64,000 bases of DNA. Source: a virus. Below are positions 1 through 64,000 of the stretch, in pieces. The stretch is taken from positions 1-64,000 of the IMG/VR virus record IMGVR_UViG_3300020395_000002; one strand, written 5' to 3'. Within the stretch, counting starts at the first letter, position 1. Every line of letters begins with the position of its first letter. The position numbers and the translations under genes are program-made. The notes under the pieces are model-generated. The model saw only the letters and a program-made list of their open reading frames with translations. It ran no database searches and was not told the origin of the DNA.

Positions 1-708
1 GCCTATATGGGTAGACAGTGGGAACTATCATACCGTTTAGGTATGCGTCCTTGGATCTGTGTTGCATATTCTGCACCAGTTTCAGCAGCATTCGCTGTAT
101 TCTTAGTGTATCCTTTCGGTCAGGGATCTTTCTCAGACGGTATGCCTCTAGGTATCTCAGGTACATTTAACTTTATGTTTGTATTCCAAGCAGAGCACAA
201 CATTCTTATGCACCCCTTCCATATGGCAGGTGTAGCAGGTATGTTTGGAGGAGCACTCTTCTCAGCAATGCACGGATCACTTGTTACATCTTCTCTAATC
301 AGAGAGACAACAGGTTTAGATTCACAAAACTATGGTTATAAGTTTGGACAAGAAGAAGAGACATACAACATCGTTGCTGCCCACGGGTACTTCGGTCGTC
401 TTATCTTCCAGTATGCTTCATTCAACAACTCAAGAAGTCTTCACTTCTTCCTTGCATCATTCCCAGTTGTATGTGTATGGTTAACCTCAATGGGTATCTG
501 TACAATGGCATTCAACCTTAACGGTTTCAACTTCAACCAGTCTGTCGTAGACGCATCTGGTAAGGTTGTTCCTACTTGGGGTGACGTTCTTAACAGAGCA
601 AACCTAGGTATGGAAGTAATGCACGAGCGTAACGCTCACAACTTCCCACTTGACTTGGCTACTGCTGAAACATCAGAGGTTGCACTTATTGCTCCTTCTG
701 TTGGTTGA
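1..708 (+). CDS. psbA: Photosystem II D1 protein, 3' part (5' end outside window)
   Basis: The frame is open from base 1, so the gene is cut by the window edge, not broken. By alignment to D1 numbering the first residue is A125 and about 124 N-terminal residues are missing. Landmarks seen: Y161 (redox-active tyrosine), D170 (Mn ligand), E189-H190, H198 (P680 ligand), H215 and H272 (non-haem iron), S264 (QB site), and a C-terminal [14 protein letters not shown] segment carrying H332, E333, H337, D342 and A344. A 15-residue tail after A344 is the type removed by the host CtpA protease. Phage-encoded D1 is known to replace the rapidly turned-over host D1 and keep PSII working during infection. 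All visible cofactor ligands are intact, so the product should be functional. No intron or homing endonuclease is visible. A terminator follows directly. Confidence 0.98.
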
Positions 709-732
709 TTTATCCAAATCATTTGTTATAAT
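706..732 (+). promoter_or_regulatory. AT-rich hairpin and sigma70-like -10 at the psbA stop
   Basis: TGATTT (706-711) and AAATCA (716-721) form a 6-bp hairpin with loop ATCC that begins on the psbA stop codon. A TATAAT hexamer (727-732) lies 16 nt after a TTGATT (705-710), a plausible -35/-10 pair. Its transcript would start inside or just before the terminator at 734. Either the match is fortuitous or it drives the gene at 762. Confidence 0.3.
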
Positions 733-733
733 A

Positions 734-761
734 AGGGGGTCTTTACAGACCCTCTTTTTTT
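734..761 (+). terminator. Rho-independent terminator after psbA
   Basis: A 9-bp stem (734-742 with 747-755, one G-U pair) and loop TTAC is followed by a run of T up to 761. It ends psbA transcripts. The T tract ends exactly at the ATG of the next gene (762), leaving that gene no room for a Shine-Dalgarno sequence. Confidence 0.9.
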
Positions 762-1259
762 ATGAACATTTTTGTCACTGATCCCGACCCTGTTGCTTCA
801 GCACAGTGTCTGCCTGACAAACACGTCGTCAAGATGCCATTAGAGACCTGTCAAATGCTTTCTATTGTTGCATCTCATCAATGGGGTCACGGTTACGGTG
901 ACCTACCTAAGAAAGATACTGGTTTCTACAGCACAGACAAGGGTGCGTTTCGCAATCATCCCTGTACTATCTGGGCACAGTGGAACTTTCGTTGGTTGAT
1001 TGAGCACGGTCTAGCATTGTGTGCTGAGTATACACATCGCTACAACAAGACTCATAGCTGTCAGTTTACTTTAGAATATGCTGACATTATATTTCCTTCC
1101 ATCGAATGCCCAACTCCCTTTGTACGAGCGATGCCTGACGAGTTTAAGAAGAATACTCGTATCGATACTATGACAGCATATAAACAATACATTGCATCTA
1201 AACCTTGGGTTGCAGATAACTATCTTCGTGACCCATCACGTAAACCTGCTTGGATCTAA
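762..1259 (+). CDS. Conserved phage protein of unknown function
   Basis: A 165-aa protein. The N-terminal half has a conserved-looking block (MNIFVTDPDPVASAQ, then DKHVVKMPLETCQML), a central Trp-rich part, a CAEYTHRYNKTH motif near residue 90, and a C-terminal DNYLRDPSRKPAW tail. I recognise this as a family common in T4-like and T7-like phages but cannot name a function; a nucleic-acid enzyme is only a guess. The ATG directly abuts the terminator T-run and has no Shine-Dalgarno sequence, so a later start or leaderless translation is possible. Its stop overlaps the purN start by one base (TAATG). Confidence 0.75.
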   Translation: MNIFVTDPDPVASAQCLPDKHVVKMPLETCQMLSIVASHQWGHGYGDLPKKDTGFYSTDKGAFRNHPCTIWAQWNFRWLIEHGLALCAEYTHRYNKTHSCQFTLEYADIIFPSIECPTPFVRAMPDEFKKNTRIDTMTAYKQYIASKPWVADNYLRDPSRKPAWI

Positions 1260-1882
1260 TGAGACTAGGAATTATGTGTTCTGGTAACGGAACCAACTTC
1301 GAGAACATCCTACGCACCTGCACAAGGGATGAAGTGGTATTGATGATCCACAACAAGGAAAATTGTGGAGCAGTAAAGAGAGCAGAAAAATTTGGAATCC
1401 CTCACTGTCACATCAGTCATAAGAGGGAAGATGATATGGTTAAGTTGTTTGAAGCGTGGAGAGTAGACCTGATTGTATTAGCAGGATATATGAGAGTGAT
1501 TAAAAATCCTGATGCTTTTACTGCTCCTATAATTAATGTACATCCATCACTACTACCAAAGTATAAAGGACTCCACGCAGTAGAACAAGCGTTAGCATCT
1601 GATGACACAGAGACAGGGTGTACTGTCCATTATGTCAATGAGGAACTAGATGGTGGAGAGATTATACTACAAGGCAGAGTTCCTATTGAACCTGATGACA
1701 CCCTAGATACTCTTACCACTAAGATACAAAGGCAAGAGTATGCTATACTACCCTCAGCAATTGAATTTGTAAAACGTGGAAAAATTAACGAAGGAGGAGA
1801 TAGGATACAAAACCACAGACAAACTAATGAAGATGTGGCTATTGAATCCTCACGATCATCACTTCTTATATCAGAGGGATGA
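1259..1882 (+). CDS. purN: Phosphoribosylglycinamide formyltransferase (GAR transformylase)
   Basis: Transfers formyl from 10-formyl-THF to GAR, the third step of de novo purine synthesis. The N-terminal SGNGTNF loop binds the GAR phosphate. The catalytic triad of the family is present as N93, H95 (NVHPSLLPKYKG) and D131 (ELDGGEI), with the same spacing as N106/H108/D144 of E. coli PurN. The start is the ATG at 1259, which overlaps the preceding stop; an in-frame GTG nine bases earlier only adds MDL. The enzyme fold should end near residue 174 (FVKRGK). The last ~33 residues are an unusual tail overlapping the next gene in another frame. It probably increases purine supply for phage DNA, as proposed for other cyanophage pur genes. 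Confidence 0.93.
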   Translation: MRLGIMCSGNGTNFENILRTCTRDEVVLMIHNKENCGAVKRAEKFGIPHCHISHKREDDMVKLFEAWRVDLIVLAGYMRVIKNPDAFTAPIINVHPSLLPKYKGLHAVEQALASDDTETGCTVHYVNEELDGGEIILQGRVPIEPDDTLDTLTTKIQRQEYAILPSAIEFVKRGKINEGGDRIQNHRQTNEDVAIESSRSSLLISEG

Positions 1883-2105
1883 TGGTTCTTTCTATGGGTT
1901 TACTCATATGAAAGGAGAAGATCCTGAAGAGTGGTTCTGGCAAGCACACGGTATACAACTTGAATTGTTTCCACCTGAACCACCTAAGAAGATTACATTC
2001 ACTCAAGAGCAACTTGATCGTGCTCCCCATCATAATATTCTAGAAAAATATTATGGTAAAGATTGGACACCTGTACCACAAGAAGGACTGGAGGATCATT
2101 TTTAA
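1827..2105 (+). CDS. Small hypothetical protein overlapping purN
   Basis: About 92 aa from the ATG at 1827. It is rich in aromatic residues and histidine (NPHDHHFLYQ, EEWFWQAHG) with a Pro-rich centre. I do not recognise it. The reading frame stays open back to a GTG at 1776, and a strong GGAGGA (1793-1798) lies inside, but no in-frame start sits at the right spacing from it. The start is therefore uncertain (1776 GTG, 1827 ATG or 1833 ATG). It overlaps the purN tail by at least 56 nt, which is long for this tightly packed genome. Its TAA abuts the next ATG at 2106. Confidence 0.65.
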   Translation: MKMWLLNPHDHHFLYQRDDGSFYGFTHMKGEDPEEWFWQAHGIQLELFPPEPPKKITFTQEQLDRAPHHNILEKYYGKDWTPVPQEGLEDHF

Positions 2106-2369
2106 ATGGTATTTCTTATTTCAATTATGTCATTTGCAAACTTTGTATTCTATCCATTAGTGATAGGATTCTTTGTTGCATTGATAATAGAACAGATCTT
2201 TAGAGCACAAGACAAAGCACCACAAGTACTTAGATCTATGGCAGTACGAAAGTATTTCTGGAGACAAGCGTGGTTGTTTAATATCATATGGTTTGTATGC
2301 TATGCCATATTATTATTTGTAATGAGACCAGGCCAGTCAGCAATGCCTGATCTAATTTGGCAAGGTTGA
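2106..2369 (+). CDS. Small membrane protein, two TM segments
   Basis: An 87-aa protein with two hydrophobic helices (about residues 4-27 and 57-74) joined by a basic loop (FRAQDKAPQVLRSMAVRKYFWR). This suggests an inner- or thylakoid-membrane hairpin with the loop in the cytoplasm. The start directly follows the previous stop. There is no homologue I can name. It sits in a run of small genes before the glutaredoxin. Confidence 0.65.
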   Translation: MVFLISIMSFANFVFYPLVIGFFVALIIEQIFRAQDKAPQVLRSMAVRKYFWRQAWLFNIIWFVCYAILLFVMRPGQSAMPDLIWQG

Positions 2370-2404
2370 TAACTTATGCTAATATGTTAGAAAGAGATCT
2401 ACCT

Positions 2405-2575
2405 ATGGACGAAAACCCATTCTGGGGTGAACCTACTCCCACTGATCTGTGGGATGATATGGATAAACTCAATGAACTATACGAAGAACTTGGATGGGAT
2501 CATATTGATTACCTAGAGTTTGCTATTGAAGGTAACCATATAACTATTAGAAATAAATCGAGGGAAGGCAGATGA
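2405..2575 (+). CDS. Small acidic hypothetical protein
   Basis: A 56-aa acidic protein starting MDENPFWGEPTPTDLWDDM. The frame is open from a TTG at 2357, but the ATG at 2405 is preferred because AGAAAGAGA lies about 9 nt upstream and the acidic, structured part begins there. It overlaps the glutaredoxin start by 4 nt (ATGA), which suggests translational coupling. Function unknown. Confidence 0.7.
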   Translation: MDENPFWGEPTPTDLWDDMDKLNELYEELGWDHIDYLEFAIEGNHITIRNKSREGR

Positions 2576-2808
2576 ACATCGTGTATACTATGACAGATTG
2601 TAAGTACTGCACCCTAGCTAAAGAACTGATGGCAAGAGCAAAGGTAGAGTATAAAGAGATCCTAGTTGACAGGGACATTACTAGGGAACAGGTCAAACTT
2701 GATCTCAACAAGGAGGTTGTCACATTTCCACAAGTAGTGTATAATGGTGACAACTTAGGAGGACTAGTAGAGACAGCACGACATTTTAAATCCATTGGGT
2801 TGGTCTAA
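2572..2808 (+). CDS. Glutaredoxin
   Basis: A 78-aa thioredoxin-fold protein. It has a CKYC redox site (C10, C13) after the first beta strand, a TFP motif with the expected cis-proline (T51-P53), and the glutathione-site segment DNLGGLVE. The length is typical of phage and cyanobacterial glutaredoxins. It probably supplies electrons to ribonucleotide reductase or repairs disulfides during infection. GAGGGAAGG lies just upstream within the previous gene. Its TAA stop is embedded in a CTAAATA late-promoter-like motif for the next gene. Confidence 0.92.
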   Translation: MNIVYTMTDCKYCTLAKELMARAKVEYKEILVDRDITREQVKLDLNKEVVTFPQVVYNGDNLGGLVETARHFKSIGLV

Positions 2809-2811
2809 ATA
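2805..2811 (+). promoter_or_regulatory. Late-promoter-like CTAAATA
   Basis: CTAAATA, similar to the T4 late promoter TATAAATA, ends 23 nt before the ATG at 2835 and contains the stop codon of the glutaredoxin gene. Support is its recurrence at the same distance before other genes here. Confidence 0.55.
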
Positions 2812-2834
2812 GAAACGAATTGAGGATTATAATT

Positions 2835-3059
2835 ATGCCTGAGATGCTTTATTTCAGTGCTGTTACCAGTCTAATTTTCTTTATTCTAGGAGGTATCATT
2901 GGATGGATAGGAAACGATGTTGTATACGCTACTACTACAAAGGAAGAACCACCTGCTAGTTATGACCACCCAGAAATGTATGATGCTAATGGCAATGCCT
3001 ATTCTGGAGACCTTCTACACGTTCGCTTCCACGAACAAGAGGTAGAAGATGAGGACTAA
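2835..3059 (+). CDS. Small single-pass membrane protein
   Basis: A 74-aa protein with an N-terminal hydrophobic helix (about residues 5-26, ending GGIIGWIG) and an acidic soluble tail ending EQEVEDED. The ATG at 2835 is chosen over the upstream TTG at 2820 because GAGGAT lies 7 nt before it and a late-promoter-like motif lies 23 nt before it. Function unknown. Confidence 0.7.
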   Translation: MPEMLYFSAVTSLIFFILGGIIGWIGNDVVYATTTKEEPPASYDHPEMYDANGNAYSGDLLHVRFHEQEVEDED

Positions 3060-3062
3060 ATA
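3056..3062 (+). promoter_or_regulatory. Late-promoter-like CTAAATA
   Basis: CTAAATA spans the stop codon of the preceding gene and ends 17 nt before the ATG at 3080. Confidence 0.5.
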
Positions 3063-3079
3063 CTAAAAACCTGATTATT

Positions 3080-3631
3080 ATGGCTGAATCATTATTAATT
3101 TCTGAAGTGCTGCAAAAGGTTAGCAATGCCAAGACTAAGGCAGCAAAGATTAATCTTTTACGGGAGCATAATAGTAATGCTCTCAGGAAAGTTTTGATTA
3201 TGAACTTCGATCCTAGTATCGAATCTGCTTTGCCCGAAGGTGCTGTACCATATAAACCTAATGAAGCACCTCCAGGAACAGAGCATTCTCAACTCAGCAC
3301 AGAACATAGAATTCTTCACTACTTTGTGAAGGGTGGTGCTGATGATCTCTCTAGTCTTAAGAGAGAAACAATGTTCGTAGGTCTTCTAGAAGGGTTACAC
3401 GAATCTGAGGCAGAGGTAGTCTGTCTAGTTAAAGACAAGAATCTTAAGAAGAAGTACAGGATTACTGAGAATGTAATCAAGGAGGCATTCCCTCAAATAA
3501 AATGGGGTAATAGAACTACACCACCTAAACCACAAGGTAAAGGATGGTCATCACCAGGCGAGAGAGCAACACAGGGAGTACCACTTCCTTCTATGGCTGT
3601 CAATCCTAATGAGACATCCTACGGAGGTTAA
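3080..3631 (+). CDS. Conserved cyanophage protein, DUF6433-like
   Basis: A 183-aa protein. The N-terminal helical part (VLQKVSNAKTKAAKINLLRE, then NALRKVLIMNFDPSIESALPEG) matches my recollection of the DUF6433 family found in nearly all T4-like cyanophages. The C-terminal ~40 residues are Pro/Gly rich and probably disordered. The function of the family is unknown to me. Context does not help: it follows small membrane genes and precedes a structured non-coding stretch. Confidence 0.75.
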   Translation: MAESLLISEVLQKVSNAKTKAAKINLLREHNSNALRKVLIMNFDPSIESALPEGAVPYKPNEAPPGTEHSQLSTEHRILHYFVKGGADDLSSLKRETMFVGLLEGLHESEAEVVCLVKDKNLKKKYRITENVIKEAFPQIKWGNRTTPPKPQGKGWSSPGERATQGVPLPSMAVNPNETSYGG

Positions 3632-3667
3632 GACTTCCTTAAATTGTATCAGTCGATACAAAACTAC

Positions 3668-3696
3668 TTGACTATATAATATAACTGTGTTATTAT
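3668..3696 (+). promoter_or_regulatory. Sigma70-type promoter
   Basis: TTGACT (3668-3673) and TATTAT (3691-3696) are separated by 17 nt, near-consensus for host sigma70. A transcript would begin near 3703 and carry the structured leader 3711-3763 into the small gene at 3764. This makes it a candidate for host-polymerase (early) expression. Confidence 0.65.
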
Positions 3697-3710
3697 TAAC
3701 ACAATCGTTC

Positions 3711-3763
3711 AACCCAAAAGGGTCGCAAGTAAGCCGACACGGAACGGATACGTTCATCCCAGT
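3711..3763 (+). promoter_or_regulatory. Structured leader with GCAA...GCCGAC...GGAACGG motif
   Basis: An ACCC-AAAA-GGGT hairpin (about 3712-3724) is followed by CGCAAGTAAGCCGACACGGA and a CGTTCATCCCAGT run up to the ATG at 3764. The core GCAA..GCCGAC..GGAACGG recurs at about 3911-3935. It is the only G+C-rich non-coding stretch here. There is no purine-rich Shine-Dalgarno directly before the ATG. Possibly an RNA control element; this is inference. Confidence 0.4.
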
Positions 3764-3925
3764 ATGTTTCATCTAGCAGTTATTGCATCTACCTTCTCTT
3801 GTATGGACGCTCAACTTCTTATCGATAAGATGTATGAGTTTAATATAGAGGATGAGACACGAGCAGAAATGATTCTGGTTGTGATAGAAGAAACACCTGA
3901 ATGCTGGGACGCAAATGCCGACTGA
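3764..3925 (+). CDS. Small conserved-looking protein (53 aa)
   Basis: Translates to a 53-aa acidic protein beginning MFHLAVIASTFSCMDAQLLI and ending EETPECWDANAD. It reads as an alpha-helical small protein, and I believe it is conserved in cyanophages next to the DUF4278-like gene. The promoter (3668-3696) and structured leader precede it. The last codons overlap the second copy of the GCAA..GCCGAC..GGAACGG motif. Function unknown. Confidence 0.7.
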   Translation: MFHLAVIASTFSCMDAQLLIDKMYEFNIEDETRAEMILVVIEETPECWDANAD

Positions 3926-3966
3926 AGGAACGGGGATTAAACCACCCTACTTTCAGGAGAAAGCAA

Positions 3967-4110
3967 ATGACAACAGTCACTTATCGTGGAATCAAGTACG
4001 ATTCTGAAGAGTACAACGCAAGAGTGCTTGCAGAAGCATCAAAGCGTAACAGACACGATCTAATGTATCGTGGACTCAAGGTTAACAGCAAGGCAAAACC
4101 TTGTAGCTAA
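3967..4110 (+). CDS. Small DUF4278-like protein
   Basis: A 47-aa protein with two copies of the YRG motif: VTYRGIKYD at the N terminus and LMYRGLKVN at the C terminus. This is the hallmark of the cyanobacterial DUF4278 family. The ATG at 3967 is set by AGGAG (3955-3959), 7 nt upstream; an upstream in-frame start at 3901 would read through the leader. It is followed by a strong terminator. Family function is unknown. Confidence 0.75.
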   Translation: MTTVTYRGIKYDSEEYNARVLAEASKRNRHDLMYRGLKVNSKAKPCS

Positions 4111-4118
4111 CACCAAAG

Positions 4119-4144
4119 AGACCCCTAAATAGGGGTCTTTTTTT
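4119..4144 (+). terminator. Rho-independent terminator
   Basis: AGACCCCT (4119-4126), loop AAAT, AGGGGTCT (4131-4138), then a run of T to 4144. Together with the promoter at 3668 it bounds a ~440-nt transcription unit. The loop and its flanks spell CTAAATA, the late-promoter-like motif. Confidence 0.92.
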
Positions 4145-4173
4145 ATGGCCTACATAATTAAAGTGGGAACTAA

Positions 4174-4344
4174 ATGGACAAGGCAAAACTTAAAACAGTA
4201 GTAAAGGACTTGAAATCTTTATTAACTGTGCTAGAATCAGAAGTGTATTCTGATGTGGATGCTTATACAGCTAACCAACCTAGGAATACATTAATAAAAT
4301 CTACATACCTAAATCTCCAAGATGATGACGGCTACACTGACTGA
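4174..4344 (+). CDS. Small hypothetical protein (56 aa)
   Basis: The ORF starts MDKAKLKTVVKDLKSLLTVL and ends DDDGYTD. It has a Lys/Leu-rich amphipathic N-terminal helix and an acidic tail. It begins 30 nt after the terminator and overlaps the next start by 23 nt. No function recognised. A CTAAATA in the terminator loop is the nearest promoter-like motif. Confidence 0.6.
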   Translation: MDKAKLKTVVKDLKSLLTVLESEVYSDVDAYTANQPRNTLIKSTYLNLQDDDGYTD

Positions 4345-4543
4345 TGAACAACTAGTATTGAGACAGCAAGTACTTGTGAAACTTCTTCATTCATTTGGTA
4401 CCACTTGCACATCCAAAGCAATCTATGATTGTGCGGATGAGTGGATAGCAAAGGGACATAAGATCACCAATGGTGTTGTTCCGTACTTTAGAGCGTACTA
4501 TGAAGGACAAGAAAGCAGCAAAGTTAATTATCAAAAGGAGTAA
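4322..4543 (+). CDS. Hypothetical protein (73 aa)
   Basis: A mostly helical 73-aa protein with KLLHSFGTTCTSKAIYDCAD near the middle. Start at 4322 or the adjacent ATG at 4325. It overlaps both neighbours, as is usual in this part of the window. I do not recognise it. Confidence 0.6.
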   Translation: MMTATLTDEQLVLRQQVLVKLLHSFGTTCTSKAIYDCADEWIAKGHKITNGVVPYFRAYYEGQESSKVNYQKE

Positions 4544-4661
4544 AGAACATCCAGGATGGTATACAGAACAAGAAGTATACTATGCTAAAATGATTAAGAA
4601 AAGAATCAAAGCAAACAAACTTCGTAATGTAAAAGATGAGAGTGGAAGCGGAACTAGTTGA
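4500..4661 (+). CDS. Small basic hypothetical protein (53 aa)
   Basis: From the ATG at 4500: MKDKKAAKLIIKRSKEHPGW then YTEQEVYYAKMIKKRIKANK. A Lys-rich small helical protein. The phrase HPGWYTEQE resembles KPWLYTTEE in the small gene at 6621, so the two may be distant relatives flanking the oxygenase cassette. The ATG at 4500 is preferred over 4470 because the Lys-rich domain starts there. Function unknown. Confidence 0.6.
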   Translation: MKDKKAAKLIIKRSKEHPGWYTEQEVYYAKMIKKRIKANKLRNVKDESGSGTS

Positions 4662-5304
4662 ACCTATCTTTCCTTTGCCATTAGCATACTATAAGTATCC
4701 TGATGACAAACATAAGGAACTGTTAGACGCAACTCGACAAGCAATTAAAAAGGTGCAACCTGGCTTTGCAGAAGGTAAGGCAGGTGCGTTAACGCATTTT
4801 TATCAGCATCAAAAAGAACATTTGTTATACGATAATGAAGATGAAATCTTCCAGCACTTTCACGACTGGTTGGAGGAATGTTATGCTGACTATGTGACTA
4901 ACGTACAAGGTTGGAAGATGACAGATAAAACATTCATCACCGACTGTTGGGTTAACGTTACTAAGGAGGGTGGTAATCAGGTACTACATTCACACGCTAA
5001 TGCATTTGTGTCTGGTACATACTATCTGCGTATGGAAGATGGTTCTGGACAGATAATGTATATCAATCCTTGTGCAATGGCTAACAGACCTTACTTTGGA
5101 TTTGATAACTGTAAAGCTACACCTTACAATGAGGCACAACACTTTGGTAACTGTCAAGAACAGTATCTTATTTTGTGGCCAAGTAATCTATCTCATATGA
5201 CCACACCTACTGAGAAAAATGCCACTAGAGTTTCTATCTCTATGAACTTTATGCCACAGGAATTCCTAGCTGGTGCTTATAATTTTAAGGTGACTAAGAA
5301 GTGA
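4636..5304 (+). CDS. Putative 2OG-Fe(II) oxygenase, cassette copy 1
   Basis: A 222-aa protein of the TIGR02466 / 2OG-FeII_Oxy_5 type. It has DCWVNV before an LHSHANAFVSGTYY block (H118, H120), then LILWPSNLSHMTTP (H187) and TRVSISMNF (R198). These supply the likely metal-binding histidines and the 2-oxoglutarate-binding arginine of the double-stranded beta helix. First of three adjacent paralogues. The substrate is unknown; protein or small-molecule hydroxylation is typical of the superfamily. It overlaps the previous gene by 26 nt and the next by 4 nt. Confidence 0.85.
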   Translation: MRVEAELVEPIFPLPLAYYKYPDDKHKELLDATRQAIKKVQPGFAEGKAGALTHFYQHQKEHLLYDNEDEIFQHFHDWLEECYADYVTNVQGWKMTDKTFITDCWVNVTKEGGNQVLHSHANAFVSGTYYLRMEDGSGQIMYINPCAMANRPYFGFDNCKATPYNEAQHFGNCQEQYLILWPSNLSHMTTPTEKNATRVSISMNFMPQEFLAGAYNFKVTKK

Positions 5305-5975
5305 GAATATCACCTAATAGAATTGACTTACGTAGTATGTTTGCTACACCTCTTGGCACATATAAAATGCCAGAGGATAAGCACGAAGAATTTAAGGTTG
5401 CTGTACGTGAATCAATAAAAAAATCTGACGTAAGAATTAATGATGCAGCACCATCTTTAAAACATTATTATCAGAAGAGTGCAGAGCATTTACTGTATGA
5501 TAATGATGAACCTATCTTTAAATATTTTCATAGGTGGTTGGAAGAATGTTATTGTGATTTTGTTATAGATGTACAAGGATATAATAGTTCACAAGATGTG
5601 TTTGTTACTGACTGTTGGGTTAACGTAGCAGCAGAGGGTGGTCATCAAGTGATGCACGCTCACGCTAACTCTTTGGTATCTGGTACGTACTACGTACATA
5701 TGGAAGGGCAGTGTGGTGATGTGGTGTTCTGTAACCCTTCAAATTCTGCTAACAAACCTTACCTACAACATATGATACTAAAGGACTCACCGTTTAGTGC
5801 TTCACAAGAGATAGGTAATGCAAGAGAAGGACATCTTATATTATGGCCAGGTCATTTAAACCATTACACCTTGCCAACTGGAGCAAATTCTGCTAGAGTA
5901 TCAGTCTCAATGAATTTTATGCCACAGGTACTTACGTATGGTGGATACAATTATAGGTTAACTAAGGATGAGTAG
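5301..5975 (+). CDS. Putative 2OG-Fe(II) oxygenase, cassette copy 2
   Basis: A 224-aa paralogue of the preceding gene, sharing AEHLLYDNDEPIFKYFHRWL, TDCWVNVAAEGGHQVMHAHA, NSLVSGTYYV, LILWPGHLNHYTLP and RVSVSMNFMPQ. Metal-ligand histidines (HAHAN, then LNH) and the Arg of ARVSVS are kept, so this is not a decayed copy. It starts with GTG at 5301, overlapping the previous stop (GTGA). It is the copy most similar to copy 1, consistent with local duplication followed by divergence. Confidence 0.85.
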   Translation: MRISPNRIDLRSMFATPLGTYKMPEDKHEEFKVAVRESIKKSDVRINDAAPSLKHYYQKSAEHLLYDNDEPIFKYFHRWLEECYCDFVIDVQGYNSSQDVFVTDCWVNVAAEGGHQVMHAHANSLVSGTYYVHMEGQCGDVVFCNPSNSANKPYLQHMILKDSPFSASQEIGNAREGHLILWPGHLNHYTLPTGANSARVSVSMNFMPQVLTYGGYNYRLTKDE

Positions 5976-6624
5976 AGAAAGAGTCATTGAAATGTTTCCT
6001 AAAGCATTAGGTGTTTATCGTTGGGATAATACTGATGGACATAAGCAACTTAAGGAGGCGGTGAGAGAAAAGATGAAGACCAAGGAGATCGATGGTTCTC
6101 CTGTGTCTAAAGATATATTTCACTTCTGGAATAAGAGTGGAGAGAATTTTCTAGATGAAGATGCACCTATCATCAAGGACTTTGAAAAGTTTTTGGGTGA
6201 GAGTTACCTAGATTTTATGAAGGATGTTAATAAGTGGGATGTGGTTGATGAGTATATTATTACTGACTGTTGGGTTAATGTTACACGTCAGGGAGGGTGG
6301 CAGTATAAGCACAGTCACGCTAACTGTGTTATCTCAGGCACTTACTACTTAAATTTTCCTGTTGGTGCTACTGGTATTACGTTCCACGCACAGACAAAGG
6401 AGAAGAGTGACCCGTACCTAGCATTAAATCCCAAAGACATATGTCAGTTTAACAGTGAGTCCTTGACTATGATGCCAGAGGAGGGTATACTCTTCCTATG
6501 GCCAAGTCAACTTACACACGAGTGTAAGATCCTGACCACTAACGTACGTAGGGTATCGATTTCTATGAACTTTGTACCTGCTGAGTTAGACACTGGCATT
6601 TATCGTTTACGTTTATCACGATGA
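5968..6624 (+). CDS. Putative 2OG-Fe(II) oxygenase, cassette copy 3
   Basis: A 218-aa paralogue of the previous two but more divergent. It shares FLDEDAPIIKDFEKFLGESY, TDCWVNVTRQGGWQYKHSHA, NCVISGTYYL, LFLWPSQLTHECKI and RRVSISMNF. HSHAN, the distal His in LTH and the Arg are present. Overlaps copy 2 by 8 nt and the next small gene by 4 nt. The three copies are read as one translationally coupled unit. Confidence 0.85.
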   Translation: MSRERVIEMFPKALGVYRWDNTDGHKQLKEAVREKMKTKEIDGSPVSKDIFHFWNKSGENFLDEDAPIIKDFEKFLGESYLDFMKDVNKWDVVDEYIITDCWVNVTRQGGWQYKHSHANCVISGTYYLNFPVGATGITFHAQTKEKSDPYLALNPKDICQFNSESLTMMPEEGILFLWPSQLTHECKILTTNVRRVSISMNFVPAELDTGIYRLRLSR

Positions 6625-6791
6625 AAGTATCAAGAATGATCCGAAAGGCTCTTGAAAAACCTTGGTTATATACCACTGAGGAAATGGACAAGATGAATAT
6701 GTCTCTCAAAGAAATTGAAAGAGACAGAGAAATGGATGTCTGGATCCGTCGTACTAAGCAAGGATTCTATAACAAACCGAAACCAGAATGA
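6621..6791 (+). CDS. Small basic hypothetical protein (56 aa)
   Basis: Starts MKVSRMIRKALEKPWLYTTE and ends QGFYNKPKPE. Overlaps the previous stop (ATGA) and the thyX start by 4 nt, so it is a coupled gene, not a spacer. Resembles the small protein at 4500 around W-YT-EE. Unknown function. Confidence 0.65.
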   Translation: MKVSRMIRKALEKPWLYTTEEMDKMNMSLKEIERDREMDVWIRRTKQGFYNKPKPE

Positions 6792-7426
6792 ATGTAACAC
6801 TTGTTTCCGTCACTCCTGAAGCAGAGAAGACAATGGGTTACGTGGCGAGAGTCAGCAACCCTAACAACCAAGACAACCCTAAGGTCGCAGGACTTCTAGG
6901 GTATTGTATTAAGCACGGTCATTGGTCTGTATTTGAACAGGCACATATGACATTGGAGATTAACACTACACGTGGTCTTGCTGCTCAGATACTGAGGCAC
7001 CGTAGCTTCACATATCAAGAGTTCTCGCAACGCTATGCTGATAGTAGTTTGTTGGGTGATACCATTCCACTTCCTGAATTGCGTAAGCAAGACTTGAAGA
7101 ACCGTCAGAATTCTACTGATGATATGGATCAGAGGAAGGTGAATCATTATAATAGAAAGATGCAACAACATTTCAAAGAAGGTATGAAGTTGTATCAGAA
7201 TATGTTAAAGGATGGTGTTGCTAAGGAATGTGCACGGTTTGTACTACCTTTAGCTACCCCTACCCGACTCTTTATGACAGGTAGTGTTCGGTCTTGGATA
7301 CACTACATAGAATTGAGAAGTGGTCACGGTACACAGAAAGAGCATATGGATATTGCCAATGCTTGTAAGGATGTATTTCGTACACAGTTTCCTATAGTAT
7401 CGGAGGCATTAGGATGGACTGGTTGA
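6788..7426 (+). CDS. thyX: Flavin-dependent thymidylate synthase
   Basis: A 212-aa ThyX that makes dTMP from dUMP using FAD, methylene-THF and NADPH. The ThyX signature RHRX7S is exact at R70-S80 (RHRSFTYQEFS), followed by QRY. The C-terminal segment MTGSVRSWIHYIELR matches the conserved FAD/dUMP-binding end. Normal length. Supplies thymidylate for phage replication. Overlaps both neighbours. Confidence 0.95.
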   Translation: MNVTLVSVTPEAEKTMGYVARVSNPNNQDNPKVAGLLGYCIKHGHWSVFEQAHMTLEINTTRGLAAQILRHRSFTYQEFSQRYADSSLLGDTIPLPELRKQDLKNRQNSTDDMDQRKVNHYNRKMQQHFKEGMKLYQNMLKDGVAKECARFVLPLATPTRLFMTGSVRSWIHYIELRSGHGTQKEHMDIANACKDVFRTQFPIVSEALGWTG

Positions 7427-8061
7427 ATGATATTAAAGTATGGGATGATGTTCTAGATAAAAAAGCATTATCATCTGTCTTTAGATATCTTTCACAAGGT
7501 TTCTATTCATTGCAGCGAGCTAATGATGCTGATGCTTGCGATAAAGCAAGACACTTTCTAGCACAAGATAGAAGTGAAGAAGAGATAAACAATTTTAGAT
7601 CTGAATACATTCAGGATATGATGCAGCACGATCCAATGGATCCAATGCGTGCATCAGATTTATACTGGACACGTATTCATAAAGGTGATCCTAGTTGCGA
7701 CAAAGAAGACGAAGACTTATGCAAGGCATTGTATGAGGCACTTACAAAGGTCTGTAAGGTGCCACCATATGAATCCTTACCAAATGTATATACAAATCTT
7801 CTACGCTCTGGAGACCGTCCTAAGGCACACGTAGACAATGTGAGTCCTAAGAATCGTACGGTAATGTTTTATCTTAATGATGAATGGAACCGTGACTGGG
7901 GTGGTGAGACTATCTTCTATGATCTTAATGATGAGATCACTAAGGCAGTCCTACCTAAACCAGGTCGAGTAGTATCATTCGATGGAAGGATACCACACTC
8001 TGCTAGACCACCTCTTACAGCAGCACACAGACCTAGATACATTACAGTAATGAAATTCTGA
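7414..8061 (+). CDS. Prolyl-4-hydroxylase-like 2OG-Fe(II) oxygenase
   Basis: A 215-aa protein with a helical N-terminal half and a C-terminal P4H-type double-stranded beta helix. HxD is H139-V-D141 in KAHVD, then VMFYLNDEW..WGGETIFYD, the distal H195 (RIPHSARPP), and an Arg (RPRYITVMKF) for 2-oxoglutarate. A complete 2-His-1-carboxylate set, unlike some other oxygenases here. Substrate unknown. Starts 13 nt inside thyX and shares its stop region with the next start (TGATG). Confidence 0.9.
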   Translation: MDWLNDIKVWDDVLDKKALSSVFRYLSQGFYSLQRANDADACDKARHFLAQDRSEEEINNFRSEYIQDMMQHDPMDPMRASDLYWTRIHKGDPSCDKEDEDLCKALYEALTKVCKVPPYESLPNVYTNLLRSGDRPKAHVDNVSPKNRTVMFYLNDEWNRDWGGETIFYDLNDEITKAVLPKPGRVVSFDGRIPHSARPPLTAAHRPRYITVMKF

Positions 8062-8744
8062 TGCCCCTCTACGAATTTGCTAATAAAGATAATGAATCTG
8101 TTGGGGAATTGTTCTTGACGCTAGAGCAACGAGAAGATTTCCTAAGACAGAATCCTAATCTACACGTGGTACCAGGTAAGTTAAGGTATGCAGCACATAA
8201 ATCTGCTGAATCTTTCCCTAGCTATCCTGATATGGATAATGAAACTAAACCAGTAGAGGAGAGAGGTCAAAACTTTGAACCACCTGTTCCTGCATCTTGG
8301 AAGGACAGTGATGAAGATACTGGTAAGACTGGGTTCAAGATCACAGACAAACGTAAGGTGCAACGAAGTCATTTTGATGAAGATATTAAAAAGTATGGTA
8401 AGATAGTTGGAACTCCTAAGATGTTAGGAGATAGTTCGACTGACTTCCACATTGATAAGGTTGACTCAGACAAACCTATCACTCCACGTGAAGAGTATGA
8501 GTACAATCAAAAGATGGAGTCCGAGGATAAACAAGGTCAATTAGATCGAAGAGCAGGGATGAAAGGTCTTACCTCTGGTGATGCTATTCATCTCTCTGAC
8601 TCTCAAGAACTTATGCCTTGGGAACAAGGATTTTCTAAAGCAAACAAGAAAGTCTATGATGAAGCAGCAAACACCGATCAAAACCGTATCAAGGAGGACA
8701 AACATCGTGAACGTGTTAAACTTGGACTTGAGGATGAGGACTAA
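8061..8744 (+). CDS. Hypothetical protein with FmdB-like N terminus
   Basis: A 227-aa highly charged protein. The N-terminal ~40 residues (MPLYEFANKDNESVGELFLT, then QREDFLRQNPNLHVVPGK) resemble the beta-rich N terminus of FmdB-like regulatory proteins without the Cys pairs of the zinc ribbon. The remainder is charged, low-hydrophobicity and probably disordered. The next gene has the same kind of N terminus. Similar pairs occur in cyanophages, in my recollection; function unknown. Confidence 0.65.
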   Translation: MPLYEFANKDNESVGELFLTLEQREDFLRQNPNLHVVPGKLRYAAHKSAESFPSYPDMDNETKPVEERGQNFEPPVPASWKDSDEDTGKTGFKITDKRKVQRSHFDEDIKKYGKIVGTPKMLGDSSTDFHIDKVDSDKPITPREEYEYNQKMESEDKQGQLDRRAGMKGLTSGDAIHLSDSQELMPWEQGFSKANKKVYDEAANTDQNRIKEDKHRERVKLGLEDED

Positions 8745-8747
8745 ATA
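8741..8747 (+). promoter_or_regulatory. Late-promoter-like CTAAATA
   Basis: CTAAATA over the stop codon of the preceding gene, only 4 nt before the ATG at 8752. That is too close for the usual transcription start to include this ATG, so if used it would serve phoH and later genes. Weak call. Confidence 0.3.
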
Positions 8748-8751
8748 AATT

Positions 8752-8994
8752 ATGCCTACTTATCCTGTAAAAAATAGTAAGACTGGAGAGGAAAAGGAAC
8801 TCTCTATGTCTATGAAAGCCTACGCAGAGTGGAGAGAAGAGAACCCTGACTGGGATAAAGACTGGTCTAAGGGTTGTGCATCCGCAGGTGAAGTAGGTGA
8901 TTGGCGAATGAAAACCGATGGTGGATGGAACGAAGTCTTACATAAAGTAAGTCAAGAACCTGGTGCCAACGTTAAACCATACAAATACTACTAA
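8752..8994 (+). CDS. Small conserved protein, FmdB-like N terminus without zinc ribbon
   Basis: An 80-aa protein. MPTYPVKNSKTGEEKELSMS is the FmdB-type start with the Cys positions missing. It continues with EWREENPDWDKDWSKGCASA and a basic aromatic tail. Function unknown. It ends directly before the phoH ATG. Confidence 0.7.
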   Translation: MPTYPVKNSKTGEEKELSMSMKAYAEWREENPDWDKDWSKGCASAGEVGDWRMKTDGGWNEVLHKVSQEPGANVKPYKYY

Positions 8995-9744
8995 ATGCCA
9001 CGTAAAAAATCCGTATCCACTCTGTCCACTAAGCAGATGAAACGTACTAAGCCTATTAATTCAGAACTATTAAAACCAATAGAACCTCTGACTCCTGCAC
9101 AAGAATCTTTGTGGGAACAGTACGCACTTGGAAAGAATCTAGTAGCTTATGGATGTGCTGGTACAGGTAAGACATTCTGCCTTTTGTATCAAGCATTGAA
9201 GGAGGTCTTGACAGAAAGCACTCCTTATGAGAAAATATACATTGTAAGGTCACTAGTTCCTACAAGGGAGATAGGGTTCTTACCTGGCACCCACGAGGAC
9301 AAATCATATTTGTATCAGATTCCTTACAGGAATATGGTCAAGCATATGTTCTCAATGTATACGGACAAAGAATTTGACTCGCTTTACGATGACCTCCAAA
9401 GACAGGAGACGATTAGTTTTTGGTCTACTTCTTTTCTACGGGGTACGACTCTTGATAATGCTATTATAATCGTGGATGAATTCGAGAACTTGAATTTTCA
9501 CGAGTTAGATAGTATAATGACAAGGGTTGGTGAGAACAGCAAGATTTTCTTTGCTGGTGACGCTAGCCAGTCTGACCTACTTAAGGTCACAGAACGCACT
9601 GGCATTCTAGATTTTATGCAGATCCTTAATGGTATGCCTGAATTCAGCAAGGTTGAATTCGGTCTTGAGGATATCGTGAGGTCTGGTCTGGTTAGATCGT
9701 ATCTGGTCTCCAAGATCAACCAAGGTTATGATGAAAACATTTGA
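8995..9744 (+). CDS. phoH: PhoH-like P-loop ATPase
   Basis: A 249-aa PhoH-family ATPase. Walker A is GCAGTGKT (residues 53-60), then IVRSLVPTREIGFLPG (substrate-recognition loop typical of PhoH), Walker B IIIVDEFEN (D161, E162) and the FAGDASQSD motif (188-194). The ~50 N-terminal residues are basic. phoH is one of the most common cyanophage auxiliary genes. Its role is unresolved, with proposed links to RNA metabolism and phosphate stress. No pho box is visible upstream. Overlaps the nuclease gene by 17 nt. Confidence 0.93.
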   Translation: MPRKKSVSTLSTKQMKRTKPINSELLKPIEPLTPAQESLWEQYALGKNLVAYGCAGTGKTFCLLYQALKEVLTESTPYEKIYIVRSLVPTREIGFLPGTHEDKSYLYQIPYRNMVKHMFSMYTDKEFDSLYDDLQRQETISFWSTSFLRGTTLDNAIIIVDEFENLNFHELDSIMTRVGENSKIFFAGDASQSDLLKVTERTGILDFMQILNGMPEFSKVEFGLEDIVRSGLVRSYLVSKINQGYDENI

Positions 9745-10414
9745 TCATTCTGAACTAATTGAATCGGTAAACTTGAAGAGACAAATGGTGGAAGGCAAAC
9801 GCCTTTACGCTGTGGAGGATGAACATTATCCTTCAGTCACTACAGTACTATCTAATCAAAAGAAAAAGAAAGCCATCATTAACAAGTGGCGTAAGAAAGT
9901 TGGTAAAGAGGAAGCAGATCGTGTCACTAAGCGATCTTGTACCAGAGGTACCAACTTTCACGCTATCTGTGAAGATTACATTATGAATAGGTTAGACCTA
10001 GAGAATCATAAAGATTCTCCTCTACCTGTACAGATGTTTCGCACTTCACAGTCTGTTATAGATAGAATAGATAGACCTAGACTAGTCGAGTCTATGTTAT
10101 GGTCTCACACTTTAAAGATCGCAGGTCAGGTTGACATTATTGCTGAACTTGATGGAGTACTATCCGTCATTGATTTCAAGACATCAAAGTCACCTAAGAG
10201 ACAGAACATTCTGGATGGATACTTCACTCAGATGTGTGCCTATGGCTATATGTTCTATGAAATATATGGTATCGAGGTAGAACAGTTCGCTGTTCTTGTT
10301 GCTTGTGAAGATGGTGAGTGTCAGTTAGTTAAGACTACTGACAAAAGAACTCATTATCATAATCTTAAAGCGGCCATCGAAGAATATGGAATGAATTATG
10401 CCACAGCCACCTGA
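9728..10414 (+). CDS. PD-(D/E)XK exonuclease, MGME1/Cas4-like
   Basis: A 228-aa nuclease. An N-terminal helical region contains RGTNFHAICEDYI, as in MGME1/RecB-type enzymes. The metal-binding core is GQVDIIAELDG (D136) followed by VIDFKTSK (D149, K151), the PD-(D/E)XK signature. A Gln-containing helix (YFTQMCAYGYMF) completes the fold. Probably processes single-stranded or broken DNA in phage replication or host DNA degradation. Start at 9728 or the adjacent ATG at 9731. Confidence 0.85.
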   Translation: MMKTFDHSELIESVNLKRQMVEGKRLYAVEDEHYPSVTTVLSNQKKKKAIINKWRKKVGKEEADRVTKRSCTRGTNFHAICEDYIMNRLDLENHKDSPLPVQMFRTSQSVIDRIDRPRLVESMLWSHTLKIAGQVDIIAELDGVLSVIDFKTSKSPKRQNILDGYFTQMCAYGYMFYEIYGIEVEQFAVLVACEDGECQLVKTTDKRTHYHNLKAAIEEYGMNYATAT

Positions 10415-10652
10415 TGAAATTGAATCTAAATTTATGACTGCTACAAAATTTGCTGGCGAGATTGAAAAACTAGTTGCTGATAACAACGATATGAATTATA
10501 TCGATGCTATCATTCACTTCTGTGAAACAAATGGTATTGAGTTAGATACTATTAATAAACTAGTTTCTAAACCACTTAAAGAGAAACTTAAGTTCGATGC
10601 ACAGCGTCTGAACTTTATGAAAAGAACCTCCCGTGCTAAACTAACTTTTTGA
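10398..10652 (+). CDS. 33: Late transcription coactivator gp33-like
   Basis: An 84-aa helical protein with FMTATKFAGEIEKLVADNND, MNYIDAIIHFCETNGIE, then KPLKEKLKFDAQRLNFMKRT and a hydrophobic C terminus (AKLTF). The pattern matches the short gp33 proteins of cyanophages. In T4, gp33 bridges RNA polymerase and the gp45 sliding clamp for late transcription. The late-promoter-like motifs in this window fit such a system. The assignment is by family resemblance. Confidence 0.8.
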   Translation: MPQPPDEIESKFMTATKFAGEIEKLVADNNDMNYIDAIIHFCETNGIELDTINKLVSKPLKEKLKFDAQRLNFMKRTSRAKLTF

Positions 10653-10653
10653 T

Positions 10654-10992
10654 ATGAGCTTCCAAGATTCTGAATTTGTTCAACAAGAAATTAAATACAT
10701 TAATGGATTGCAAGATCGTCTAGCACAAATGACGATGGCATTTCCAGAACTTGATGCTGAAGAGAAGGAAGAGTACATTGATATAGTAGAGACACTTCTA
10801 AAGAAACAGAGAGTTCTTTGGGCACGTGTAGAATTGTGTAAGAAGGATGACCCTGTTGCAAAACAGATGGCTAGTGATGTTCGTAAGGTTATGAGTGCTG
10901 TCGGTATCCCTGACAACGTGAGTGTATCTGAGGTCTTTAATAATATTGATACAATGATCGTAGCACTAAAGAAAACGGTAGCGGAGATGTGA
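10654..10992 (+). CDS. DUF1825 family protein
   Basis: A 112-aa helical protein starting MSFQDSEFVQQEIKYINGLQ. Its overall layout matches the cyanobacterial DUF1825 family (N-terminal F-DS--VQQE, a central long helix ending in LWARVEL, and a C-terminal helix). Homologues exist in cyanobacteria and cyanophages, so it is probably host-derived. Function unknown. Ends in TGATG overlap with the next gene. Confidence 0.75.
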   Translation: MSFQDSEFVQQEIKYINGLQDRLAQMTMAFPELDAEEKEEYIDIVETLLKKQRVLWARVELCKKDDPVAKQMASDVRKVMSAVGIPDNVSVSEVFNNIDTMIVALKKTVAEM

Positions 10993-11207
10993 TGAGGGTT
11001 TGTACAGTATGTGGTGCAACGTGGATAGATGGACAACACTACTGGAAGACTGGTAAGGTCGGTGATCCCCACGACCTAGCAGGTTTGGTATGCAATACCC
11101 ACTTCGATAAGGATTGCATCAACCCCTGTCTTGGTAGCACTTCAGGACAAACTTGGGAGATCCGAAAGCAATTACTTGACAACTTGGGAGAAGAGTATTA
11201 TAATTAG
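10992..11207 (+). CDS. Small Cys/His-rich protein, probable zinc binder
   Basis: A 71-aa protein. CTVCG at the N terminus (C4, C7) and a later VCNTHFDKDCINPCLG cluster give enough Cys/His for a zinc site. Begins at the ATG at 10992, overlapping the preceding stop by one base; the GTG at 10989 is an alternative. Could be a nucleic-acid-binding zinc finger; that is inference. Confidence 0.7.
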   Translation: MRVCTVCGATWIDGQHYWKTGKVGDPHDLAGLVCNTHFDKDCINPCLGSTSGQTWEIRKQLLDNLGEEYYN

Positions 11208-11237
11208 TTTGTCGTTACCTGATAATTTATTTCTACG

Positions 11238-12317
11238 ATGACAATCGCACAATCCTTAGGGATTCCCCAGTCACAGGAAGATTTCCTATGTGACTACTGG
11301 AAGACTGAGTACTGTGACCCTGACAACTGGACATATCTTGCGTCCACTTACTTCACACCTGGTGTGCATTTGGTAGGTGATCCTAAGATGAGACTGTGGG
11401 AGGAATCTCCTAACAGTTGGAAGAATCCAGGTCGTTATAAGTTCAGTGCCTCACGTGTTCTAGATCTCGTAAGAGAAATTGAAACCAAAGGAATTGATCC
11501 TAAGATCGGTTCTTTTGTATACTATGACGTTGAAACAGGTGAAACTGTCAACGGTGAACATAGACGTGGTGCTTCTGACCCTCGCTACCTAGCCATACCA
11601 GGTTGGATGATGCAAGGGGTACGATTTGACAACGAGGCAGCAAAGATTAAATTTGCTACCAAGTCTAACAATCGTGTCGAAGTATTTCACACTAATACCT
11701 CTCCCGATGACGTTGAGTCAGCAGCGAGACAAATTGTTAACCTTGAAAGGATCTATACCTTTGATGGTATTAAAGATCTTGTTTCGGAGTTAGGTGCTCA
11801 TCTAACTTCTTACTATCACGACAAGATCGCTAGTAAAATATATGCTGAGTACACCTATAAGAATGGTGTTACTGATGGTGTAAGATACAGAACTTACAAT
11901 CAGCATACGGTTAACATCTACGTGGAATCTCGTCCTGATTTAGAATGGTTTGATTCATTCTATAACAATGATGATGAGTTATGTCTCTACGTTCAAGTGC
12001 AGCACTTTGAACCACGGATAGCATCTATTCTATCCTTGGCAGAGCGTGCACAAGAAGAGGACAAGCCAGTACACTTCCTCATTAGTTTGCCTATACCTCA
12101 GGGTAAAGCATCACTAGAGAGTAAGAGACTTTCTTTCTTCTCTACGCACTTGCAGAGTCTTGAGACTAGACTGATAAACATATCAAGTCTAGGAAGTAAG
12201 CATCGTGCTTTCTTCCCTTGGAATCACCCTGATTCAAAGCACAGGTTCCTTCCACAGGACACCGAAAATGAGGATATAAATTCATTAATTTATGTCCCAA
12301 ACAGGCAGTTCAACTAG
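11238..12317 (+). CDS. Hypothetical protein, possible ParB/Srx-like fold
   Basis: A 359-aa protein. Residues ~75-135 contain SASRVLDLVREIETKGIDP, a short strand, then GETVNGEHRRGASDPRYLAI. The G-EHRR-A phrase is reminiscent of the GxHRxxA box of ParB-like nucleotide-binding domains. The rest is unrecognised, with a Trp/Tyr-rich N terminus and a C-terminal half of mixed alpha/beta pattern. It lies directly upstream of gp32, separated by a terminator, so a DNA-related role is plausible. The ParB idea is low confidence; that the gene is real is not in doubt. Confidence 0.6.
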   Translation: MTIAQSLGIPQSQEDFLCDYWKTEYCDPDNWTYLASTYFTPGVHLVGDPKMRLWEESPNSWKNPGRYKFSASRVLDLVREIETKGIDPKIGSFVYYDVETGETVNGEHRRGASDPRYLAIPGWMMQGVRFDNEAAKIKFATKSNNRVEVFHTNTSPDDVESAARQIVNLERIYTFDGIKDLVSELGAHLTSYYHDKIASKIYAEYTYKNGVTDGVRYRTYNQHTVNIYVESRPDLEWFDSFYNNDDELCLYVQVQHFEPRIASILSLAERAQEEDKPVHFLISLPIPQGKASLESKRLSFFSTHLQSLETRLINISSLGSKHRAFFPWNHPDSKHRFLPQDTENEDINSLIYVPNRQFN

Positions 12318-12318
12318 C

Positions 12319-12325
12319 CTAAATA
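12319..12325 (+). promoter_or_regulatory. Late-promoter-like CTAAATA before the gp32 leader
   Basis: CTAAATA lies between the end of the upstream gene and a terminator at 12328. Transcripts starting here would meet the hairpin at once, so it may be inactive for gp32 or a source of attenuated leader RNA. Confidence 0.3.
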
Positions 12326-12327
12326 CT

Positions 12328-12350
12328 AGGGAGGACTTGTCCTCCCTTTT
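12328..12350 (+). terminator. Rho-independent terminator upstream of gp32
   Basis: AGGGAGGA (12328-12335), loop CTTG, TCCTCCCT (12340-12347), then TTT. A perfect 8-bp GC-rich stem with a short T tail. It insulates gp32 from upstream read-through, or can act as an mRNA-stabilising hairpin for the 5' end of gp32 mRNA. Confidence 0.75.
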
Positions 12351-12351
12351 A

Positions 12352-12383
12352 AATCTAATCCAATTAATCTAACTAAATCTAAT
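12352..12383 (+). promoter_or_regulatory. A/T-rich gp32 leader with three AATCTAA repeats
   Basis: AATCTAAT (12352), AATCTAAC (12366) and AATCTAAT (12376, running into the ATG) form an unstructured leader without a Shine-Dalgarno sequence. In T4, gp32 represses its own translation by binding cooperatively along an unstructured A/U-rich leader. This tract is a strong candidate for the same device. Inference from position and composition. Confidence 0.5.
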
Positions 12384-13257
12384 GTCATTTTCGACACTTA
12401 AGAAGCGTTCTGGTTCATCACTAGAGAGTCTAGTAAAAGAAGCAGAGAAGTTAAACAAGCAAGGTCCAGGTGCAGACGAGAGATTCTGGAAACCAGAACT
12501 CGATAAGTCTGGTAACGGTTACGCAGTAATTCGTTTCCTACCAGCACCAGATGGTGAAGACCTACCGTGGGCAAAGGTATACTCCCACGCATTTCAAGGT
12601 CCAGGAGGATGGTACATCGAAAACTCCTTGACCACAGTGAACAAGAAAGATCCAGTAGGTGAAGTCAATCGCAAGTTGTGGAACTCTGGTATCGATTCCG
12701 ACAAGGACATAGCACGTAAGCAGAAGCGTAAGCTATCTTACTACACTAACATCCAAGTCGTTCGTGATCCTGCACACCCTGAGAATGAGGGTAAGGTATT
12801 CTTATACAAATTCGGTAAGAAGATCTATGATAAGATCACTGCTGCAATGCAGCCTGAGTTTGAGGATGAGACACCAATCAATCCTTTTGATCTATGGGAA
12901 GGTGCTAACTTCAAGTTAAAAATTTGTAAGGTAGCAGGTTTCTGGAACTATGACAAGTCTGAGTTTGATAGTGTTAGTGCTCTTGATACAGATGATGCTA
13001 AACTTGAAGCCATCTGGAAAGAAGAGCATTCGTTAACTGCCTTTACTAATGAAGACCAGTTTAAAACTTATGAAGAGTTGCAGACTAGGTTGAATGAAGT
13101 ACTTGGTACTAACAAACGTGCTGCTGTACCAACAGTAGATGATGAAGAGTACGAACCTGTTGCAGCAGTTGCAGCATCGACTCCTACTCCAGCAACTAGA
13201 TCAGAAAGTAGTGACGATCAACTGTCATACTTTGCTAGACTGGCAGAGGAAGAGTAA
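12382..13257 (+). CDS. 32: Single-stranded DNA-binding protein gp32
   Basis: A 291-aa T4 gp32 homologue. It has a basic N-terminal LAST-like region (LKKRSGSS), an OB-fold core with the hallmark AHPENEGKVFLYKFGKKIYD and PFDLWEGANFKLKI, and an acidic Ser-rich C-terminal tail (ESSDDQLSYFARLAEEE) for partner binding. It coats single-stranded DNA at forks and recombination intermediates. The zinc-binding Cys cluster of T4 gp32 is absent: the matching segment reads NSLTTVNKKDPVGEVNRKLW with no cysteine. A strong terminator follows. Confidence 0.95.
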   Translation: MSFSTLKKRSGSSLESLVKEAEKLNKQGPGADERFWKPELDKSGNGYAVIRFLPAPDGEDLPWAKVYSHAFQGPGGWYIENSLTTVNKKDPVGEVNRKLWNSGIDSDKDIARKQKRKLSYYTNIQVVRDPAHPENEGKVFLYKFGKKIYDKITAAMQPEFEDETPINPFDLWEGANFKLKICKVAGFWNYDKSEFDSVSALDTDDAKLEAIWKEEHSLTAFTNEDQFKTYEELQTRLNEVLGTNKRAAVPTVDDEEYEPVAAVAASTPTPATRSESSDDQLSYFARLAEEE

Positions 13258-13277
13258 TTTAGTTTGTATATTACACG

Positions 13278-13308
13278 ATACCCCGAAAAAAATTCGGGGT
13301 ATTTTTTT
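13278..13308 (+). terminator. Strong Rho-independent terminator after gp32
   Basis: A perfect 10-bp stem ATACCCCGAA (13278-13287) and TTCGGGGTAT (13293-13302), loop AAAAA, then seven T. Lies between the convergent gp32 and gp53 genes. On the minus strand the hairpin lacks a T tail, so it mainly stops plus-strand transcription. Confidence 0.95.
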
Positions 13309-13322
13309 GTCTATAAGGTTTT

Positions 13323-15389
13323 TTATATTGCTGATCTCTTGAGTGTCCTACTAATAGTATCAGTAGCCTTTTTATATGGAAGTTGTTCTTTCATCTCTTC
13401 TATAAACTGACGCAGATATCTCGTACGTAAGATGTATATACTTCTCTTCTTATCATTTGCTCTTGTCTCGAACTCGTGGTGAGTAATAGGATCTACTATT
13501 GATGCACCTTGAAGTGTGACTAGTGATCCAGTTGGATCTCTGTATCTAAAACTATCTCTAATTAATTTCTCCCAACCTGATGTATTAGTCATTAGTCTGT
13601 TCAGTTTATATCTAAACTTGTTGCCATCTTTATCCATCCACGTTGGTTCTGTAAATGTAGAAGCATTGAAGTTAGTAACTGTAGCTTGAGCACTAGTATC
13701 AAACCCAGACAATAACATATCATTTGTCACTGGATTGTTGCTATCCCAAGAAGTTAATTTGATACCCATAGTGGTACCGTTGTAGCTAGTTACTTCTCCT
13801 GCTGCTCCATTGGTAAACGTTACTGCTTCCCCTACTGCAAAAGTGGTACTACTTTCGACTACTGGTATGCTAAAAGTTGCGTGTGTATCTGGCGTATCTG
13901 TAGTACCACTTTGACCTGCCATATAAAGATACCTAATAGACCCATACGATCCCTGATTGTTAACAGTAACAGAGTCGATACTAAGACCACGTACTACAGT
14001 AGCTACTGCACCACCACCAGTGCTATCATTTACATTGTTAGTAAAGGTAATACCACTAGCACCATATACTTTTGAGGTATCAATGAAGTTAATACTTGTG
14101 AAACCAAAGTGATCGTAAGGAGGACCACTATTTCCTGGTTGATACAACTGGAAGAATACATTAGGAACCTTAAGGTTCTCAGGTATCTCAAAGTCGTATG
14201 GTTCTAGGTTACCTGAACCTGTACCGTTAGGAACAGCTTCAATAACAACACCCAATGTAATCCAAGCACTGTGATCTGGATCTGTATCAGTTGTGATCTG
14301 ATATCTTAAACGAAGTTCTTCTACACCTGGAATGTCTGGTGTTTCACCACCATTACTACCATTACCACGGATAGCATACACCCGAACAGTATTGTAATTA
14401 GTCATATCAACTTTGTTGATGACTACACTTCTCTCACCCCAACTATCACCTAATCTTAGGTGAGTGCTGCCCACATCAAAACCACCCGACGGACCAACAC
14501 CAGAACCATTCGGTGCAATAGTTGCACCATCACCGAACTCGTGGATGTTAGATGCGTCCGTTGTGTCGTAAGATGTACCATCAAGACGTATGTCTATGAC
14601 CTGACCATATGTCATTGAGTTTACATCTTTATCAATGATAGCTGTAGCAGTTTCACCTGCCATACCACCAGTTAGTGTAACGTCAGGTGGATATGTGTAT
14701 GCTTCACCACCACTTTGAATATCAAATCTCTTAAGGTATCCTGTTGCACTCATCACTGGTGTAACAGTTGCACTTACTGTTGGGAAGTCACCGTTACTTG
14801 TTTGTGGACCTTCTACTAATAGGTTGGGAGGGAATTCATATCCTCTACCACCATTTAATACAGTAACTTCTTCTACTACTAACTTCCTTTGTATCTCTAC
14901 TTCAATAGCACTCTCAGGTTTTGGTGCGTCACCATCCATAGGATCATTATACTCTGTCCAGTATGGTGCTTTGTAAAAATCCTCACCAACTAACTGACCC
15001 GCAGGTAATACTACATCACCAGCAGTGTTCTTTACTTCATTAGTTTCGTAGTGCTTGACATCAAATGGTCTTTCATATTTTTTATTAATATAGTCCTGTA
15101 ACACAGGAGTAGGCATTGGCCAGTCAAAGTATGGATTGATTATATTATTTGATAGTAAGATAACCCAGTCGTAAGCAGAACTTCCGTAAACTTTTTGAGA
15201 GATTAGATCTGGACGGTCAGCATCTGTTATAGTATATTGTTTGTAGTATACTAGACTATCTAATGCTGCATCAGATATTTTAAATCTTCTGAATATATTC
15301 TTTGCCGTAACGTACTGTTGCTCAGACCACGGGAACTTGATGGGTCTAATAGCTAGAGATATGTTAGGTAGGGTCTCGAAATATGCCAT
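13323..15389 (-). CDS. 53: Baseplate wedge protein gp53 with large insertion
   Basis: A 688-aa protein; T4 gp53 has ~196 aa. The gp53 N-terminal part is residues ~1-150 (MAYFETLPNISLAIRP, then LISQKVYGSSAYDWVILLSN). The gp53 C-terminal part is residues ~590-688 (SIVDPITHHEFETRANDKKR, ending RTRYLRQFIEEMKEQ). Between them are ~430 residues of beta-rich sequence with GG-GY--PP-V type repeats (GGRGYEFPPNLLVEG, GGEAYTYPPDVTLTGG). The insert probably decorates the outside of the baseplate. Last gene of the minus-strand operon; its ATG shares one base with the gp48 stop. Confidence 0.88.
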   Translation of the reverse strand: MAYFETLPNISLAIRPIKFPWSEQQYVTAKNIFRRFKISDAALDSLVYYKQYTITDADRPDLISQKVYGSSAYDWVILLSNNIINPYFDWPMPTPVLQDYINKKYERPFDVKHYETNEVKNTAGDVVLPAGQLVGEDFYKAPYWTEYNDPMDGDAPKPESAIEVEIQRKLVVEEVTVLNGGRGYEFPPNLLVEGPQTSNGDFPTVSATVTPVMSATGYLKRFDIQSGGEAYTYPPDVTLTGGMAGETATAIIDKDVNSMTYGQVIDIRLDGTSYDTTDASNIHEFGDGATIAPNGSGVGPSGGFDVGSTHLRLGDSWGERSVVINKVDMTNYNTVRVYAIRGNGSNGGETPDIPGVEELRLRYQITTDTDPDHSAWITLGVVIEAVPNGTGSGNLEPYDFEIPENLKVPNVFFQLYQPGNSGPPYDHFGFTSINFIDTSKVYGASGITFTNNVNDSTGGGAVATVVRGLSIDSVTVNNQGSYGSIRYLYMAGQSGTTDTPDTHATFSIPVVESSTTFAVGEAVTFTNGAAGEVTSYNGTTMGIKLTSWDSNNPVTNDMLLSGFDTSAQATVTNFNASTFTEPTWMDKDGNKFRYKLNRLMTNTSGWEKLIRDSFRYRDPTGSLVTLQGASIVDPITHHEFETRANDKKRSIYILRTRYLRQFIEEMKEQLPYKKATDTISRTLKRSAI

Positions 15390-16312
15390 TAGTAATACTG
15401 TTCGGTGTAGCTGAATGAATCACCATAGTCTTCACTGATGATTGCTTTTAGTTCTTGGAAGTTCATTTGTAAACCCACAGCAGTAGGTGCTCCGTCCTCT
15501 AGTGTTGAATAAGAACCAGCAGCAGTGTAGTTAACATTTATATTTGTGAGAGCACACGCTTTCATCTTATTTAACCAGTGGTTGTCTTGACTACCAGTTT
15601 TGTATTGTATCTTAAAGACGTGTGGTACTGTTGTGAACCATCCACCTTGAGATAACTCTGGTGCGGATGCTTTCTTGAACTGCCAGATCATTTCTTTAAT
15701 GATCCTTGATTCTCTTTCGTTCCTAGGTACTAGAGTCCATCTGAACTGGAAGGATCTTAGTCCTACTTTACTAAAGAATACTTCTAAGTTAGGGTTAACT
15801 ACCTGACCTATCAAACCACCAGTGATTTGACCTTCACTTAAATTAGTACTCTTGGCTACTGCATTTGCAGCAACACCTCTTAATAATGCTGGAAGTATAG
15901 ATGTGTCACTCGTTACTTCATTCATTGCTTCCTGTGCACCAGTCCAGAACTGACCTGAACCTCCACCTCCTATCATTGAACCTGCTGCTCTCATTCCAGC
16001 TAGTGCAAGTGGTCCTACACTTGCTTCATTCCAATTTCTACTAGCACTTTGTCCTATATCCTCTGGCATATAGAGGACTATCTTTTTGTAGGTAGAAGAA
16101 TCAAATTCACCACCACCTAGTCCAGTTATGTCATACTCAGAATAATTACCACCATAATTGTTACCACTATTATCTCCCAAACACTTTGCCTTTCTAAATG
16201 GAGGACTGTATTTGTAGACAGTGAACATCATATAATCATCAGCAGTTTCTACTTTGTCGAGTGGAAACCTTAACGATGCGTTACTGGATGATAGTATCTC
16301 TGATAAATTCAT
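15389..16312 (-). CDS. 48: Baseplate tail-tube cap protein gp48
   Basis: A 307-aa protein with the gp48/gp54 family pattern. LRFPLD near the N terminus, KKIVLYMPEDI, a Gly/Ala-rich middle, then VNPNLEVFFSKVGLRSFQFR, LVPRNERESRIIKEMIWQFK and ATRRSL-like C-terminal strands. In T4, gp48 sits on top of the hub and, with gp54, starts tail-tube polymerisation. I prefer gp48 over gp54 because a second tube-like protein (gp54 candidate) is encoded at 17354. Overlaps the upstream gene by 4 nt (ATGA). Confidence 0.8.
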   Translation of the reverse strand: MNLSEILSSSNASLRFPLDKVETADDYMMFTVYKYSPPFRKAKCLGDNSGNNYGGNYSEYDITGLGGGEFDSSTYKKIVLYMPEDIGQSASRNWNEASVGPLALAGMRAAGSMIGGGGSGQFWTGAQEAMNEVTSDTSILPALLRGVAANAVAKSTNLSEGQITGGLIGQVVNPNLEVFFSKVGLRSFQFRWTLVPRNERESRIIKEMIWQFKKASAPELSQGGWFTTVPHVFKIQYKTGSQDNHWLNKMKACALTNINVNYTAAGSYSTLEDGAPTAVGLQMNFQELKAIISEDYGDSFSYTEQYY

Positions 16313-16902
16313 TGAATCTTACGTTTGGCACGGAACCTAAATTTTGTCGCAGGATCATTCTTAAACCATACCGATTTGGAACTGATAGGTAGCTCTATAT
16401 TCCCTTGAAACTTTACAAATCTTTCGAGAGGCATATAGATTGCAGAATCCCAGTCAGTCTCAGCAATTTCTATGTAGAGACCATTTTCTACATCTTCACG
16501 TTTGTATTTATGGATAACTTTTCTAGGTACATCTATCTTACCCTTCAATAGAGCAGCAAGTGTCTTCAATCTCTTCTTGGGACTGACATAATGTAGGTTA
16601 GCCATATAAAAATGATCTCTCTTTCTACTTAATATTATACCTACTGGTAACTGGTCGTAGAAGGGTAGGTATTTTTTAGTTGCCTTGGCATCGTACTCAA
16701 ACAGTACCATAGTACCTACTCGTGGTGTAAACCTGACACCATTACCATCGTCAGTATTTGATTGCTCTCTCACTATGATCTGTTCTTTAGTTGTCTCGCT
16801 GAAACTAGAACGCAATGCTATAGAAGCTGCCTTCTTCCACCAAGTCTCTGGTCTATCTTGACCATCCTGTGCTGCTTCTAGTTTTTCAAAAACGGAGTCC
16901 AA
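16309..16902 (-). CDS. Hypothetical virion-related protein beside gp4
   Basis: A 197-aa basic protein. The core is MVLFEYDAKATKKYLPFYDQ followed by LPVGIILSRKRDHFYMANLH, a pattern (F-YD-K--LP-YD--P) I associate with a family found near gp4/gp53 in T4-like phages. Some members are labelled DNA end protector, but I cannot confirm gp2 identity. It has no in-frame ATG before the core; the call begins at a TTG (16902) with AGAGAAAGA upstream inside gp4. In T4 the neighbours of gp4 are gp2 and gp53, consistent with a head-completion or packaging role. Confidence 0.6.
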   Translation of the reverse strand: MDSVFEKLEAAQDGQDRPETWWKKAASIALRSSFSETTKEQIIVREQSNTDDGNGVRFTPRVGTMVLFEYDAKATKKYLPFYDQLPVGIILSRKRDHFYMANLHYVSPKKRLKTLAALLKGKIDVPRKVIHKYKREDVENGLYIEIAETDWDSAIYMPLERFVKFQGNIELPISSKSVWFKNDPATKFRFRAKRKIQ

Positions 16903-17323
16903 GTTCTTTCTCTGTGAAGACTAAAAATTCTGCTTGTCTTTTTCTACAATACTTCTTAGCTGCGTCCCACTTCGCTTGGTTCTTAGCATAAGTGTGTGCT
17001 TCAAAGAGGTATCGTTTCTTAGACTTAGATTTGTCTGGAGGTTTGGTTTGTTTGATCGGTTTGATCTCAATAATATATTTCTTTAACCTACCTTCTTTAT
17101 CCTTCACTTTTATATAGAAGTCAGGGTAGTACCGACTAACTCTATTGGTTAAAGGATTCTTGTATGGTATCCATATCTCCTCACTTCCCCACTCCAGAAT
17201 GTAGGGGTGTGTATCACAGTACTTCATAAATTTCTGCTCCCAAGAGGAGCGAAAGAATATATTTCTGTGATCTCCACGGTACTTGTGGACGTTCTTCGGA
17301 ATATATACGCCTTGCTTGTACAT
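16886..17323 (-). CDS. 4: Head completion protein gp4
   Basis: A 145-aa protein starting MYKQGVYIPKNVHKYRGDHR. Conserved gp4 features: IFFRSSWEQKFMKYCDTHP, WGSEEIWIPY, RYYPDFYIKV and YIIEIKPIKQTKPP. The SEE...DFY...EIKP spacing is that of a nuclease-like (TnsA/PD-D/ExK-type) fold, long noted for gp4-type proteins. In T4, gp4 completes filled heads before tail joining. First gene of the minus-strand operon; a CTAAATA motif on this strand ends 23 nt before the ATG. Confidence 0.88.
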   Translation of the reverse strand: MYKQGVYIPKNVHKYRGDHRNIFFRSSWEQKFMKYCDTHPYILEWGSEEIWIPYKNPLTNRVSRYYPDFYIKVKDKEGRLKKYIIEIKPIKQTKPPDKSKSKKRYLFEAHTYAKNQAKWDAAKKYCRKRQAEFLVFTEKELGLRF

Positions 17324-17328
17324 AAATA
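17322..17328 (+). promoter_or_regulatory. Late promoter ATAAATA (plus strand)
   Basis: ATAAATA within CATAAATAAG ends 25 nt before the ATG at 17354. It overlaps the start codon of gp4 on the other strand. Matches seven of eight positions of the T4 late promoter TATAAATA. Confidence 0.7.
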
Positions 17329-17346
17329 AGATGTATTCCTTTAGCC

Positions 17347-17353
17347 TATTTAG
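17347..17353 (-). promoter_or_regulatory. Late-promoter-like CTAAATA (minus strand)
   Basis: On the minus strand CTAAATA ends 23 nt before the gp4 ATG. It directly abuts the start codon of the plus-strand gene, making a compact divergent promoter pair in a 30-bp gap. Confidence 0.6.
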
Positions 17354-18124
17354 ATGGCAAATCTTTATTCAAAGGTACAGGAGAAACTAGTACGGGGTGG
17401 TGGGATTGCAAAGTCCAACCAGTTTCGTGTTGTTTTCCCTGATCTAACAGGAGGAATCTTTAGCAGTGACTTCCCAGTTAATTTCGATCGAAGTACACTG
17501 GAGGTTCTTTGTAACAACGCATCATTACCTAGTGTTACTGCTGCTACGTCTCAAGTAAATGGTTACTACACAGGATCATCGTATAAATTTCCTACGATGA
17601 AAATGTATGGTGATCTAGGTCTCAGTTTTATTTGCGATGCAAATATGACTGCGTTCAAAGTAATGAACTCTTGGTTTGATAGAATATTTCAAGAGAAGAG
17701 TATGTTTGATCAGAAGGAAAGGATTCCGAATGAGATGACTCATTACCCTCAGCGTAATAGAAATCGTTTCACTCGTATGTCATATCCTGACGATTATATG
17801 AGGACAATCATAGTAGATAAGTTTGAACCTGGTCCAAGATATAATGAGCAAGGTAGAAGTATGAGGTACTTCTTTACCCACGCTTATCCATACTCTATTG
17901 ATGCAGTACCATTGGATGCTGGAACAGGAACCTTGATGACTGCTACTGTTAACTTCCACTACGAAAGGTTTGAGGTGCAGTATGAAGATGCTAGAAAGAA
18001 TCTCCTGAGTACCACCAATAACATTAAGAGTTCAAACAAAGCACCCACTTCCTTTGAAGGTGCGATAGATAATGTTAAGGATGCATTCTCAGAATTTACT
18101 GACACATTCAATAGCATATTCTAA
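17354..18124 (+). CDS. Tail-tube-fold protein, probable gp54 baseplate tube initiator
   Basis: A 256-aa protein with the gp19/gp54 tube-fold pattern. RGGGIAKSNQFRVVFPDL near the N terminus, CNNASLPSVTAATSQVNG and FPTMKMYGDLGLSFICDANM (beta-hairpin strands), then AFKVMNSWFDRIFQ and FFTHAYPYSIDAVPLDAG. A helical C-terminal extension (~45 aa) follows. In T4, gp54 sits on gp48 and nucleates gp19. Assigned by fold pattern and by lying opposite gp48/gp53. It could instead be another tube paralogue. No Shine-Dalgarno sequence. Confidence 0.65.
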   Translation: MANLYSKVQEKLVRGGGIAKSNQFRVVFPDLTGGIFSSDFPVNFDRSTLEVLCNNASLPSVTAATSQVNGYYTGSSYKFPTMKMYGDLGLSFICDANMTAFKVMNSWFDRIFQEKSMFDQKERIPNEMTHYPQRNRNRFTRMSYPDDYMRTIIVDKFEPGPRYNEQGRSMRYFFTHAYPYSIDAVPLDAGTGTLMTATVNFHYERFEVQYEDARKNLLSTTNNIKSSNKAPTSFEGAIDNVKDAFSEFTDTFNSIF

Positions 18125-18125
18125 A

Positions 18126-18173
18126 AAAACTGGAAAAAAAACTCGGCAAATTTTTTGACCCTTTAGATTTTTT
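18126..18173 (+). promoter_or_regulatory. Recurrent 45-nt upstream element, copy A
   Basis: AAAAAAACTC (18134-18143), 15 nt, CCTTTAG (18159-18165), then 8 nt to the ATG at 18174. Same architecture at 28760 and 41875. The A-run and following T-run can pair as a weak hairpin. No Shine-Dalgarno sequence lies between it and the ATG. Function unknown. Confidence 0.6.
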
Positions 18174-18902
18174 ATGTTTAATCTTGACTACTGTTTGGAT
18201 CTAGCTAGCGTTAAGAAGGAATCTCTTACGTCTGGTCTAGATCTTTTTGTTGTTCAATATGAACCTGATACTTACAAGTGTAAATTATATTTCATAAACA
18301 GAGAGAGGAACTGCCTTCACAAATACACTGGTGATAAGGTAACTCATCAGTATTTCGGTGACCGTACATCTAACTGGAGAAATGATGAACCAGATTACGG
18401 TAGCAACTTAAAGAAAGTAGCAGATCATCTCAACATTCCTATAAAACCTAGCTCTAAGGTCTTTATAGATGTCATAGAAGATGATGATTATTATATCAAC
18501 ATTCAAGCAGCAGATAGATTTACTGCTGGTATGGTGACTCGTGCTCTAATGGTAACGTATTTCATTGGAACTACTGAGGTACTAGAGACTCTTAATGATA
18601 TTAATGGTACTAACTGGAAGACAATAGAAGAAGCACTAGCTGTGGATGGTATGTTGGGGTTCAAGTTACCCTTCTATCCATCTAAGAATGCTGTTAAATT
18701 ATATTCCAAACCATTTCGTAAGAAGATAGGTGGCAACTTAGAGTTCGATGATGAGACACAAAAAGTATTGAATGGGATATATAATGGGAACTTTGATGCT
18801 AATCGTGATCATATAAATGCTGGTCTGGTCTTAGGTAAGGAACCTAGGAGTGGTAGGACTGTGATTTACTGTGCTAAGAATGCTTCCCGACATCCCGTCT
18901 AA
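18174..18902 (+). CDS. Hypothetical protein (242 aa)
   Basis: A soluble 242-aa protein, not recognised. Mixed alpha/beta: an N-terminal Tyr/Cys-rich part (YEPDTYKCKLYFINRERN), a central acidic VFIDVIEDDDYYINIQ strand region, and C-terminal RSGRTVIYCAKNAS. It is preceded by copy A of the recurrent element, not by a late-promoter motif, so its timing may differ from the surrounding baseplate genes. Its stop codon is embedded in the CTAAATA before gp26. Confidence 0.65.
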   Translation: MFNLDYCLDLASVKKESLTSGLDLFVVQYEPDTYKCKLYFINRERNCLHKYTGDKVTHQYFGDRTSNWRNDEPDYGSNLKKVADHLNIPIKPSSKVFIDVIEDDDYYINIQAADRFTAGMVTRALMVTYFIGTTEVLETLNDINGTNWKTIEEALAVDGMLGFKLPFYPSKNAVKLYSKPFRKKIGGNLEFDDETQKVLNGIYNGNFDANRDHINAGLVLGKEPRSGRTVIYCAKNASRHPV

Positions 18903-18905
18903 ATA
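18899..18905 (+). promoter_or_regulatory. Late-promoter-like CTAAATA before gp26
   Basis: Spans the stop codon of the preceding gene and ends 22 nt before the ATG at 18928, the typical distance in this window. Probably drives the hub operon. Confidence 0.6.
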
Positions 18906-18927
18906 AAGATACTGAACTGAACATACT

Positions 18928-19641
18928 ATGCCTTTACCAAAAATTGAGGTGCCGATTTATACCACTGAACTTCCTTCTACTGGTCAGACAATTAAGTTCC
19001 GTCCCTTCTTAGTTAAAGAAGAGAAGGTACTGTTGATGGCTATGGAGTCAGAGGATGAGAAACAGATTACTGATGCTGTATGTACTCTTCTTACTAATTG
19101 TATTCAGAGTAGATTAAAAGTCAGAAATATACCTATGTTTGATTTGGAATTTTTATTCCTACAAATCCGTGGTAAATCTGTTAGTGAGCAACTAGATCTT
19201 AAGATTACTTGTACTGATGACAATGAAACAGTAGTTGATGTATCCATTGACTTAGATGACGTGAAGGTTGTTAAACCTGAAGGCATCAGTGATATGGTAA
19301 AGATTACTGACACTATCACTGTCAAGATGAAGTATCCTCAACTAGATACCTTTGTCAAGAATAACTTTTCAACAAATCCCAAACCTGAAGAGGCATTTGA
19401 GGTGATCGCACAGTGTATCGATCAGATTATTGAAGGTGAAACAGTACACGAGGCTTCTGACGCAAGTAAGAAAGAACTTAGTGGGTTCCTAGATAGTTTA
19501 ACATCTAAACAATTTGAAAACCTACAGAAATTCTTTGCCAATATGCCTAAGTTATCTCACACTCTTACTGTGAAGAACCCTAACACTGGCGTTGATAACG
19601 AGTACACTATTGAGGGACTAGCCGCTTTTTTCGGCTCGTGA
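18928..19641 (+). CDS. 26: Baseplate hub protein gp26-like
   Basis: A 237-aa protein of the T4 baseplate (gp26) family. TGQTIKFRPFLVKEEKVLLM (the family hallmark), LLTNCIQSRLKVRNIPMFDL, EFLFLQIRGKSVSE, and a zinc-less C-terminal domain ending YTIEGLAAFFGS. In T4, gp26 is a hub component needed for assembly. Gene order gp26-gp51 is kept as in T4. Overlaps the next gene by 4 nt. Confidence 0.88.
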   Translation: MPLPKIEVPIYTTELPSTGQTIKFRPFLVKEEKVLLMAMESEDEKQITDAVCTLLTNCIQSRLKVRNIPMFDLEFLFLQIRGKSVSEQLDLKITCTDDNETVVDVSIDLDDVKVVKPEGISDMVKITDTITVKMKYPQLDTFVKNNFSTNPKPEEAFEVIAQCIDQIIEGETVHEASDASKKELSGFLDSLTSKQFENLQKFFANMPKLSHTLTVKNPNTGVDNEYTIEGLAAFFGS

Positions 19642-19820
19642 TGTCGTATAACAGTCTTGAAAACTATTTCAGGACTAACTTCTCTCTTATGCAACATCAT
19701 AAGTATTCTCTAACAGAACTAGAGAATCTACTTCCTTGGGAGCGAGAGATATATGTGACATTATTATTACAACATCTTGAAGAGGAAAAATTAAGACAGC
19801 AGAACCAATCTAATGGCTGA
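19638..19820 (+). CDS. 51: Hub assembly protein gp51-like (short form)
   Basis: A 60-aa protein: YNSLENYFRTNFSLMQHHKY, then SLTELENLLPWEREIYVTLL. The H-HKYS--ELE-L-PWER-IYV--L motif fits the short cyanophage gp51 proteins. T4 gp51, an assembly catalyst for the hub, is ~4 times longer, so this is a reduced form. Its position between gp26 and the next hub gene supports the call. Overlaps both neighbours. Confidence 0.7.
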   Translation: MMSYNSLENYFRTNFSLMQHHKYSLTELENLLPWEREIYVTLLLQHLEEEKLRQQNQSNG

Positions 19821-22584
19821 CATAACTAAAACTTTTGGTGGATCTGGAGACTCCAGTCGTATCAAAGCCGCAATCTTTGGTGGCGGTGGCGACGGGTCGA
19901 TTGCTGCTGCTCAATTGAAACAGCATATGATCACTAACAGTTTGCTTAGTGATTTGGTTAGGACTCAACGGGAACAATTAAAACTTGATTCTTCACGTCT
20001 TATATTAGAGAAGAAGATGATAAGCCTGCGTAAGATGCAGGACCAAGAGAATAAGATTGAAGAGCAAGGAGGATTTAATTTAGGTCAGAGACGTGGTGGT
20101 AGTGCTGGTGGTAGTGGTAGGTTTAATTTACCAGCAGTTAACCTAAGAAACTTAGGACTGTTAGGTTTATTGTTTGGTCCTGAGATACTTAGGAGACTCT
20201 CTAATCAGGTACTAAGTTCAAGACCTAATTTTAGTGAGCTTGATACTCGTCAGGGGGTGATGGGTTTCAACCAGATGTGGAAGCAAGACTGGAATAAGAC
20301 TAATGTATGGAGACAAGGACAGTGGGGTAGAAAGGGCTTTGATGCAACTAGATCTAGAGGTGGTCAGTTAATTAGAAACTTTGGTGATGATGTAGTAAAT
20401 GCTGGACAACGTTTAGGCACACCATTTGTTGGTCCTAAATTACCATTTGGATTCAGAGCTCAAGCAGGTTTAACTAACGCAAAGAATTTTATCAGTACGG
20501 GAGCAACTAATACTAGTAATTTTTGGGGTGGATTAACAGGTCAATTATCACCAGCACAACTAACTAACAAGTCATTACTTGAGGGTACTTCTGGACTGCC
20601 TAGGATGGGTAAGTTCAACCTAGCAGAACAGTTACGACTAGCTAGTAACCCTGCTCAACGGTCGGGTCAGAATATAAGAGCAACAATTCAAGGAGTTCCA
20701 GAACTATTAAAGGGATTACCTGGTAAGGCTTCTACTGCCATCCAAGGTATACTCAAGTCGATGAACAATTTGCTCAAGTCGATCAAGAGTATCAATCTTA
20801 ATACTATTACACAGTTTTTTACTAAGGGTCTAACTTCTTTTGGAAATTTCTTGAAAGGAATTGGTCCTGCCTTGAAGAACTTCTCTGCTAAGGGTTTGAC
20901 AGGACTAGGTAATATGATTAAGGGTATACCAGGTGCTCTTAGTGGTGTTACTACTGGTGGTGGTAATCTATTGACAAAAGCTGGTGGTATGGTAAAGAAT
21001 GCTAGAGCTGGACTGGGTAGGGTACCTATACTAGGATCACTTCTTAGTGCTGGCTTTGGTGCAATGGAAGCGAATGATGAAGAGATCGCTCGCTTGATGG
21101 AAGAAAATAATATGTCTAAGGAACAAGTTGTAGAAGGTTTAAGATCTGGTACTCTTCAAAAGGATAAGAACAAGATCATTAGTAGGTCTGCTGGTGCTGG
21201 TATAGGTGCTGGTGCTGGTACTGTACTTGGTTTCGCCGTTGCTGGTCCTATTGGTGCTGCACTTGGTGCTTGGTTAGGTGAGAACCTAGGTAAGTTCTTA
21301 GGTGAGGGTATTGGTTCTGTCTTTAAAGGATTTGATTGGGGTGAGACCTTCAGACCTGTGATGAATACTTGGAATGAAATGACTGAGGGTATAGGTAATG
21401 CATTGAATGGTATGGCTGAGTCCTTTGGTGTTGGAGGAGAAGGTGGTAAAGGTGGATTCATTACAGCACTAATTAATATTGGTAGAATTATTGGTATCAT
21501 TGCTAAGATATTGATTAAAGCTTTGGTACCAGTACTACAGATGGTATTCAAGACTATTCAATGGGTAGTACAGATTATAGGTAAAGTAGTTGAGGCTATA
21601 GTAACTGTAGTGAAAGGTATGATGAGTCTGGTAGGTAAGATAATAGATTGGGTACCTGATTGGGTACCTGGAGCCAAGCAGATGAAGGCGATGAAGAATA
21701 ATCTAGGTGAGATGGCGAGTGGTGATATTATAGGTAACATTAGTAATTTCGTTGACAATACTAACACTGCGTTCCCAACTGAAAAAGGTAATGAAGAACG
21801 TGAAGAAGCAACTGGTCAAGGTGGTGGTGCTTATGGTATGGGTGGTGGATATGGTGGTGATGGTACCATTAGTGCATCCCAAATTTCACCTGTACTTACG
21901 TCTGGGTTTAGGACAGAACACAGACCTAATCATAACGGTATAGACATAGGATTCAAGGGTGACATAGGTGGACAACCTATGTACCTACCTGATAAGGCTA
22001 AGATTACTAGTAATGGTTTTGATTCAGGGTATGGTAACTACGTTACCTTTACTACTCAGGATGATAACCTTACTCATTTGTATGGTCATATGCAAACCAA
22101 ATCTCCACTGGGAGTTGGTAAGATGTTCCCTGCTGGAGAATTTGTAGGTAATCTAGGTAATACAGGTACTTCTAGTGCACCACACTTACATTGGGAGGTT
22201 GGTAGTGTTGAGGCACACGTAGGACGTGGTGGTACAAGTCTTAAAGACCCAAGAGACTTTGGGTATGGGTTGAATGATCCATTTGTTAAGGCTGCTAGTA
22301 ACATTACTACCAGTACTAGTACCTCTGGTGACAATCTTACAAATGTATCTGGCACCACTACTACTAACAATGGTCAACAGATCACCGCAGGTACGGACTC
22401 AACTGAGTTGCTAGCCAACCAATTATCTAATGGATCAGGAACTGGTACAGGTACTGTAACAAATGGTGGTACTACTGATACTACAGGTAATGGTGGTAAC
22501 ACTGACGTTCCTGTTGCACGTGGATTTGTACTTGATACTGCTTCCCCCGTGACTGACGGTGGATTGGTCTTCACACACGCATAA
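19813..22584 (+). CDS. Large hub/tape-measure-like protein with C-terminal M23 peptidase
   Basis: A 923-aa protein. An N-terminal coiled-coil part (residues ~30-90), a long Gly/Leu-rich, amphipathic middle, a glycine-zipper stretch (~455-505, SAGAGIGAGAGTVLGF) and a hydrophobic helix (~550-600). A complete M23 (LytM-type) peptidase follows at ~690-800: HNGID (H707, D711), HLYGH (H755, H759), HLHWEV (H791, H793). A Thr/Gly-rich tail follows. M23 enzymes cut peptidoglycan cross-bridges. It occupies the gp28/gp29 position of T4, so it may combine tape-measure/hub and cell-wall-opening roles. Confidence 0.8.
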   Translation: MADITKTFGGSGDSSRIKAAIFGGGGDGSIAAAQLKQHMITNSLLSDLVRTQREQLKLDSSRLILEKKMISLRKMQDQENKIEEQGGFNLGQRRGGSAGGSGRFNLPAVNLRNLGLLGLLFGPEILRRLSNQVLSSRPNFSELDTRQGVMGFNQMWKQDWNKTNVWRQGQWGRKGFDATRSRGGQLIRNFGDDVVNAGQRLGTPFVGPKLPFGFRAQAGLTNAKNFISTGATNTSNFWGGLTGQLSPAQLTNKSLLEGTSGLPRMGKFNLAEQLRLASNPAQRSGQNIRATIQGVPELLKGLPGKASTAIQGILKSMNNLLKSIKSINLNTITQFFTKGLTSFGNFLKGIGPALKNFSAKGLTGLGNMIKGIPGALSGVTTGGGNLLTKAGGMVKNARAGLGRVPILGSLLSAGFGAMEANDEEIARLMEENNMSKEQVVEGLRSGTLQKDKNKIISRSAGAGIGAGAGTVLGFAVAGPIGAALGAWLGENLGKFLGEGIGSVFKGFDWGETFRPVMNTWNEMTEGIGNALNGMAESFGVGGEGGKGGFITALINIGRIIGIIAKILIKALVPVLQMVFKTIQWVVQIIGKVVEAIVTVVKGMMSLVGKIIDWVPDWVPGAKQMKAMKNNLGEMASGDIIGNISNFVDNTNTAFPTEKGNEEREEATGQGGGAYGMGGGYGGDGTISASQISPVLTSGFRTEHRPNHNGIDIGFKGDIGGQPMYLPDKAKITSNGFDSGYGNYVTFTTQDDNLTHLYGHMQTKSPLGVGKMFPAGEFVGNLGNTGTSSAPHLHWEVGSVEAHVGRGGTSLKDPRDFGYGLNDPFVKAASNITTSTSTSGDNLTNVSGTTTTNNGQQITAGTDSTELLANQLSNGSGTGTGTVTNGGTTDTTGNGGNTDVPVARGFVLDTASPVTDGGLVFTHA

Positions 22585-22586
22585 GT

Positions 22587-23981
22587 ATGGCTGATACAGA
22601 GAACAAAGGTGCTGTTGATTGGCAGCTTAATAAGGCTACACTAACACATAAAAAGAATAAGACCTATGAGATTACTGCTGGTCTTATAAACTTTAGTTAC
22701 TATGAGAGTTTAGAGAATCTCAATCCTACAGCAACCATTGTGTTCAGTGATAACAAGACTGAAATGAACTGTAAGGATGGAGATAAGATTGAAATTAATT
22801 TAATGACTACAGCACACACTGATGATGATGAGTGGGTGCACGTATTTGATGTTGAACAGGTTGAGACTAAGACTGTTGATGGTGCTAAGATATACTCATT
22901 GCATTTGATAACACCTCATTCTATTAGACCTAGTACATATAATTATCAGAAGGCTCTTCAGGGTACTGCCAAGCAAATATTAACTAAAGTTTTTGATGAT
23001 GCGAAGGGTAAAACCGAGGCACTTCCTATAGTAACTGATGGTAACGAACCATTTAATAATTTCAAGTTTATGAAAGGGAAGAAGAAAGTCACTGATATTG
23101 TTCATAATATATGTACTGGATCTATACCTGCGTCTGGTAAGACTGCTAACACTGCTGGATATTTTTTATGGGGTACTAAGAAAGGTATCATAGGTAATAA
23201 AGATACTTATAATTTACATTTCAAATCTATCGATAGTCTCCTCTCTGTTGGAGGAGATCACGGTGGTGAGGATGCAGAGTATGAGTATTATGAAAGTAAC
23301 AACGCATCAACAGTAGATATTCCAGCACAATTAATCATTAGTAACTTTGAGGTTAGTAAGAGAGGTAATTGTAAGAAGATGTGTGATGATGGAGTCTTTA
23401 AAGCTAAAGTTATTCTTTATAATCTAGATAGTAAGAAGTATTCTAAGAGATCTTGGGATCTTAGAGACTATTGGGATGGTTGGGGTCATATTGCAAGGAC
23501 TCCTGGTACTGATCCTTGGGAATCATCTGAGATAGTTGAAGAATTTATGGATAGTGAGACTCCAGCTAAGACATTTATGCTTGAGATATCACACGAAAAG
23601 TTCCACGACGATAAAGATCCAGCAAAGCCAGGTCAGATAGGAGCAGGTGAAACTGATGAAGGTGAGAAAACTCAGTCTGCTACCTTCCAAGATTGGGATG
23701 AAGAAACAATCGTGCAATATCACGCTAGGTATGCTACAATGTTAATGTCTACGAGTAATATGACGATACCTGGCAACCAGTACTTACACGCAGGTGATAA
23801 AGTTAAAATTTATCTTCGTGACTCACGACCTGATGCTAAGACAGATGTCGATAGCTATGATAAGGAACTGAGTGGACATTACCTCATCTATAAGATGAGG
23901 CAGTACTATTCTATGGTACCAAAAAAGGAATGTTATTCCGCATTAACCCTCGTTAGAGATACACTAAACAAAAACTGCTAA
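22587..23981 (+). CDS. 27: Baseplate central hub protein gp27-like
   Basis: A 464-aa protein. The N-terminal region (FSYYESLENLNPTATIVFSD, then EINLMTT) and later VDIPAQLIISNFEVSKRG, with a C-terminal LHAGDKVKIYLRDS and LSGHYLIYKMRQYYSM, follow the gp27/late-control-D plan of two tube-like barrels (GDKV and LSGHYLIYK are the equivalents of the hub barrel). In T4, a gp27 trimer joins the tube to gp5. The gene sits directly before the gp5-type genes. The call rests on context and pattern. Confidence 0.75.
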   Translation: MADTENKGAVDWQLNKATLTHKKNKTYEITAGLINFSYYESLENLNPTATIVFSDNKTEMNCKDGDKIEINLMTTAHTDDDEWVHVFDVEQVETKTVDGAKIYSLHLITPHSIRPSTYNYQKALQGTAKQILTKVFDDAKGKTEALPIVTDGNEPFNNFKFMKGKKKVTDIVHNICTGSIPASGKTANTAGYFLWGTKKGIIGNKDTYNLHFKSIDSLLSVGGDHGGEDAEYEYYESNNASTVDIPAQLIISNFEVSKRGNCKKMCDDGVFKAKVILYNLDSKKYSKRSWDLRDYWDGWGHIARTPGTDPWESSEIVEEFMDSETPAKTFMLEISHEKFHDDKDPAKPGQIGAGETDEGEKTQSATFQDWDEETIVQYHARYATMLMSTSNMTIPGNQYLHAGDKVKIYLRDSRPDAKTDVDSYDKELSGHYLIYKMRQYYSMVPKKECYSALTLVRDTLNKNC

Positions 23982-24202
23982 TGGACACATCTTTTCTAGA
24001 CAACTATCCTCCTGAGTTAACTCAAGGTGCTTATAAGATCCTTGATAAGATCAAGACAGAAGAGGATGTAGATATGAGAGTCAAGTTGTATGGACAACTT
24101 GCTATGGTGCTTGAAAGACTCAAGCAAGAGTTAGATTCGTATGATTCTACTGACAAGAGTGGACAAACTGACGTAGAAGTCACTACAATAGGAACTAAAT
24201 AA
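23981..24202 (+). CDS. Small helical hypothetical protein
   Basis: A 73-aa protein with a long amphipathic helix (EEDVDMRVKLYGQLAMVLER) and an acidic Thr-rich tail. Starts in a TAATG overlap with the hub gene and is thus coupled to it; possibly an assembly factor. No homologue named. Confidence 0.6.
   Translation: MDTSFLDNYPPELTQGAYKILDKIKTEEDVDMRVKLYGQLAMVLERLKQELDSYDSTDKSGQTDVEVTTIGTK
24195..24201 (+). promoter_or_regulatory. Late-promoter-like CTAAATA before CP12
   Basis: Ends 22 nt before the ATG at 24224. A GGACGG lies between. Confidence 0.5.
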
Positions 24203-24223
24203 GTTTAACGGACGGTAAACTCT

Positions 24224-24451
24224 ATGAACACTATAGAAGAACACATCCAAAAGGATAAGGAGATCCTCGATGATCCCCAAACAAGTCCTGCTGCACGTAG
24301 GCATATTAAAGAAGAGTTGCACGAACTAGAAGTGTACGAAGAGCATCACCACGATGAGATAGTAGCAGGTGATCATCACGATCCCAATGCCATCGAACTA
24401 TTCTGTGAGATGCATCCAGATGAACCAGAGTGTCTAATATATGACGATTAA
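24224..24451 (+). CDS. cp12: CP12-like Calvin-cycle inhibitor
   Basis: A 75-aa acidic, His-rich protein. Its C terminus has the CP12 signature ELFCEMHPDEPECLIYDD (C61 and C70 with eight residues between, as in CP12). The N-terminal half is helical (HIKEELHELEVYEEHHHD). CP12 bridges GAPDH and phosphoribulokinase when oxidised, shutting the Calvin cycle. Phage copies are proposed to divert carbon and NADPH to the pentose phosphate pathway. Only the C-terminal Cys pair is present, as is usual for phage forms. It sits inside the hub operon under a late-promoter-like motif and overlaps the gp5-type gene by 11 nt. Confidence 0.85.
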   Translation: MNTIEEHIQKDKEILDDPQTSPAARRHIKEELHELEVYEEHHHDEIVAGDHHDPNAIELFCEMHPDEPECLIYDD

Positions 24452-27400
24452 AACCACTGCTAAAGAATCTTTCGATCTCTATGAAGGATACGTCGAAGAC
24501 ACCGCAGACCCGAAGAAATCTCAACGGGTCAAGGTGCGTGTCGTTGGTGTGCACGAGTACGAGGGTGAAGGGGAGAATAGAGTAGGTGTACCACCCACAG
24601 AAGACCTACCTTGGTTTTCTGTGATGATGCCTATCACCCATTCGGGTGGGGTTTTTACACAAGCTTCTTCTCATAACCTTAAGAAAGGCAATCTAGTAAT
24701 CGTTAAATTCATTGGCGGTGATACTACTAAAGGTATGGTTGTTGGTGTTGGACAGGCTGGTATTGCTTGTGCAACTGATGAGAAACCTGACTCTACAGGA
24801 TCTGAAGTTAAACCTTTAGAAGGTACAGTCATTACGAATGAAGAAGAAGGAAACATTCCTGATCCTGCAAACCACGTACCATCTGATACCCCCTGTGTTA
24901 ATGGAGGTGTTCTACCTCTTGGTCGATTAGGCACAGAACAATCCTCTGATAGTGGTAACGGTTTAAGGGAGGAGGCATCAGTTGCTAACCCTCAAGGTAC
25001 GTTTACAGTTACACGTGCTTCAGTTGATTGCCCAGAGAATCCATCTTCAGCAGTAGAGAATGTATTGGCAGAGTTCTTTGCTACACTACAACATACTAAC
25101 GGTAACATAGGATCATATTATGTTAGTAAGTTTAGTCGCAGAGTATTTGACCTTCAGTCTGTTGCTCAAGGATATATTACTAGAGTAAAGAAGATTATTG
25201 CTGCTGCACTGACTCGTATTGCTGGTGAGATGATGGCAATGCTACGTAAGGCAGTGAAAGCACTGATGAAAGCGATCCTTGCTCCTTTACCTGGCATACT
25301 GTCACCTGTTACTGAGTGGTTCAATCAAATGCTAGAACGCATTGGTTGTTCTATTATGGATATCAGTGGAAGGATGGAGAAGTTCGCAGAGAATATCTTG
25401 ATGGGATATGTTGGTAACATAGTCAACTGGTCTATGTGTCAAGTCAAGAGGTTCACTGATTCTATCTTTGGTAACATCCTTAATGAGATAACAGGGATGA
25501 TCAATAGTTTATTCGGTGGCATAGGTAAAGTACTTGGAGCTATTGGTGGTGCTTTAGATGTGATCGGTGGTGGACTAGCAGGTATTATGAAGATGCTAGG
25601 CATCTCTTGTAGTGGTAAGAAGAAGTGTGCTAACCCTAAGAAAAAGGATTCAAAGAGAGGTAGTTACGAAGGATTAAAGGGTGGGTTCAATACTCTTGAT
25701 GAATTACTAGCAGATTTAGAAGAAGGTAATCATCTCCCGATTGATTCTTATTGTGGTGATGCTACCACAGATCCAGAACCCAAGACTGAGGTTGGTATCT
25801 GGGGTCCAACAGTGCCCGATAGTGGTAGTGCTGGAGGTGATGGAGGGGATGTTGTTGATGGAGATATTAATGGTATAGATTACGAAGACATTGCTAAAGC
25901 AATATGTAATGCAAGAACATTTAAAGTATTAGATATCCCTGAGACTGAAGCGGTACACGAAGGAGATCCTGCGTACGTTAAGGTCGTTAGAGGAGGTGAT
26001 ACATCAACTACTAGTTCCTTTACCTATAGGACACAGGATGGAACTGCTAAGGCTACTGAAACTTATTGTCCTACCAACGGTTACATAGGATTTGGTATTG
26101 GAGAGACAGAAAAGATAATTGAAGTTAAGACTTTAAACAATGGAGTACGTGATGGATCTAAGTACTTCTTTATGAAGATACAACACGATGGTTGTGGTAA
26201 AGTACTCAAAGATGTAGCACGTATATGGATCAAGGATCCTCTCGCTATTAAAGATATCCCAACACTAACTGTACCTGACGTTGGTTTGGTATCATCTGCA
26301 CCTAATATATCAACAACTAATCCTGTATACTATTTGACTAGTGATAAAGAGGTAGTGTATGAAGGATCAGAAGTTACCTTCACACTAGAGACAGAGAATG
26401 TTTCTAATGGTGATGTAATTAACTATACTATTGGAAGAGAATCAACTGGTATTACATATGGAGATATCGAATATGTGATAGAGGATGGTGTAAAGAGTTG
26501 GGTTACAGGTGAGACAGATCTACAACGTAGCTTTACTATTAATGATAAGAAAGCACAGGTTACTATCAAGTTACTTGATGATGGTATCGTAGAGGATACT
26601 AATCAAGTAGCAGAACAATTATATATTGAGTTGAATAATCTTAGCACGACTAAGGGTGTTGCAGTACTAGATGCAATACAACAGGTTGCTGATCCCTCTG
26701 GTAGAAGTGTTACGATCACACCAGACAGAGCATCCGTACGAGAGGGTGGTTCTATTAAGTATCAGATTACGACTACTAACTTTGATCAAGGAGAACTACT
26801 AGCATATACTATCTTTGGTACTAATATAACTGCGAGTGATATTAAACAACCTCTTAATGGTAACTTATACATTGAAAATAATCAAGCAGAGATTGTTATC
26901 GATGTGTTAGAAGATAATACAATAGAGGATCAAGAGAATTTGATCTTCTCTATCGATGAGTATGGTGCACAGGCTACTGTTATCATTTCATTGGATCAAG
27001 AGACACCAGCAGAAGGTGAAACAGATATTCCTACTGTTGATGATGACCCAGAGTTTGACTTCCCAATCATAAATCCTGATACTGGTGGTATCATAGACAT
27101 TGAAGTTAAGAGATCTGGACGTAGATATATTGCTAAACCATTCATTACATTGGAGAGTAACGTAGGTTATGGTGCTTACGTTGAACCTATTCTTAACAGT
27201 CAGGGTTATCTGTCACGAGTAAGAGTTCTCAATGGTGGGTTTGGATATACTGGACAGACTAGACCATCCAACACTGTCTGTCAGTTAGTTAATATATTCC
27301 TCACTAATGTTGGTGGATTCTATACTGCACCACCTAGAGTACTAGTTGATGGTGTATCTGGCATCGCACGTGCTACAATAAGTGCACAAGGATGGGTTAC

Positions 27401-27581
27401 TGGTATTGAATTGATCCGTAAGGATATGCAGTATCCTTATGTACCTAAGGTAGAAATCTTTGGTAGCAATGGATTCGGTGCAAGGGCAATCGCTGATTTA
27501 CAGTGTGTTCCTGCTGAGGAGTCCAATCTTATTCTTCAGGGACTTGCTGCTGACCCTGCTAATTATGTTGACTGTCCCTAA
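24441..27581 (+). CDS. 5: Baseplate spike base (gp5 OB-fold) with Calx-beta-like domains
   Basis: A 1,046-aa protein. Residues ~10-115 have the gp5-type OB fold (GYVEDTADPKKSQRVKVRVV, LPWFSVMMPI, LKKGNLVIVKFIGGD, KGMVVGVG). Residues ~200-400 are helical and hydrophobic. Then three Calx-beta-like domains at ~495-600, 630-735 and 755-850 (each with an EG-x-V-x(F/Y) start). Residues ~875-1020 have GGFGY-type repeats shared with gp53 and the giant fibre. No lysozyme domain is seen, unlike T4 gp5. Cell-wall cutting may have moved to the M23 protein two genes upstream. Confidence 0.8.
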   Translation: MTIKTTAKESFDLYEGYVEDTADPKKSQRVKVRVVGVHEYEGEGENRVGVPPTEDLPWFSVMMPITHSGGVFTQASSHNLKKGNLVIVKFIGGDTTKGMVVGVGQAGIACATDEKPDSTGSEVKPLEGTVITNEEEGNIPDPANHVPSDTPCVNGGVLPLGRLGTEQSSDSGNGLREEASVANPQGTFTVTRASVDCPENPSSAVENVLAEFFATLQHTNGNIGSYYVSKFSRRVFDLQSVAQGYITRVKKIIAAALTRIAGEMMAMLRKAVKALMKAILAPLPGILSPVTEWFNQMLERIGCSIMDISGRMEKFAENILMGYVGNIVNWSMCQVKRFTDSIFGNILNEITGMINSLFGGIGKVLGAIGGALDVIGGGLAGIMKMLGISCSGKKKCANPKKKDSKRGSYEGLKGGFNTLDELLADLEEGNHLPIDSYCGDATTDPEPKTEVGIWGPTVPDSGSAGGDGGDVVDGDINGIDYEDIAKAICNARTFKVLDIPETEAVHEGDPAYVKVVRGGDTSTTSSFTYRTQDGTAKATETYCPTNGYIGFGIGETEKIIEVKTLNNGVRDGSKYFFMKIQHDGCGKVLKDVARIWIKDPLAIKDIPTLTVPDVGLVSSAPNISTTNPVYYLTSDKEVVYEGSEVTFTLETENVSNGDVINYTIGRESTGITYGDIEYVIEDGVKSWVTGETDLQRSFTINDKKAQVTIKLLDDGIVEDTNQVAEQLYIELNNLSTTKGVAVLDAIQQVADPSGRSVTITPDRASVREGGSIKYQITTTNFDQGELLAYTIFGTNITASDIKQPLNGNLYIENNQAEIVIDVLEDNTIEDQENLIFSIDEYGAQATVIISLDQETPAEGETDIPTVDDDPEFDFPIINPDTGGIIDIEVKRSGRRYIAKPFITLESNVGYGAYVEPILNSQGYLSRVRVLNGGFGYTGQTRPSNTVCQLVNIFLTNVGGFYTAPPRVLVDGVSGIARATISAQGWVTGIELIRKDMQYPYVPKVEIFGSNGFGARAIADLQCVPAEESNLILQGLAADPANYVDCP

Positions 27582-28486
27582 TGGCATACGACCCGACAAT
27601 TACTGACACCCAGACTCAAATATCTGGTAGTGGTCATATTAAACAAGAATGTGATCACGTTGATGACGCATATATGATCATCAAGCACAAGGAAGGACAT
27701 CATATCTTCCTAGATGCCGATGGATCTGTTCAAATATGTGCAGTAAAGGTACCTGCTGACAATAAAAATGCAGGTAAATTGAAGGTTAGTGTCTGGGGTG
27801 ATGCTATGGTTAAGATTCGTCAAGACGCTGATATAGAAGTCGTTGGTGAAGCATCCGTAAAGGTTGATGGAGATATAAATGCACACACTCAGGGAGATTT
27901 TAAGATTGGTGCAGCAGGTAATGTAAAGATTGTAGCTGATAAGAACATAGAGTTACAAGCTGGACAAGCAATAGGTCTAGGTGCTAAGGCAAAATTAGCT
28001 ATAGACACTCCTAGGATAGAAGAGAACACAGATATGAAGAAGAGTACTGTTAGTGGTCCTGTTACTGATGAGATTCACGGTGAGAGAACTCTTGCTATGA
28101 CTGATACTAGAGGTACCTTCCACATTAAGAGTAAAGGTCATTTGGTAACTAATGTTCTTGGTGACTCTTATGAGATGATTACAGGTAAAAAGAATCTTAA
28201 AGTAATGGGTAATATATCTGCACCACCACTACCTGTTATGGCTGGTCAGAAAGCAGCATATGCAAGTATGATAGGTGTTGCAGGTGGTACAGGTAGAGAT
28301 GAAAAGATTATGATAGGTAATGATGTCACTACTGTTACGGTAGGTAACAAAGTGACTAACGTAGCAGCAGGTAACCTTGTCAATACAGCAGGTGCTGGTA
28401 CAATTACAATGGCAGCAGGAGTTAATGCTACTATAACAGCGTCCTCTAACGTAACTATTGCAGGAGCTACAGTTTTCTTGAATTAA
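27581..28486 (+). CDS. Tail spike beta-helix protein (gp5 C-terminal equivalent)
   Basis: A 301-aa protein. From ~residue 75 it is a run of short alternating strands (VWGDAMVKIRQDADIEVVGE, then VKVDGDINAHTQGDFKIGAA) characteristic of the gp5C/VgrG triple-stranded beta helix. A second set is near the end (VTVGNKVTNVAAGNLVNTAG and the final TITASSNVTIAGATVFL). In T4 this is the C-terminal part of gp5; here it is a separate gene whose ATG overlaps the OB-fold gene stop by one base. It punctures the outer membrane. Confidence 0.82.
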   Translation: MAYDPTITDTQTQISGSGHIKQECDHVDDAYMIIKHKEGHHIFLDADGSVQICAVKVPADNKNAGKLKVSVWGDAMVKIRQDADIEVVGEASVKVDGDINAHTQGDFKIGAAGNVKIVADKNIELQAGQAIGLGAKAKLAIDTPRIEENTDMKKSTVSGPVTDEIHGERTLAMTDTRGTFHIKSKGHLVTNVLGDSYEMITGKKNLKVMGNISAPPLPVMAGQKAAYASMIGVAGGTGRDEKIMIGNDVTTVTVGNKVTNVAAGNLVNTAGAGTITMAAGVNATITASSNVTIAGATVFLN

Positions 28487-28487
28487 G

Positions 28488-28506
28488 TTGACAACTATGC
28501 TATACT
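28488..28506 (+). promoter_or_regulatory. Extended -10 promoter, TGCTATACT
   Basis: TGCTATACT (28498-28506) is an extended -10 (TGnTATACT). TTGACA (28488) lies too close to act as its -35. The transcript would start near 28513, just upstream of the ATG at 28532. It marks a new transcription unit after the hub operon. Confidence 0.55.
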
Positions 28507-28531
28507 GTGAACACGTATGGGAAGGTCAGAG

Positions 28532-28720
28532 ATGACTGAGGACTATCTGAACAAAGTTGTTGTAGATGTTGAATCACGTTGCGTCAGGATTTATTCTGAT
28601 GAAGGTGAGAGCAATACAATTGACTGTTCCGATGACTATGAAGCCTTTCTTCGAGTCGTAGAACTATGTCGCAACGAAGCGTCAGAGGAGACTGTCTACG
28701 CTCCACTCTCAGATAGCTAA
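28532..28720 (+). CDS. Small acidic conserved protein (62 aa)
   Basis: From the ATG at 28532: MTEDYLNKVVVDVESRCVRI, YSDEGESNTIDCSDDYEAFL, then RVVELCRNEA. A beta-then-helix plan. The start at 28532 is preferred over 28517 because GGGAAGG lies 6 nt upstream. I believe it is conserved in cyanophages; function unknown. Confidence 0.7.
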   Translation: MTEDYLNKVVVDVESRCVRIYSDEGESNTIDCSDDYEAFLRVVELCRNEASEETVYAPLSDS

Positions 28721-28750
28721 TCTGAGGGAAATTCGGGTTTCGATTCCCTG

Positions 28751-28798
28751 AAACTCGACAAAAAAACTCAGGCGGTTTTTACCCCCTTTAGTTTTTTT
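28751..28798 (+). promoter_or_regulatory. Recurrent 45-nt upstream element, copy B
   Basis: AAAAAAACTC (28760-28769), 15 nt, CCTTTAG (28785-28791), then 7 T and an ATG at 28799 that opens only a short out-of-frame ORF. The A5C/GT5 pairing around TCAGGCG keeps the hairpin of copies A and C. The real gene start is 35 nt further on, so this copy has been displaced from its start codon. Confidence 0.6.
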
Positions 28799-28799
28799 A

Positions 28800-28808
28800 T
28801 GTTATACT
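28800..28808 (+). promoter_or_regulatory. Extended -10 promoter, TGTTATACT
   Basis: TGTTATACT, 25 nt before the ATG at 28834. No -35 is evident, as is common for TGn promoters. It overlaps the displaced ATG of element copy B. Confidence 0.55.
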
Positions 28809-28833
28809 ATATACATCACCAGATTTCGTCGTT

Positions 28834-29679
28834 ATGGCTCAACAGACCAATAAACCAGACCAATACGGTTTATTTTCATTATTCCCGATGTTCGTCTATC
28901 GTGGAAAACTTCAAACACACGCAAAGTGGAAAGATTTAGTCGAACCGATACTTACTAGGAGATATAAGGAACAGAATTCAAATAGTAATACACGGGATAC
29001 TGGTGGTACAGCATCTTGGAATTGTGATTGCTATACAACATTTTTTGATGAAAGTATGGTAGATCATAGTAAGGATCCTGAGATTCCTTACGGTGATTTG
29101 CTTCAAGACTGTTCACAGAACATTCAAGAAGCTATCAAAATGGCAGAGTTTTATCCTCACGCATTTCTGGTCGCACAACAGTGGTTTAACGTATATGGTC
29201 CTGGACAAAATCAGGAACCCCATAATCACGTTCCTTCACATTTGTCTGGTGTCTATTATATGAAGTATGACAATGACATTCATAATTCGACCACATATAT
29301 GAATCCTAATAAGATGTTTTTCGAGGCACCTCGTTATAACAAGCATTATTACGATCCTGAGTTATGTGGCTATGGATGCTATAAAGAGGAAATGACTCTA
29401 CAAGTCGAGGAAGGAGATATTGTTATTTTCCCTTCTCAGTTGGAACATATGGTTCAAAGGCAACCTGGTATTGTCAAGAATCCTAATGGTGAATTGTATA
29501 TGTCATTCTCCTTTAATGTTGAATTGGTTACAGAAACTGAAGCACAGCAACGTCTAGGTGGTAACCCTAAGATGGAACAACAACCAGGTGATTATCCTAC
29601 GACATCCATTCCTACAGAAGGAGGTCCGCCAGCTCCAGAAGGCAACCAATCAGGTGAATGGTCATCTGACTGGTTCTAA
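28834..29679 (+). CDS. Putative 2OG-Fe(II) oxygenase (TIGR02466-like)
   Basis: A 281-aa protein. LFSLFPMFVYRGKL at the N terminus, then WFNVYGPGQNQEPHNHVPSH followed by LSGVYYMKYD, the conserved HNHPNxxLSGVYY block, then VIFPSQLEHMVQR (distal His) and LYMSFSFNVEL. The C-terminal ~45 residues are Pro/Gly rich and probably disordered. The Arg of the RVSISMNF motif in the 4636-6624 cassette is not obvious here (YMSFSFNV). It directly precedes the fibre genes. Followed by a terminator. Confidence 0.82.
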   Translation: MAQQTNKPDQYGLFSLFPMFVYRGKLQTHAKWKDLVEPILTRRYKEQNSNSNTRDTGGTASWNCDCYTTFFDESMVDHSKDPEIPYGDLLQDCSQNIQEAIKMAEFYPHAFLVAQQWFNVYGPGQNQEPHNHVPSHLSGVYYMKYDNDIHNSTTYMNPNKMFFEAPRYNKHYYDPELCGYGCYKEEMTLQVEEGDIVIFPSQLEHMVQRQPGIVKNPNGELYMSFSFNVELVTETEAQQRLGGNPKMEQQPGDYPTTSIPTEGGPPAPEGNQSGEWSSDWF

Positions 29680-29690
29680 TTTCAACACAC

Positions 29691-29716
29691 AGGGGGAGAC
29701 AAAAATCCCCCTTGTT
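29691..29716 (+). terminator. Rho-independent terminator
   Basis: AGGGGGA (29691-29697), 8-nt loop, TCCCCCT (29706-29712), then TTGTTT. The tail is imperfect; termination is probable. Confidence 0.65.
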
Positions 29717-29754
29717 TGATAATATAATAAGTATAACTAATCTTATTACCTACA

Positions 29755-29919
29755 ATGAACGGCAGATTAGACAAAGTTGCAATGACCTCCAAACTTATGC
29801 AACTTAAAAGAGAGCTACACTACAAATGTGAAATTGGAGAAAAAGGAGAGTGGGAATGTAGAGGTGCAAATGAGTACCTAAACAGAACTCTCGATATATT
29901 GGACGAGTACCATCAATGA
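29755..29919 (+). CDS. Small hypothetical protein (54 aa)
   Basis: Starts MNGRLDKVAMTSKLMQLKRE and ends NRTLDILDEYHQ. Helical and charged, with one Cys pair (KCEIGEKGEWEC). TATAAT (29723-29728) lies 26 nt upstream but without a good -35. Its stop overlaps the next ATG by 4 nt. Resembles small cyanophage proteins seen upstream of fibre genes; function unknown. Confidence 0.65.
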   Translation: MNGRLDKVAMTSKLMQLKRELHYKCEIGEKGEWECRGANEYLNRTLDILDEYHQ

Positions 29920-30254
29920 CACCAAACATACACGACATACCTGGAATAGGTGCCTTCTACACTAAATCAGAAGTAGATGACCTGATCAAGGCTGCTGTGG
30001 ATGAAGCAAGGGCAATTGATGAAGAGTCGATGCGTAAACACAACCGAGACGCTACAATTATCTCTATGATACTCGGTTTTACCTGTTTAGCACTATTTGT
30101 AGACGGATTACTAAGAATTTTAGGTATTATACCTCCATTTGCAGGTCTTGATGTTAATATCATCGATCAGATTGTAGAAAAGGTGGAAAAGGACGTTTTG
30201 CCATTAGTTGAACCTACTTTACAGAAAGGACTTCAATACATACCTGGTAGATAA
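29916..30254 (+). CDS. Single-pass membrane protein (112 aa)
   Basis: The N-terminal 45 residues are soluble and charged (SEVDDLIKAAVDEARAIDEE). A TM segment lies at ~48-73 (ATIISMILGFTCLALFVDGL) followed by a helix. Coupled to the preceding small gene. A small lysis-related or envelope protein is possible, but there is no holin signature beyond the single TM. Unknown. Confidence 0.6.
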   Translation: MTPNIHDIPGIGAFYTKSEVDDLIKAAVDEARAIDEESMRKHNRDATIISMILGFTCLALFVDGLLRILGIIPPFAGLDVNIIDQIVEKVEKDVLPLVEPTLQKGLQYIPGR

Positions 30255-30262
30255 TATAAATA
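30255..30262 (+). promoter_or_regulatory. Late promoter, exact TATAAATA
   Basis: TATAAATA, identical to the T4 late promoter, ends 33 nt before the ATG at 30296. The best late promoter in the window; drives the 2,169-aa fibre gene and the coupled collar genes. Confidence 0.85.
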
Positions 30263-30295
30263 CCCAAAGGATATCCAAATACAGTATTATAGGTA

Positions 30296-33200
30296 ATGGC
30301 ACTTACCAGATTAGAGAATCTTATATCCAGTAAAACTGGACGTTTCGTCTACGTTTCTCCTGATGACTTTAACGCATCTGATGACGTAAACAACAGAGGT
30401 AATTCTCCCACCCGACCATTTAAGAGTATACAGCGTGCGTTTCTTGAAGTTTCACGCTTTTCATACAAATCAGGACCAGATAACGACAGGTTTGACGAGT
30501 TCACAGTCGTATTGTCTCCAGGAGATCATTATATTGATAACAGACCAGGTGTAGCTAGTGCCAGTCTTATACCTGATTTTAGTACCAATGTTAACTTTGA
30601 TTTAGGTAACTCTCAGAACGACCTATACAAGTTTAACCCATTAACAGGTGGTGTAATTGTCCCTAGAGGTACTTCTCTAGTGGGTATGGACTTAAGAAAG
30701 ACGAAAGTCCGTCCTTTGTATATCCCTAACCCTACTGATGATACTATACCAGAATCATCTATATTCAATGTAACTGGTGGATGCTATTTCTGGCAGTTCT
30801 CAATATTTGACGGTAAGCAGAAGGTATATTTCGACACTACAGGAAATAAGGCCAATCCTACATTCTCACACCATAAGATCACCAACTTTACTTTTGCTGA
30901 TGCAGAAGATCTAACTCTTTATTATGATAAGATTGGTGATGCCTATGTTAATATGGTCACCGACATTGACGTTGACGGTGCTATTGAGGAGACTGACCTA
31001 GAAAACAGAATTGTTGGTCCTCTATCAGATAAGAAGATTATTGAGTCGATTACACCTCAGACACTTGGTGGTAATGCGACAGAAATTAAAATTAAGACAA
31101 AAGCACCTCACGGTTATTTTGTAGGGCAGTTTGTTACGATTGATGACACTGGTCTAACGAATGACCTTCACGGTTCATTCCTAATTACACGTTTAGACCC
31201 TGCTGATAATACACTATTCTATTATCGTGTTAATGAGAGTATTACCTCTCTAATTTCAGGTACTACCTATACTACTGCATCTCTACCTCCTAACAGGTTG
31301 AATGAGAACGCTATTGTACAGGCAGAGATTGACACTGTTGACTCAGCGTCACCATATATGTTCAACCTGTCTATCAGATCCACTTGGGGTCTGTGTGGTA
31401 TGCACGCTGATGGATCTAAGGTTACTGGATTCAAATCTATGGTTTGTGCACAGTATACTGGTGTATCACTACAGAAAGATGACAGAGCATTTACTAAGTT
31501 TAACGAAGAGACAGCACAGTTTGACTCAGCGTGGAATGGCGTAGCTGTAACAGATCCAGAAGAATTATCTACTGGTTCATTCGCTACTACACCATATCAT
31601 ACTGATGGTAGAGCATACTTTAAGAATGAATGGCGTAACGCTCACGTTCGTCTATCTAATGATGCTTTCATTCAGGCAGTTTCGATCTTCGCTGTTGGTT
31701 TCGCAGATCACTTCCTAATTGAGTCTGGTGCTGACATTTCAATTACCAACAGTAACAGTAACTTTGGTAATACTGCTCTAGATGCTATTGGATACAAAGG
31801 ATATTCATTCTTCCAAGATAAGCACGGATATATTACTGATATTGTTCCTCCACAGACAGTTGATTTAGAAGATACCACAGAACCTCCATACTACGGTATC
31901 GATATTATTGCGTCTAAAGAACCTTCTGGTCAGACACGTGTTTACCTATCAGGTGAACCAGAAGAGATTTCGGATCCAGATAAGACACCAACATATATTC
32001 TACAAGACTATAAGATCGGTTCTAAGCGTGATGACAGAATATACTCTAAATTAGAACCAGATATCGCTGGTGGTGAGGCAGGTCCACAAGAGAAGTCTGC
32101 TGAACTATCACCTAGTGGTTTCGATACTTTCACTATAACAACTCTTTCTACTGCATCACAGTCAGAACAGAACGCACAAGGTGAAACGATTACATATCGT
32201 ACCACAATCTTCACTTGTCCTGAAGCACACGGTTTATATACAGGTACTCCAGTTCGTTTAGTACCGAAGAGAACTAGTAATACTATTGCTGATGAATTGG
32301 TACGTCTTCCTAAGGGATTGATACCTAATACTGTATACTACCTTATTTCTCCAGGTCGTCATACACAACCTGTACCACCAGATCAGACATTCCCCACAGA
32401 GGATCTAAACACATTCTTGTTGGCAGCATCTGAAGATGACGCTGCTGCTGGTAACGCTATCTACATTCCAGAAGGTTTAAACTCTGGTGTTCAGATACAG
32501 ATGTTCCAGTACATCTTTGATGTCATCCCAACACCTTACAAGTATAAGATCACTAATGCTGATCCTGCTACTAATGAGTTTACACTAGAGTCTCCACACG
32601 TATTTGATAAGGGTTTTGCAACTAAAGCAGCAACACCTGTATTCTTCCGTGCTAAGCCTGGATCTCAACTTCCTGGTGGACTTGATAAGAATAAGATGTA
32701 TTACGTCATCTATGACAATACTGACGCTAATACTAATAAGTTTAAGATTGCAGAGTCTGCTGCACTAGCTATCCAAGGTGGTGGTGTTCCGTTTAGTATC
32801 ACATCTAGTGGTACTGTTGGACAAGTAGGTCAAGATGAAATATTTGTCTTCTCCTGCAATAGTCGTCACCCACTAAGGTATGACCCAGAAATGACCGCAT
32901 CTCCTCTAAGGAGTGGTCATTGGTATATGAATGTACTTAATACAGGTACACAACCTAACACAATATATCAAAGAATTTCATCTCTCACGGAGTATACCAG
33001 TGAAGAAATTATCTCAACTTCAAATACATACATCAAACGTATCAACGATAGACGTAGGGAAGATGACCGTATCTATCGTCTCCGCTACGTCATCCCCAAG
33101 GAGGTTGATAACGTCAGGGAACCATTGCTCGGTTATGTCCTTAAGATCAGAACTGACGAGAATAGAAGACTAAGACCTCAGAAAGTTGTTCTTGAAGCAC

Positions 33201-36200
33201 TTGATGGTACTTCAGATTTACCGACATTCTATGGTGGATCTCCTACTATAGATGGTCTTGGTAATAACTTACCTATTCAGAATGACTTTAACTATGATCC
33301 ATATCTAACTGGTAATAGTAAGGCTCTAGTAACTGACTCTGGTATTAAGTTTACAATTGAATCAGCAAGACAGAAGACAATAACAGGTATTAATAGAATT
33401 GAATTAACTGTTGTAGATCATACTATCAACACTAACATAGCTGCTGGTACTGCACTAGCATCTGGTACTATACTTACAGAATTTAAACTAACCAGTGTTG
33501 CTGGTGGTGGATTTATAACTGGTAACTCAGTTGCTTGGTCTGGATTCTCAAGTAGTGCTCCTATTAGTGGTACACTTCCTACTGTACATAAACAGTATAC
33601 TGAAGGTGGAAACACATATGTTGTTGTAGCTAGTGACTTCTCACTACTACCTTATATTAAGTACAATGCTGGTACAAGTACTATACTTGCTAGTGGTAGT
33701 GGTACTGGTATATTGGCAGAGAAGCCAAATGGTGGTAGAGATGACTTTAAGAATTATGATGATGATCTTGGTAGACAGTATGTTATCCAGAATGCACCAG
33801 TATACACACTGACACCTGGCGATTTCGTTAGGGATGAAACTGACGGTAACCAGAAAGATTATAAGGTTGTATCTGTAGAAGATGTTGATGAGATTACAAA
33901 TACCTACTACATCTATCGTGTTAAGACTCTTCGTAAGAGAATTTACAATCAGCAAGATGGTATTTACTATCTAACTGCTCTACGTGGTGACTTTGCACCA
34001 TCTGTAAGTGAGTTTAACTCATTCAAGTTTGGTCATCCAACAGAGAGACTATATCCTGAATTATTTGCTGATGATCCACTATGGTTCGACCCTAATGGTG
34101 ACGGTTCTACTATTGCTGATGCTCCAGCAACTATCTCTGTTGCTGACAACTATGTTCACGGTCTTGTTGTTGCTGATGACAATAAGAATAGTATTACGAG
34201 GGAGGCTACAGAAAGCATCCTAGGAAATATCGGTAGATTTGGTTCTGGTGCTGCTAATCCTGTTACTCTCGGAGCAATGGAAGGTAAGGCAGTTGCTTCT
34301 CGTGAAGACAGAGTTATTGGTATTGAAGGTAATAGTACTGATGTTGCTGATCGTAGGTTCTATGTTGAACTTAGACGACCTTCACAGGCAAGATCTGGTA
34401 ACCATACCTTTGAATATACTGGTTTTGGTCCAGGTAACTACTCAACTGCATTCCCATCTAGACAGGAATACGTTCTATCTGATGATGAAGTCCTCTTCTC
34501 TCAGGCAAAACGTCAAGACGGTGGTGTTGTATTCTATTCTGGTCTAAACGCTAACGGTGATCTATTCGTTGGTAACCAAAGAATCAATGCTATCTCTGGT
34601 GAAGAGACTAAGATTGATGACTCTATTCTAAGGGTAGCTGGTGAGAACGTTGATGAGGAAGAGAATACTAATGACATCACGGTTGATACACTAACTGTTA
34701 ATAATAAAGTTAAGTTCAATCTATCAAATGACTTCCTAATATCTGCTCTTGGTGGTACTAAGTTTACCTCACCTGTTGAGATAGCTCTATCAGAAGATCC
34801 ATTTGCTAATAGTAGTGATGATCCTCCTGCATTAAAGATTAAGAGTGTTGGTAATATTAGTAACCCATCTGTTGATGCATTCCTGACTACAACAGATATG
34901 GAATTCAATCCAGTGTTCAAACCTAATAGTATTAAGTTTGCTCAATGGATAATTAACCCACGTAATGAAACTAGTGGACTTGAATATGCAATCAAGACTT
35001 CTGTAGATAAGGTTGTACCTGCTTCAGAAAGTTTCAAACAAGAAGGTACAATTGAACTTCGTGGTACTCAGACAGTTGGTGAAGCACATAGAATTGCTAA
35101 CGTCAACTATAACACTACACTAGGTTGGATATACACTCAGATTGGTGGATATCAAGGTGGTGAAACTCCTGAGTATGGATGGAGAGAATGGGGTGTAATT
35201 GGTGCTGATGCACTAACCACATATACTACAGGTGGTGGTTCTACTGCTAATGATCCTGGTAATGATATGAGGTTGGGTATTAACCTCAGAAACGTACGTA
35301 CTACTAATGCTAGTGTTATTCCAACACAGACATTAGATGTAGAAGGTTCTGGTATCTTCCGTAACTCTCTATGGGTTGGTGGTGATAACCTTAACCCAAC
35401 TGGACAACATACACTACGTGTATTTGATGATGATGGTAATGGTATAGGACGTGTACACGTTAACAGTGGTGAAACAACAGAGACACTGGCTAATATTGGT
35501 CTATGGGTTGGTGGTGACACTATCATTCGTGGATCTGGTGCTGGAACTGCTCCTGTTGAATCAGTTGGTGGTGGACAAGCACAAGGTAACTTGACTATTG
35601 ATGGTACCTTTACTGCTTTAAGTAATGGTTCTCACGAAATGGTGGGTGACCTAACAGTTACCAAGGACTTGTATGTCCGTGGTGGTAATATGAAGATGTA
35701 TCAGATAGATAGCGGTACTGATTTACGTATTGATGTACAACAAGCTAACACTGCTGCTTCTTCTAACTATATCTCTGCACACGGTCAGAACATTGTAGTT
35801 GGTGATGCCATCTATACTAACGATCATTTTGACGATGCATCAACTGCTAAGTTAGTTGCTCTCTCAGACGGATCTGCACGTATCGGTAATGCTAATAGTG
35901 GTATTCAGATGACTGATACCAGTATGGTTTCTATCGGTTCTGCTACACCTGACATTGCACAAAGACTATGGGTTAAAGGTTCTACTAAGATTGAACTTGA
36001 TAGTGCTGAACTATTCTCAGTATACAACCAGACTACTCCTAGACTTACAATGAATAAGGATGGGCGTATTGATCTAGTTGGTTCTGGTAGTCTTACTGAT
36101 CCTACTGGACGTTGGGATGCTAATGGTGCATTATCTATTGGTAATGACTTCCTAATTGGTAAGACACACATCAATGATGATGCAACTTATAGCATTGACT

Positions 36201-36805
36201 CACAGACTGGTAATACAGTTATTGGTAATGATACAGATAACTCTGGTACATTAACAGTTCATAGTAACACTAACTCATCATCTAAAGATACTGGTGCAGT
36301 TATAATTGCAGACGGTGGTCTTGGAGTTGAGGGTAACATCAATGCTGGTGGAGACATCAATGCTGGTGGAAATATATCCTCTGCTACTGGTGCACTTGAT
36401 ATCAACAATGGTGGATCTAATAACTTCAAGGTTAATACTGACGGTAGTATTGACATCAATCAAGTTACTGGATACTTTACACCTACAGGTGGACGTAAGT
36501 GGGTTGGAACTGGTGTAGACGCTACTCTAGAAGTTAATACTAACTACTATGTTACTACATTTGGTGCTGCTACATTAACGTTGACATTACCTTCTGCTCC
36601 TCAGAAAGGAGATGAGATACGTATTCTAGATACTACAGATGGATTGACTTATAATAAGTCTATCATTGTACAATCACCTCAGGGTGGTACCGTCGTTCCT
36701 GTTCAAGGAGACTCTCAAGGTCAACTTGTTATTCAGACACCAGGTGCTGGCTTGGGTCTTGTTTATCTTACTGCTTCAATCGGTTGGAGACTAATTGAAC
36801 TATAA
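30296..36805 (+). CDS. Giant virion structural protein, tail-fibre-like (2,169 aa)
   Basis: Opens with MALTRLENLISSKTGRFVYV and SPDDFNASDDVNNRGNSPTR, a start shared by large cyanophage structural proteins. Residues ~30-250 and ~440-510 look like a pectate-lyase-type beta helix (TVVLSPGDHYIDNRPG, GGVIVPRGTSLVGMDL). The middle carries repeated IGTPYxI/VYYLISPG-type beta domains. The C-terminal ~400 residues are fibre-shaft-like repeats (NINAGGDINAGGNISS, GNLTIDGTFTALS) ending in a small beta domain. Probably a long fibre or baseplate-attached fibre base. One-base overlap with the next collar gene indicates co-assembly. Confidence 0.8.
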   Translation: MALTRLENLISSKTGRFVYVSPDDFNASDDVNNRGNSPTRPFKSIQRAFLEVSRFSYKSGPDNDRFDEFTVVLSPGDHYIDNRPGVASASLIPDFSTNVNFDLGNSQNDLYKFNPLTGGVIVPRGTSLVGMDLRKTKVRPLYIPNPTDDTIPESSIFNVTGGCYFWQFSIFDGKQKVYFDTTGNKANPTFSHHKITNFTFADAEDLTLYYDKIGDAYVNMVTDIDVDGAIEETDLENRIVGPLSDKKIIESITPQTLGGNATEIKIKTKAPHGYFVGQFVTIDDTGLTNDLHGSFLITRLDPADNTLFYYRVNESITSLISGTTYTTASLPPNRLNENAIVQAEIDTVDSASPYMFNLSIRSTWGLCGMHADGSKVTGFKSMVCAQYTGVSLQKDDRAFTKFNEETAQFDSAWNGVAVTDPEELSTGSFATTPYHTDGRAYFKNEWRNAHVRLSNDAFIQAVSIFAVGFADHFLIESGADISITNSNSNFGNTALDAIGYKGYSFFQDKHGYITDIVPPQTVDLEDTTEPPYYGIDIIASKEPSGQTRVYLSGEPEEISDPDKTPTYILQDYKIGSKRDDRIYSKLEPDIAGGEAGPQEKSAELSPSGFDTFTITTLSTASQSEQNAQGETITYRTTIFTCPEAHGLYTGTPVRLVPKRTSNTIADELVRLPKGLIPNTVYYLISPGRHTQPVPPDQTFPTEDLNTFLLAASEDDAAAGNAIYIPEGLNSGVQIQMFQYIFDVIPTPYKYKITNADPATNEFTLESPHVFDKGFATKAATPVFFRAKPGSQLPGGLDKNKMYYVIYDNTDANTNKFKIAESAALAIQGGGVPFSITSSGTVGQVGQDEIFVFSCNSRHPLRYDPEMTASPLRSGHWYMNVLNTGTQPNTIYQRISSLTEYTSEEIISTSNTYIKRINDRRREDDRIYRLRYVIPKEVDNVREPLLGYVLKIRTDENRRLRPQKVVLEALDGTSDLPTFYGGSPTIDGLGNNLPIQNDFNYDPYLTGNSKALVTDSGIKFTIESARQKTITGINRIELTVVDHTINTNIAAGTALASGTILTEFKLTSVAGGGFITGNSVAWSGFSSSAPISGTLPTVHKQYTEGGNTYVVVASDFSLLPYIKYNAGTSTILASGSGTGILAEKPNGGRDDFKNYDDDLGRQYVIQNAPVYTLTPGDFVRDETDGNQKDYKVVSVEDVDEITNTYYIYRVKTLRKRIYNQQDGIYYLTALRGDFAPSVSEFNSFKFGHPTERLYPELFADDPLWFDPNGDGSTIADAPATISVADNYVHGLVVADDNKNSITREATESILGNIGRFGSGAANPVTLGAMEGKAVASREDRVIGIEGNSTDVADRRFYVELRRPSQARSGNHTFEYTGFGPGNYSTAFPSRQEYVLSDDEVLFSQAKRQDGGVVFYSGLNANGDLFVGNQRINAISGEETKIDDSILRVAGENVDEEENTNDITVDTLTVNNKVKFNLSNDFLISALGGTKFTSPVEIALSEDPFANSSDDPPALKIKSVGNISNPSVDAFLTTTDMEFNPVFKPNSIKFAQWIINPRNETSGLEYAIKTSVDKVVPASESFKQEGTIELRGTQTVGEAHRIANVNYNTTLGWIYTQIGGYQGGETPEYGWREWGVIGADALTTYTTGGGSTANDPGNDMRLGINLRNVRTTNASVIPTQTLDVEGSGIFRNSLWVGGDNLNPTGQHTLRVFDDDGNGIGRVHVNSGETTETLANIGLWVGGDTIIRGSGAGTAPVESVGGGQAQGNLTIDGTFTALSNGSHEMVGDLTVTKDLYVRGGNMKMYQIDSGTDLRIDVQQANTAASSNYISAHGQNIVVGDAIYTNDHFDDASTAKLVALSDGSARIGNANSGIQMTDTSMVSIGSATPDIAQRLWVKGSTKIELDSAELFSVYNQTTPRLTMNKDGRIDLVGSGSLTDPTGRWDANGALSIGNDFLIGKTHINDDATYSIDSQTGNTVIGNDTDNSGTLTVHSNTNSSSKDTGAVIIADGGLGVEGNINAGGDINAGGNISSATGALDINNGGSNNFKVNTDGSIDINQVTGYFTPTGGRKWVGTGVDATLEVNTNYYVTTFGAATLTLTLPSAPQKGDEIRILDTTDGLTYNKSIIVQSPQGGTVVPVQGDSQGQLVIQTPGAGLGLVYLTASIGWRLIEL

Positions 36806-37572
36806 TGAAGAATCTAGCGTCAATAAGAGGCTTCAAGAATGCCTCTATAGGTACAATAATGTCGTGGACTGGTACCACAGGTGATTTGCCAAAGGGTTGG
36901 CTAGCCTGTGATGGTACGACATATAATGATGCTGATTATCCTGCACTAGTATCCGTTATTGGATATACCTACGGTGGTAGTTCAGGATCATCTACTTTTG
37001 TTTTACCAAACTTAAATGGATCAAATAGAGTACCAGTTCATAAAGGATCTGCATATGCATCCTCAACAGGTGGATCTACAACAACAAATATTACATTGAA
37101 TGCTGAATGGCTTATATTAAATAGACCAAACACAACTGTATCGTTTTCACCTCCACAAGCTATACAATCTACTGGACCAGGTGGATGTATCTGGGAACAA
37201 GTAGCAACCATTCAACCAAGAACTTTACCTCACGATTGTTTACCAGCACACAACCACACATATACTATACAAAACTGTAATGACCAGAGAACTGGTACTC
37301 CTAGTGGTGAGTCTGGTGGTGATAATACTCCTGCGTGTGCAATAGGTCACTATCCTAAACCATTTGATACAGTTGGTAGTGGATCAGCTCATAGTCACGG
37401 AAGTGTTAAATATACTGTAGAGAGAGGAAGTATTCAAATAGCTCCTTATACTAGGGACTATGACTCTACTAATAGTACTGTTGCTCTAAATAATAATCCA
37501 GGTGTAGGTAACTCTCAACTGGCTATGAATCCTCCATATCAATCAGCAATATACATCATTAAAGCATTCTAA
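36805..37572 (+). CDS. Tail-collar domain protein 1
   Basis: A 255-aa protein with an N-terminal phage tail-collar domain (PF07484 type). IGTIMSWTGTTGDLPKGWLA then CDGTTYNDADYPALVSVIG (residues ~17-55), and FVLPNLNGSNRVPVHKG. The C-terminal part is Gly/Ser rich with HxH motifs (AHNHTY, AHSHGSV) like the metal-binding head of T4 gp12. Probable receptor-binding or short-fibre protein. First of three adjacent collar proteins, each linked by a 1-bp overlap. Confidence 0.82.
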   Translation: MKNLASIRGFKNASIGTIMSWTGTTGDLPKGWLACDGTTYNDADYPALVSVIGYTYGGSSGSSTFVLPNLNGSNRVPVHKGSAYASSTGGSTTTNITLNAEWLILNRPNTTVSFSPPQAIQSTGPGGCIWEQVATIQPRTLPHDCLPAHNHTYTIQNCNDQRTGTPSGESGGDNTPACAIGHYPKPFDTVGSGSAHSHGSVKYTVERGSIQIAPYTRDYDSTNSTVALNNNPGVGNSQLAMNPPYQSAIYIIKAF

Positions 37573-38501
37573 TGGCAAAGGTATACGCAGCAATTAAAGG
37601 AGCACAAGGTGTTGCACCAGGAGTTATTGTACCTTTTTCTAGAGAAGTGCAGAACAGTAGTCAGCAGATGAATCGTGTACCTGCTGGATATTTGAGATGT
37701 GATGGTACGACATATCAAGCACAAGATTATCCAGATCTTGCAAGAGTTTTAGGTGTAGGTTCTGCTGGTGGCAGTGGAATACCTGCGTGTAGATATCCAA
37801 CAGGACTTTCTGGCACTGCATTATTAAATCCTACACTAGATGCTAACGGTAATTTTACTGGTGGCACATTCTGTGTTCCTAATTTAGGATCAAAGCATTT
37901 ACAACCTAGTAATACAGCAGGTAGTCAGTATCTTGGCGATCCAGCAATGAGTGGTGGTGGTGTTGTAGAACGTGCTGGTATAGGATACAAAGCACAAATT
38001 CAAAATGCAGCATCCAGTTCTTATACAGGGATGATACGTGTTGAGGAGTATAAAGCTCCAGCAACAGGATCCCCAATACTAACAATAGATCAATCTGGTA
38101 ATGCTTCTGCTACCATATCTATTGCTCAGATAGAAGCACACGATCACGGTCTGACAGGTGCTAATGCACCAACTATGACACATATTACAGGTATAGGTTT
38201 TGACACCGACTTAACAGAGTTTGATAAGTATGGTGTTAACCTCTGGAAAGGTCCGTCTATTGGTGTAGGTGGAGTTAACTTTCCTGGTTTCTTTGAGATC
38301 GATCACACTGGTGCAGATGTAAACCACACTCACAGTTGTGGTGGTGGTGCTGCTTCTAATCAGTTGGAGTTTACTCAACCAGCTATAGATTTGTCATTCT
38401 CAGGTTCTACTGCCAGCTGTGGTTTAACTGCTGATAGTAGAGAACATCTAAATCACGTTACATCTCCATATATGATTATGGAATTCATCGTCAAGTACTA
38501 A
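37572..38501 (+). CDS. Tail-collar domain protein 2
   Basis: A 309-aa protein. APGVIVPFSREVQNSSQQMN, then RVPAGYLRCDGTTYQAQDYP (~residues 17-60) is the collar domain. FCVPNLGSKHLQPS, and HxH motifs (EAHDHGL, VNHTHSCG) near the C terminus. The layout matches protein 1 but the sequences differ strongly, so the copies are old or were acquired separately. Linked by one-base overlaps on both sides. Confidence 0.82.
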   Translation: MAKVYAAIKGAQGVAPGVIVPFSREVQNSSQQMNRVPAGYLRCDGTTYQAQDYPDLARVLGVGSAGGSGIPACRYPTGLSGTALLNPTLDANGNFTGGTFCVPNLGSKHLQPSNTAGSQYLGDPAMSGGGVVERAGIGYKAQIQNAASSSYTGMIRVEEYKAPATGSPILTIDQSGNASATISIAQIEAHDHGLTGANAPTMTHITGIGFDTDLTEFDKYGVNLWKGPSIGVGGVNFPGFFEIDHTGADVNHTHSCGGGAASNQLEFTQPAIDLSFSGSTASCGLTADSREHLNHVTSPYMIMEFIVKY

Positions 38502-41500
38502 TGCCAAAGTATTATTCCCAGACAGCACCTGATTGGACAGGTGTACAAGTAGGCACCATCTCAATGATGCCAAAGGATGATGCTGGTGCATATTATGCTC
38601 CTGATGGATGGATGGAGTGTAATGGTAGATCTATTAATCCTAACGAATACCTAGGTTTGTATCAAGTTATTCAAAATACATACGGAGGTAGTGCTAGTGG
38701 TGATTTTCCTAACATTAGTGGAGATTTTAAGGTACCAGATCTTAGAGACAGACGGGTTGTTGGTACGGGAAGACTCAGACCAGACGGGTCTAGTCCAGCA
38801 CTAGAAGGATTAGATGCTGGTACAGTTAACACGTGTGGAAGTTTTGGTGGTAAGAATAATATAACTTTAGCAGACGTATCTACAAGGGTACAACTTGTAA
38901 CTGGAAGTGTACAGAGTGTATTCAATACATCCAGAGTACAACAGTCTTCAACTCAATTTACTGATGGAACCGTAGATGTTAACAGTGGTTTCCTAGCTAA
39001 CCACACAATGCCTCACTGGCCAAGTCATAGTCACGGTAATTTCTGGGCAATTAATCCTGCTGGTACATTTACTGCTGACCGTACATCTCCTGGTGGCGGT
39101 GATACACAGGTTCAAGGTGGTGCTAGTTCAGGTCCAAACTCACACGATGGTTCTCAATGTCCAGCAGTAGGTGGTGCAGGTTCACCACACTCACACTGGA
39201 TTGGTTGGAATGTTTCAGGAAGTTCTTCGGGAACTGGGTTTGGTGACTCACAACCTGCTGATGGTGATCCAAATACAGCAGGTGTATATGATTCTAATGG
39301 TAATGCTTTAATTAAACCAACCGCAGCTATGATGCAGTGGAACGTTCAATATTCCCCTGTAGATGCTACACAAGTAACATTTGGTCTAGACGTTGACTTA
39401 GGATTAGATGGTACTCCAAATCTACAACCAGAGTATCAAGAGACATCATATATGATCTTTGCTGGAGTTAGTAGTTCTGCATACACTGCACCTCCTGTAC
39501 CTCCTGCTGGTGATACTGTTCCAGATCAGGTTGGTCCTTTCAATATTGGTGTTACATCAGCTTCTGGTGATGGAGTGGTAACCTTTGTTCTAAATGGTGT
39601 TAGTTCCAACTATAGTTTTGATGTAGAAGTAATAAAATCTGGTGGACAATCTGTTGGTGCAACACCTATTAACCTTAATGGTACTGGTAATGCAGTTAAC
39701 ACTGGATATGTAAACGGTGATACTATTTCTATGACACTAGAAGCACCTTCTAGTGGTGGTACCACAGCAAATTACGAGATTAGAGTTAAGTACAATACAG
39801 CCACACAGATGACTGCTGTTGCTAATATCACATACGAGGCAGCACCTACTGTTGACCTATCTGTATTACCAACAACAGTGACCTCTGGTTCTGCTATTAA
39901 TGTTACTTACGAGGCACCTGGAGCAACTTCTGTTGTCGCATCTAACTTCGGTGCTTCTGTACCAACTGGTGCTACAATTGTTCAGAACCCAACTGTCACA
40001 ACTACTTACACGATTACCTTAGGTAACACTTGGGGTGATACAACTGCTACTGCGGTATGTACTATAGCTGCTGCAAATGCTCCACAGATTAATATGAGTG
40101 CTACTCCAACATCCATAGATGCTGGATCCTCAGCAACTATATCCTATAGTTGTACTAATGCTGACACATTTGTAAGTTGTTCTTCTTCTCCTGTTGACAC
40201 TGCCTTTGATAGTGCTTGTGCAGCTGCTGGTAATATAGCATACTATACACAGACTGTATCTCCATCAGTAGACACAACCTATACCGTTACATTGAGCAAT
40301 GCAAATGGTCAAGCATCTCAGTCAGCAACTCTAACTGTTGTAGCAGTTGCTGCACCTACGGTCACATTAACTACTGATGTCACAGTCATTGAGCAAGGTA
40401 ACTATAATCCTAATGATGACACTGAAGCAACCTTAACTTGGTCTAGCACAGACGCTGACGATATTGGTGGAATTAGTGGAACATCAACACCAACATATAG
40501 TCAATGGAATCCTACCACAGACTCTGGTACCTTACCTGTTGGACCTCAAGAAGATACTACATTCACAATTACTGCTACTAACGCAAGTGGATCTGATTCT
40601 GCTAGTGTTAATATTCAGGTATTCTTTATGCCTGAGATTACGTTGACTGTTACCAGAGGATACACACCTTCAGGTGGTAGTGCATCATACTCATATATTT
40701 CAGGACAGAGTACTGCTGCTCTACCTTGGTTGTACTTCTGTTGTGAAGAGCAAGTAACTGTTGGATGGGCTATCACAGGAACGGCTACAACTGTAACTGG
40801 TGGAGTATTCTATGGTAACTTTGCTGATGATGGAACTAACCCAAGTGGAGATAGCACTAATAGTAACCTAGGTACAGTTAGTGGAAATGCAACCTCAGGT
40901 ACTTGGAGTAGTATTAAGATAGCTCCTAGTGAAAATGGTAGTGCTGCTGGTGGATCTAATGCTGTCTCAGCGAATAAGAGACAGGGTGCGATCTTGATCC
41001 AAGCATCTAACACAATGGGTCAAAGTGCTGCTGCTGCAATAAGATTTAAGATACTTACATTCCGTGTTGCTAGGTACAGTGACTATCAGGATATTGCATA
41101 CTTTAACCAGTCTGGATCTACCAGTAATGTTGGTATGTACTTCGATGGAACTGGTAACCTAATAACCACTGGTAGTGGATCTGCTCAAGTCGTATTAAAC
41201 TTCGGATGGAATGATCAACCCAACCAAGACGGTCAAGCACTTGGAAATTACTCTATCTCTGCTCTTGGTATATCATTCGATCAAGGAAATACAACTACAG
41301 GTAGTGACACTGCAACTGTTACAGTTACTGGTGGTACAACATATACTGCTGTTGTAACTGGTGCTGCTGGCGTTGGTGGATACCACGTTGAGAACTCTAG
41401 TACTGGTGGAGTCAATCAGAAGTTCTGTGTTTGGGATAGTGATGGCACTGACTGTAATGCTTGGGTAGAAGTCGCAAGCATAACACAACAGGGTGCTACA

Positions 41501-41854
41501 TTACAGTTTGGTCCTATCAGTACCAACGAGTCTTATGTTGATACATCACCAGCTACTATACCAGCAGGTTCAACTTGGAATTGCTCAAGTATTATATGTC
41601 ATATTGGTGCTGCAACAGGAGAACTATTTGGTAAGGTTACTAACGGTAAGTTTAGAGTTGAGGATATAACTGGTGCTGCCAGCGACAATGATTACTATGA
41701 CTTAACAGTTTCTTGTAACGTTGCTGACTTTACTGGTGCATCTACTAACGCTAACACTGCTGCTACAGGTAACTTTGCAATCGCACTACCAGCTGGAACG
41801 TTCACATCTTCTGACATCAACACATTATGGGAACCAGGTGACGGAAACCCATAG
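38501..41854 (+). CDS. Tail-collar protein 3 with Ig-like extension (1,117 aa)
   Basis: The collar domain (QVGTISMMPKDDAGAYYAPD, GWMECNGRSINPNEYLGLY; ~residues 16-60) and FKVPDLRDRRVVGTGR, then PHWPSHSHGNF and SPHSHWIGW histidine motifs. From ~residue 340 there are about five Ig/PKD-like beta domains (each opening like APTVDLSVLPTTVTSGS or APQINMSATPTSIDAGS). Ig-like domains on phage fibres often bind cell-surface glycans. The C-terminal ~280 residues are further beta-rich sequence. Last gene of the collar trio; a new promoter follows. Confidence 0.8.
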   Translation: MPKYYSQTAPDWTGVQVGTISMMPKDDAGAYYAPDGWMECNGRSINPNEYLGLYQVIQNTYGGSASGDFPNISGDFKVPDLRDRRVVGTGRLRPDGSSPALEGLDAGTVNTCGSFGGKNNITLADVSTRVQLVTGSVQSVFNTSRVQQSSTQFTDGTVDVNSGFLANHTMPHWPSHSHGNFWAINPAGTFTADRTSPGGGDTQVQGGASSGPNSHDGSQCPAVGGAGSPHSHWIGWNVSGSSSGTGFGDSQPADGDPNTAGVYDSNGNALIKPTAAMMQWNVQYSPVDATQVTFGLDVDLGLDGTPNLQPEYQETSYMIFAGVSSSAYTAPPVPPAGDTVPDQVGPFNIGVTSASGDGVVTFVLNGVSSNYSFDVEVIKSGGQSVGATPINLNGTGNAVNTGYVNGDTISMTLEAPSSGGTTANYEIRVKYNTATQMTAVANITYEAAPTVDLSVLPTTVTSGSAINVTYEAPGATSVVASNFGASVPTGATIVQNPTVTTTYTITLGNTWGDTTATAVCTIAAANAPQINMSATPTSIDAGSSATISYSCTNADTFVSCSSSPVDTAFDSACAAAGNIAYYTQTVSPSVDTTYTVTLSNANGQASQSATLTVVAVAAPTVTLTTDVTVIEQGNYNPNDDTEATLTWSSTDADDIGGISGTSTPTYSQWNPTTDSGTLPVGPQEDTTFTITATNASGSDSASVNIQVFFMPEITLTVTRGYTPSGGSASYSYISGQSTAALPWLYFCCEEQVTVGWAITGTATTVTGGVFYGNFADDGTNPSGDSTNSNLGTVSGNATSGTWSSIKIAPSENGSAAGGSNAVSANKRQGAILIQASNTMGQSAAAAIRFKILTFRVARYSDYQDIAYFNQSGSTSNVGMYFDGTGNLITTGSGSAQVVLNFGWNDQPNQDGQALGNYSISALGISFDQGNTTTGSDTATVTVTGGTTYTAVVTGAAGVGGYHVENSSTGGVNQKFCVWDSDGTDCNAWVEVASITQQGATLQFGPISTNESYVDTSPATIPAGSTWNCSSIICHIGAATGELFGKVTNGKFRVEDITGAASDNDYYDLTVSCNVADFTGASTNANTAATGNFAIALPAGTFTSSDINTLWEPGDGNP

Positions 41855-41857
41855 ACG

Positions 41858-41866
41858 TGATATAAT
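41858..41866 (+). promoter_or_regulatory. Extended -10 promoter, TGATATAAT
   Basis: TGATATAAT (TGnTATAAT) just before element copy C. The transcript would start near 41873 and carry the entire element as leader of the oxygenase at 41915. Confidence 0.55.
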
Positions 41867-41914
41867 AAACTTGGAAAAAAACTCGGCAAAATTTTTGCTC
41901 TTTTAGACTTCGTT
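41867..41914 (+). promoter_or_regulatory. Recurrent 45-nt upstream element, copy C
   Basis: AAAAAAACTC (41875-41884), 15 nt, CTTTTAG (41900-41906), then 8 nt to the ATG at 41915, the same spacing as copy A. The preceding AAACTTGG also matches copy A. No Shine-Dalgarno sequence. Confidence 0.6.
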
Positions 41915-42574
41915 ATGGCAGAGGACAACAATTTACCACCTATCAAGCCTCTAGAGTTGATGCTTGATGAAAATATAACAAAGGTTGATTTCTCAGACTT
42001 CATTGGAGTCTGGGATAATTTTATGCCAGAAAATGTTTGTAATAAGTTTATTGATTGGTATAAAGACCTTAAAAATACAGCAGCTATAACTCAACCTCAA
42101 GATGATGGGGGTGTAGGAGATGGTAGGTTTCAATTTCAAGATGGTAATTTAGGTAGGTATGATAAACAGATACTGATTAATCATAATAACTATGACTTGC
42201 AGAAATGTACAGTACAGTATATTAGAGCTTGTGTTGACCATTATATTTGGAAGTATCGGCAACTTGCATCACAACCATTGATGAGTACTGTGATTAAGTT
42301 TCAACATACTCCTCAAAGTGGTGGATACCATACGTGGCACTATGAAGCAATGGGTTTATCTTATGCTCATCGTGTATTGACTTGGATGATATATCTCAAT
42401 GAAGATTTTGAAGGAGGAGAAACAGAGTTTCTTGATCAGACAAGAAGAATTAAACCTACTACTGGTACATTGTTAATCTGGCCAGCAGGTTTCACGCATA
42501 CACATAAAGGGAACCTAGTTTTATCAGGTGATAAATACATATTGACAGGATGGTATCTATTAAATGGCTCGTAA
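41915..42574 (+). CDS. Prolyl-hydroxylase-like 2OG-Fe(II) oxygenase, HxE variant
   Basis: A 219-aa protein. N-terminal IGVWDNFMPENVCNKFIDWY is typical of P4H-like proteins. FQHTPQSGGYHTWHYEA supplies the proximal motif as H142-x-E144, not HxD. Then LTWMIYLNEDFEGGETEFLD, WPAGFTHTHKGN (H195 or H197) and a Lys (DKYILTGWY) at the 2OG carboxylate position. An HxE triad is rare but known in some active oxygenases. Extended -10 and element copy C lie upstream. Sits at the head of a three-gene unit with a tail-assembly protein and a second hydroxylase. Confidence 0.85.
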   Translation: MAEDNNLPPIKPLELMLDENITKVDFSDFIGVWDNFMPENVCNKFIDWYKDLKNTAAITQPQDDGGVGDGRFQFQDGNLGRYDKQILINHNNYDLQKCTVQYIRACVDHYIWKYRQLASQPLMSTVIKFQHTPQSGGYHTWHYEAMGLSYAHRVLTWMIYLNEDFEGGETEFLDQTRRIKPTTGTLLIWPAGFTHTHKGNLVLSGDKYILTGWYLLNGS

Positions 42575-43241
42575 TTTTGCGGAAGCTGATTTTATCCTCT
42601 GGGTTCCCAGAAAAATTATCGGTGGTAAAAATCCAGATGGTACCCAACAGGGCTTTGAGATCTCTGATAGTGATTGGACTAATACTGTTCTACCTGCTAT
42701 CAACGGGACATTCCACGTTGCTGGTGTGGATGAACTAACAACCATACACTATTGGAAAGCAGATAACCCTCTTGGTGAACCCGTTTGGTACCTTGCAGAG
42801 AATCAGGATCTACGTGGTAATACAGCAATTACTACAAATGATTCATCTAAAGTTGATGAAGCAACGGTCTTATACGAAACTTTATCACCTCTTCGTACAC
42901 AGTACAAAGATGCTTATGATGCTGAACAACAAGCAGCGTTGGATAAAGCAAATCGTGAAAAATATTTTGTTGACAATCAAATTCCAGAGAACTTGGGATC
43001 ATTGCGTGCAATGAGAACTGATCTTCTTAAAGATACTGATTGGGTGATGTTAGAAGATGTTTGGGAAGCTGCTGCTGGTATGTCACTAGCTAGTGTCCCT
43101 GCTGCTGCTAAAGAGAAAGCTAACTGGAAGACCTATAGGCAAAGACTTAGGGATTTACCTGCACAACAGGCAGATCCGTATGAATATGCCAATTTCACTG
43201 GTTGGCCAGTTAATCCCGCACACGCTGATTTCGTTCCCTAA
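42564..43241 (+). CDS. Tail fibre assembly chaperone-like protein
   Basis: A 225-aa protein. Residues ~1-100 form an unknown beta domain (ADFILWVPRKIIGGKNPDGT). A helix (EQQAALDKANREKYFVDNQI) leads into the C-terminal pattern of tail assembly chaperones: RAMRTDLLKDTDWVMLEDV, then WKTYRQRLRDLPAQQ and FTGWPVNP. In other phages such proteins trimerise and fold adjacent fibres. It overlaps the oxygenase start region by 11 nt and is followed after 2 nt by the second oxygenase, so all three are probably co-expressed. Confidence 0.75.
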   Translation: MARNFAEADFILWVPRKIIGGKNPDGTQQGFEISDSDWTNTVLPAINGTFHVAGVDELTTIHYWKADNPLGEPVWYLAENQDLRGNTAITTNDSSKVDEATVLYETLSPLRTQYKDAYDAEQQAALDKANREKYFVDNQIPENLGSLRAMRTDLLKDTDWVMLEDVWEAAAGMSLASVPAAAKEKANWKTYRQRLRDLPAQQADPYEYANFTGWPVNPAHADFVP

Positions 43242-43243
43242 CT

Positions 43244-43918
43244 ATGTTTTTTCGTTATGAATTGCTGAACAATGTTAATCTTAAACACGTACAAGACTTC
43301 TACGACTTCTCTGAGTTCAATGATGGTGCACGCACTGGATCTGATGATAAGAGAATTAAGAATAACATTGAAATGCAAGTTGAGCAAGCAAATGCTGCTT
43401 GGAAGATAATTTGGGATAATTATCAAAAACACGAGATACCTATGTGGCAAATGTGGGTCTGTAATAGCACCACAGCTTTGTTTATTAGGTATACAGAAGG
43501 AATGCATTATGGATGGCACTGTGATTCGCCTATGATGGCAGGAGGAGTGCGATCCGATTTTAGTACTACAGTATTTTTAAATGATCCTTCAGAATATGAA
43601 GGAGGTGAACTTGTATTACAGTATGGTACAGAGACTATTGAGGTTAAATTACCTGCTGGATGGGCGTTTAGTTATCCTACTGGGACTAAACATATGGTGA
43701 AAGAAGTAACATCTGGAGTAAGGGATGTTGCAGTCTTTTGGAGTAAGTCAATGTTCAGATGTCAAGAAGACAGACGAGTTGCGACATATAATTATGAAAT
43801 AAAACAGGAGTTACTCAACCTTTATCCGAACGCAGAGGATCCTGATGATGATCATTATGGTATGACAAGAGGTCTTGATGAACAGTTACACTCGTTGATG
43901 CGTTCAAAAGCTTACTAA
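43244..43918 (+). CDS. PKHD-type 2OG-Fe(II) hydroxylase
   Basis: A 224-aa protein. Proximal HxD is H92-C-D94 (HYGWHCDSPMM). RSDFSTTVFLNDPSEYEGGE is the PiuC/PKHD-type strand. The distal H150 is in YPTGTKHMVKEV, and R160 in SGVRDVAVFWSKSM binds 2OG. All catalytic residues are present. Length matches the PKHD family (~225 aa). Directly upstream of the giant S8/cupredoxin protein, making structural-protein hydroxylation a natural hypothesis (inference). Confidence 0.9.
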   Translation: MFFRYELLNNVNLKHVQDFYDFSEFNDGARTGSDDKRIKNNIEMQVEQANAAWKIIWDNYQKHEIPMWQMWVCNSTTALFIRYTEGMHYGWHCDSPMMAGGVRSDFSTTVFLNDPSEYEGGELVLQYGTETIEVKLPAGWAFSYPTGTKHMVKEVTSGVRDVAVFWSKSMFRCQEDRRVATYNYEIKQELLNLYPNAEDPDDDHYGMTRGLDEQLHSLMRSKAY

Positions 43919-43921
43919 ATA
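43915..43921 (+). promoter_or_regulatory. Late-promoter-like CTAAATA
   Basis: Spans the stop codon of the preceding hydroxylase and ends 34 nt before the ATG at 43956. A CCC-TTA-GGG mini hairpin follows at 43923-43931. Confidence 0.6.
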
Positions 43922-43955
43922 ACCCTTAGGGAAAGTACCGTACCATTTTGGAATA

Positions 43956-46900
43956 ATGCAAATAGAGGAAGGCAGAATTATTGTCCAAGTCTCGAAAGAG
44001 ATAGAGGTCGCTACTGTCATTGAACGTGCAAAGCAACGTTTCACATCACTAGCTAACACACACGACCTGACAAGGTTCAAAACACTATTCCTAGATTTTC
44101 CATCAAGGGATCAGAATTTCATCACTATTTTAAAGAGTGACGAATTTCCAGAGGTTATTGGGGCACATTGGGATGCCAAAATGACCATTAAGAAACAAGA
44201 TTTACAAAACGAAGTCGGAGTAAAGCACGCTGATGCTTTCGAGATGGCAGAAGAGACGTATGATATATCAAATCCCCCAGCTGTTACCCCCAACGATCCC
44301 TCCCGTGAAGATGTTGCTACATATTCCTCTACCTCTAGTGACACTGCTTCTGCATTAACTGCACAGGTCAAACCATTTTCCTATGGTAGTGTAAGACCTT
44401 GGAACGGTAGTACTTCTACACTAACATACACAGGTATAGTTAACGTTGGTTCATATGGTCCTAAGTTAGCACTACTATCTGGTGGTGTGATATATGAGTC
44501 TATAGCATTAGACTATATGCTTCCTAACTTTACTATTGTCTTCAGTTTAGCAGATGCTAGTAATGCAGGATATAAGTGGTGCTTCTCTACCACACCAGAC
44601 GGTACAAATAATGGTGGTACAGAGTATACAACAGGTGTAACAAGAGTAGGTACTCCAGGAACTGCTGGTTCTTCTGTAAGTATAGCACTTTCAGCAACCA
44701 CACCATTGGAGTTGTATATCTATGAGGATACCACACCTACTATGGGTATGTCTGGATCTTACATACCTTCAACAACATATTCATTTAAAATAACTATCTT
44801 CAATAAGTGGCATCTACAAAGGATATCACAATCTACAGATAACCTAGGTTATGGTCTCTATTCACTGACTGAAGACGGAGAAAATTCAGATATTTACATC
44901 CTTGATACTGGTGTTCGTGGTGCATCCCGTCCAGCAGATACTGCTGGTGCTAATTTACACCCAGAATTATATCACCCAGATTATATAAGTGACTTCAATG
45001 GTACTACAGAACAGGCAAACTATCGTGTATATGAGGTACCAGGATATAACTCAGGTATCACATTAAATGGTGAAGCAAATAGTAATGAGGATGACGATGG
45101 TCACGGTACTCAGTGTGCTATCTGTGCTGCTGGTGTAACCTTTGGTGTAGCTAAGAAAGCACGTATCTTCGCAATGAAGGTATTTAATGAGACTGGTACT
45201 GAGTATACCACGTTTGCATCAAGATATATCAATTGTATGCTAGCTATTGCTAACCATAACGATTCTACTCACGCAAACTGGAAAGGTAATACCCGTCCAG
45301 CAATTGTTAATGCTTCATTAGGTGCTATTATACCTAACAGATACTGGCCATATGTTTATAAGAATGAGCCTGGATTTGATTCTGGTGCTGGTGAGAGTGA
45401 TACACTCTTTGATGACTATGAGAACTATCTTATAGAATCTGGTGTTATCTTTGTAAGATCTGCTGGTAATGGATTTACTGATGGCACTTGGGCTGGTACT
45501 TACGGTGGATATCAAGGTAAGTACTTGGTAGGTGTTAGGACTGCTGGTCCTAAGGACAACCTACACAATATGGAAATACCTGATGCTAGTGACAAAGGTA
45601 AGATTACTGTAGGTGCTACTGCACATAATAATAATTTCTCTGCATTCTCTAATTACGGTACGATTACTACCAGTGCTCCTGGTGAGTCAATCTATTGCCC
45701 TAGATGGTATTGGAACAGTGCTACACCATACAACCAGATAAGTTCTTCTTACTACACAAATATTGATGGTACTTCATTCTCTGGTCCTATAACTGCTGGT
45801 GTACTAGCACAGTGGGCTACAAAGATGACATACCAACAGGGTGTTACCTATGAAGGTAAACCTCTACCACAGTTGGCAAAAGAATGGTTACGTAGACCAT
45901 TAGATTGGGATTATATTCGTACATATAATGGTGCGACTGCATCACCTGTTAGCTATGAGTTTGGTGGTGCTAGTGTCCAAACATATCCATCTAATACTAT
46001 CGATGAAATCGTATTCGATGGATTGAATACAACAGTTTCAACTGGTGCTGCTAGTAACGTTCTTACATTCAATTTAGGATCAGAGTTTTCTAGATTAAAC
46101 CCTGTTCTTGGTGATCAGATACAGATACGTACACCTATTGGTATTATAGCACAAGATATAATCAGTGATGTATGGGTAACATCTGTAGCGTCACCTACTG
46201 CTGCATATCATAAAGAGGGTGGACTATTTAATGTTGTTAGTGATAATCATCCAGCTCCAGGTCTTTACGGTGTATTCCCTAAAGCTGGAACATCTGGATA
46301 TGTTTCTAACCTTACATTAAGTCAGCAAGGTTCTGGATACACTATAGCACCTGTTGTTTCATTCTCAGGTGGTGGTGGAACGGATGCTACTGCAACAGCT
46401 CAGATCACACTAACTGGTGGTGGTGTTACAGGTATTAACGTAGATCAGTCTGGTAGTGGATACACAGAGGCACCAACAGTCACAATTAGTGGTGATGGTA
46501 ACGGTGCAACTGCAACTGCAAACATCTCACTTACTGGTGGTGGAATACAAACTGTTACCGTAACTAACGGTGGTAATGGTTACAACCCATTAAACGTACC
46601 AGCTGTTGCCTTCTCAGGCGGTGGTGGAGGTGGTGCAGCTGCAACCGCAGTTGTTACTGATGGTATTGTTACTGGTGTTACTATTACTAATCCAGGTTCA
46701 GGATATACACAGGCACCTTCTGTAACTATTGCAGCTGCAAGTCCTCCAGTTCAAGGAACGACATTTGATATTGCTAATATGTTTGTATCAGGTGGTGGAT
46801 CTGTTACAACTGGATCTCTAAACATTGTTAACAATGCATTGACAACTGTTGCGGATAACTTACCACAACCTGCATTGTTTGGATCTTTCCCTAATGTCAA

Positions 46901-49900
46901 CAACCCTTGGTCAATCCTACCTAAGTCCTATAACCACACATTAACATATCGTGGTGGTAGAAACGTTTCTAAGACTGGAACTCCTGACTCTGCTTTAGGT
47001 GCTGCATACGGATTTGTAGCCCTTACACTTAATGGTGTTACAATACAAACCTATAACTGGGGTCTTAATACTAATCTTCCTGATGGTACTAACTGCCCAA
47101 CAGGATATAGTTTCGATCAAGTATACAACATTAATGCATTTGGTGGTGATAGTGGTAACGCTACTGTAGGATCTGATGGTGCATACTACTATACTAGTGG
47201 TAAGTTCTTCACTGAACTATGGAAAGGTTCCACAACAACTATGGTAGTTACTGTAGTCAATGTTGCTGGTTCAAACAAATACTTTATTGATACTACACAG
47301 ACACCTAACTTGCAGGTAACTGAAGGTAATACATACTACTTCGATCAGTCTGATTCTAGTAACACAGGATACCCATTTAAGATATCTGAATCACAAGATG
47401 GTATTCATATTCAAGGTGGTACTGAGTATATAACTGGTATTAGATACCAAGGTACTCCTGGTGATGGTCAAGCTGGTACTGGTACTTACATACAGGTACA
47501 ACCTGACTCACCAAACTTATTCTACTATTGCTCATTATATTCTGGATACGGTGCTGCTGCTTCTGTAACTACATTAGCAAATACTTCCGCACTTCCATCC
47601 AATACAAGTGCTGATATTATAAATGCGACTCATCACTCACCTATCATAGGTATTGCTAAGGATGGTTATCCTGTCTATGGTCCTGTAGGTTATGATAGTC
47701 CTGGATCTACAGCAAGTCTAGCTAGAATGCAATCTGGTTGGACATTAAGATCAACACGTACTGGTACACCTTATACTCCTCAAACATATACTTGGGGTGT
47801 TACTGCTGACGATAATTTAGATTTCGATTTTACAGGAGAAAGCACTGGATCTGATGTTACTATCAATGCTAATGTTGGTGACAACCTAGTATTCAATGTT
47901 AATGCACAGTATAGCACAGGTGGAGGTGGTGGATCCACTCCACAAACTTACAACTTAGTTGTAACTGCTTCAGGTGCTAGTGATTACACTGTATCTGGTT
48001 CTGACAGAAATGGTAACGTCAATGGTGCAGACCCTACACTAACTTTCTACGAAGGAGATACAGTTAACTTTACAGTCTCTGCTTCTGGGCATCCATTCCA
48101 CTTGAAGACTCAAGCTGGCACTGGTACTTCTAACCAAATACCTGGCGTAACTAATAATGGTACACAATCTGGTACTGTTACTTGGGTTATTGGTAGTACT
48201 GCTGCTGGTACATACTACTACCAGTGCGAATACCACAGTGGTATGGTTGGAACTATGACAGTTCAAACTTCTGGTGGTGGCGGTGGATCAACAATCACTC
48301 ATCCTTTCTGGATCCAGAAAGTTCCAGCTCCTTACAACCCTGCACAGGTAGTAGCTACGGTTGTTAACAATGGTAGTTACAACGCTACTGTATTATGGAA
48401 CACAGCAACTGCTGCTGCTGGTACTTACTACTATGTTTGTGAGATGCATCAAGCAATGACAGGTACTATCACCTTGACAGAACCTGTTGGTTTCTCACCA
48501 AACGTCAACACATATCCTATGGGATCGTTCATAGAAGACTATGAGTTTACAGATGCTGGTCATTTAGATAATCGTAACGGTAGATTCTGTATCACTCCTG
48601 ATTATCCAGGTGGTACATACGCATACTTTATGACATTTGATAACCAAGCGAATCCTCAATTCCCTTATGCTATTGGAAATAGATTCTATGGTGACGCAGT
48701 AGAGTATGGTGAAACTGCATCATCAAACCCAGTGTTTGAGGAACCAGCAGCTGCTGGATCATCTATTGGTACTCAAACTGGTGTTGTTGATAGTATAACA
48801 GTTGACACTCAGGGTGTTGGATATACAACTGCAACTGTAAGCTTTACTGGAGGAGGAGGTGTTGGTGCTGAGGCATCTGCAAGTCTATCTGTTCTTGATG
48901 GTTATGTCTCTGGATTAAATGTTACTGACGGTGGTACTGGATACTCAACTGCTCCTACTGTTACCATTGCTGCACCAAACGTAGCTGGTGGTGTACAAGC
49001 AACTGCTGTTTCATCTATCGCAATTACAGCTGGTAACCCAAATAGTATTGTTGACCAATCATTCGATCAAGACTTTAACTGGAGAGGTGGTACCAATTAT
49101 GGTGCTACAACCAATCCTCCTACACAGACACCACTACGTAGCGTTAAACCATATGCTATAACAACAACTGGTGTGTACATATATCATTATAGTAACGAGA
49201 GTGGACCAACTCCTGGTTGGACATTCAATGACGTTACTAACGAGAACTTAACTGGTGCTGACACATACGGTGGTTATCCTAATAGTCAAAATATATACGG
49301 ATACAACTCTAGTAAGTTGCTAGAAGCATATCAAACTTCTGATGTACGAAATGGTTCTAATTACATTGGTCTAACATACTATGACCTAGGATATCAGACT
49401 ATTACTTATGCAGTAACTGTTGCTGCTAAGACAGCAAGTAATAGCTACTACAACCAAGGTAGTACTGATTGTTACTACCTCCAACAGGCTGGTGGATCTG
49501 CACAGGAAGCACCTGCATTAGCATTCACTAGAGGTAACACATACATCTTTAATCAAGATAACTCTTCAAACGATGGACATCCATTGTATATTTCTACCAC
49601 TGAGGATGGAATACACAATGGTGGTGTTAGATACACTGCTGGTATAACATACAGACTTAATGGTGTTGCAGTTGATGCTGTTTCATACCTTTCATCATTT
49701 GATGCTTCAGTATTGAGATCAATTACTATCGTAGTTCCTCTTGATGCACCTGCTACATTATACTATGTTTCTGACGTAGGTATCAAAGAAGGTAAGGGTA
49801 TAACCACTAACGATAATATTCAAGGTGACTACAGACGACACGCTAATGGACACTCTAAGATCTTAGGTATAGCATTTGATGGTTATCCTATCTACGGACC

Positions 49901-52900
49901 TTATGGTTATTCTGATGAGATGAATGATAGTAGTTCTGTTATTCGTCTTAAGCCTGGCTATATGTTGAAACTAACAGGTAGAACACCTGATGGATATCTC
50001 AACCGTCCTTCTACTATTTCTTATCCATATAAGGCATTCGTTGAAGACTTTGAGTATCCTGGTAATGAGACAGATGATTTGACTACAACATTCTCAGTCT
50101 CTGTATCTACTGCTGTAAGTACTGGTAGTGGTGGTCGTTACTTCATTAGTGGTGGTGGACTAGATGGTACTCAAGAGAAACCATCATTCAACTTTAGAAA
50201 GGGTAGAAAGTATATCTTTAATCTATCTGATGCATCTCTAACTACTCACGCTATGCTCTTCTCCGTCTATGGTGACGGTACATCACAGGGCTGGCACGTT
50301 AGTGGACAGAATGCACAGGATGTAAATGCAGTATACACTGCTGGTATTGTTTATAAGTTAGAAGATGTTGAAGTAGATTATGCTGCATACACTGCTGGCT
50401 TTGATACTGCAACTTTAAGATCAGTAGAGATTACTCCAGCGAGTGATGCTCCACAATCAATATTCTATTTCTGCTATAACCATAGTAATATGGGTGAGAG
50501 GATTATTATTGGTGACCTAGACAAGAGAAATGGTCGCTACTGTAAGACTCCTGACTATCCAAATGGTACCTATGCATACTTCATTACTGAAGATGATAAC
50601 GGTGATCCTGCGTTCCCATATGTTATGGGTAGTGAGTATAAGTCAGATCCTTTATTCCCTGGTGATACAGCATACGAGAGTGACTCATTTGTATATGATG
50701 TTGGTGGTTTAGAATTAAATGTTCTACAAAATTCTTGGCATCAAATTACTGATGTAGATACTGCTAACACTAGCTTCCAGATCACAGCAAATGCTGCATC
50801 ATTTACAGCATCAACAAGTGAAACTGGTGGTAATCTATTGAAGGTTGCTAAAATTACTGGTACACACCAAGAAGGTGATGGTATTGCGAAATGGCAAGCA
50901 ATTAATCCTACAACTAACAAGTTGTGGTTCCAGACTGAACAGCAAGAGGATGCTGGTGCTGGTGAAGGATCACAGATAATGATCGTTCCAGTAGATACAA
51001 GTACAGATCATAATGCACCTGATCAACCTACATCTACAACTAGAGGTGTTATTACACCATACATTGATCTATTAACTACGTGGTACACACCAGCTGGTTC
51101 TCTAGGTACATTTAATATTGGTGAAACAGTTAACGTACAGTTAGGTGTATCATTCTTAAGAACATATGCTAATGAGACTATAGTTGATAGAGATTATACT
51201 ATTAGTTCTTCAGGACCATTTACTACCAGTGGATTGTCATTTGACACAAGTACTGGTGTATTCAGTGGTACCTTAACCAATACAGAAACGCTCGACCTAA
51301 CATTAACAGTCGAAGAAAATATTTCTGGCCAAACTCAGGAGTATACGATTCAACTAACCAACGTCACAACAACTGCTGCTGACCTTGAATTAGTTTATGA
51401 TGTAGGATCAAGAAACGTTGACTACAACTCAGTTAACAAGACCCACGGTCAACCAGATGATAATGTATCTTGGCTTACTGATAACTGGTACTCACGTCCT
51501 ATGTTCTACAAGTCATTGTCTATGATGTTGACTCAGAGTGCATATGACAATGATAGATTTGAGTATGTACCATTCTGGCAGATCTATGCTGACAAGGGTG
51601 CTGGTAGTACTTGGTATAACTTGAATGAGTATGCTAATGCTTCTAGTTGTGCATATGAAGATGATGATTTCTTCGATAACAACGTTGATAACAGAAATAC
51701 ACATTACTCATACGTTGAGAGATATGAGGATGTAACAGGACGTGAGATGGGATTTGCTCATCTAGTTCTTAACAAGTGGTGGAAATATGCTACTGCATTC
51801 TTCCGTTGCAAGATGCGTTTCAGACTTAACTTTGACCTTGTAGCAGTTGGTGCTGACTATCAGGTACAAATTAATGCTGGTGGTTCTACAGTGTATGAAG
51901 TACCTAAGGGAGCATTCTATCGATTTGATATTAGTGATGCATCTTGGGCTGGTAAAACACTAGAGTACAGACTATCAGCAAATGGACTAACATCTACTAC
52001 TAATGTACGTACTTATGGTACTCCAGGTCAAGCAGGTGCTTGGTCTGAGGTTTATATACCTGAGTCATATAGTGCAGCAAGTATCTTCTTTGGACAGTCT
52101 GGTGGTACTACATTTGCATCACAGCATTTAGACTTTACCACTACTTACACTGCTATTGTAAGTTCTACTGCACAGTTAACAGTTACTAACCTACCAGCAT
52201 TACCTGCACAGCCAGCATTGACTCTGTATAGTGGTGCTAATTCAATCACTGCTAACTTATTCTCTGCAAATACTGAGTATGGTGGAGAGACACATTATCC
52301 AAACACAGTTCCTTATCTAACTGCTGGTAAGTCACCTAAGGAAGGTCGTTTCCCTGTTGTCTTGACCTGTACTGACCAGAACATCGAGTACATTTGGTTT
52401 AGTAAGTCATTCTCTTATGATACTGCTGCTGGCACCAAGTCATTTGCTTGGAAGACACAGTACGAGACATATCCTGACTACATTCCTTTAAGTTCTCCAT
52501 ACTTTAAGTCTAGAAAGGATGCACGTAATAGTACTTCTACAGTATACGATTGTAACTTAGAAGGTAAAGGAATCTATGTAGGTAACTATATTAACACTAC
52601 TGAAGAGTTCCCAGTACGTAATGATTACGGTGGATATAATATTGAGATACCTATTCAAAACCCATCAGCTTTAGCACCACCTAAGGATGCTTCTGGTAAC
52701 GTTATGCGTGCCACTGACCTCCCTTGTAATGGTATACCAGCTGGTGTGAACGAACCATATTCATTCCAGTTGTATGTTTACAACGGAACATACTCATCAC
52801 TATCTAATGAGATTAGTGTTATCTCTAACCCACCTGAACTAGGTATGTGGTGGTATGAGTATTCTAATGGATGGACTGGTACTCTATCTAATGGATACCT

Positions 52901-53747
52901 ACGTCACGATCAGGGATTTGTAGATACTACATTAACCTGTGGTGATTACTTTGGTAATATCCTAGTAAGATCATTTGTTATTGACGTTGCTGGTGCACCA
53001 TTGAATGCACTACCATACATCGATATCAATACCTTACAGGTTCAGGACTACTATAAGGGTGCACAGAACTTTACTGTTACTGACAACCAGACACAGGACG
53101 TACAGGTATCATATACAATTGATGCTGGCCAGTTCACTTGGAGGTTACGTATCATTAATGAGTTCCCATATATGGAGACGAAAGATGGTGCTAATAGAAC
53201 TATCTTCACTCTTAATAATGCTACTCACGCTAATGGTCCTACAGTAGTTAACACTGGTGACTTTAGCACATATACTGGTCAGTTAGCAGCAGCTACTGGA
53301 CTCTTACGTGAGTGTCCCTTCCGTGGTGACACTAATATTAATATGCCAGTTGACTTCTCTGTTAAGAATGATATTCAACCTGCTATCTTCCCTGCACGTG
53401 GTACACAGAAGATGTATTCACTATGGGTAGAGTTAGTTGAGTCACCATTCACATTGACTGACTTGATTAACCTTACAGCAGTTGCTGATCCTTGTCAGGA
53501 TCATACATATGATTTCGCATACACCCAGAACGGTGCTTGCGTCACACCATCTAATGATTACTTCTGTAACTTCATCAAACCATTGAGAGATCGTAATCAT
53601 CCTGAACAACCTATTGTAGGTATGGATGGTATCGCACAGATCAAGGTAACTGATGGTATCACACCAAGAACACTGGACTTCCAAGTTCCAGCACCTTGGC
53701 CAATTCTTTATTCATACTTAGGTGATTGTAACCCCACTTGCTCATAA
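43956..53747 (+). CDS. Giant virion protein with subtilisin-type protease, cupredoxin-like and YHYH-like domains
   Basis: A 3,263-aa protein. Residues 1-~75 look like a small alpha/beta domain (TLFLDFPSRDQNFITILKSD) that could act as a protease propeptide. A complete S8 peptidase lies at ~300-640: D317 (ILDTGV), H383 (DDGHGTQCA), N505 (RSAGNG), S607 (GTSFSGP). GSGY-xAP-V repeats lie at ~780-930. Cupredoxin-like copies with CxxHxxM are at C1424/H1427/M1430, C1495/H1498/M1501 and C2173/H2176/M2179. Degenerate copies are at ~200 and ~1190. YHYH-like domains (HSPIIGIAKDGYPVYGPVGY type) lie at ~1226 and ~1966. The C-terminal ~800 residues are fibre/beta sandwiches. No signal peptide. It is probably a tail fibre that attacks surface proteins of the host. 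Confidence 0.85.
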   Translation: MQIEEGRIIVQVSKEIEVATVIERAKQRFTSLANTHDLTRFKTLFLDFPSRDQNFITILKSDEFPEVIGAHWDAKMTIKKQDLQNEVGVKHADAFEMAEETYDISNPPAVTPNDPSREDVATYSSTSSDTASALTAQVKPFSYGSVRPWNGSTSTLTYTGIVNVGSYGPKLALLSGGVIYESIALDYMLPNFTIVFSLADASNAGYKWCFSTTPDGTNNGGTEYTTGVTRVGTPGTAGSSVSIALSATTPLELYIYEDTTPTMGMSGSYIPSTTYSFKITIFNKWHLQRISQSTDNLGYGLYSLTEDGENSDIYILDTGVRGASRPADTAGANLHPELYHPDYISDFNGTTEQANYRVYEVPGYNSGITLNGEANSNEDDDGHGTQCAICAAGVTFGVAKKARIFAMKVFNETGTEYTTFASRYINCMLAIANHNDSTHANWKGNTRPAIVNASLGAIIPNRYWPYVYKNEPGFDSGAGESDTLFDDYENYLIESGVIFVRSAGNGFTDGTWAGTYGGYQGKYLVGVRTAGPKDNLHNMEIPDASDKGKITVGATAHNNNFSAFSNYGTITTSAPGESIYCPRWYWNSATPYNQISSSYYTNIDGTSFSGPITAGVLAQWATKMTYQQGVTYEGKPLPQLAKEWLRRPLDWDYIRTYNGATASPVSYEFGGASVQTYPSNTIDEIVFDGLNTTVSTGAASNVLTFNLGSEFSRLNPVLGDQIQIRTPIGIIAQDIISDVWVTSVASPTAAYHKEGGLFNVVSDNHPAPGLYGVFPKAGTSGYVSNLTLSQQGSGYTIAPVVSFSGGGGTDATATAQITLTGGGVTGINVDQSGSGYTEAPTVTISGDGNGATATANISLTGGGIQTVTVTNGGNGYNPLNVPAVAFSGGGGGGAAATAVVTDGIVTGVTITNPGSGYTQAPSVTIAAASPPVQGTTFDIANMFVSGGGSVTTGSLNIVNNALTTVADNLPQPALFGSFPNVNNPWSILPKSYNHTLTYRGGRNVSKTGTPDSALGAAYGFVALTLNGVTIQTYNWGLNTNLPDGTNCPTGYSFDQVYNINAFGGDSGNATVGSDGAYYYTSGKFFTELWKGSTTTMVVTVVNVAGSNKYFIDTTQTPNLQVTEGNTYYFDQSDSSNTGYPFKISESQDGIHIQGGTEYITGIRYQGTPGDGQAGTGTYIQVQPDSPNLFYYCSLYSGYGAAASVTTLANTSALPSNTSADIINATHHSPIIGIAKDGYPVYGPVGYDSPGSTASLARMQSGWTLRSTRTGTPYTPQTYTWGVTADDNLDFDFTGESTGSDVTINANVGDNLVFNVNAQYSTGGGGGSTPQTYNLVVTASGASDYTVSGSDRNGNVNGADPTLTFYEGDTVNFTVSASGHPFHLKTQAGTGTSNQIPGVTNNGTQSGTVTWVIGSTAAGTYYYQCEYHSGMVGTMTVQTSGGGGGSTITHPFWIQKVPAPYNPAQVVATVVNNGSYNATVLWNTATAAAGTYYYVCEMHQAMTGTITLTEPVGFSPNVNTYPMGSFIEDYEFTDAGHLDNRNGRFCITPDYPGGTYAYFMTFDNQANPQFPYAIGNRFYGDAVEYGETASSNPVFEEPAAAGSSIGTQTGVVDSITVDTQGVGYTTATVSFTGGGGVGAEASASLSVLDGYVSGLNVTDGGTGYSTAPTVTIAAPNVAGGVQATAVSSIAITAGNPNSIVDQSFDQDFNWRGGTNYGATTNPPTQTPLRSVKPYAITTTGVYIYHYSNESGPTPGWTFNDVTNENLTGADTYGGYPNSQNIYGYNSSKLLEAYQTSDVRNGSNYIGLTYYDLGYQTITYAVTVAAKTASNSYYNQGSTDCYYLQQAGGSAQEAPALAFTRGNTYIFNQDNSSNDGHPLYISTTEDGIHNGGVRYTAGITYRLNGVAVDAVSYLSSFDASVLRSITIVVPLDAPATLYYVSDVGIKEGKGITTNDNIQGDYRRHANGHSKILGIAFDGYPIYGPYGYSDEMNDSSSVIRLKPGYMLKLTGRTPDGYLNRPSTISYPYKAFVEDFEYPGNETDDLTTTFSVSVSTAVSTGSGGRYFISGGGLDGTQEKPSFNFRKGRKYIFNLSDASLTTHAMLFSVYGDGTSQGWHVSGQNAQDVNAVYTAGIVYKLEDVEVDYAAYTAGFDTATLRSVEITPASDAPQSIFYFCYNHSNMGERIIIGDLDKRNGRYCKTPDYPNGTYAYFITEDDNGDPAFPYVMGSEYKSDPLFPGDTAYESDSFVYDVGGLELNVLQNSWHQITDVDTANTSFQITANAASFTASTSETGGNLLKVAKITGTHQEGDGIAKWQAINPTTNKLWFQTEQQEDAGAGEGSQIMIVPVDTSTDHNAPDQPTSTTRGVITPYIDLLTTWYTPAGSLGTFNIGETVNVQLGVSFLRTYANETIVDRDYTISSSGPFTTSGLSFDTSTGVFSGTLTNTETLDLTLTVEENISGQTQEYTIQLTNVTTTAADLELVYDVGSRNVDYNSVNKTHGQPDDNVSWLTDNWYSRPMFYKSLSMMLTQSAYDNDRFEYVPFWQIYADKGAGSTWYNLNEYANASSCAYEDDDFFDNNVDNRNTHYSYVERYEDVTGREMGFAHLVLNKWWKYATAFFRCKMRFRLNFDLVAVGADYQVQINAGGSTVYEVPKGAFYRFDISDASWAGKTLEYRLSANGLTSTTNVRTYGTPGQAGAWSEVYIPESYSAASIFFGQSGGTTFASQHLDFTTTYTAIVSSTAQLTVTNLPALPAQPALTLYSGANSITANLFSANTEYGGETHYPNTVPYLTAGKSPKEGRFPVVLTCTDQNIEYIWFSKSFSYDTAAGTKSFAWKTQYETYPDYIPLSSPYFKSRKDARNSTSTVYDCNLEGKGIYVGNYINTTEEFPVRNDYGGYNIEIPIQNPSALAPPKDASGNVMRATDLPCNGIPAGVNEPYSFQLYVYNGTYSSLSNEISVISNPPELGMWWYEYSNGWTGTLSNGYLRHDQGFVDTTLTCGDYFGNILVRSFVIDVAGAPLNALPYIDINTLQVQDYYKGAQNFTVTDNQTQDVQVSYTIDAGQFTWRLRIINEFPYMETKDGANRTIFTLNNATHANGPTVVNTGDFSTYTGQLAAATGLLRECPFRGDTNINMPVDFSVKNDIQPAIFPARGTQKMYSLWVELVESPFTLTDLINLTAVADPCQDHTYDFAYTQNGACVTPSNDYFCNFIKPLRDRNHPEQPIVGMDGIAQIKVTDGITPRTLDFQVPAPWPILYSYLGDCNPTCS

Positions 53748-53761
53748 AATAGACTAAACTA

Positions 53762-55726
53762 ATGGCACTAGTATTCCCACCAGCCTTGGGTAATATCCCT
53801 TCACCTAGTTCGTTAACACCTACGATTTTAGGTACTGCATTTTATGCAGTAACGACTGGTGGGGTTGCTCCTGGCACACATCAATCAACTGATTGGCAGA
53901 TCAATACCTCTAGTGGTTTTGAGTCTGCTAATTTTGTATACAACCAAAATGATACAGTTAATCTGACATTTATAACCATACCAGCATCAACACTGGTATT
54001 AAAAACCAAATATTATATACGTTTCCGTTTCCGTGATACGCTTGGTAATATATCTAACTGGTCTCAGACTGGTGAATTTAATACAGGATTGCAGATTGAA
54101 ACACCTTCAATCACTATAAGTTCTCCAACACAATTACAACCTATCATTTCATCATCTGCATATGTTGGTGTTAATACACACAGTAGAAGTGATTGGCAAG
54201 TATCCACTGATTATTATTTCAATACAATAAATCAACAACTGATAGATTCTCCATCATCACTGACTCAGTATTCTGAGGCTAGTGGGTTGTCATACAGTAC
54301 ATTATATTATGTACGTGTAAGATATAAAGATAATCTAGGTCAGTATTCTGAGTGGTCTACACCAGCATCATTCTATACTGATACATCAACTAATGTTAAC
54401 CCACAGATTGATAGACCATCTATCATCAATCCAGCTGATGCATCAAGCAACTCATCATTAACTCCTACATTGACTGGTGGAGCATTTAGTGGTAGTAATA
54501 ATGCTACTCACGTGTCATCTACGTGGCAGATAGCATTCTCACCTACATTTGGTAGTAGTTCAACTACTGCACCAGGTGCCACAGGTACTACATCATCACA
54601 GATAAGTAATACTAGTGGTCTAGTGTATGAAGCATTAAATGATATTAACAATAAGACAACTCTTACAATTAATCCTGGTATTTTAGAGGAAGGTAAGACA
54701 TATTATGTACGTGTGAGATACCAGTACGTTGATCTACAGAGTGTACAGTGGAATTCAGAATGGTCTGAACCTATCTACTTCACAACTGTTGATGTTCCTG
54801 GAGAGATACAGTGTCCATTTATCAGTAGTATTACAGAATCTACGATCTATGATAGAATGGACGTAGTTTCCTCAGCATATGTGGCTACACAGGCTGCTGG
54901 ACAATCACACGTTCATAGTGATTGGGAGGTATCAACTGATATTGGATTTACTAACGTTGTTATTACTGCACAAGCAGACACTACGAACAAAACTACATTC
55001 CCAATTCCAACTGACTCTATCCGTCCATCAACTAATTACTACGTTAGAACAAGGTATTATAATGGAAGTATCTGGTCTGCATACTCAGCAGGTTACTTAT
55101 TCCAGTCTCCTGCAACTTCAACTGGTACTCTACAGGACTTCACAAGAGTCCAGACGGATACGCTTGATGACTTGTCAGTCTCAACTAATAAAATTATTAA
55201 TCTATCAGTCACAAATGAGAAGTTAGCTGATAATACACTAACATCACAGAAGATGGCCATAGGTGGTATCGATGCTAATGCGTCACTTGCAGATGATTCT
55301 GTAACAGATACTAAGTTAAATAGTGGTACAGGTGTTGAAGCAGTAGTAACTAATACTATTCGTAACCTGAATGTCACAACTCCTAAGTTGGCTGATAATG
55401 CAGTGACATCAGATAAGATAGACATATCTGGTGCAGTAGATCCTTCTACTCCTATTAACGGACAGATCTTCTATAATACTGCTGAAGATACATTCAAAAC
55501 ATATAATGGTAGTAACTGGAAAGAGTCAGGTGATGCTGGTGATTACTACATCATTCAGAAACCAACTTCAGCTCAAACTAACCTGACTGTTATTAAGTCT
55601 GGTAGATCTACCAACGTATCATATGCTGAGTATTCAAACCCACTCAATACTCATCAATTCTTTGCACCTGCGGGTTTGCAATTCAATATAGATAGTAGTG
55701 GGCATCTCATCGTCACTGTAAGGTAA
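53762..55726 (+). CDS. FN3-like repeat fibre protein (654 aa)
   Basis: Four FN3-like repeats of ~105 residues, each with a DWQ(V/I)(N/S)T or TWQIA strand and a YYVRVRY-DN-G--S-WS end (e.g. THSRSDWQVSTDYYF, YYVRVRYKDNLGQYSEWS). The C-terminal third holds ADDSVTDTKLN- and LADNAVTSDKI-type repeats as in phage fibre shafts. A surface-binding virion protein is likely. A CTAAAC lies just before it; no clear promoter. Confidence 0.72.
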   Translation: MALVFPPALGNIPSPSSLTPTILGTAFYAVTTGGVAPGTHQSTDWQINTSSGFESANFVYNQNDTVNLTFITIPASTLVLKTKYYIRFRFRDTLGNISNWSQTGEFNTGLQIETPSITISSPTQLQPIISSSAYVGVNTHSRSDWQVSTDYYFNTINQQLIDSPSSLTQYSEASGLSYSTLYYVRVRYKDNLGQYSEWSTPASFYTDTSTNVNPQIDRPSIINPADASSNSSLTPTLTGGAFSGSNNATHVSSTWQIAFSPTFGSSSTTAPGATGTTSSQISNTSGLVYEALNDINNKTTLTINPGILEEGKTYYVRVRYQYVDLQSVQWNSEWSEPIYFTTVDVPGEIQCPFISSITESTIYDRMDVVSSAYVATQAAGQSHVHSDWEVSTDIGFTNVVITAQADTTNKTTFPIPTDSIRPSTNYYVRTRYYNGSIWSAYSAGYLFQSPATSTGTLQDFTRVQTDTLDDLSVSTNKIINLSVTNEKLADNTLTSQKMAIGGIDANASLADDSVTDTKLNSGTGVEAVVTNTIRNLNVTTPKLADNAVTSDKIDISGAVDPSTPINGQIFYNTAEDTFKTYNGSNWKESGDAGDYYIIQKPTSAQTNLTVIKSGRSTNVSYAEYSNPLNTHQFFAPAGLQFNIDSSGHLIVTVR

Positions 55727-56982
55727 TGGCAGAATTTTTTATCGACGTAGGTAAGATTAAACTTACTTGGAAAGACCAATGGTCTAGTAGCGTTGACTAC
55801 GTAGCGGATGATCTTGTTCGACACGACGATGGATCAACTATTAGTTCATATATTGCTGTAGCTACCAGTACAAACCAAGCACCATCAACAACAGGTACAG
55901 TCAATACATCTTATTGGCAACTGTTTGCATCTGGTGGTCTTGCTGGTGGACTACAGCCAGGTGGTAATGCTAGTAATCAAGTACAGTGGAAGGATGGATT
56001 AGCACTGGGTGGTGATTCAACATTCACATATGATGATACAACAGATTTACTTACAGTTCCCTCAATTTCTGTATCAGGTACAAGTACAACGTACGACGTT
56101 GATGTAACTGGTACTGTACGTGCTACATCATACTATGAAGGTGCTAATCAACTAACATATAATATATCTGGAGCACAGATAACATCTGGTACTGTTGGTA
56201 ACTCATATCTACCAACAGATATATCAGTCACTAATCTTACAGCATCTACTGGTCTTAATATTAAGACAGGTGGATTGATATTTGATGACACTACAAATCG
56301 AGTTGGTGTTAATACAGCAGTACCTGGTACTTCTCTTGATGTCAAGGGAACATCAAGTGATGCTGATATAGTAGTTGGTAGGTTTAGAGCAGACCATACT
56401 ACTGCCAAAGGTACGTACATAGAGGTACAACCTAACAGTGCACAAGCACAGAAGTCTGGTGTACATCTACATAAGAATTCATTACGTACAGAACCATTTA
56501 CCATTGAGAATGATGGTGGTGCTGTAAGTATGCACAATTCTTCTGTAAGTGCACCTAGTATAGATTTAAAATTAAATGGTACTAGTACATTTAACTTAAC
56601 ACCAACTGTATCACATCTCACTAATTCATTGAGAATTGATGGATGCTTTGATGAAGCAGTTACTGCTGTGACTATTAGTGGTACTAACGTATTAAGCATA
56701 GATGCAACTGTTGCTTCAGTATTTACTGTAACACTAGATAATGCTATAACCACATATAATGTCACACTTCCTACATCGGCACGTTCAGTCACGTTGACAT
56801 TCTTGTTTACTAATACAACAGGTTCTAACCATACTATTAACTGGCCATCTAATACCAAATGGCCAGGTGGAACGTCACCTACAATGACATCGCTACAAAA
56901 TGCTACTGATATTATATCACTATCTACTGTTGATGGTGGTAGTTCTTGGTATGGATTCTTAGGCGGTGCGGAGTTTACCTAA
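55726..56982 (+). CDS. Tail-fibre-like protein with CBM-type N terminus (418 aa)
   Basis: Starts MAEFFIDVGKIKLTWKDQWS followed by SVDYVADDLVRHDDGSTISS, a small Trp-rich domain resembling chitin-binding CBM5/12 modules. Shaft repeats follow (LTVPSISVSGTSTTYDVDVT, DDTTNRVGVNTAVPGTSLDV), then a C-terminal beta domain ending WPSNTKWPGGTSPTMTS. The same N-terminal domain and C-terminal GxTP-(S)N-xDI pattern recur in the gene at 58710. Overlaps the previous and next genes by one base. Confidence 0.75.
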   Translation: MAEFFIDVGKIKLTWKDQWSSSVDYVADDLVRHDDGSTISSYIAVATSTNQAPSTTGTVNTSYWQLFASGGLAGGLQPGGNASNQVQWKDGLALGGDSTFTYDDTTDLLTVPSISVSGTSTTYDVDVTGTVRATSYYEGANQLTYNISGAQITSGTVGNSYLPTDISVTNLTASTGLNIKTGGLIFDDTTNRVGVNTAVPGTSLDVKGTSSDADIVVGRFRADHTTAKGTYIEVQPNSAQAQKSGVHLHKNSLRTEPFTIENDGGAVSMHNSSVSAPSIDLKLNGTSTFNLTPTVSHLTNSLRIDGCFDEAVTAVTISGTNVLSIDATVASVFTVTLDNAITTYNVTLPTSARSVTLTFLFTNTTGSNHTINWPSNTKWPGGTSPTMTSLQNATDIISLSTVDGGSSWYGFLGGAEFT

Positions 56983-58670
56983 TGCCAATAGGATTCGCTA
57001 AAGCAATAACTACATCTGGTGGTGGAGGTTCTACTCTAGTAGCAGGCCAAACACATTTTGATGGTACCATTCACACTTATGATGGTGGTACTAGTACTTA
57101 CTGGTGGACTGTACCAGAAAATGTTTTCGCTGTCTCTGTACTTTGCATAGGTGGTGGTGGATCTGGTGGTGGAGGAGGAGACGGACACTGCGGAGGTGGT
57201 GGTGGAGGTCTCACGTGGGGTAATGATATTCCAGTGACTCCAGGTGAACAGATTTATATTTCAGTTGGATCTGGTGGTAATGCAAGTGGTACAAACTATG
57301 ACCACGGTAGGGACGGTGGTAGATCATATTTTAGGAACACAAGTACTATCTACGCTGATGGTGGTAGAGGTGGTGGTAATGGAAATAACAGCAACAACCT
57401 AACTTGGGGTGGTGGCTACGGCGGTGCTGGTGGTAATGGATATGGCACGTACGGAGCTGGCGGTGGTAATGGCGGTCAAGGAGGTACAAACTACACTGGT
57501 AGCCACGGTGACGAAAATGGTGGCGGTGGTGGAGGAGCTGGTGGATATACAGGTAATGGATTCCAAGGAAATAACAACACTAACACCTCAGGAGAATACT
57601 GTGCAGCAGGTGGTGGTGGAACAGGAATGTATGGAGGCACAGGAACAGGTGGTGGAGGTGGAGAACACGGAGCAAGTGGATGGAGAGGTGGTGGATTTGG
57701 AGCATCGGGTGGTGCAACAGCAACAAATATTCAAGGAAGTGGTAGCCAAGCTGGTGCTGGTGCTATCTACGGTGGTGGAGGAGGTGGAGGAGAAGAAACC
57801 GATAAAGCAAATAATGATGGTGCACCAGGCGTTGTAAGAATTATTTGGGGAGCAGGTAGAGCATATCCGAACACTGCCACAACTGATGTAGCTGATGGTT
57901 CTAGTGGACAAGCAACATATACAGCTGCTGGAACCTTCAATTGGATTGCTCCTAGTGGTGTTACCTCTGTATGTGTGGTAGCAGTTGGTGCTGGTGGTAA
58001 CGAAAGCACAGCAGCAGGAGATGGAGGTGGTGGACTTGGATGGAAGAATAATATCTCAGTATCACCAGGTCAGTCATACCAAGTTAAAGTTGGTGCTCGT
58101 ATAGGTGGTGCTCAAGGTCACGGTGATGAGTCGTGGTTTATAAACAATAGCACTGTTTGTGGTGAAGGTGGATATATGGGTGACAGTATCACTGGTGGAG
58201 CTGGTGGAGGATACACTGGAGACGGCGGTGGTAATGGTGGTACAGGTGGAGCAGCGAATGGAAATAGAGGAGGTGGCGGTGGAGCTGGTGGATATTCTGG
58301 AAATGGTGGAGCAGGTGGAGCTGGAGTAAATTCTGGGGCAAGTAATGGTAGCAATGGATCTGGTGGCGGTGGAGGAGGTGCTGGCGGTGCTTCTTGGGAA
58401 GGCGGTGCTGGAGGAGGCGTTGGTCTTCTAGGTGAAGGTTCCAATGGTCTAGGATGTCCTGGAACATATCAAGGTACTGCTGGTCAGGCATACGCACATT
58501 GTGGATTGGGTGGATCTGGTGGTCTACCACAATCGTGGGGTACCTTCATTGGTCTCGGACCTGGTTCAGGTGGAGGTGGAGGTAATGGTATATCTGGATC
58601 TATTGGGGCAGTAAGAATAATCTGGGGTCCTAATAGAGCATTCCCTAGCACAAATACAGGCGATCTGTAA
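56982..58670 (+). CDS. Glycine-rich adhesin-like protein (562 aa)
   Basis: Two ~240-residue halves. Each starts with a beta strand (WTVPENVFAVSVLCIGGGGS and WIAPSGVTSVCVVAVGAGGN) and then long Gly-rich tracts of GG-x or GxG type (e.g. GGGGGAGGYTGNG), closing with an RIIWG- strand (VRIIWGAGRAYPNT, VRIIWGPNRAFPST). The layout resembles the glycine-rich motifs (polyglycine-II sandwich) of T-even gp38 adhesins. A start at 56982 (TAATG overlap) is preferred over 56946, which lies inside the previous gene. Likely receptor-binding tip. Cys are sparse. Confidence 0.75.
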   Translation: MPIGFAKAITTSGGGGSTLVAGQTHFDGTIHTYDGGTSTYWWTVPENVFAVSVLCIGGGGSGGGGGDGHCGGGGGGLTWGNDIPVTPGEQIYISVGSGGNASGTNYDHGRDGGRSYFRNTSTIYADGGRGGGNGNNSNNLTWGGGYGGAGGNGYGTYGAGGGNGGQGGTNYTGSHGDENGGGGGGAGGYTGNGFQGNNNTNTSGEYCAAGGGGTGMYGGTGTGGGGGEHGASGWRGGGFGASGGATATNIQGSGSQAGAGAIYGGGGGGGEETDKANNDGAPGVVRIIWGAGRAYPNTATTDVADGSSGQATYTAAGTFNWIAPSGVTSVCVVAVGAGGNESTAAGDGGGGLGWKNNISVSPGQSYQVKVGARIGGAQGHGDESWFINNSTVCGEGGYMGDSITGGAGGGYTGDGGGNGGTGGAANGNRGGGGGAGGYSGNGGAGGAGVNSGASNGSNGSGGGGGGAGGASWEGGAGGGVGLLGEGSNGLGCPGTYQGTAGQAYAHCGLGGSGGLPQSWGTFIGLGPGSGGGGGNGISGSIGAVRIIWGPNRAFPSTNTGDL

Positions 58671-58672
58671 GA

Positions 58673-58679
58673 CTAAATA
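58673..58679 (+). promoter_or_regulatory. Late-promoter-like CTAAATA
   Basis: Ends 30 nt before the ATG at 58710. A GTAAAGAG purine run follows. Confidence 0.55.
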
Positions 58680-58709
58680 GGTAAAGAGAACAAGTATCTT
58701 CTGAGTTAA

Positions 58710-59627
58710 ATGGCACTCACAATTGATGTTGGTAAGATAAAAATCAAGTGGTTAGGCACGTACAATAGTGGTACTGCTTATGAACCTGATGATGCAGTTA
58801 GTTTCTATGATGGAGCAACCACGTCTGCATATATCTGTGTAGCTAACAGTACAGGGAACGACCCTGCAAACAATAACACACCACACGCAAGTTGGAATTA
58901 CTTGGCACGTGGTACAGAGTCAGCTTCAGGTGGTAGTGCTGACGGACAAGTCCAGTATAAAACTGGCACAGGTTTTGGTGGAGAGACAGGGTTCTCATAT
59001 GATGCTGCAACAGACACACTGACAGCACCTAATGCCACGATCACGGGTAATCTTACTGTACAAGGCACTCAGACCACAGTAAATACAACGAATACTACCA
59101 TCTCAGATAATACTATTGTTCTCAACTCTGGTGAAACTGGTGCTGGTATTCAACACGCAGATGGTGACTCTGGTATTGAAATTGAAAGAGGTACTGAACT
59201 CAACGCTAAGTTCTCATTTAAAGAGACAGAAGATTACTTTACTGCTGAAATAGGATCCAACCCTGCTAGACTACACGTACCTTCATACTCAGAGAAGGTT
59301 CAGAGTGAAAGTATATCATCTGGTAGTGTACCAATCGACCTTACACAGGCCGCTATTTTTATGGTCACACTCACCGAGAACATTACTGGGTTTGCTGTAA
59401 CTGGTGAGCAAGCAGCAGCATCAACTAGTTTTGTACTTGTTCTGACACAGGATGGTGTAGGTGGTAGGACTGTTGATCTAACTAACTTTGTAGGTCGTAC
59501 AGTTAAATGGGCTGGTGGTGTTGTACCAACAGTATCTACTAACCCTAACGCTATCGATATTTTCCTATTCACTACCTTTACAGGTGGTACAATTTACCAC
59601 GGATTTACATCTGGTCAAGAGTTCTAA
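58710..59627 (+). CDS. Tail-fibre-like protein with CBM-type N terminus (305 aa)
   Basis: Starts MALTIDVGKIKIKWLGTYNS followed by TAYEPDDAVSFYDGATTSAY, the same Trp/Tyr-rich module as the gene at 55726. The shaft-like block GNLTVQGTQTTVNTTNTTIS is common in phage fibres. The C-terminal part (TVKWAGGVVPTVSTNPNAID) parallels the other copy. Shorter than its paralogue by ~110 residues in the middle, so middle parts were lost or gained. One-domain swap is plausible. Confidence 0.75.
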   Translation: MALTIDVGKIKIKWLGTYNSGTAYEPDDAVSFYDGATTSAYICVANSTGNDPANNNTPHASWNYLARGTESASGGSADGQVQYKTGTGFGGETGFSYDAATDTLTAPNATITGNLTVQGTQTTVNTTNTTISDNTIVLNSGETGAGIQHADGDSGIEIERGTELNAKFSFKETEDYFTAEIGSNPARLHVPSYSEKVQSESISSGSVPIDLTQAAIFMVTLTENITGFAVTGEQAAASTSFVLVLTQDGVGGRTVDLTNFVGRTVKWAGGVVPTVSTNPNAIDIFLFTTFTGGTIYHGFTSGQEF

Positions 59628-59630
59628 ACA

Positions 59631-62600
59631 ATGGCATTATTCTCTGGAAAGATGATGGCCTCTGGTGCAGGAGGCAATTTCTATACATTACTAGAAGCTA
59701 AGCGTGCTACATTAAATGACGCTAGTTACCGTAAACCTACTGGAATGTTCGATGTAGCTACATCGAGTTCTGGTGAGGTTTATACTCTTAATGGAGAAAG
59801 AAACCCTTTAACTGGTTTATACAATGCAGTTATTGCTAAGATAGGATCCATTGGTGGTGTGTCGTGGCAATATACTATATCGTCAGCAAAGAACTGCTAC
59901 CCTTGTGCACTCGGATGTAATACAGCAGATAATAGTGTATACATTGTAGTAATGGAGACCACTGATCTTAGTGGTGCAAACAATTATAACGGTAAGAGAT
60001 CAGACGATTCAACTGCTGCTTGGCAAGATGGTACTAACGATGCGAGGTACCATTTCGTTAAGTTTAGTGCGTCAGGTACTAGAGTATGGGAGAATGAATA
60101 TGTTAGTTCAAATGCTACCAGTTATCCATCTGCAATAAGCAAAGTAGAAGGAGGAAATACTGCACACACATATAGTAATGTATTCTTTAATAGAAGTCTA
60201 TCACAAGCAGATGCAGCATTAATGGGTGCACCTGACCTTCAGTTGTTTAGAAATGTAGGTCATCCAGGTAGAAACCCAACAGATAATACTCCTTGGAATC
60301 ACATAATTTCTACAAGACCTAACAATGAAACATTTGCTACTCTTGGTGTAGATTGTCAGGATATAAGATCACACGACGTATATTCATTAGATGGTCCTCA
60401 CTTCGGTGGTAGACCACAGTCAACATCCAACATTGTAATGGATGTACCTAACTTGTGCTTCTACATACTGGTTGCTGCTAATGCTACTGGTACTGACTTC
60501 TCATTGTCTAAGAGCACAATGCATATCCTTAAGGTACCTTTTACTGGTGTCTCTATCAATGCTAGAGAGATAGTATATCCTGGTAGCTGGGATCAGAATG
60601 CTAAGATCACACTGGATAGTAGTGGACACCTATGTATACCTTGGACTAGTACAACTAAAGAGCGTAGATATCATAATTCAGCTGGTAGTGTAGGTGGTGC
60701 TGCTGGTAACCAGTGGTACTATATGTTCTGTGATACAGGAAATACTGCTAACCGTGACACTGAGAACTTAGGTGCTTACTTAAGGTATGATTTCAGTCAG
60801 TCAAATGACTTTGAACTAGTACGTTATGGTCAGTCAACTGAAGTTGTGGTACCTAAAGTATGTAAGGTAGAGAAAGAATGGGGTGCTGGTACAACCTATG
60901 AGTATGTTACCACTGCTGGACTATCACCTGCGTCAACATCTCAGATGGGTGGCACAGGTATGGGTAGAAGTAATAACTCAGAGTATGGAAAGTTTGGTAG
61001 ATACCATAACTTTGTAGGACTCCAGAAAGTAACCAAGGCAACAGGTGCATTTGAATGGGTTCGTAACTTCTTTGCTATCCCTAATGACCTTGTTAAGATG
61101 GGAGGTGGAGAAGGTTCAGACACTAGTAGTCATAGAAGGAGTGTAGGACTACCACAGATATCAGTTTCTGATAGTAAGGTATTTGCCAATGGAATATATT
61201 ATGTTGGCAATGTAGTGTATCAAACTCAAAAGATACCAACGAGTGCACCATATAGAAATCAGAATAGTTATATTGGATGGATAGCTAAGGTTAATTTTGA
61301 TGGATCCATAGACTATATCAGAGAGGTTAGAAGTTTAGTAGATAATATTCTAGAGTATACTAATAATAATGCAGGAGAGTTCCCTCCATATTATTATAAC
61401 TCAGAGCAGAATGGTGGTGTATTGTTAGATAGCATCAACTTCGATGCATTCAACAATATGATAGTCACTGCACGTCACGTTAGTGATAGTAATGTTGGAT
61501 CATCTGGTCATTTTGTTGATAATATGGTATTGAAACTACCTCACAATGGTGACTTGATTGGACCAATTGAGGTAAGAGATCTATTCCCACCAGTAGGAAC
61601 TACTGATCTTAGACTCAGGAGATTTACATACACTCCATCATCATTGATTAGATGTTGGGAAGAAATGTTATATGATAACAATGTAACTGCTAGTCAGTAC
61701 ACTGAGCCATATGGACTATTGAGACTATGTACTGGTTGGAACAACTATACAGGTCAGGAAGTAAATCCATCACAGATAGGTCCACAACAAAAGGATGCAA
61801 CATATCAAGCAACAACTGGTATTAGTCCTCTTAGACTAGCCACGTTAGATAATGGTACATATACTGGTAGATTCTTATGGCAGACACCAACACAGAATCT
61901 ACAGTTAGATACTACTAGCACTAGAGCGTGGGATAGAGCAGAGCGTCGTAGTTCTCAAGGTATATTCTTACAGACACTAGAAGAAACAACTGGTGTTAAT
62001 AAAGTAATTGAACCTAAGGCATCTTGCCCTGCTTGGGTGTTTGTTGATCAGACAGTTAATACTGACAACGCACAAACAGACTTTGATGCTGCTAGCTACA
62101 CTAAACTGATAGGTACTGGAGACCTAGAACCCTCAAGAATTAAGAAACAAGAGCATCCTAATGGTATTACTACTATATCACAGTATTGGGATGGAACAGG
62201 ATTACGCAAACAGATTCTCAGCCGTCACGGTCCAACTGGTGGTGTTGAGACTAGAATATATGATACAGGGTATAACACATATCCTAAAGATGTGGTAACA
62301 GATGAGGTAGGTAACATATACACAGTTGGTTGGACTGCTGATACAACTGGTAGTAACAACTATGGTGTAGGTTATATCGTTTGTTATGATAAGAATCTAT
62401 CATTCCAATGGGATTACAGATTTACTATCAATGATACAACATCACTAGTTGATGCAGTTGCTAACTCTCAGTTACACTGTGCAGCAGTCACAATGACTAG
62501 TGCCAACACTGCTAAACTATATGTTGGTGGACATTATACCTCAGTATCATCCACAGTACCAACACAACACGCAATAGTAACTGCTATTGCTTTGGACGTA

Positions 62601-63854
62601 GCTGGTAGTGGTGCATCTACATTAAACAACACATCATTTACTGGTGCTACTGTTGAGGTTGGTGGAGGTACATCAAACAACGCAATTGATGGTGTATTTG
62701 GTTTAGATGTTAAACAAACAGACTCAGATGATGGAAATAAATGTTACGTAGGATATGCAGGAGCACTCTATGACACGACAGGAGCTACTACTCGTGGAAT
62801 GTATGGTATTATTGAATATAATGGTACTGTTCCTAATGTCACATACCAATCATCTAACTCTTCAGGATATATCATCGGTGATGATCTTAAATTAAGTTCG
62901 TTTAGTTTCAGAAAGGCAGTTGATGCATATCAGGATACAAATAAGTATTCTAGTCAATGGGGTCATACATTTGCAGTTGGTGGAGAAGAAACACAGTCAA
63001 GTAAAACTAATGCTGTAGTTCTTATTGCTTCACAGGAACAGAATAGAGGTTCATACACAGTAACAGCACATAATAGTGCTAACTATTGGAATCATCCATT
63101 CTCACAGACATCATTTGTTATCAACAACTCTCAAGGTGCTGATATAGTTAAAGATCTACGATGGGGATTCATTGAAGTTCCTGGTACAGATGCTGCATAC
63201 TCTGATCTTGGTGGTAGTGTATACAACTATGGTGAACAGAGGTTCTTCCAACAAGGATGTTGGGAGGATAGACTATTTGTTCTCACCTCTATAACTAATC
63301 AGTTCTCACAACTTGATAGTTATATTGTTGAGGTCACATCAGGTCTATTAGGACACGATATTGGTAGTGGTGGTACACCATATAATAAAACACCTGACAA
63401 AGCTAATGTTACACGTATTGGTAAGATAAGCACATCAGGTATCACTGAACCTGCTGGTCTTGTTATCAATGGTCCTGAACACGGTACTATAATGACATCA
63501 TCTACTGCTGCTAACAGTGGTACTCCTAATGATCGTCAGTGCTTGACAACGAAGATCCCACTGGATATGAGTAAGCAAGATGCTAGCTACAGAGAAGTAG
63601 GATCGCAGTATGTTTACTGGTCTAAACCAGATACATCGATGGCAATCATAGCTCGTGGTACATTTAATGTAGAGTTTACTACTATTGACTCTAATACATC
63701 ATCATACCGTGATGGTACAAGATTCTGGTTTGCAGTAGACAGTGCTGTAACTGATCTAGGTGCTTGGACTGGATCTACTAATATGAATGATATTAGTGTT
63801 GCTGGTACATTCTCTATCGTAACTAAAGACCTACAACAGTTCAAACAGTCTTAA
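59631..63854 (+). CDS. Beta-propeller-like virion protein (1,407 aa)
   Basis: Many strand repeats of a propeller type, each with a G-x-(V/I)Y-(V/T) or W-x-A-K-(V/I)-x-G plan: GEVYTLNGERNPLTG, NSVYIVVMETTD, KVFANGIYYVGN, GWIAKVNFDGSIDY, GNIYTVGWTADTT and YIVCYDKNLSFQWDY. The pattern resembles SBBP-type beta-propeller repeats. The segment between ~560 and 830 lacks it. Probably a large fibre or tip protein. Begins 3 nt after the previous stop, so likely co-transcribed from 58673. No similar protein named. Confidence 0.65.
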   Translation: MALFSGKMMASGAGGNFYTLLEAKRATLNDASYRKPTGMFDVATSSSGEVYTLNGERNPLTGLYNAVIAKIGSIGGVSWQYTISSAKNCYPCALGCNTADNSVYIVVMETTDLSGANNYNGKRSDDSTAAWQDGTNDARYHFVKFSASGTRVWENEYVSSNATSYPSAISKVEGGNTAHTYSNVFFNRSLSQADAALMGAPDLQLFRNVGHPGRNPTDNTPWNHIISTRPNNETFATLGVDCQDIRSHDVYSLDGPHFGGRPQSTSNIVMDVPNLCFYILVAANATGTDFSLSKSTMHILKVPFTGVSINAREIVYPGSWDQNAKITLDSSGHLCIPWTSTTKERRYHNSAGSVGGAAGNQWYYMFCDTGNTANRDTENLGAYLRYDFSQSNDFELVRYGQSTEVVVPKVCKVEKEWGAGTTYEYVTTAGLSPASTSQMGGTGMGRSNNSEYGKFGRYHNFVGLQKVTKATGAFEWVRNFFAIPNDLVKMGGGEGSDTSSHRRSVGLPQISVSDSKVFANGIYYVGNVVYQTQKIPTSAPYRNQNSYIGWIAKVNFDGSIDYIREVRSLVDNILEYTNNNAGEFPPYYYNSEQNGGVLLDSINFDAFNNMIVTARHVSDSNVGSSGHFVDNMVLKLPHNGDLIGPIEVRDLFPPVGTTDLRLRRFTYTPSSLIRCWEEMLYDNNVTASQYTEPYGLLRLCTGWNNYTGQEVNPSQIGPQQKDATYQATTGISPLRLATLDNGTYTGRFLWQTPTQNLQLDTTSTRAWDRAERRSSQGIFLQTLEETTGVNKVIEPKASCPAWVFVDQTVNTDNAQTDFDAASYTKLIGTGDLEPSRIKKQEHPNGITTISQYWDGTGLRKQILSRHGPTGGVETRIYDTGYNTYPKDVVTDEVGNIYTVGWTADTTGSNNYGVGYIVCYDKNLSFQWDYRFTINDTTSLVDAVANSQLHCAAVTMTSANTAKLYVGGHYTSVSSTVPTQHAIVTAIALDVAGSGASTLNNTSFTGATVEVGGGTSNNAIDGVFGLDVKQTDSDDGNKCYVGYAGALYDTTGATTRGMYGIIEYNGTVPNVTYQSSNSSGYIIGDDLKLSSFSFRKAVDAYQDTNKYSSQWGHTFAVGGEETQSSKTNAVVLIASQEQNRGSYTVTAHNSANYWNHPFSQTSFVINNSQGADIVKDLRWGFIEVPGTDAAYSDLGGSVYNYGEQRFFQQGCWEDRLFVLTSITNQFSQLDSYIVEVTSGLLGHDIGSGGTPYNKTPDKANVTRIGKISTSGITEPAGLVINGPEHGTIMTSSTAANSGTPNDRQCLTTKIPLDMSKQDASYREVGSQYVYWSKPDTSMAIIARGTFNVEFTTIDSNTSSYRDGTRFWFAVDSAVTDLGAWTGSTNMNDISVAGTFSIVTKDLQQFKQS

Positions 63855-63866
63855 GATAATATAAAA

Positions 63867-63888
63867 TTGAGGTTAGACCTCATAAATA
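63867..63888 (+). promoter_or_regulatory. Late promoter ATAAATA behind a small hairpin
   Basis: TGAGGT-TAG-ACCTCA (63868-63882) overlaps ATAAATA (63882-63888), 33 nt before the ATG at 63922. Matches the late-promoter spacing used for the 2,169-aa fibre gene. Confidence 0.65.
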
Positions 63889-63921
63889 TGTGTTAAGATC
63901 AACACAACTACGCAGGAACCA

Positions 63922-64000
63922 ATGGGAGCACATTCAAATCCATCATTACACACTCAGAATAGTACTGTTGACCTAACAGACCACCGTGATTTGGTGCTCA
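63922..64000 (+). CDS. Start of a further gene, cut by the window edge
   Basis: MGAHSNPSLHTQNSTVDLTD then HRDLVL, open to base 64000. The preceding late promoter and hairpin support a real start. Function not assignable from 26 residues. Confidence 0.5.
   Translation, partial: MGAHSNPSLHTQNSTVDLTDHRDLVL

Follow-up and report, generated by a model that had tools for sequence, protein, structure and literature searches.

Why does the genome of a virus of marine cyanobacteria carry the same GC-rich motif, GCAA..GCCGAC..GGAACGG, once in a leader and once more at the end of a tiny gene? The two copies lie at 3725-3747 and 3911-3933 of the sequence analysed here (the window: 64,000 nucleotides, positions 1 to 64,000 of IMG/VR record IMGVR_UViG_3300020395_000002), in a region that, as a first-pass annotation had proposed, does have the makings of a small unit. 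The GGAACGG heptamer occurs 5 times in the 64 kb, compared with 1.75 expected, and 3 of 100 shuffles reach 5; this count by itself is weak evidence, and the significance of the motif comes from its conservation in relatives. The first-pass annotation had taken the copies for two instances of one free-standing motif. Each is better described as the 3' half of a glutamine aptamer, the downstream aptamer being split by the whole of gene 1, and the complete unit is quite probably a phage-borne tandem glutamine riboswitch with a split second aptamer, ending in a DUF4278 gene.

At a relaxed threshold, the leader region matches the Rfam glutamine riboswitch family RF01739 (3704-3750; 32.6 bits, E = 5.7e-5, gathering score 35) and the glutamine-II family RF01704 (3703-3754; 25.5 bits, cut-off 33). 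No Rfam family was detected at the gathering threshold in the 64-kb window, so that annotation would miss this compact aptamer (aptamer 1). The first-pass annotation had noted the ACCC-AAAA-GGGU hairpin of the leader (3712-3723) but had overlooked the identity of the leader as a glutamine riboswitch.

The second copy finds its partner on the other side of a gene. A second CGUUCA, at 3751, had escaped the first-pass annotation; it pairs with motif copy 2 around the whole of gene 1. The 5' half of aptamer 2, CGUUCAUCCCA, directly precedes the AUG of gene 1, and the 3' half includes the final codons of the gene together with its UGA stop (3923-3925). The outer helix (CGUUC/GAACG) comprises 5 bp, 3751-3755 with 3928-3932, and the arm helix extends to up to 9 bp with one G-U, UCCCAGUAU (3757-3765) with AUGCUGGGA (3901-3909), and includes the pairing UCCCA/UGGGA; the complete gene 1 (53 codons) lies between. 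Judging from the comparison with relatives, the segment before gene 1 almost certainly provides the 5' strand, the last codons of gene 1 and the nucleotides that follow its stop provide the 3' strand, and the hairpin loop contains gene 1 itself (Table 1). A 9-bp match at such spacing is not unusual alone (17 places in 63,840), and the case for a split aptamer is carried by comparative evidence.

Table 1 Features of the tandem aptamer unit, in window coordinates.
Feature	Position	Strand	Evidence or remark
Promoter-like site, TTGACT-17-TATTAT	3668..3696	+	Pattern scan, 10/12 positions; no proof of function alone
Inverted repeat, TGTGTTA-TTAT-TAACACA, adjoining aptamer 1 on its 5' side	3686..3703	+	Complementarity in relatives
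Aptamer 1, compact glutamine riboswitch aptamer: CGUUC/GAACG, hairpin ACCC-AAAA-GGGU, CGCA linking strand	3706..3747	+	Rfam
Aptamer 2, 5' half: CGUUCA and hairpin arm (3757-3765)	3751..3765	+	Overlaps AU of the gene 1 AUG
Gene 1, 53 aa, within the hairpin loop of aptamer 2; phrog_504 / T4-like GC 430	3764..3925	+	phrog_504, E = 4.6e-11
Aptamer 2, 3' half: hairpin arm, CGCA, core and GGAACGG	3901..3933	+	Compact homologs with the same core
Candidate expression platform: CUGAAGG/CUUUCAG hairpin	3922..3956	+	Predicted minimum-energy structure, recurrent in relatives
Gene 2, 47 aa, DUF4278	3967..4110	+	PF14105, 25.4 bits (cut-off 25.3); phrog_5049, E = 2.2e-21
Intrinsic-terminator-like hairpin and T run	4119..4145	+	Sequence; pattern scan reports stem on minus strand only

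A search with gene 1 retrieved 80 IMG/VR loci, nearly all with CGUUCA-UCCC immediately 5' of the AUG and UGGGACGCA...GGAACGG at the end of the gene. Among 68 distinct relatives, chosen by gene 1 protein, CGTTCA is found ahead of the gene 1 start in 68 and the 3' elements are correctly positioned in 67; hence, RNA-level conservation of the motif, which the first-pass annotation had suggested, holds in homologous loci, with 5' CGTTCA, CGCA and GGAACGG all placed as expected in 67 of 68. In the remaining relative (L035), the core is shifted by one base. In 194 of 198 split second aptamers and 60 of 60 split first aptamers, an ORF starts shortly 3' of CGUUCA, mostly at a distance of ≤15 nt, and its stop codon falls within the core or the hairpin arm. 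In L323, L247, L262 and L295, the 5' CGUUCA of the second aptamer is 190-389 nt off and no simple nested ORF was found; these inserts possibly contain a frameshifted ORF or are of a different kind.

The arms covary across the gene. For 65 distinct joined arms, 54 two-sided cells were observed vs. 26.5 ± 4.1 in shuffled arms (0/500), and the covariation score, 0.165 vs. 0.080 ± 0.010 shuffled (0/500), exceeded that of all slid registers; each of the five variable hairpin pairs shows two-sided changes. In a non-redundant test, with homologous proteins thinned to <80% identity, pairs 4 and 5 of the split second aptamers, in which C-G, U-A and A-U are all represented, were paired in 94% and 88% of cases vs. 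81% and 79% in shuffles, and pairs 3 and 4 of the split first aptamers in 100% and 68% vs. 80% and 39% (0/2000 in both aptamers). Because relatedness inflates shuffle-based covariation tests, more weight is given to variants without the gene and to codon data. Among 68 distinct gene 1 ORFs, the terminal codons are fixed: GAC for Asp at −5 (66/66), GCA for Ala at −4 (66/66), GCC for Ala at −2 (52/52) and GAC for Asp at −1 (67/67). In the ORFs of the window, GAC accounts for 30% of Asp codons and GCC for 2.7% of Ala codons (approximate values, the count including nested ATG starts). Synonymous divergence of gene 1 is 0.10 in the last six codons vs. 0.37 in the body. By the measure of codon choice, the last codons of gene 1 follow the RNA, GCC being invariant though rare here. 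In P-HM1, where FKDAKAD replaces the C-terminal WDAxxD, the arm changes to match (UCCUUA/UAAGGA).

The gene can also be absent. Gene 1 is missing from P-TIM68, a phage of Prochlorococcus, and from the single-cell virus AG-345-P14; in the same place, they have a compact second aptamer, CGUUCA-UCUC-UUAG-GAGA-CGCAAAUGUUGACUGAAGGAACGG and CGUUCA-UCCUC-UUCG-GAGGA-CGCAAAUGUGGACUGAAGGAACGG, respectively, with scores of 35.4 and 37.8 bits for RF01739. The three compact second aptamers tested, these two among them, are all at or above the RF01739 gathering score of 35 (L085, 37.8; L082, 35.4; L104, 35.3 bits), and that of L085 scores 33.0 bits with RF01704 (cut-off 33). The matches listed in a pattern scan include >100 further compact copies from IMG/VR, and the exact 3' core of the window, CGCAAAUGCCGACUGAAGGAACG, recurs in compact form in several contigs, including L100.

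Three other explanations can be weighed against these data. If copy 2 merely reflected coding-level conservation of WDAxxD beside a vestigial 3' half, with no pairing across the gene, the strong conservation of WDAxxD throughout the gene 1 family would be accounted for, but not the invariance of synonymous sites with use of the rare GCC codon, nor that of the non-coding CGUUCA upstream and GGAACGG downstream, nor the two-sided covariation across gene 1, the compact versions without a gene and the pairing retained in the W-less P-HM1; we give this explanation almost no credence. Alternatively, the two copies could build one composite aptamer, in which the outermost strands, CGUUCA at 3706 and GAACG at 3928-3932, would pair with each other, the AAGUA of copy 1 would lie across from the GAAGGAACG of copy 2, matching the type I consensus, and the GAACG and CGUUC in between would make a local inner hairpin. 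Copy 1 does have the consensus 5' side and copy 2 the consensus 3' side, the inner hairpin is part of the predicted minimum-energy fold, and the linker between copies is always 3-6 nt. However, each aptamer has its own covarying hairpin flanked directly by CGUUCA and CGCA, and compact second aptamers reach the Rfam cut-off alone, which leaves the composite aptamer improbable as a rival; its fold may be an alternative state of the same RNA.

The third explanation, less remote than the composite aptamer though still unlikely, assigns the arm helix a role in translation: it would bring the stop codon of gene 1 near the start, for ribosome recycling or for limiting translation to the time before transcription of the 3' arm, glutamine binding being weak or lost. 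In keeping with such a role, the predicted fold contains the 9-bp arm helix even in the absence of ligand, and 25 split first and 4 split second aptamers have their stop codon within the helix, facing the region of the start codon (stop offset −5). A purely structural helix, however, would not need the known glutamine-contact nucleotides (PMC6698751), all of which are kept in the split copies. The reading that we prefer remains that of two tandem glutamine aptamers, one of them split by gene 1.

As regards class, both window aptamers have the CGUUC/GAACG helix and a covarying hairpin between CGUUCA and the CG strand, formed in aptamer 1 by its own hairpin and in aptamer 2 by the arms across gene 1. 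The ligand-contact and triple nucleotides in the glutamine-II structure are C1, G2, G18, C19, C39, G40 and G41 (PMC6698751), and the contact nucleotides are kept in both window aptamers and in split copies (CGUUC, CGC, GGAACGG); all 552 distinct copies have G at the position that forms the C19:G41 pair, most of these copies having been selected by a pattern that includes CGCA and GGAACG. The P3 hairpin and loop E (AGUA/GAA) of glutamine-I were not found, aptamer 1 having AAGUA and a short linker where P3 would be and aptamer 2 having GAAGG without AGUA, and so the unit is not filed under subtype I. Among Rfam families, glutamine-I (glnA), RF01739, nonetheless matches aptamer 1 and compact aptamer 2 best, although aptamer 1 is without the P3 hairpin and the P2 loop of aptamer 2 holds an ORF. 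The second hairpin of glutamine-II, CURAAG/CUUURG, could enclose GGAACGG, with a loop far longer than in the host consensus. Neither aptamer fully fits type I or type II, and a split aptamer cannot be scored by Rfam models. The glutamine-II (downstream-peptide) riboswitch RF01704 of marine Synechococcus and Prochlorococcus has the same CGUUCA-hairpin-CGCA...GGAACGG core, in the leader of small DUF4278 genes; host copies are compact, whereas the phage unit is a tandem pair with one member split by a gene.

The first aptamer is split as well in P-RSM4, P-HM1 and many contigs, by another gene (T4-like GC 429, phrog_6471), which terminates either at the UAA within the AAGUAAG of the aptamer or in the hairpin arm, across from its start-codon region. 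In the sampled loci, the first aptamer is compact in 255 and split in 60, and the second is compact in 134 and split in 198. All four combinations of first and second aptamer were seen (compact/split, 154; compact/compact, 97; split/compact, 34; split/split, 26), these counts being samples, not prevalences, from related and hence non-independent loci. From this survey, cyanophages reuse a nested-gene cassette, with different genes in the two tandem aptamers, in hundreds of related virus sequences. As a separate observation, in the first aptamer of L325, L328, L331, L098, L100 and others, the nested start codon pairs with sequence that overlaps its own stop, in the geometry UCUUAUG...CAUAAGA or UCUCAUG...CAUGAGA.

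Both tiny genes noted in the first-pass annotation are present. Homologs of gene 1 are annotated in cultured phages; tblastn with gene 1 against a phage collection gave no match, although homologs do exist in PHROGs and IMG/VR. The pN/pS ratios of the gene 1 family and of the family nested in the first aptamer, 0.32 and 0.25, respectively, indicate that the nested ORFs are real genes. Proteins of both families are 49-75 aa long; their N-termini are hydrophobic, and two of their cysteines are (nearly) invariant. The two families are perhaps distantly related (hhalign, 93%). Structure models of both represent small helical proteins (mean pLDDT 88 and 85) with no significant PDB match, and Pfam, PADLOC and PHROGs yielded no function. 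By eye, some nested proteins (L250) have signal-peptide-like N-termini; that they are exported is a guess.

Gene 2 reaches the Pfam gathering score for DUF4278, and related phage genes are annotated as DUF4278. According to a review, glutamine riboswitches associate mainly with DUF4278 genes, the name given to YRG-repeat peptides downstream of these riboswitches, and both riboswitch types activate expression (PMC6316151). Of 150 genomes belonging to the same order as a Prochlorococcus-derived assembly, 116 contain RF01704, and in the host loci inspected a glutamine-II riboswitch lies 5' of short YRG-repeat peptides. A split aptamer is present in none of 65 host loci, and the 3' half of the second aptamer is found in only four GTDB contigs, among them L342/L347, which is phage-type sequence; on this distribution, the phage unit appears to be a regulatory module of host type that phages have elaborated. 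PirA was considered as a relative of gene 2 and dropped: it is absent from marine picocyanobacteria and DUF4278 is unmentioned (PMC8092223).

How the unit might switch can be approached from predicted folds. In the ligand-free Vienna fold, GAACG 3742-3746 forms a hairpin with CGUUC 3751-3755, and both the long-range arm helix and the platform hairpin are present, at −80.0 kcal/mol vs. −70.2 with both aptamers closed; since the arm helix is predicted in the ligand-free fold, it may form with or without glutamine. Strands could compete: the linker, 3-6 nt throughout, would let the GAACG of aptamer 1 pair with the CGUUC of aptamer 2, and for the 3' strand of aptamer 2 there is another potential partner near the ribosome-binding site of gene 2 (AGGAG, 3955-3959), which the platform hairpin, sharing that strand, touches. 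When the aptamer strand was blocked in silico, this site was not consistently opened (mean unpaired 0.50 free, 0.44 blocked), and the computations do not settle the direction of switching. In the glutamine-II structure, ligand contacts lie within the CGUUC/GAACG helix and the CGC strand, the hairpin loop is freely replaced by UUCG, and a two-piece aptamer still binds glutamine (PMC6698751).

By analogy with the host, it is rather likely that in each aptamer the CGUUC/GAACG helix closes on glutamine and that gene 2, favoured by the closed state, is on at high glutamine. Closure of aptamer 2 would set the gene 1 start codon in or against the hairpin and disfavour new initiation, and ribosomes on gene 1, which starts beside the 5' strand and stops inside the core, would keep aptamer 2 open. 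Going by the anatomy alone, the chances are slightly below even that closed aptamer 2 restrains the start of gene 1 while gene 1 ribosomes hold the aptamer open, the nested and downstream genes being controlled oppositely. Full pairing of the start codon in the arm helix is no commoner than in shuffles (23 vs. 20.1 of 85; 16 vs. 15.7 of 33), and sequestration of all three of its bases is not claimed. More tentative still is the general picture of a two-way device, a recurrent cyanophage cassette in which metabolite-induced folding would shut the nested gene and open the downstream one, and ribosomes on the nested gene would block folding of the sensor.

If this reading is true, the aptamer halves frame an ORF in a gene arrangement of which we found no description among riboswitches: the start codon lies against or within the sensor helix, the stop codon lies in the sensor core, and production of one protein would be coupled to how the sensor that governs the next gene folds. 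Other split aptamers may exist, given that standard covariance searches miss them; in the window, scanning with Rfam detected the compact copy alone, and this below cut-off. The unit offers a defined target for studying how cyanophages read host nitrogen status, with a host-like DUF4278 output, and the natural gene-less variants are ready-made controls. No earlier description of a split aptamer with a nested gene was found in the literature covered, a result that is provisional. Group I and group II introns can carry ORFs in peripheral loops, and resemble the phage unit in having a protein gene in the loop of a structured RNA; the phage unit is without splicing RNA, and an intron or other catalytic RNA was rejected, there being no Rfam family at gathering score in the 64 kb. 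The Yfr6 RNA of Prochlorococcus, a transcript of ~244 nt with a 5' glutamine-II element and a 33-aa ORF, is described with the ORF 3' of the aptamer (PMC1242208), whereas in the phage unit the ORF lies inside it. A glnA riboswitch is reported in cyanophage S-CREM1 (PMC9964418) and mentioned for AG-345-P14 (PMC9004378), that is, the same class in related phages; these two reports present Rfam hits only, and no split aptamer or nested gene is mentioned in the text covered.

At the borders of the unit, the host-promoter-like site proposed in the first-pass annotation was recovered by a pattern scan, which found 4 such sites in the region vs. 1.5 expected in shuffles. Its −10 element falls within the inverted repeat, which covaries among relatives, and the transcription start is therefore uncertain. 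A perfect hairpin of ≥5 bp ending ≤7 nt from CGTTCA is present in 215 of 229 distinct upstream sequences vs. 26% of shuffles. The arms of the repeat vary yet stay complementary (TGTGTTA/TAACACA, GGGTATG/CATACCT, AGGTCTA/TAGACCT, TGTCATG/CATGACA), at the same position in most loci, and often surround a −10-like TATNAT; the repeat may represent either a hairpin at the 5' side of the RNA or a promoter palindrome of unusual type. At the 3' border, the strong terminator described earlier is visible as a hairpin with a T run, but the pattern scan gave this stem on the minus strand only. In several reference phages (L088, L089, L090, L092, L083), the T4-type late-promoter-like sequence TATAAATA stands upstream of the unit instead of TTGACT, which suggests that the timing of expression may differ between phages. 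Further downstream in the window, three successive ORFs of ~220 aa (4636-5304, 5301-5975 and 5968-6624) look like tandem paralogs that share a TDCWVNV...H.HAN pattern.
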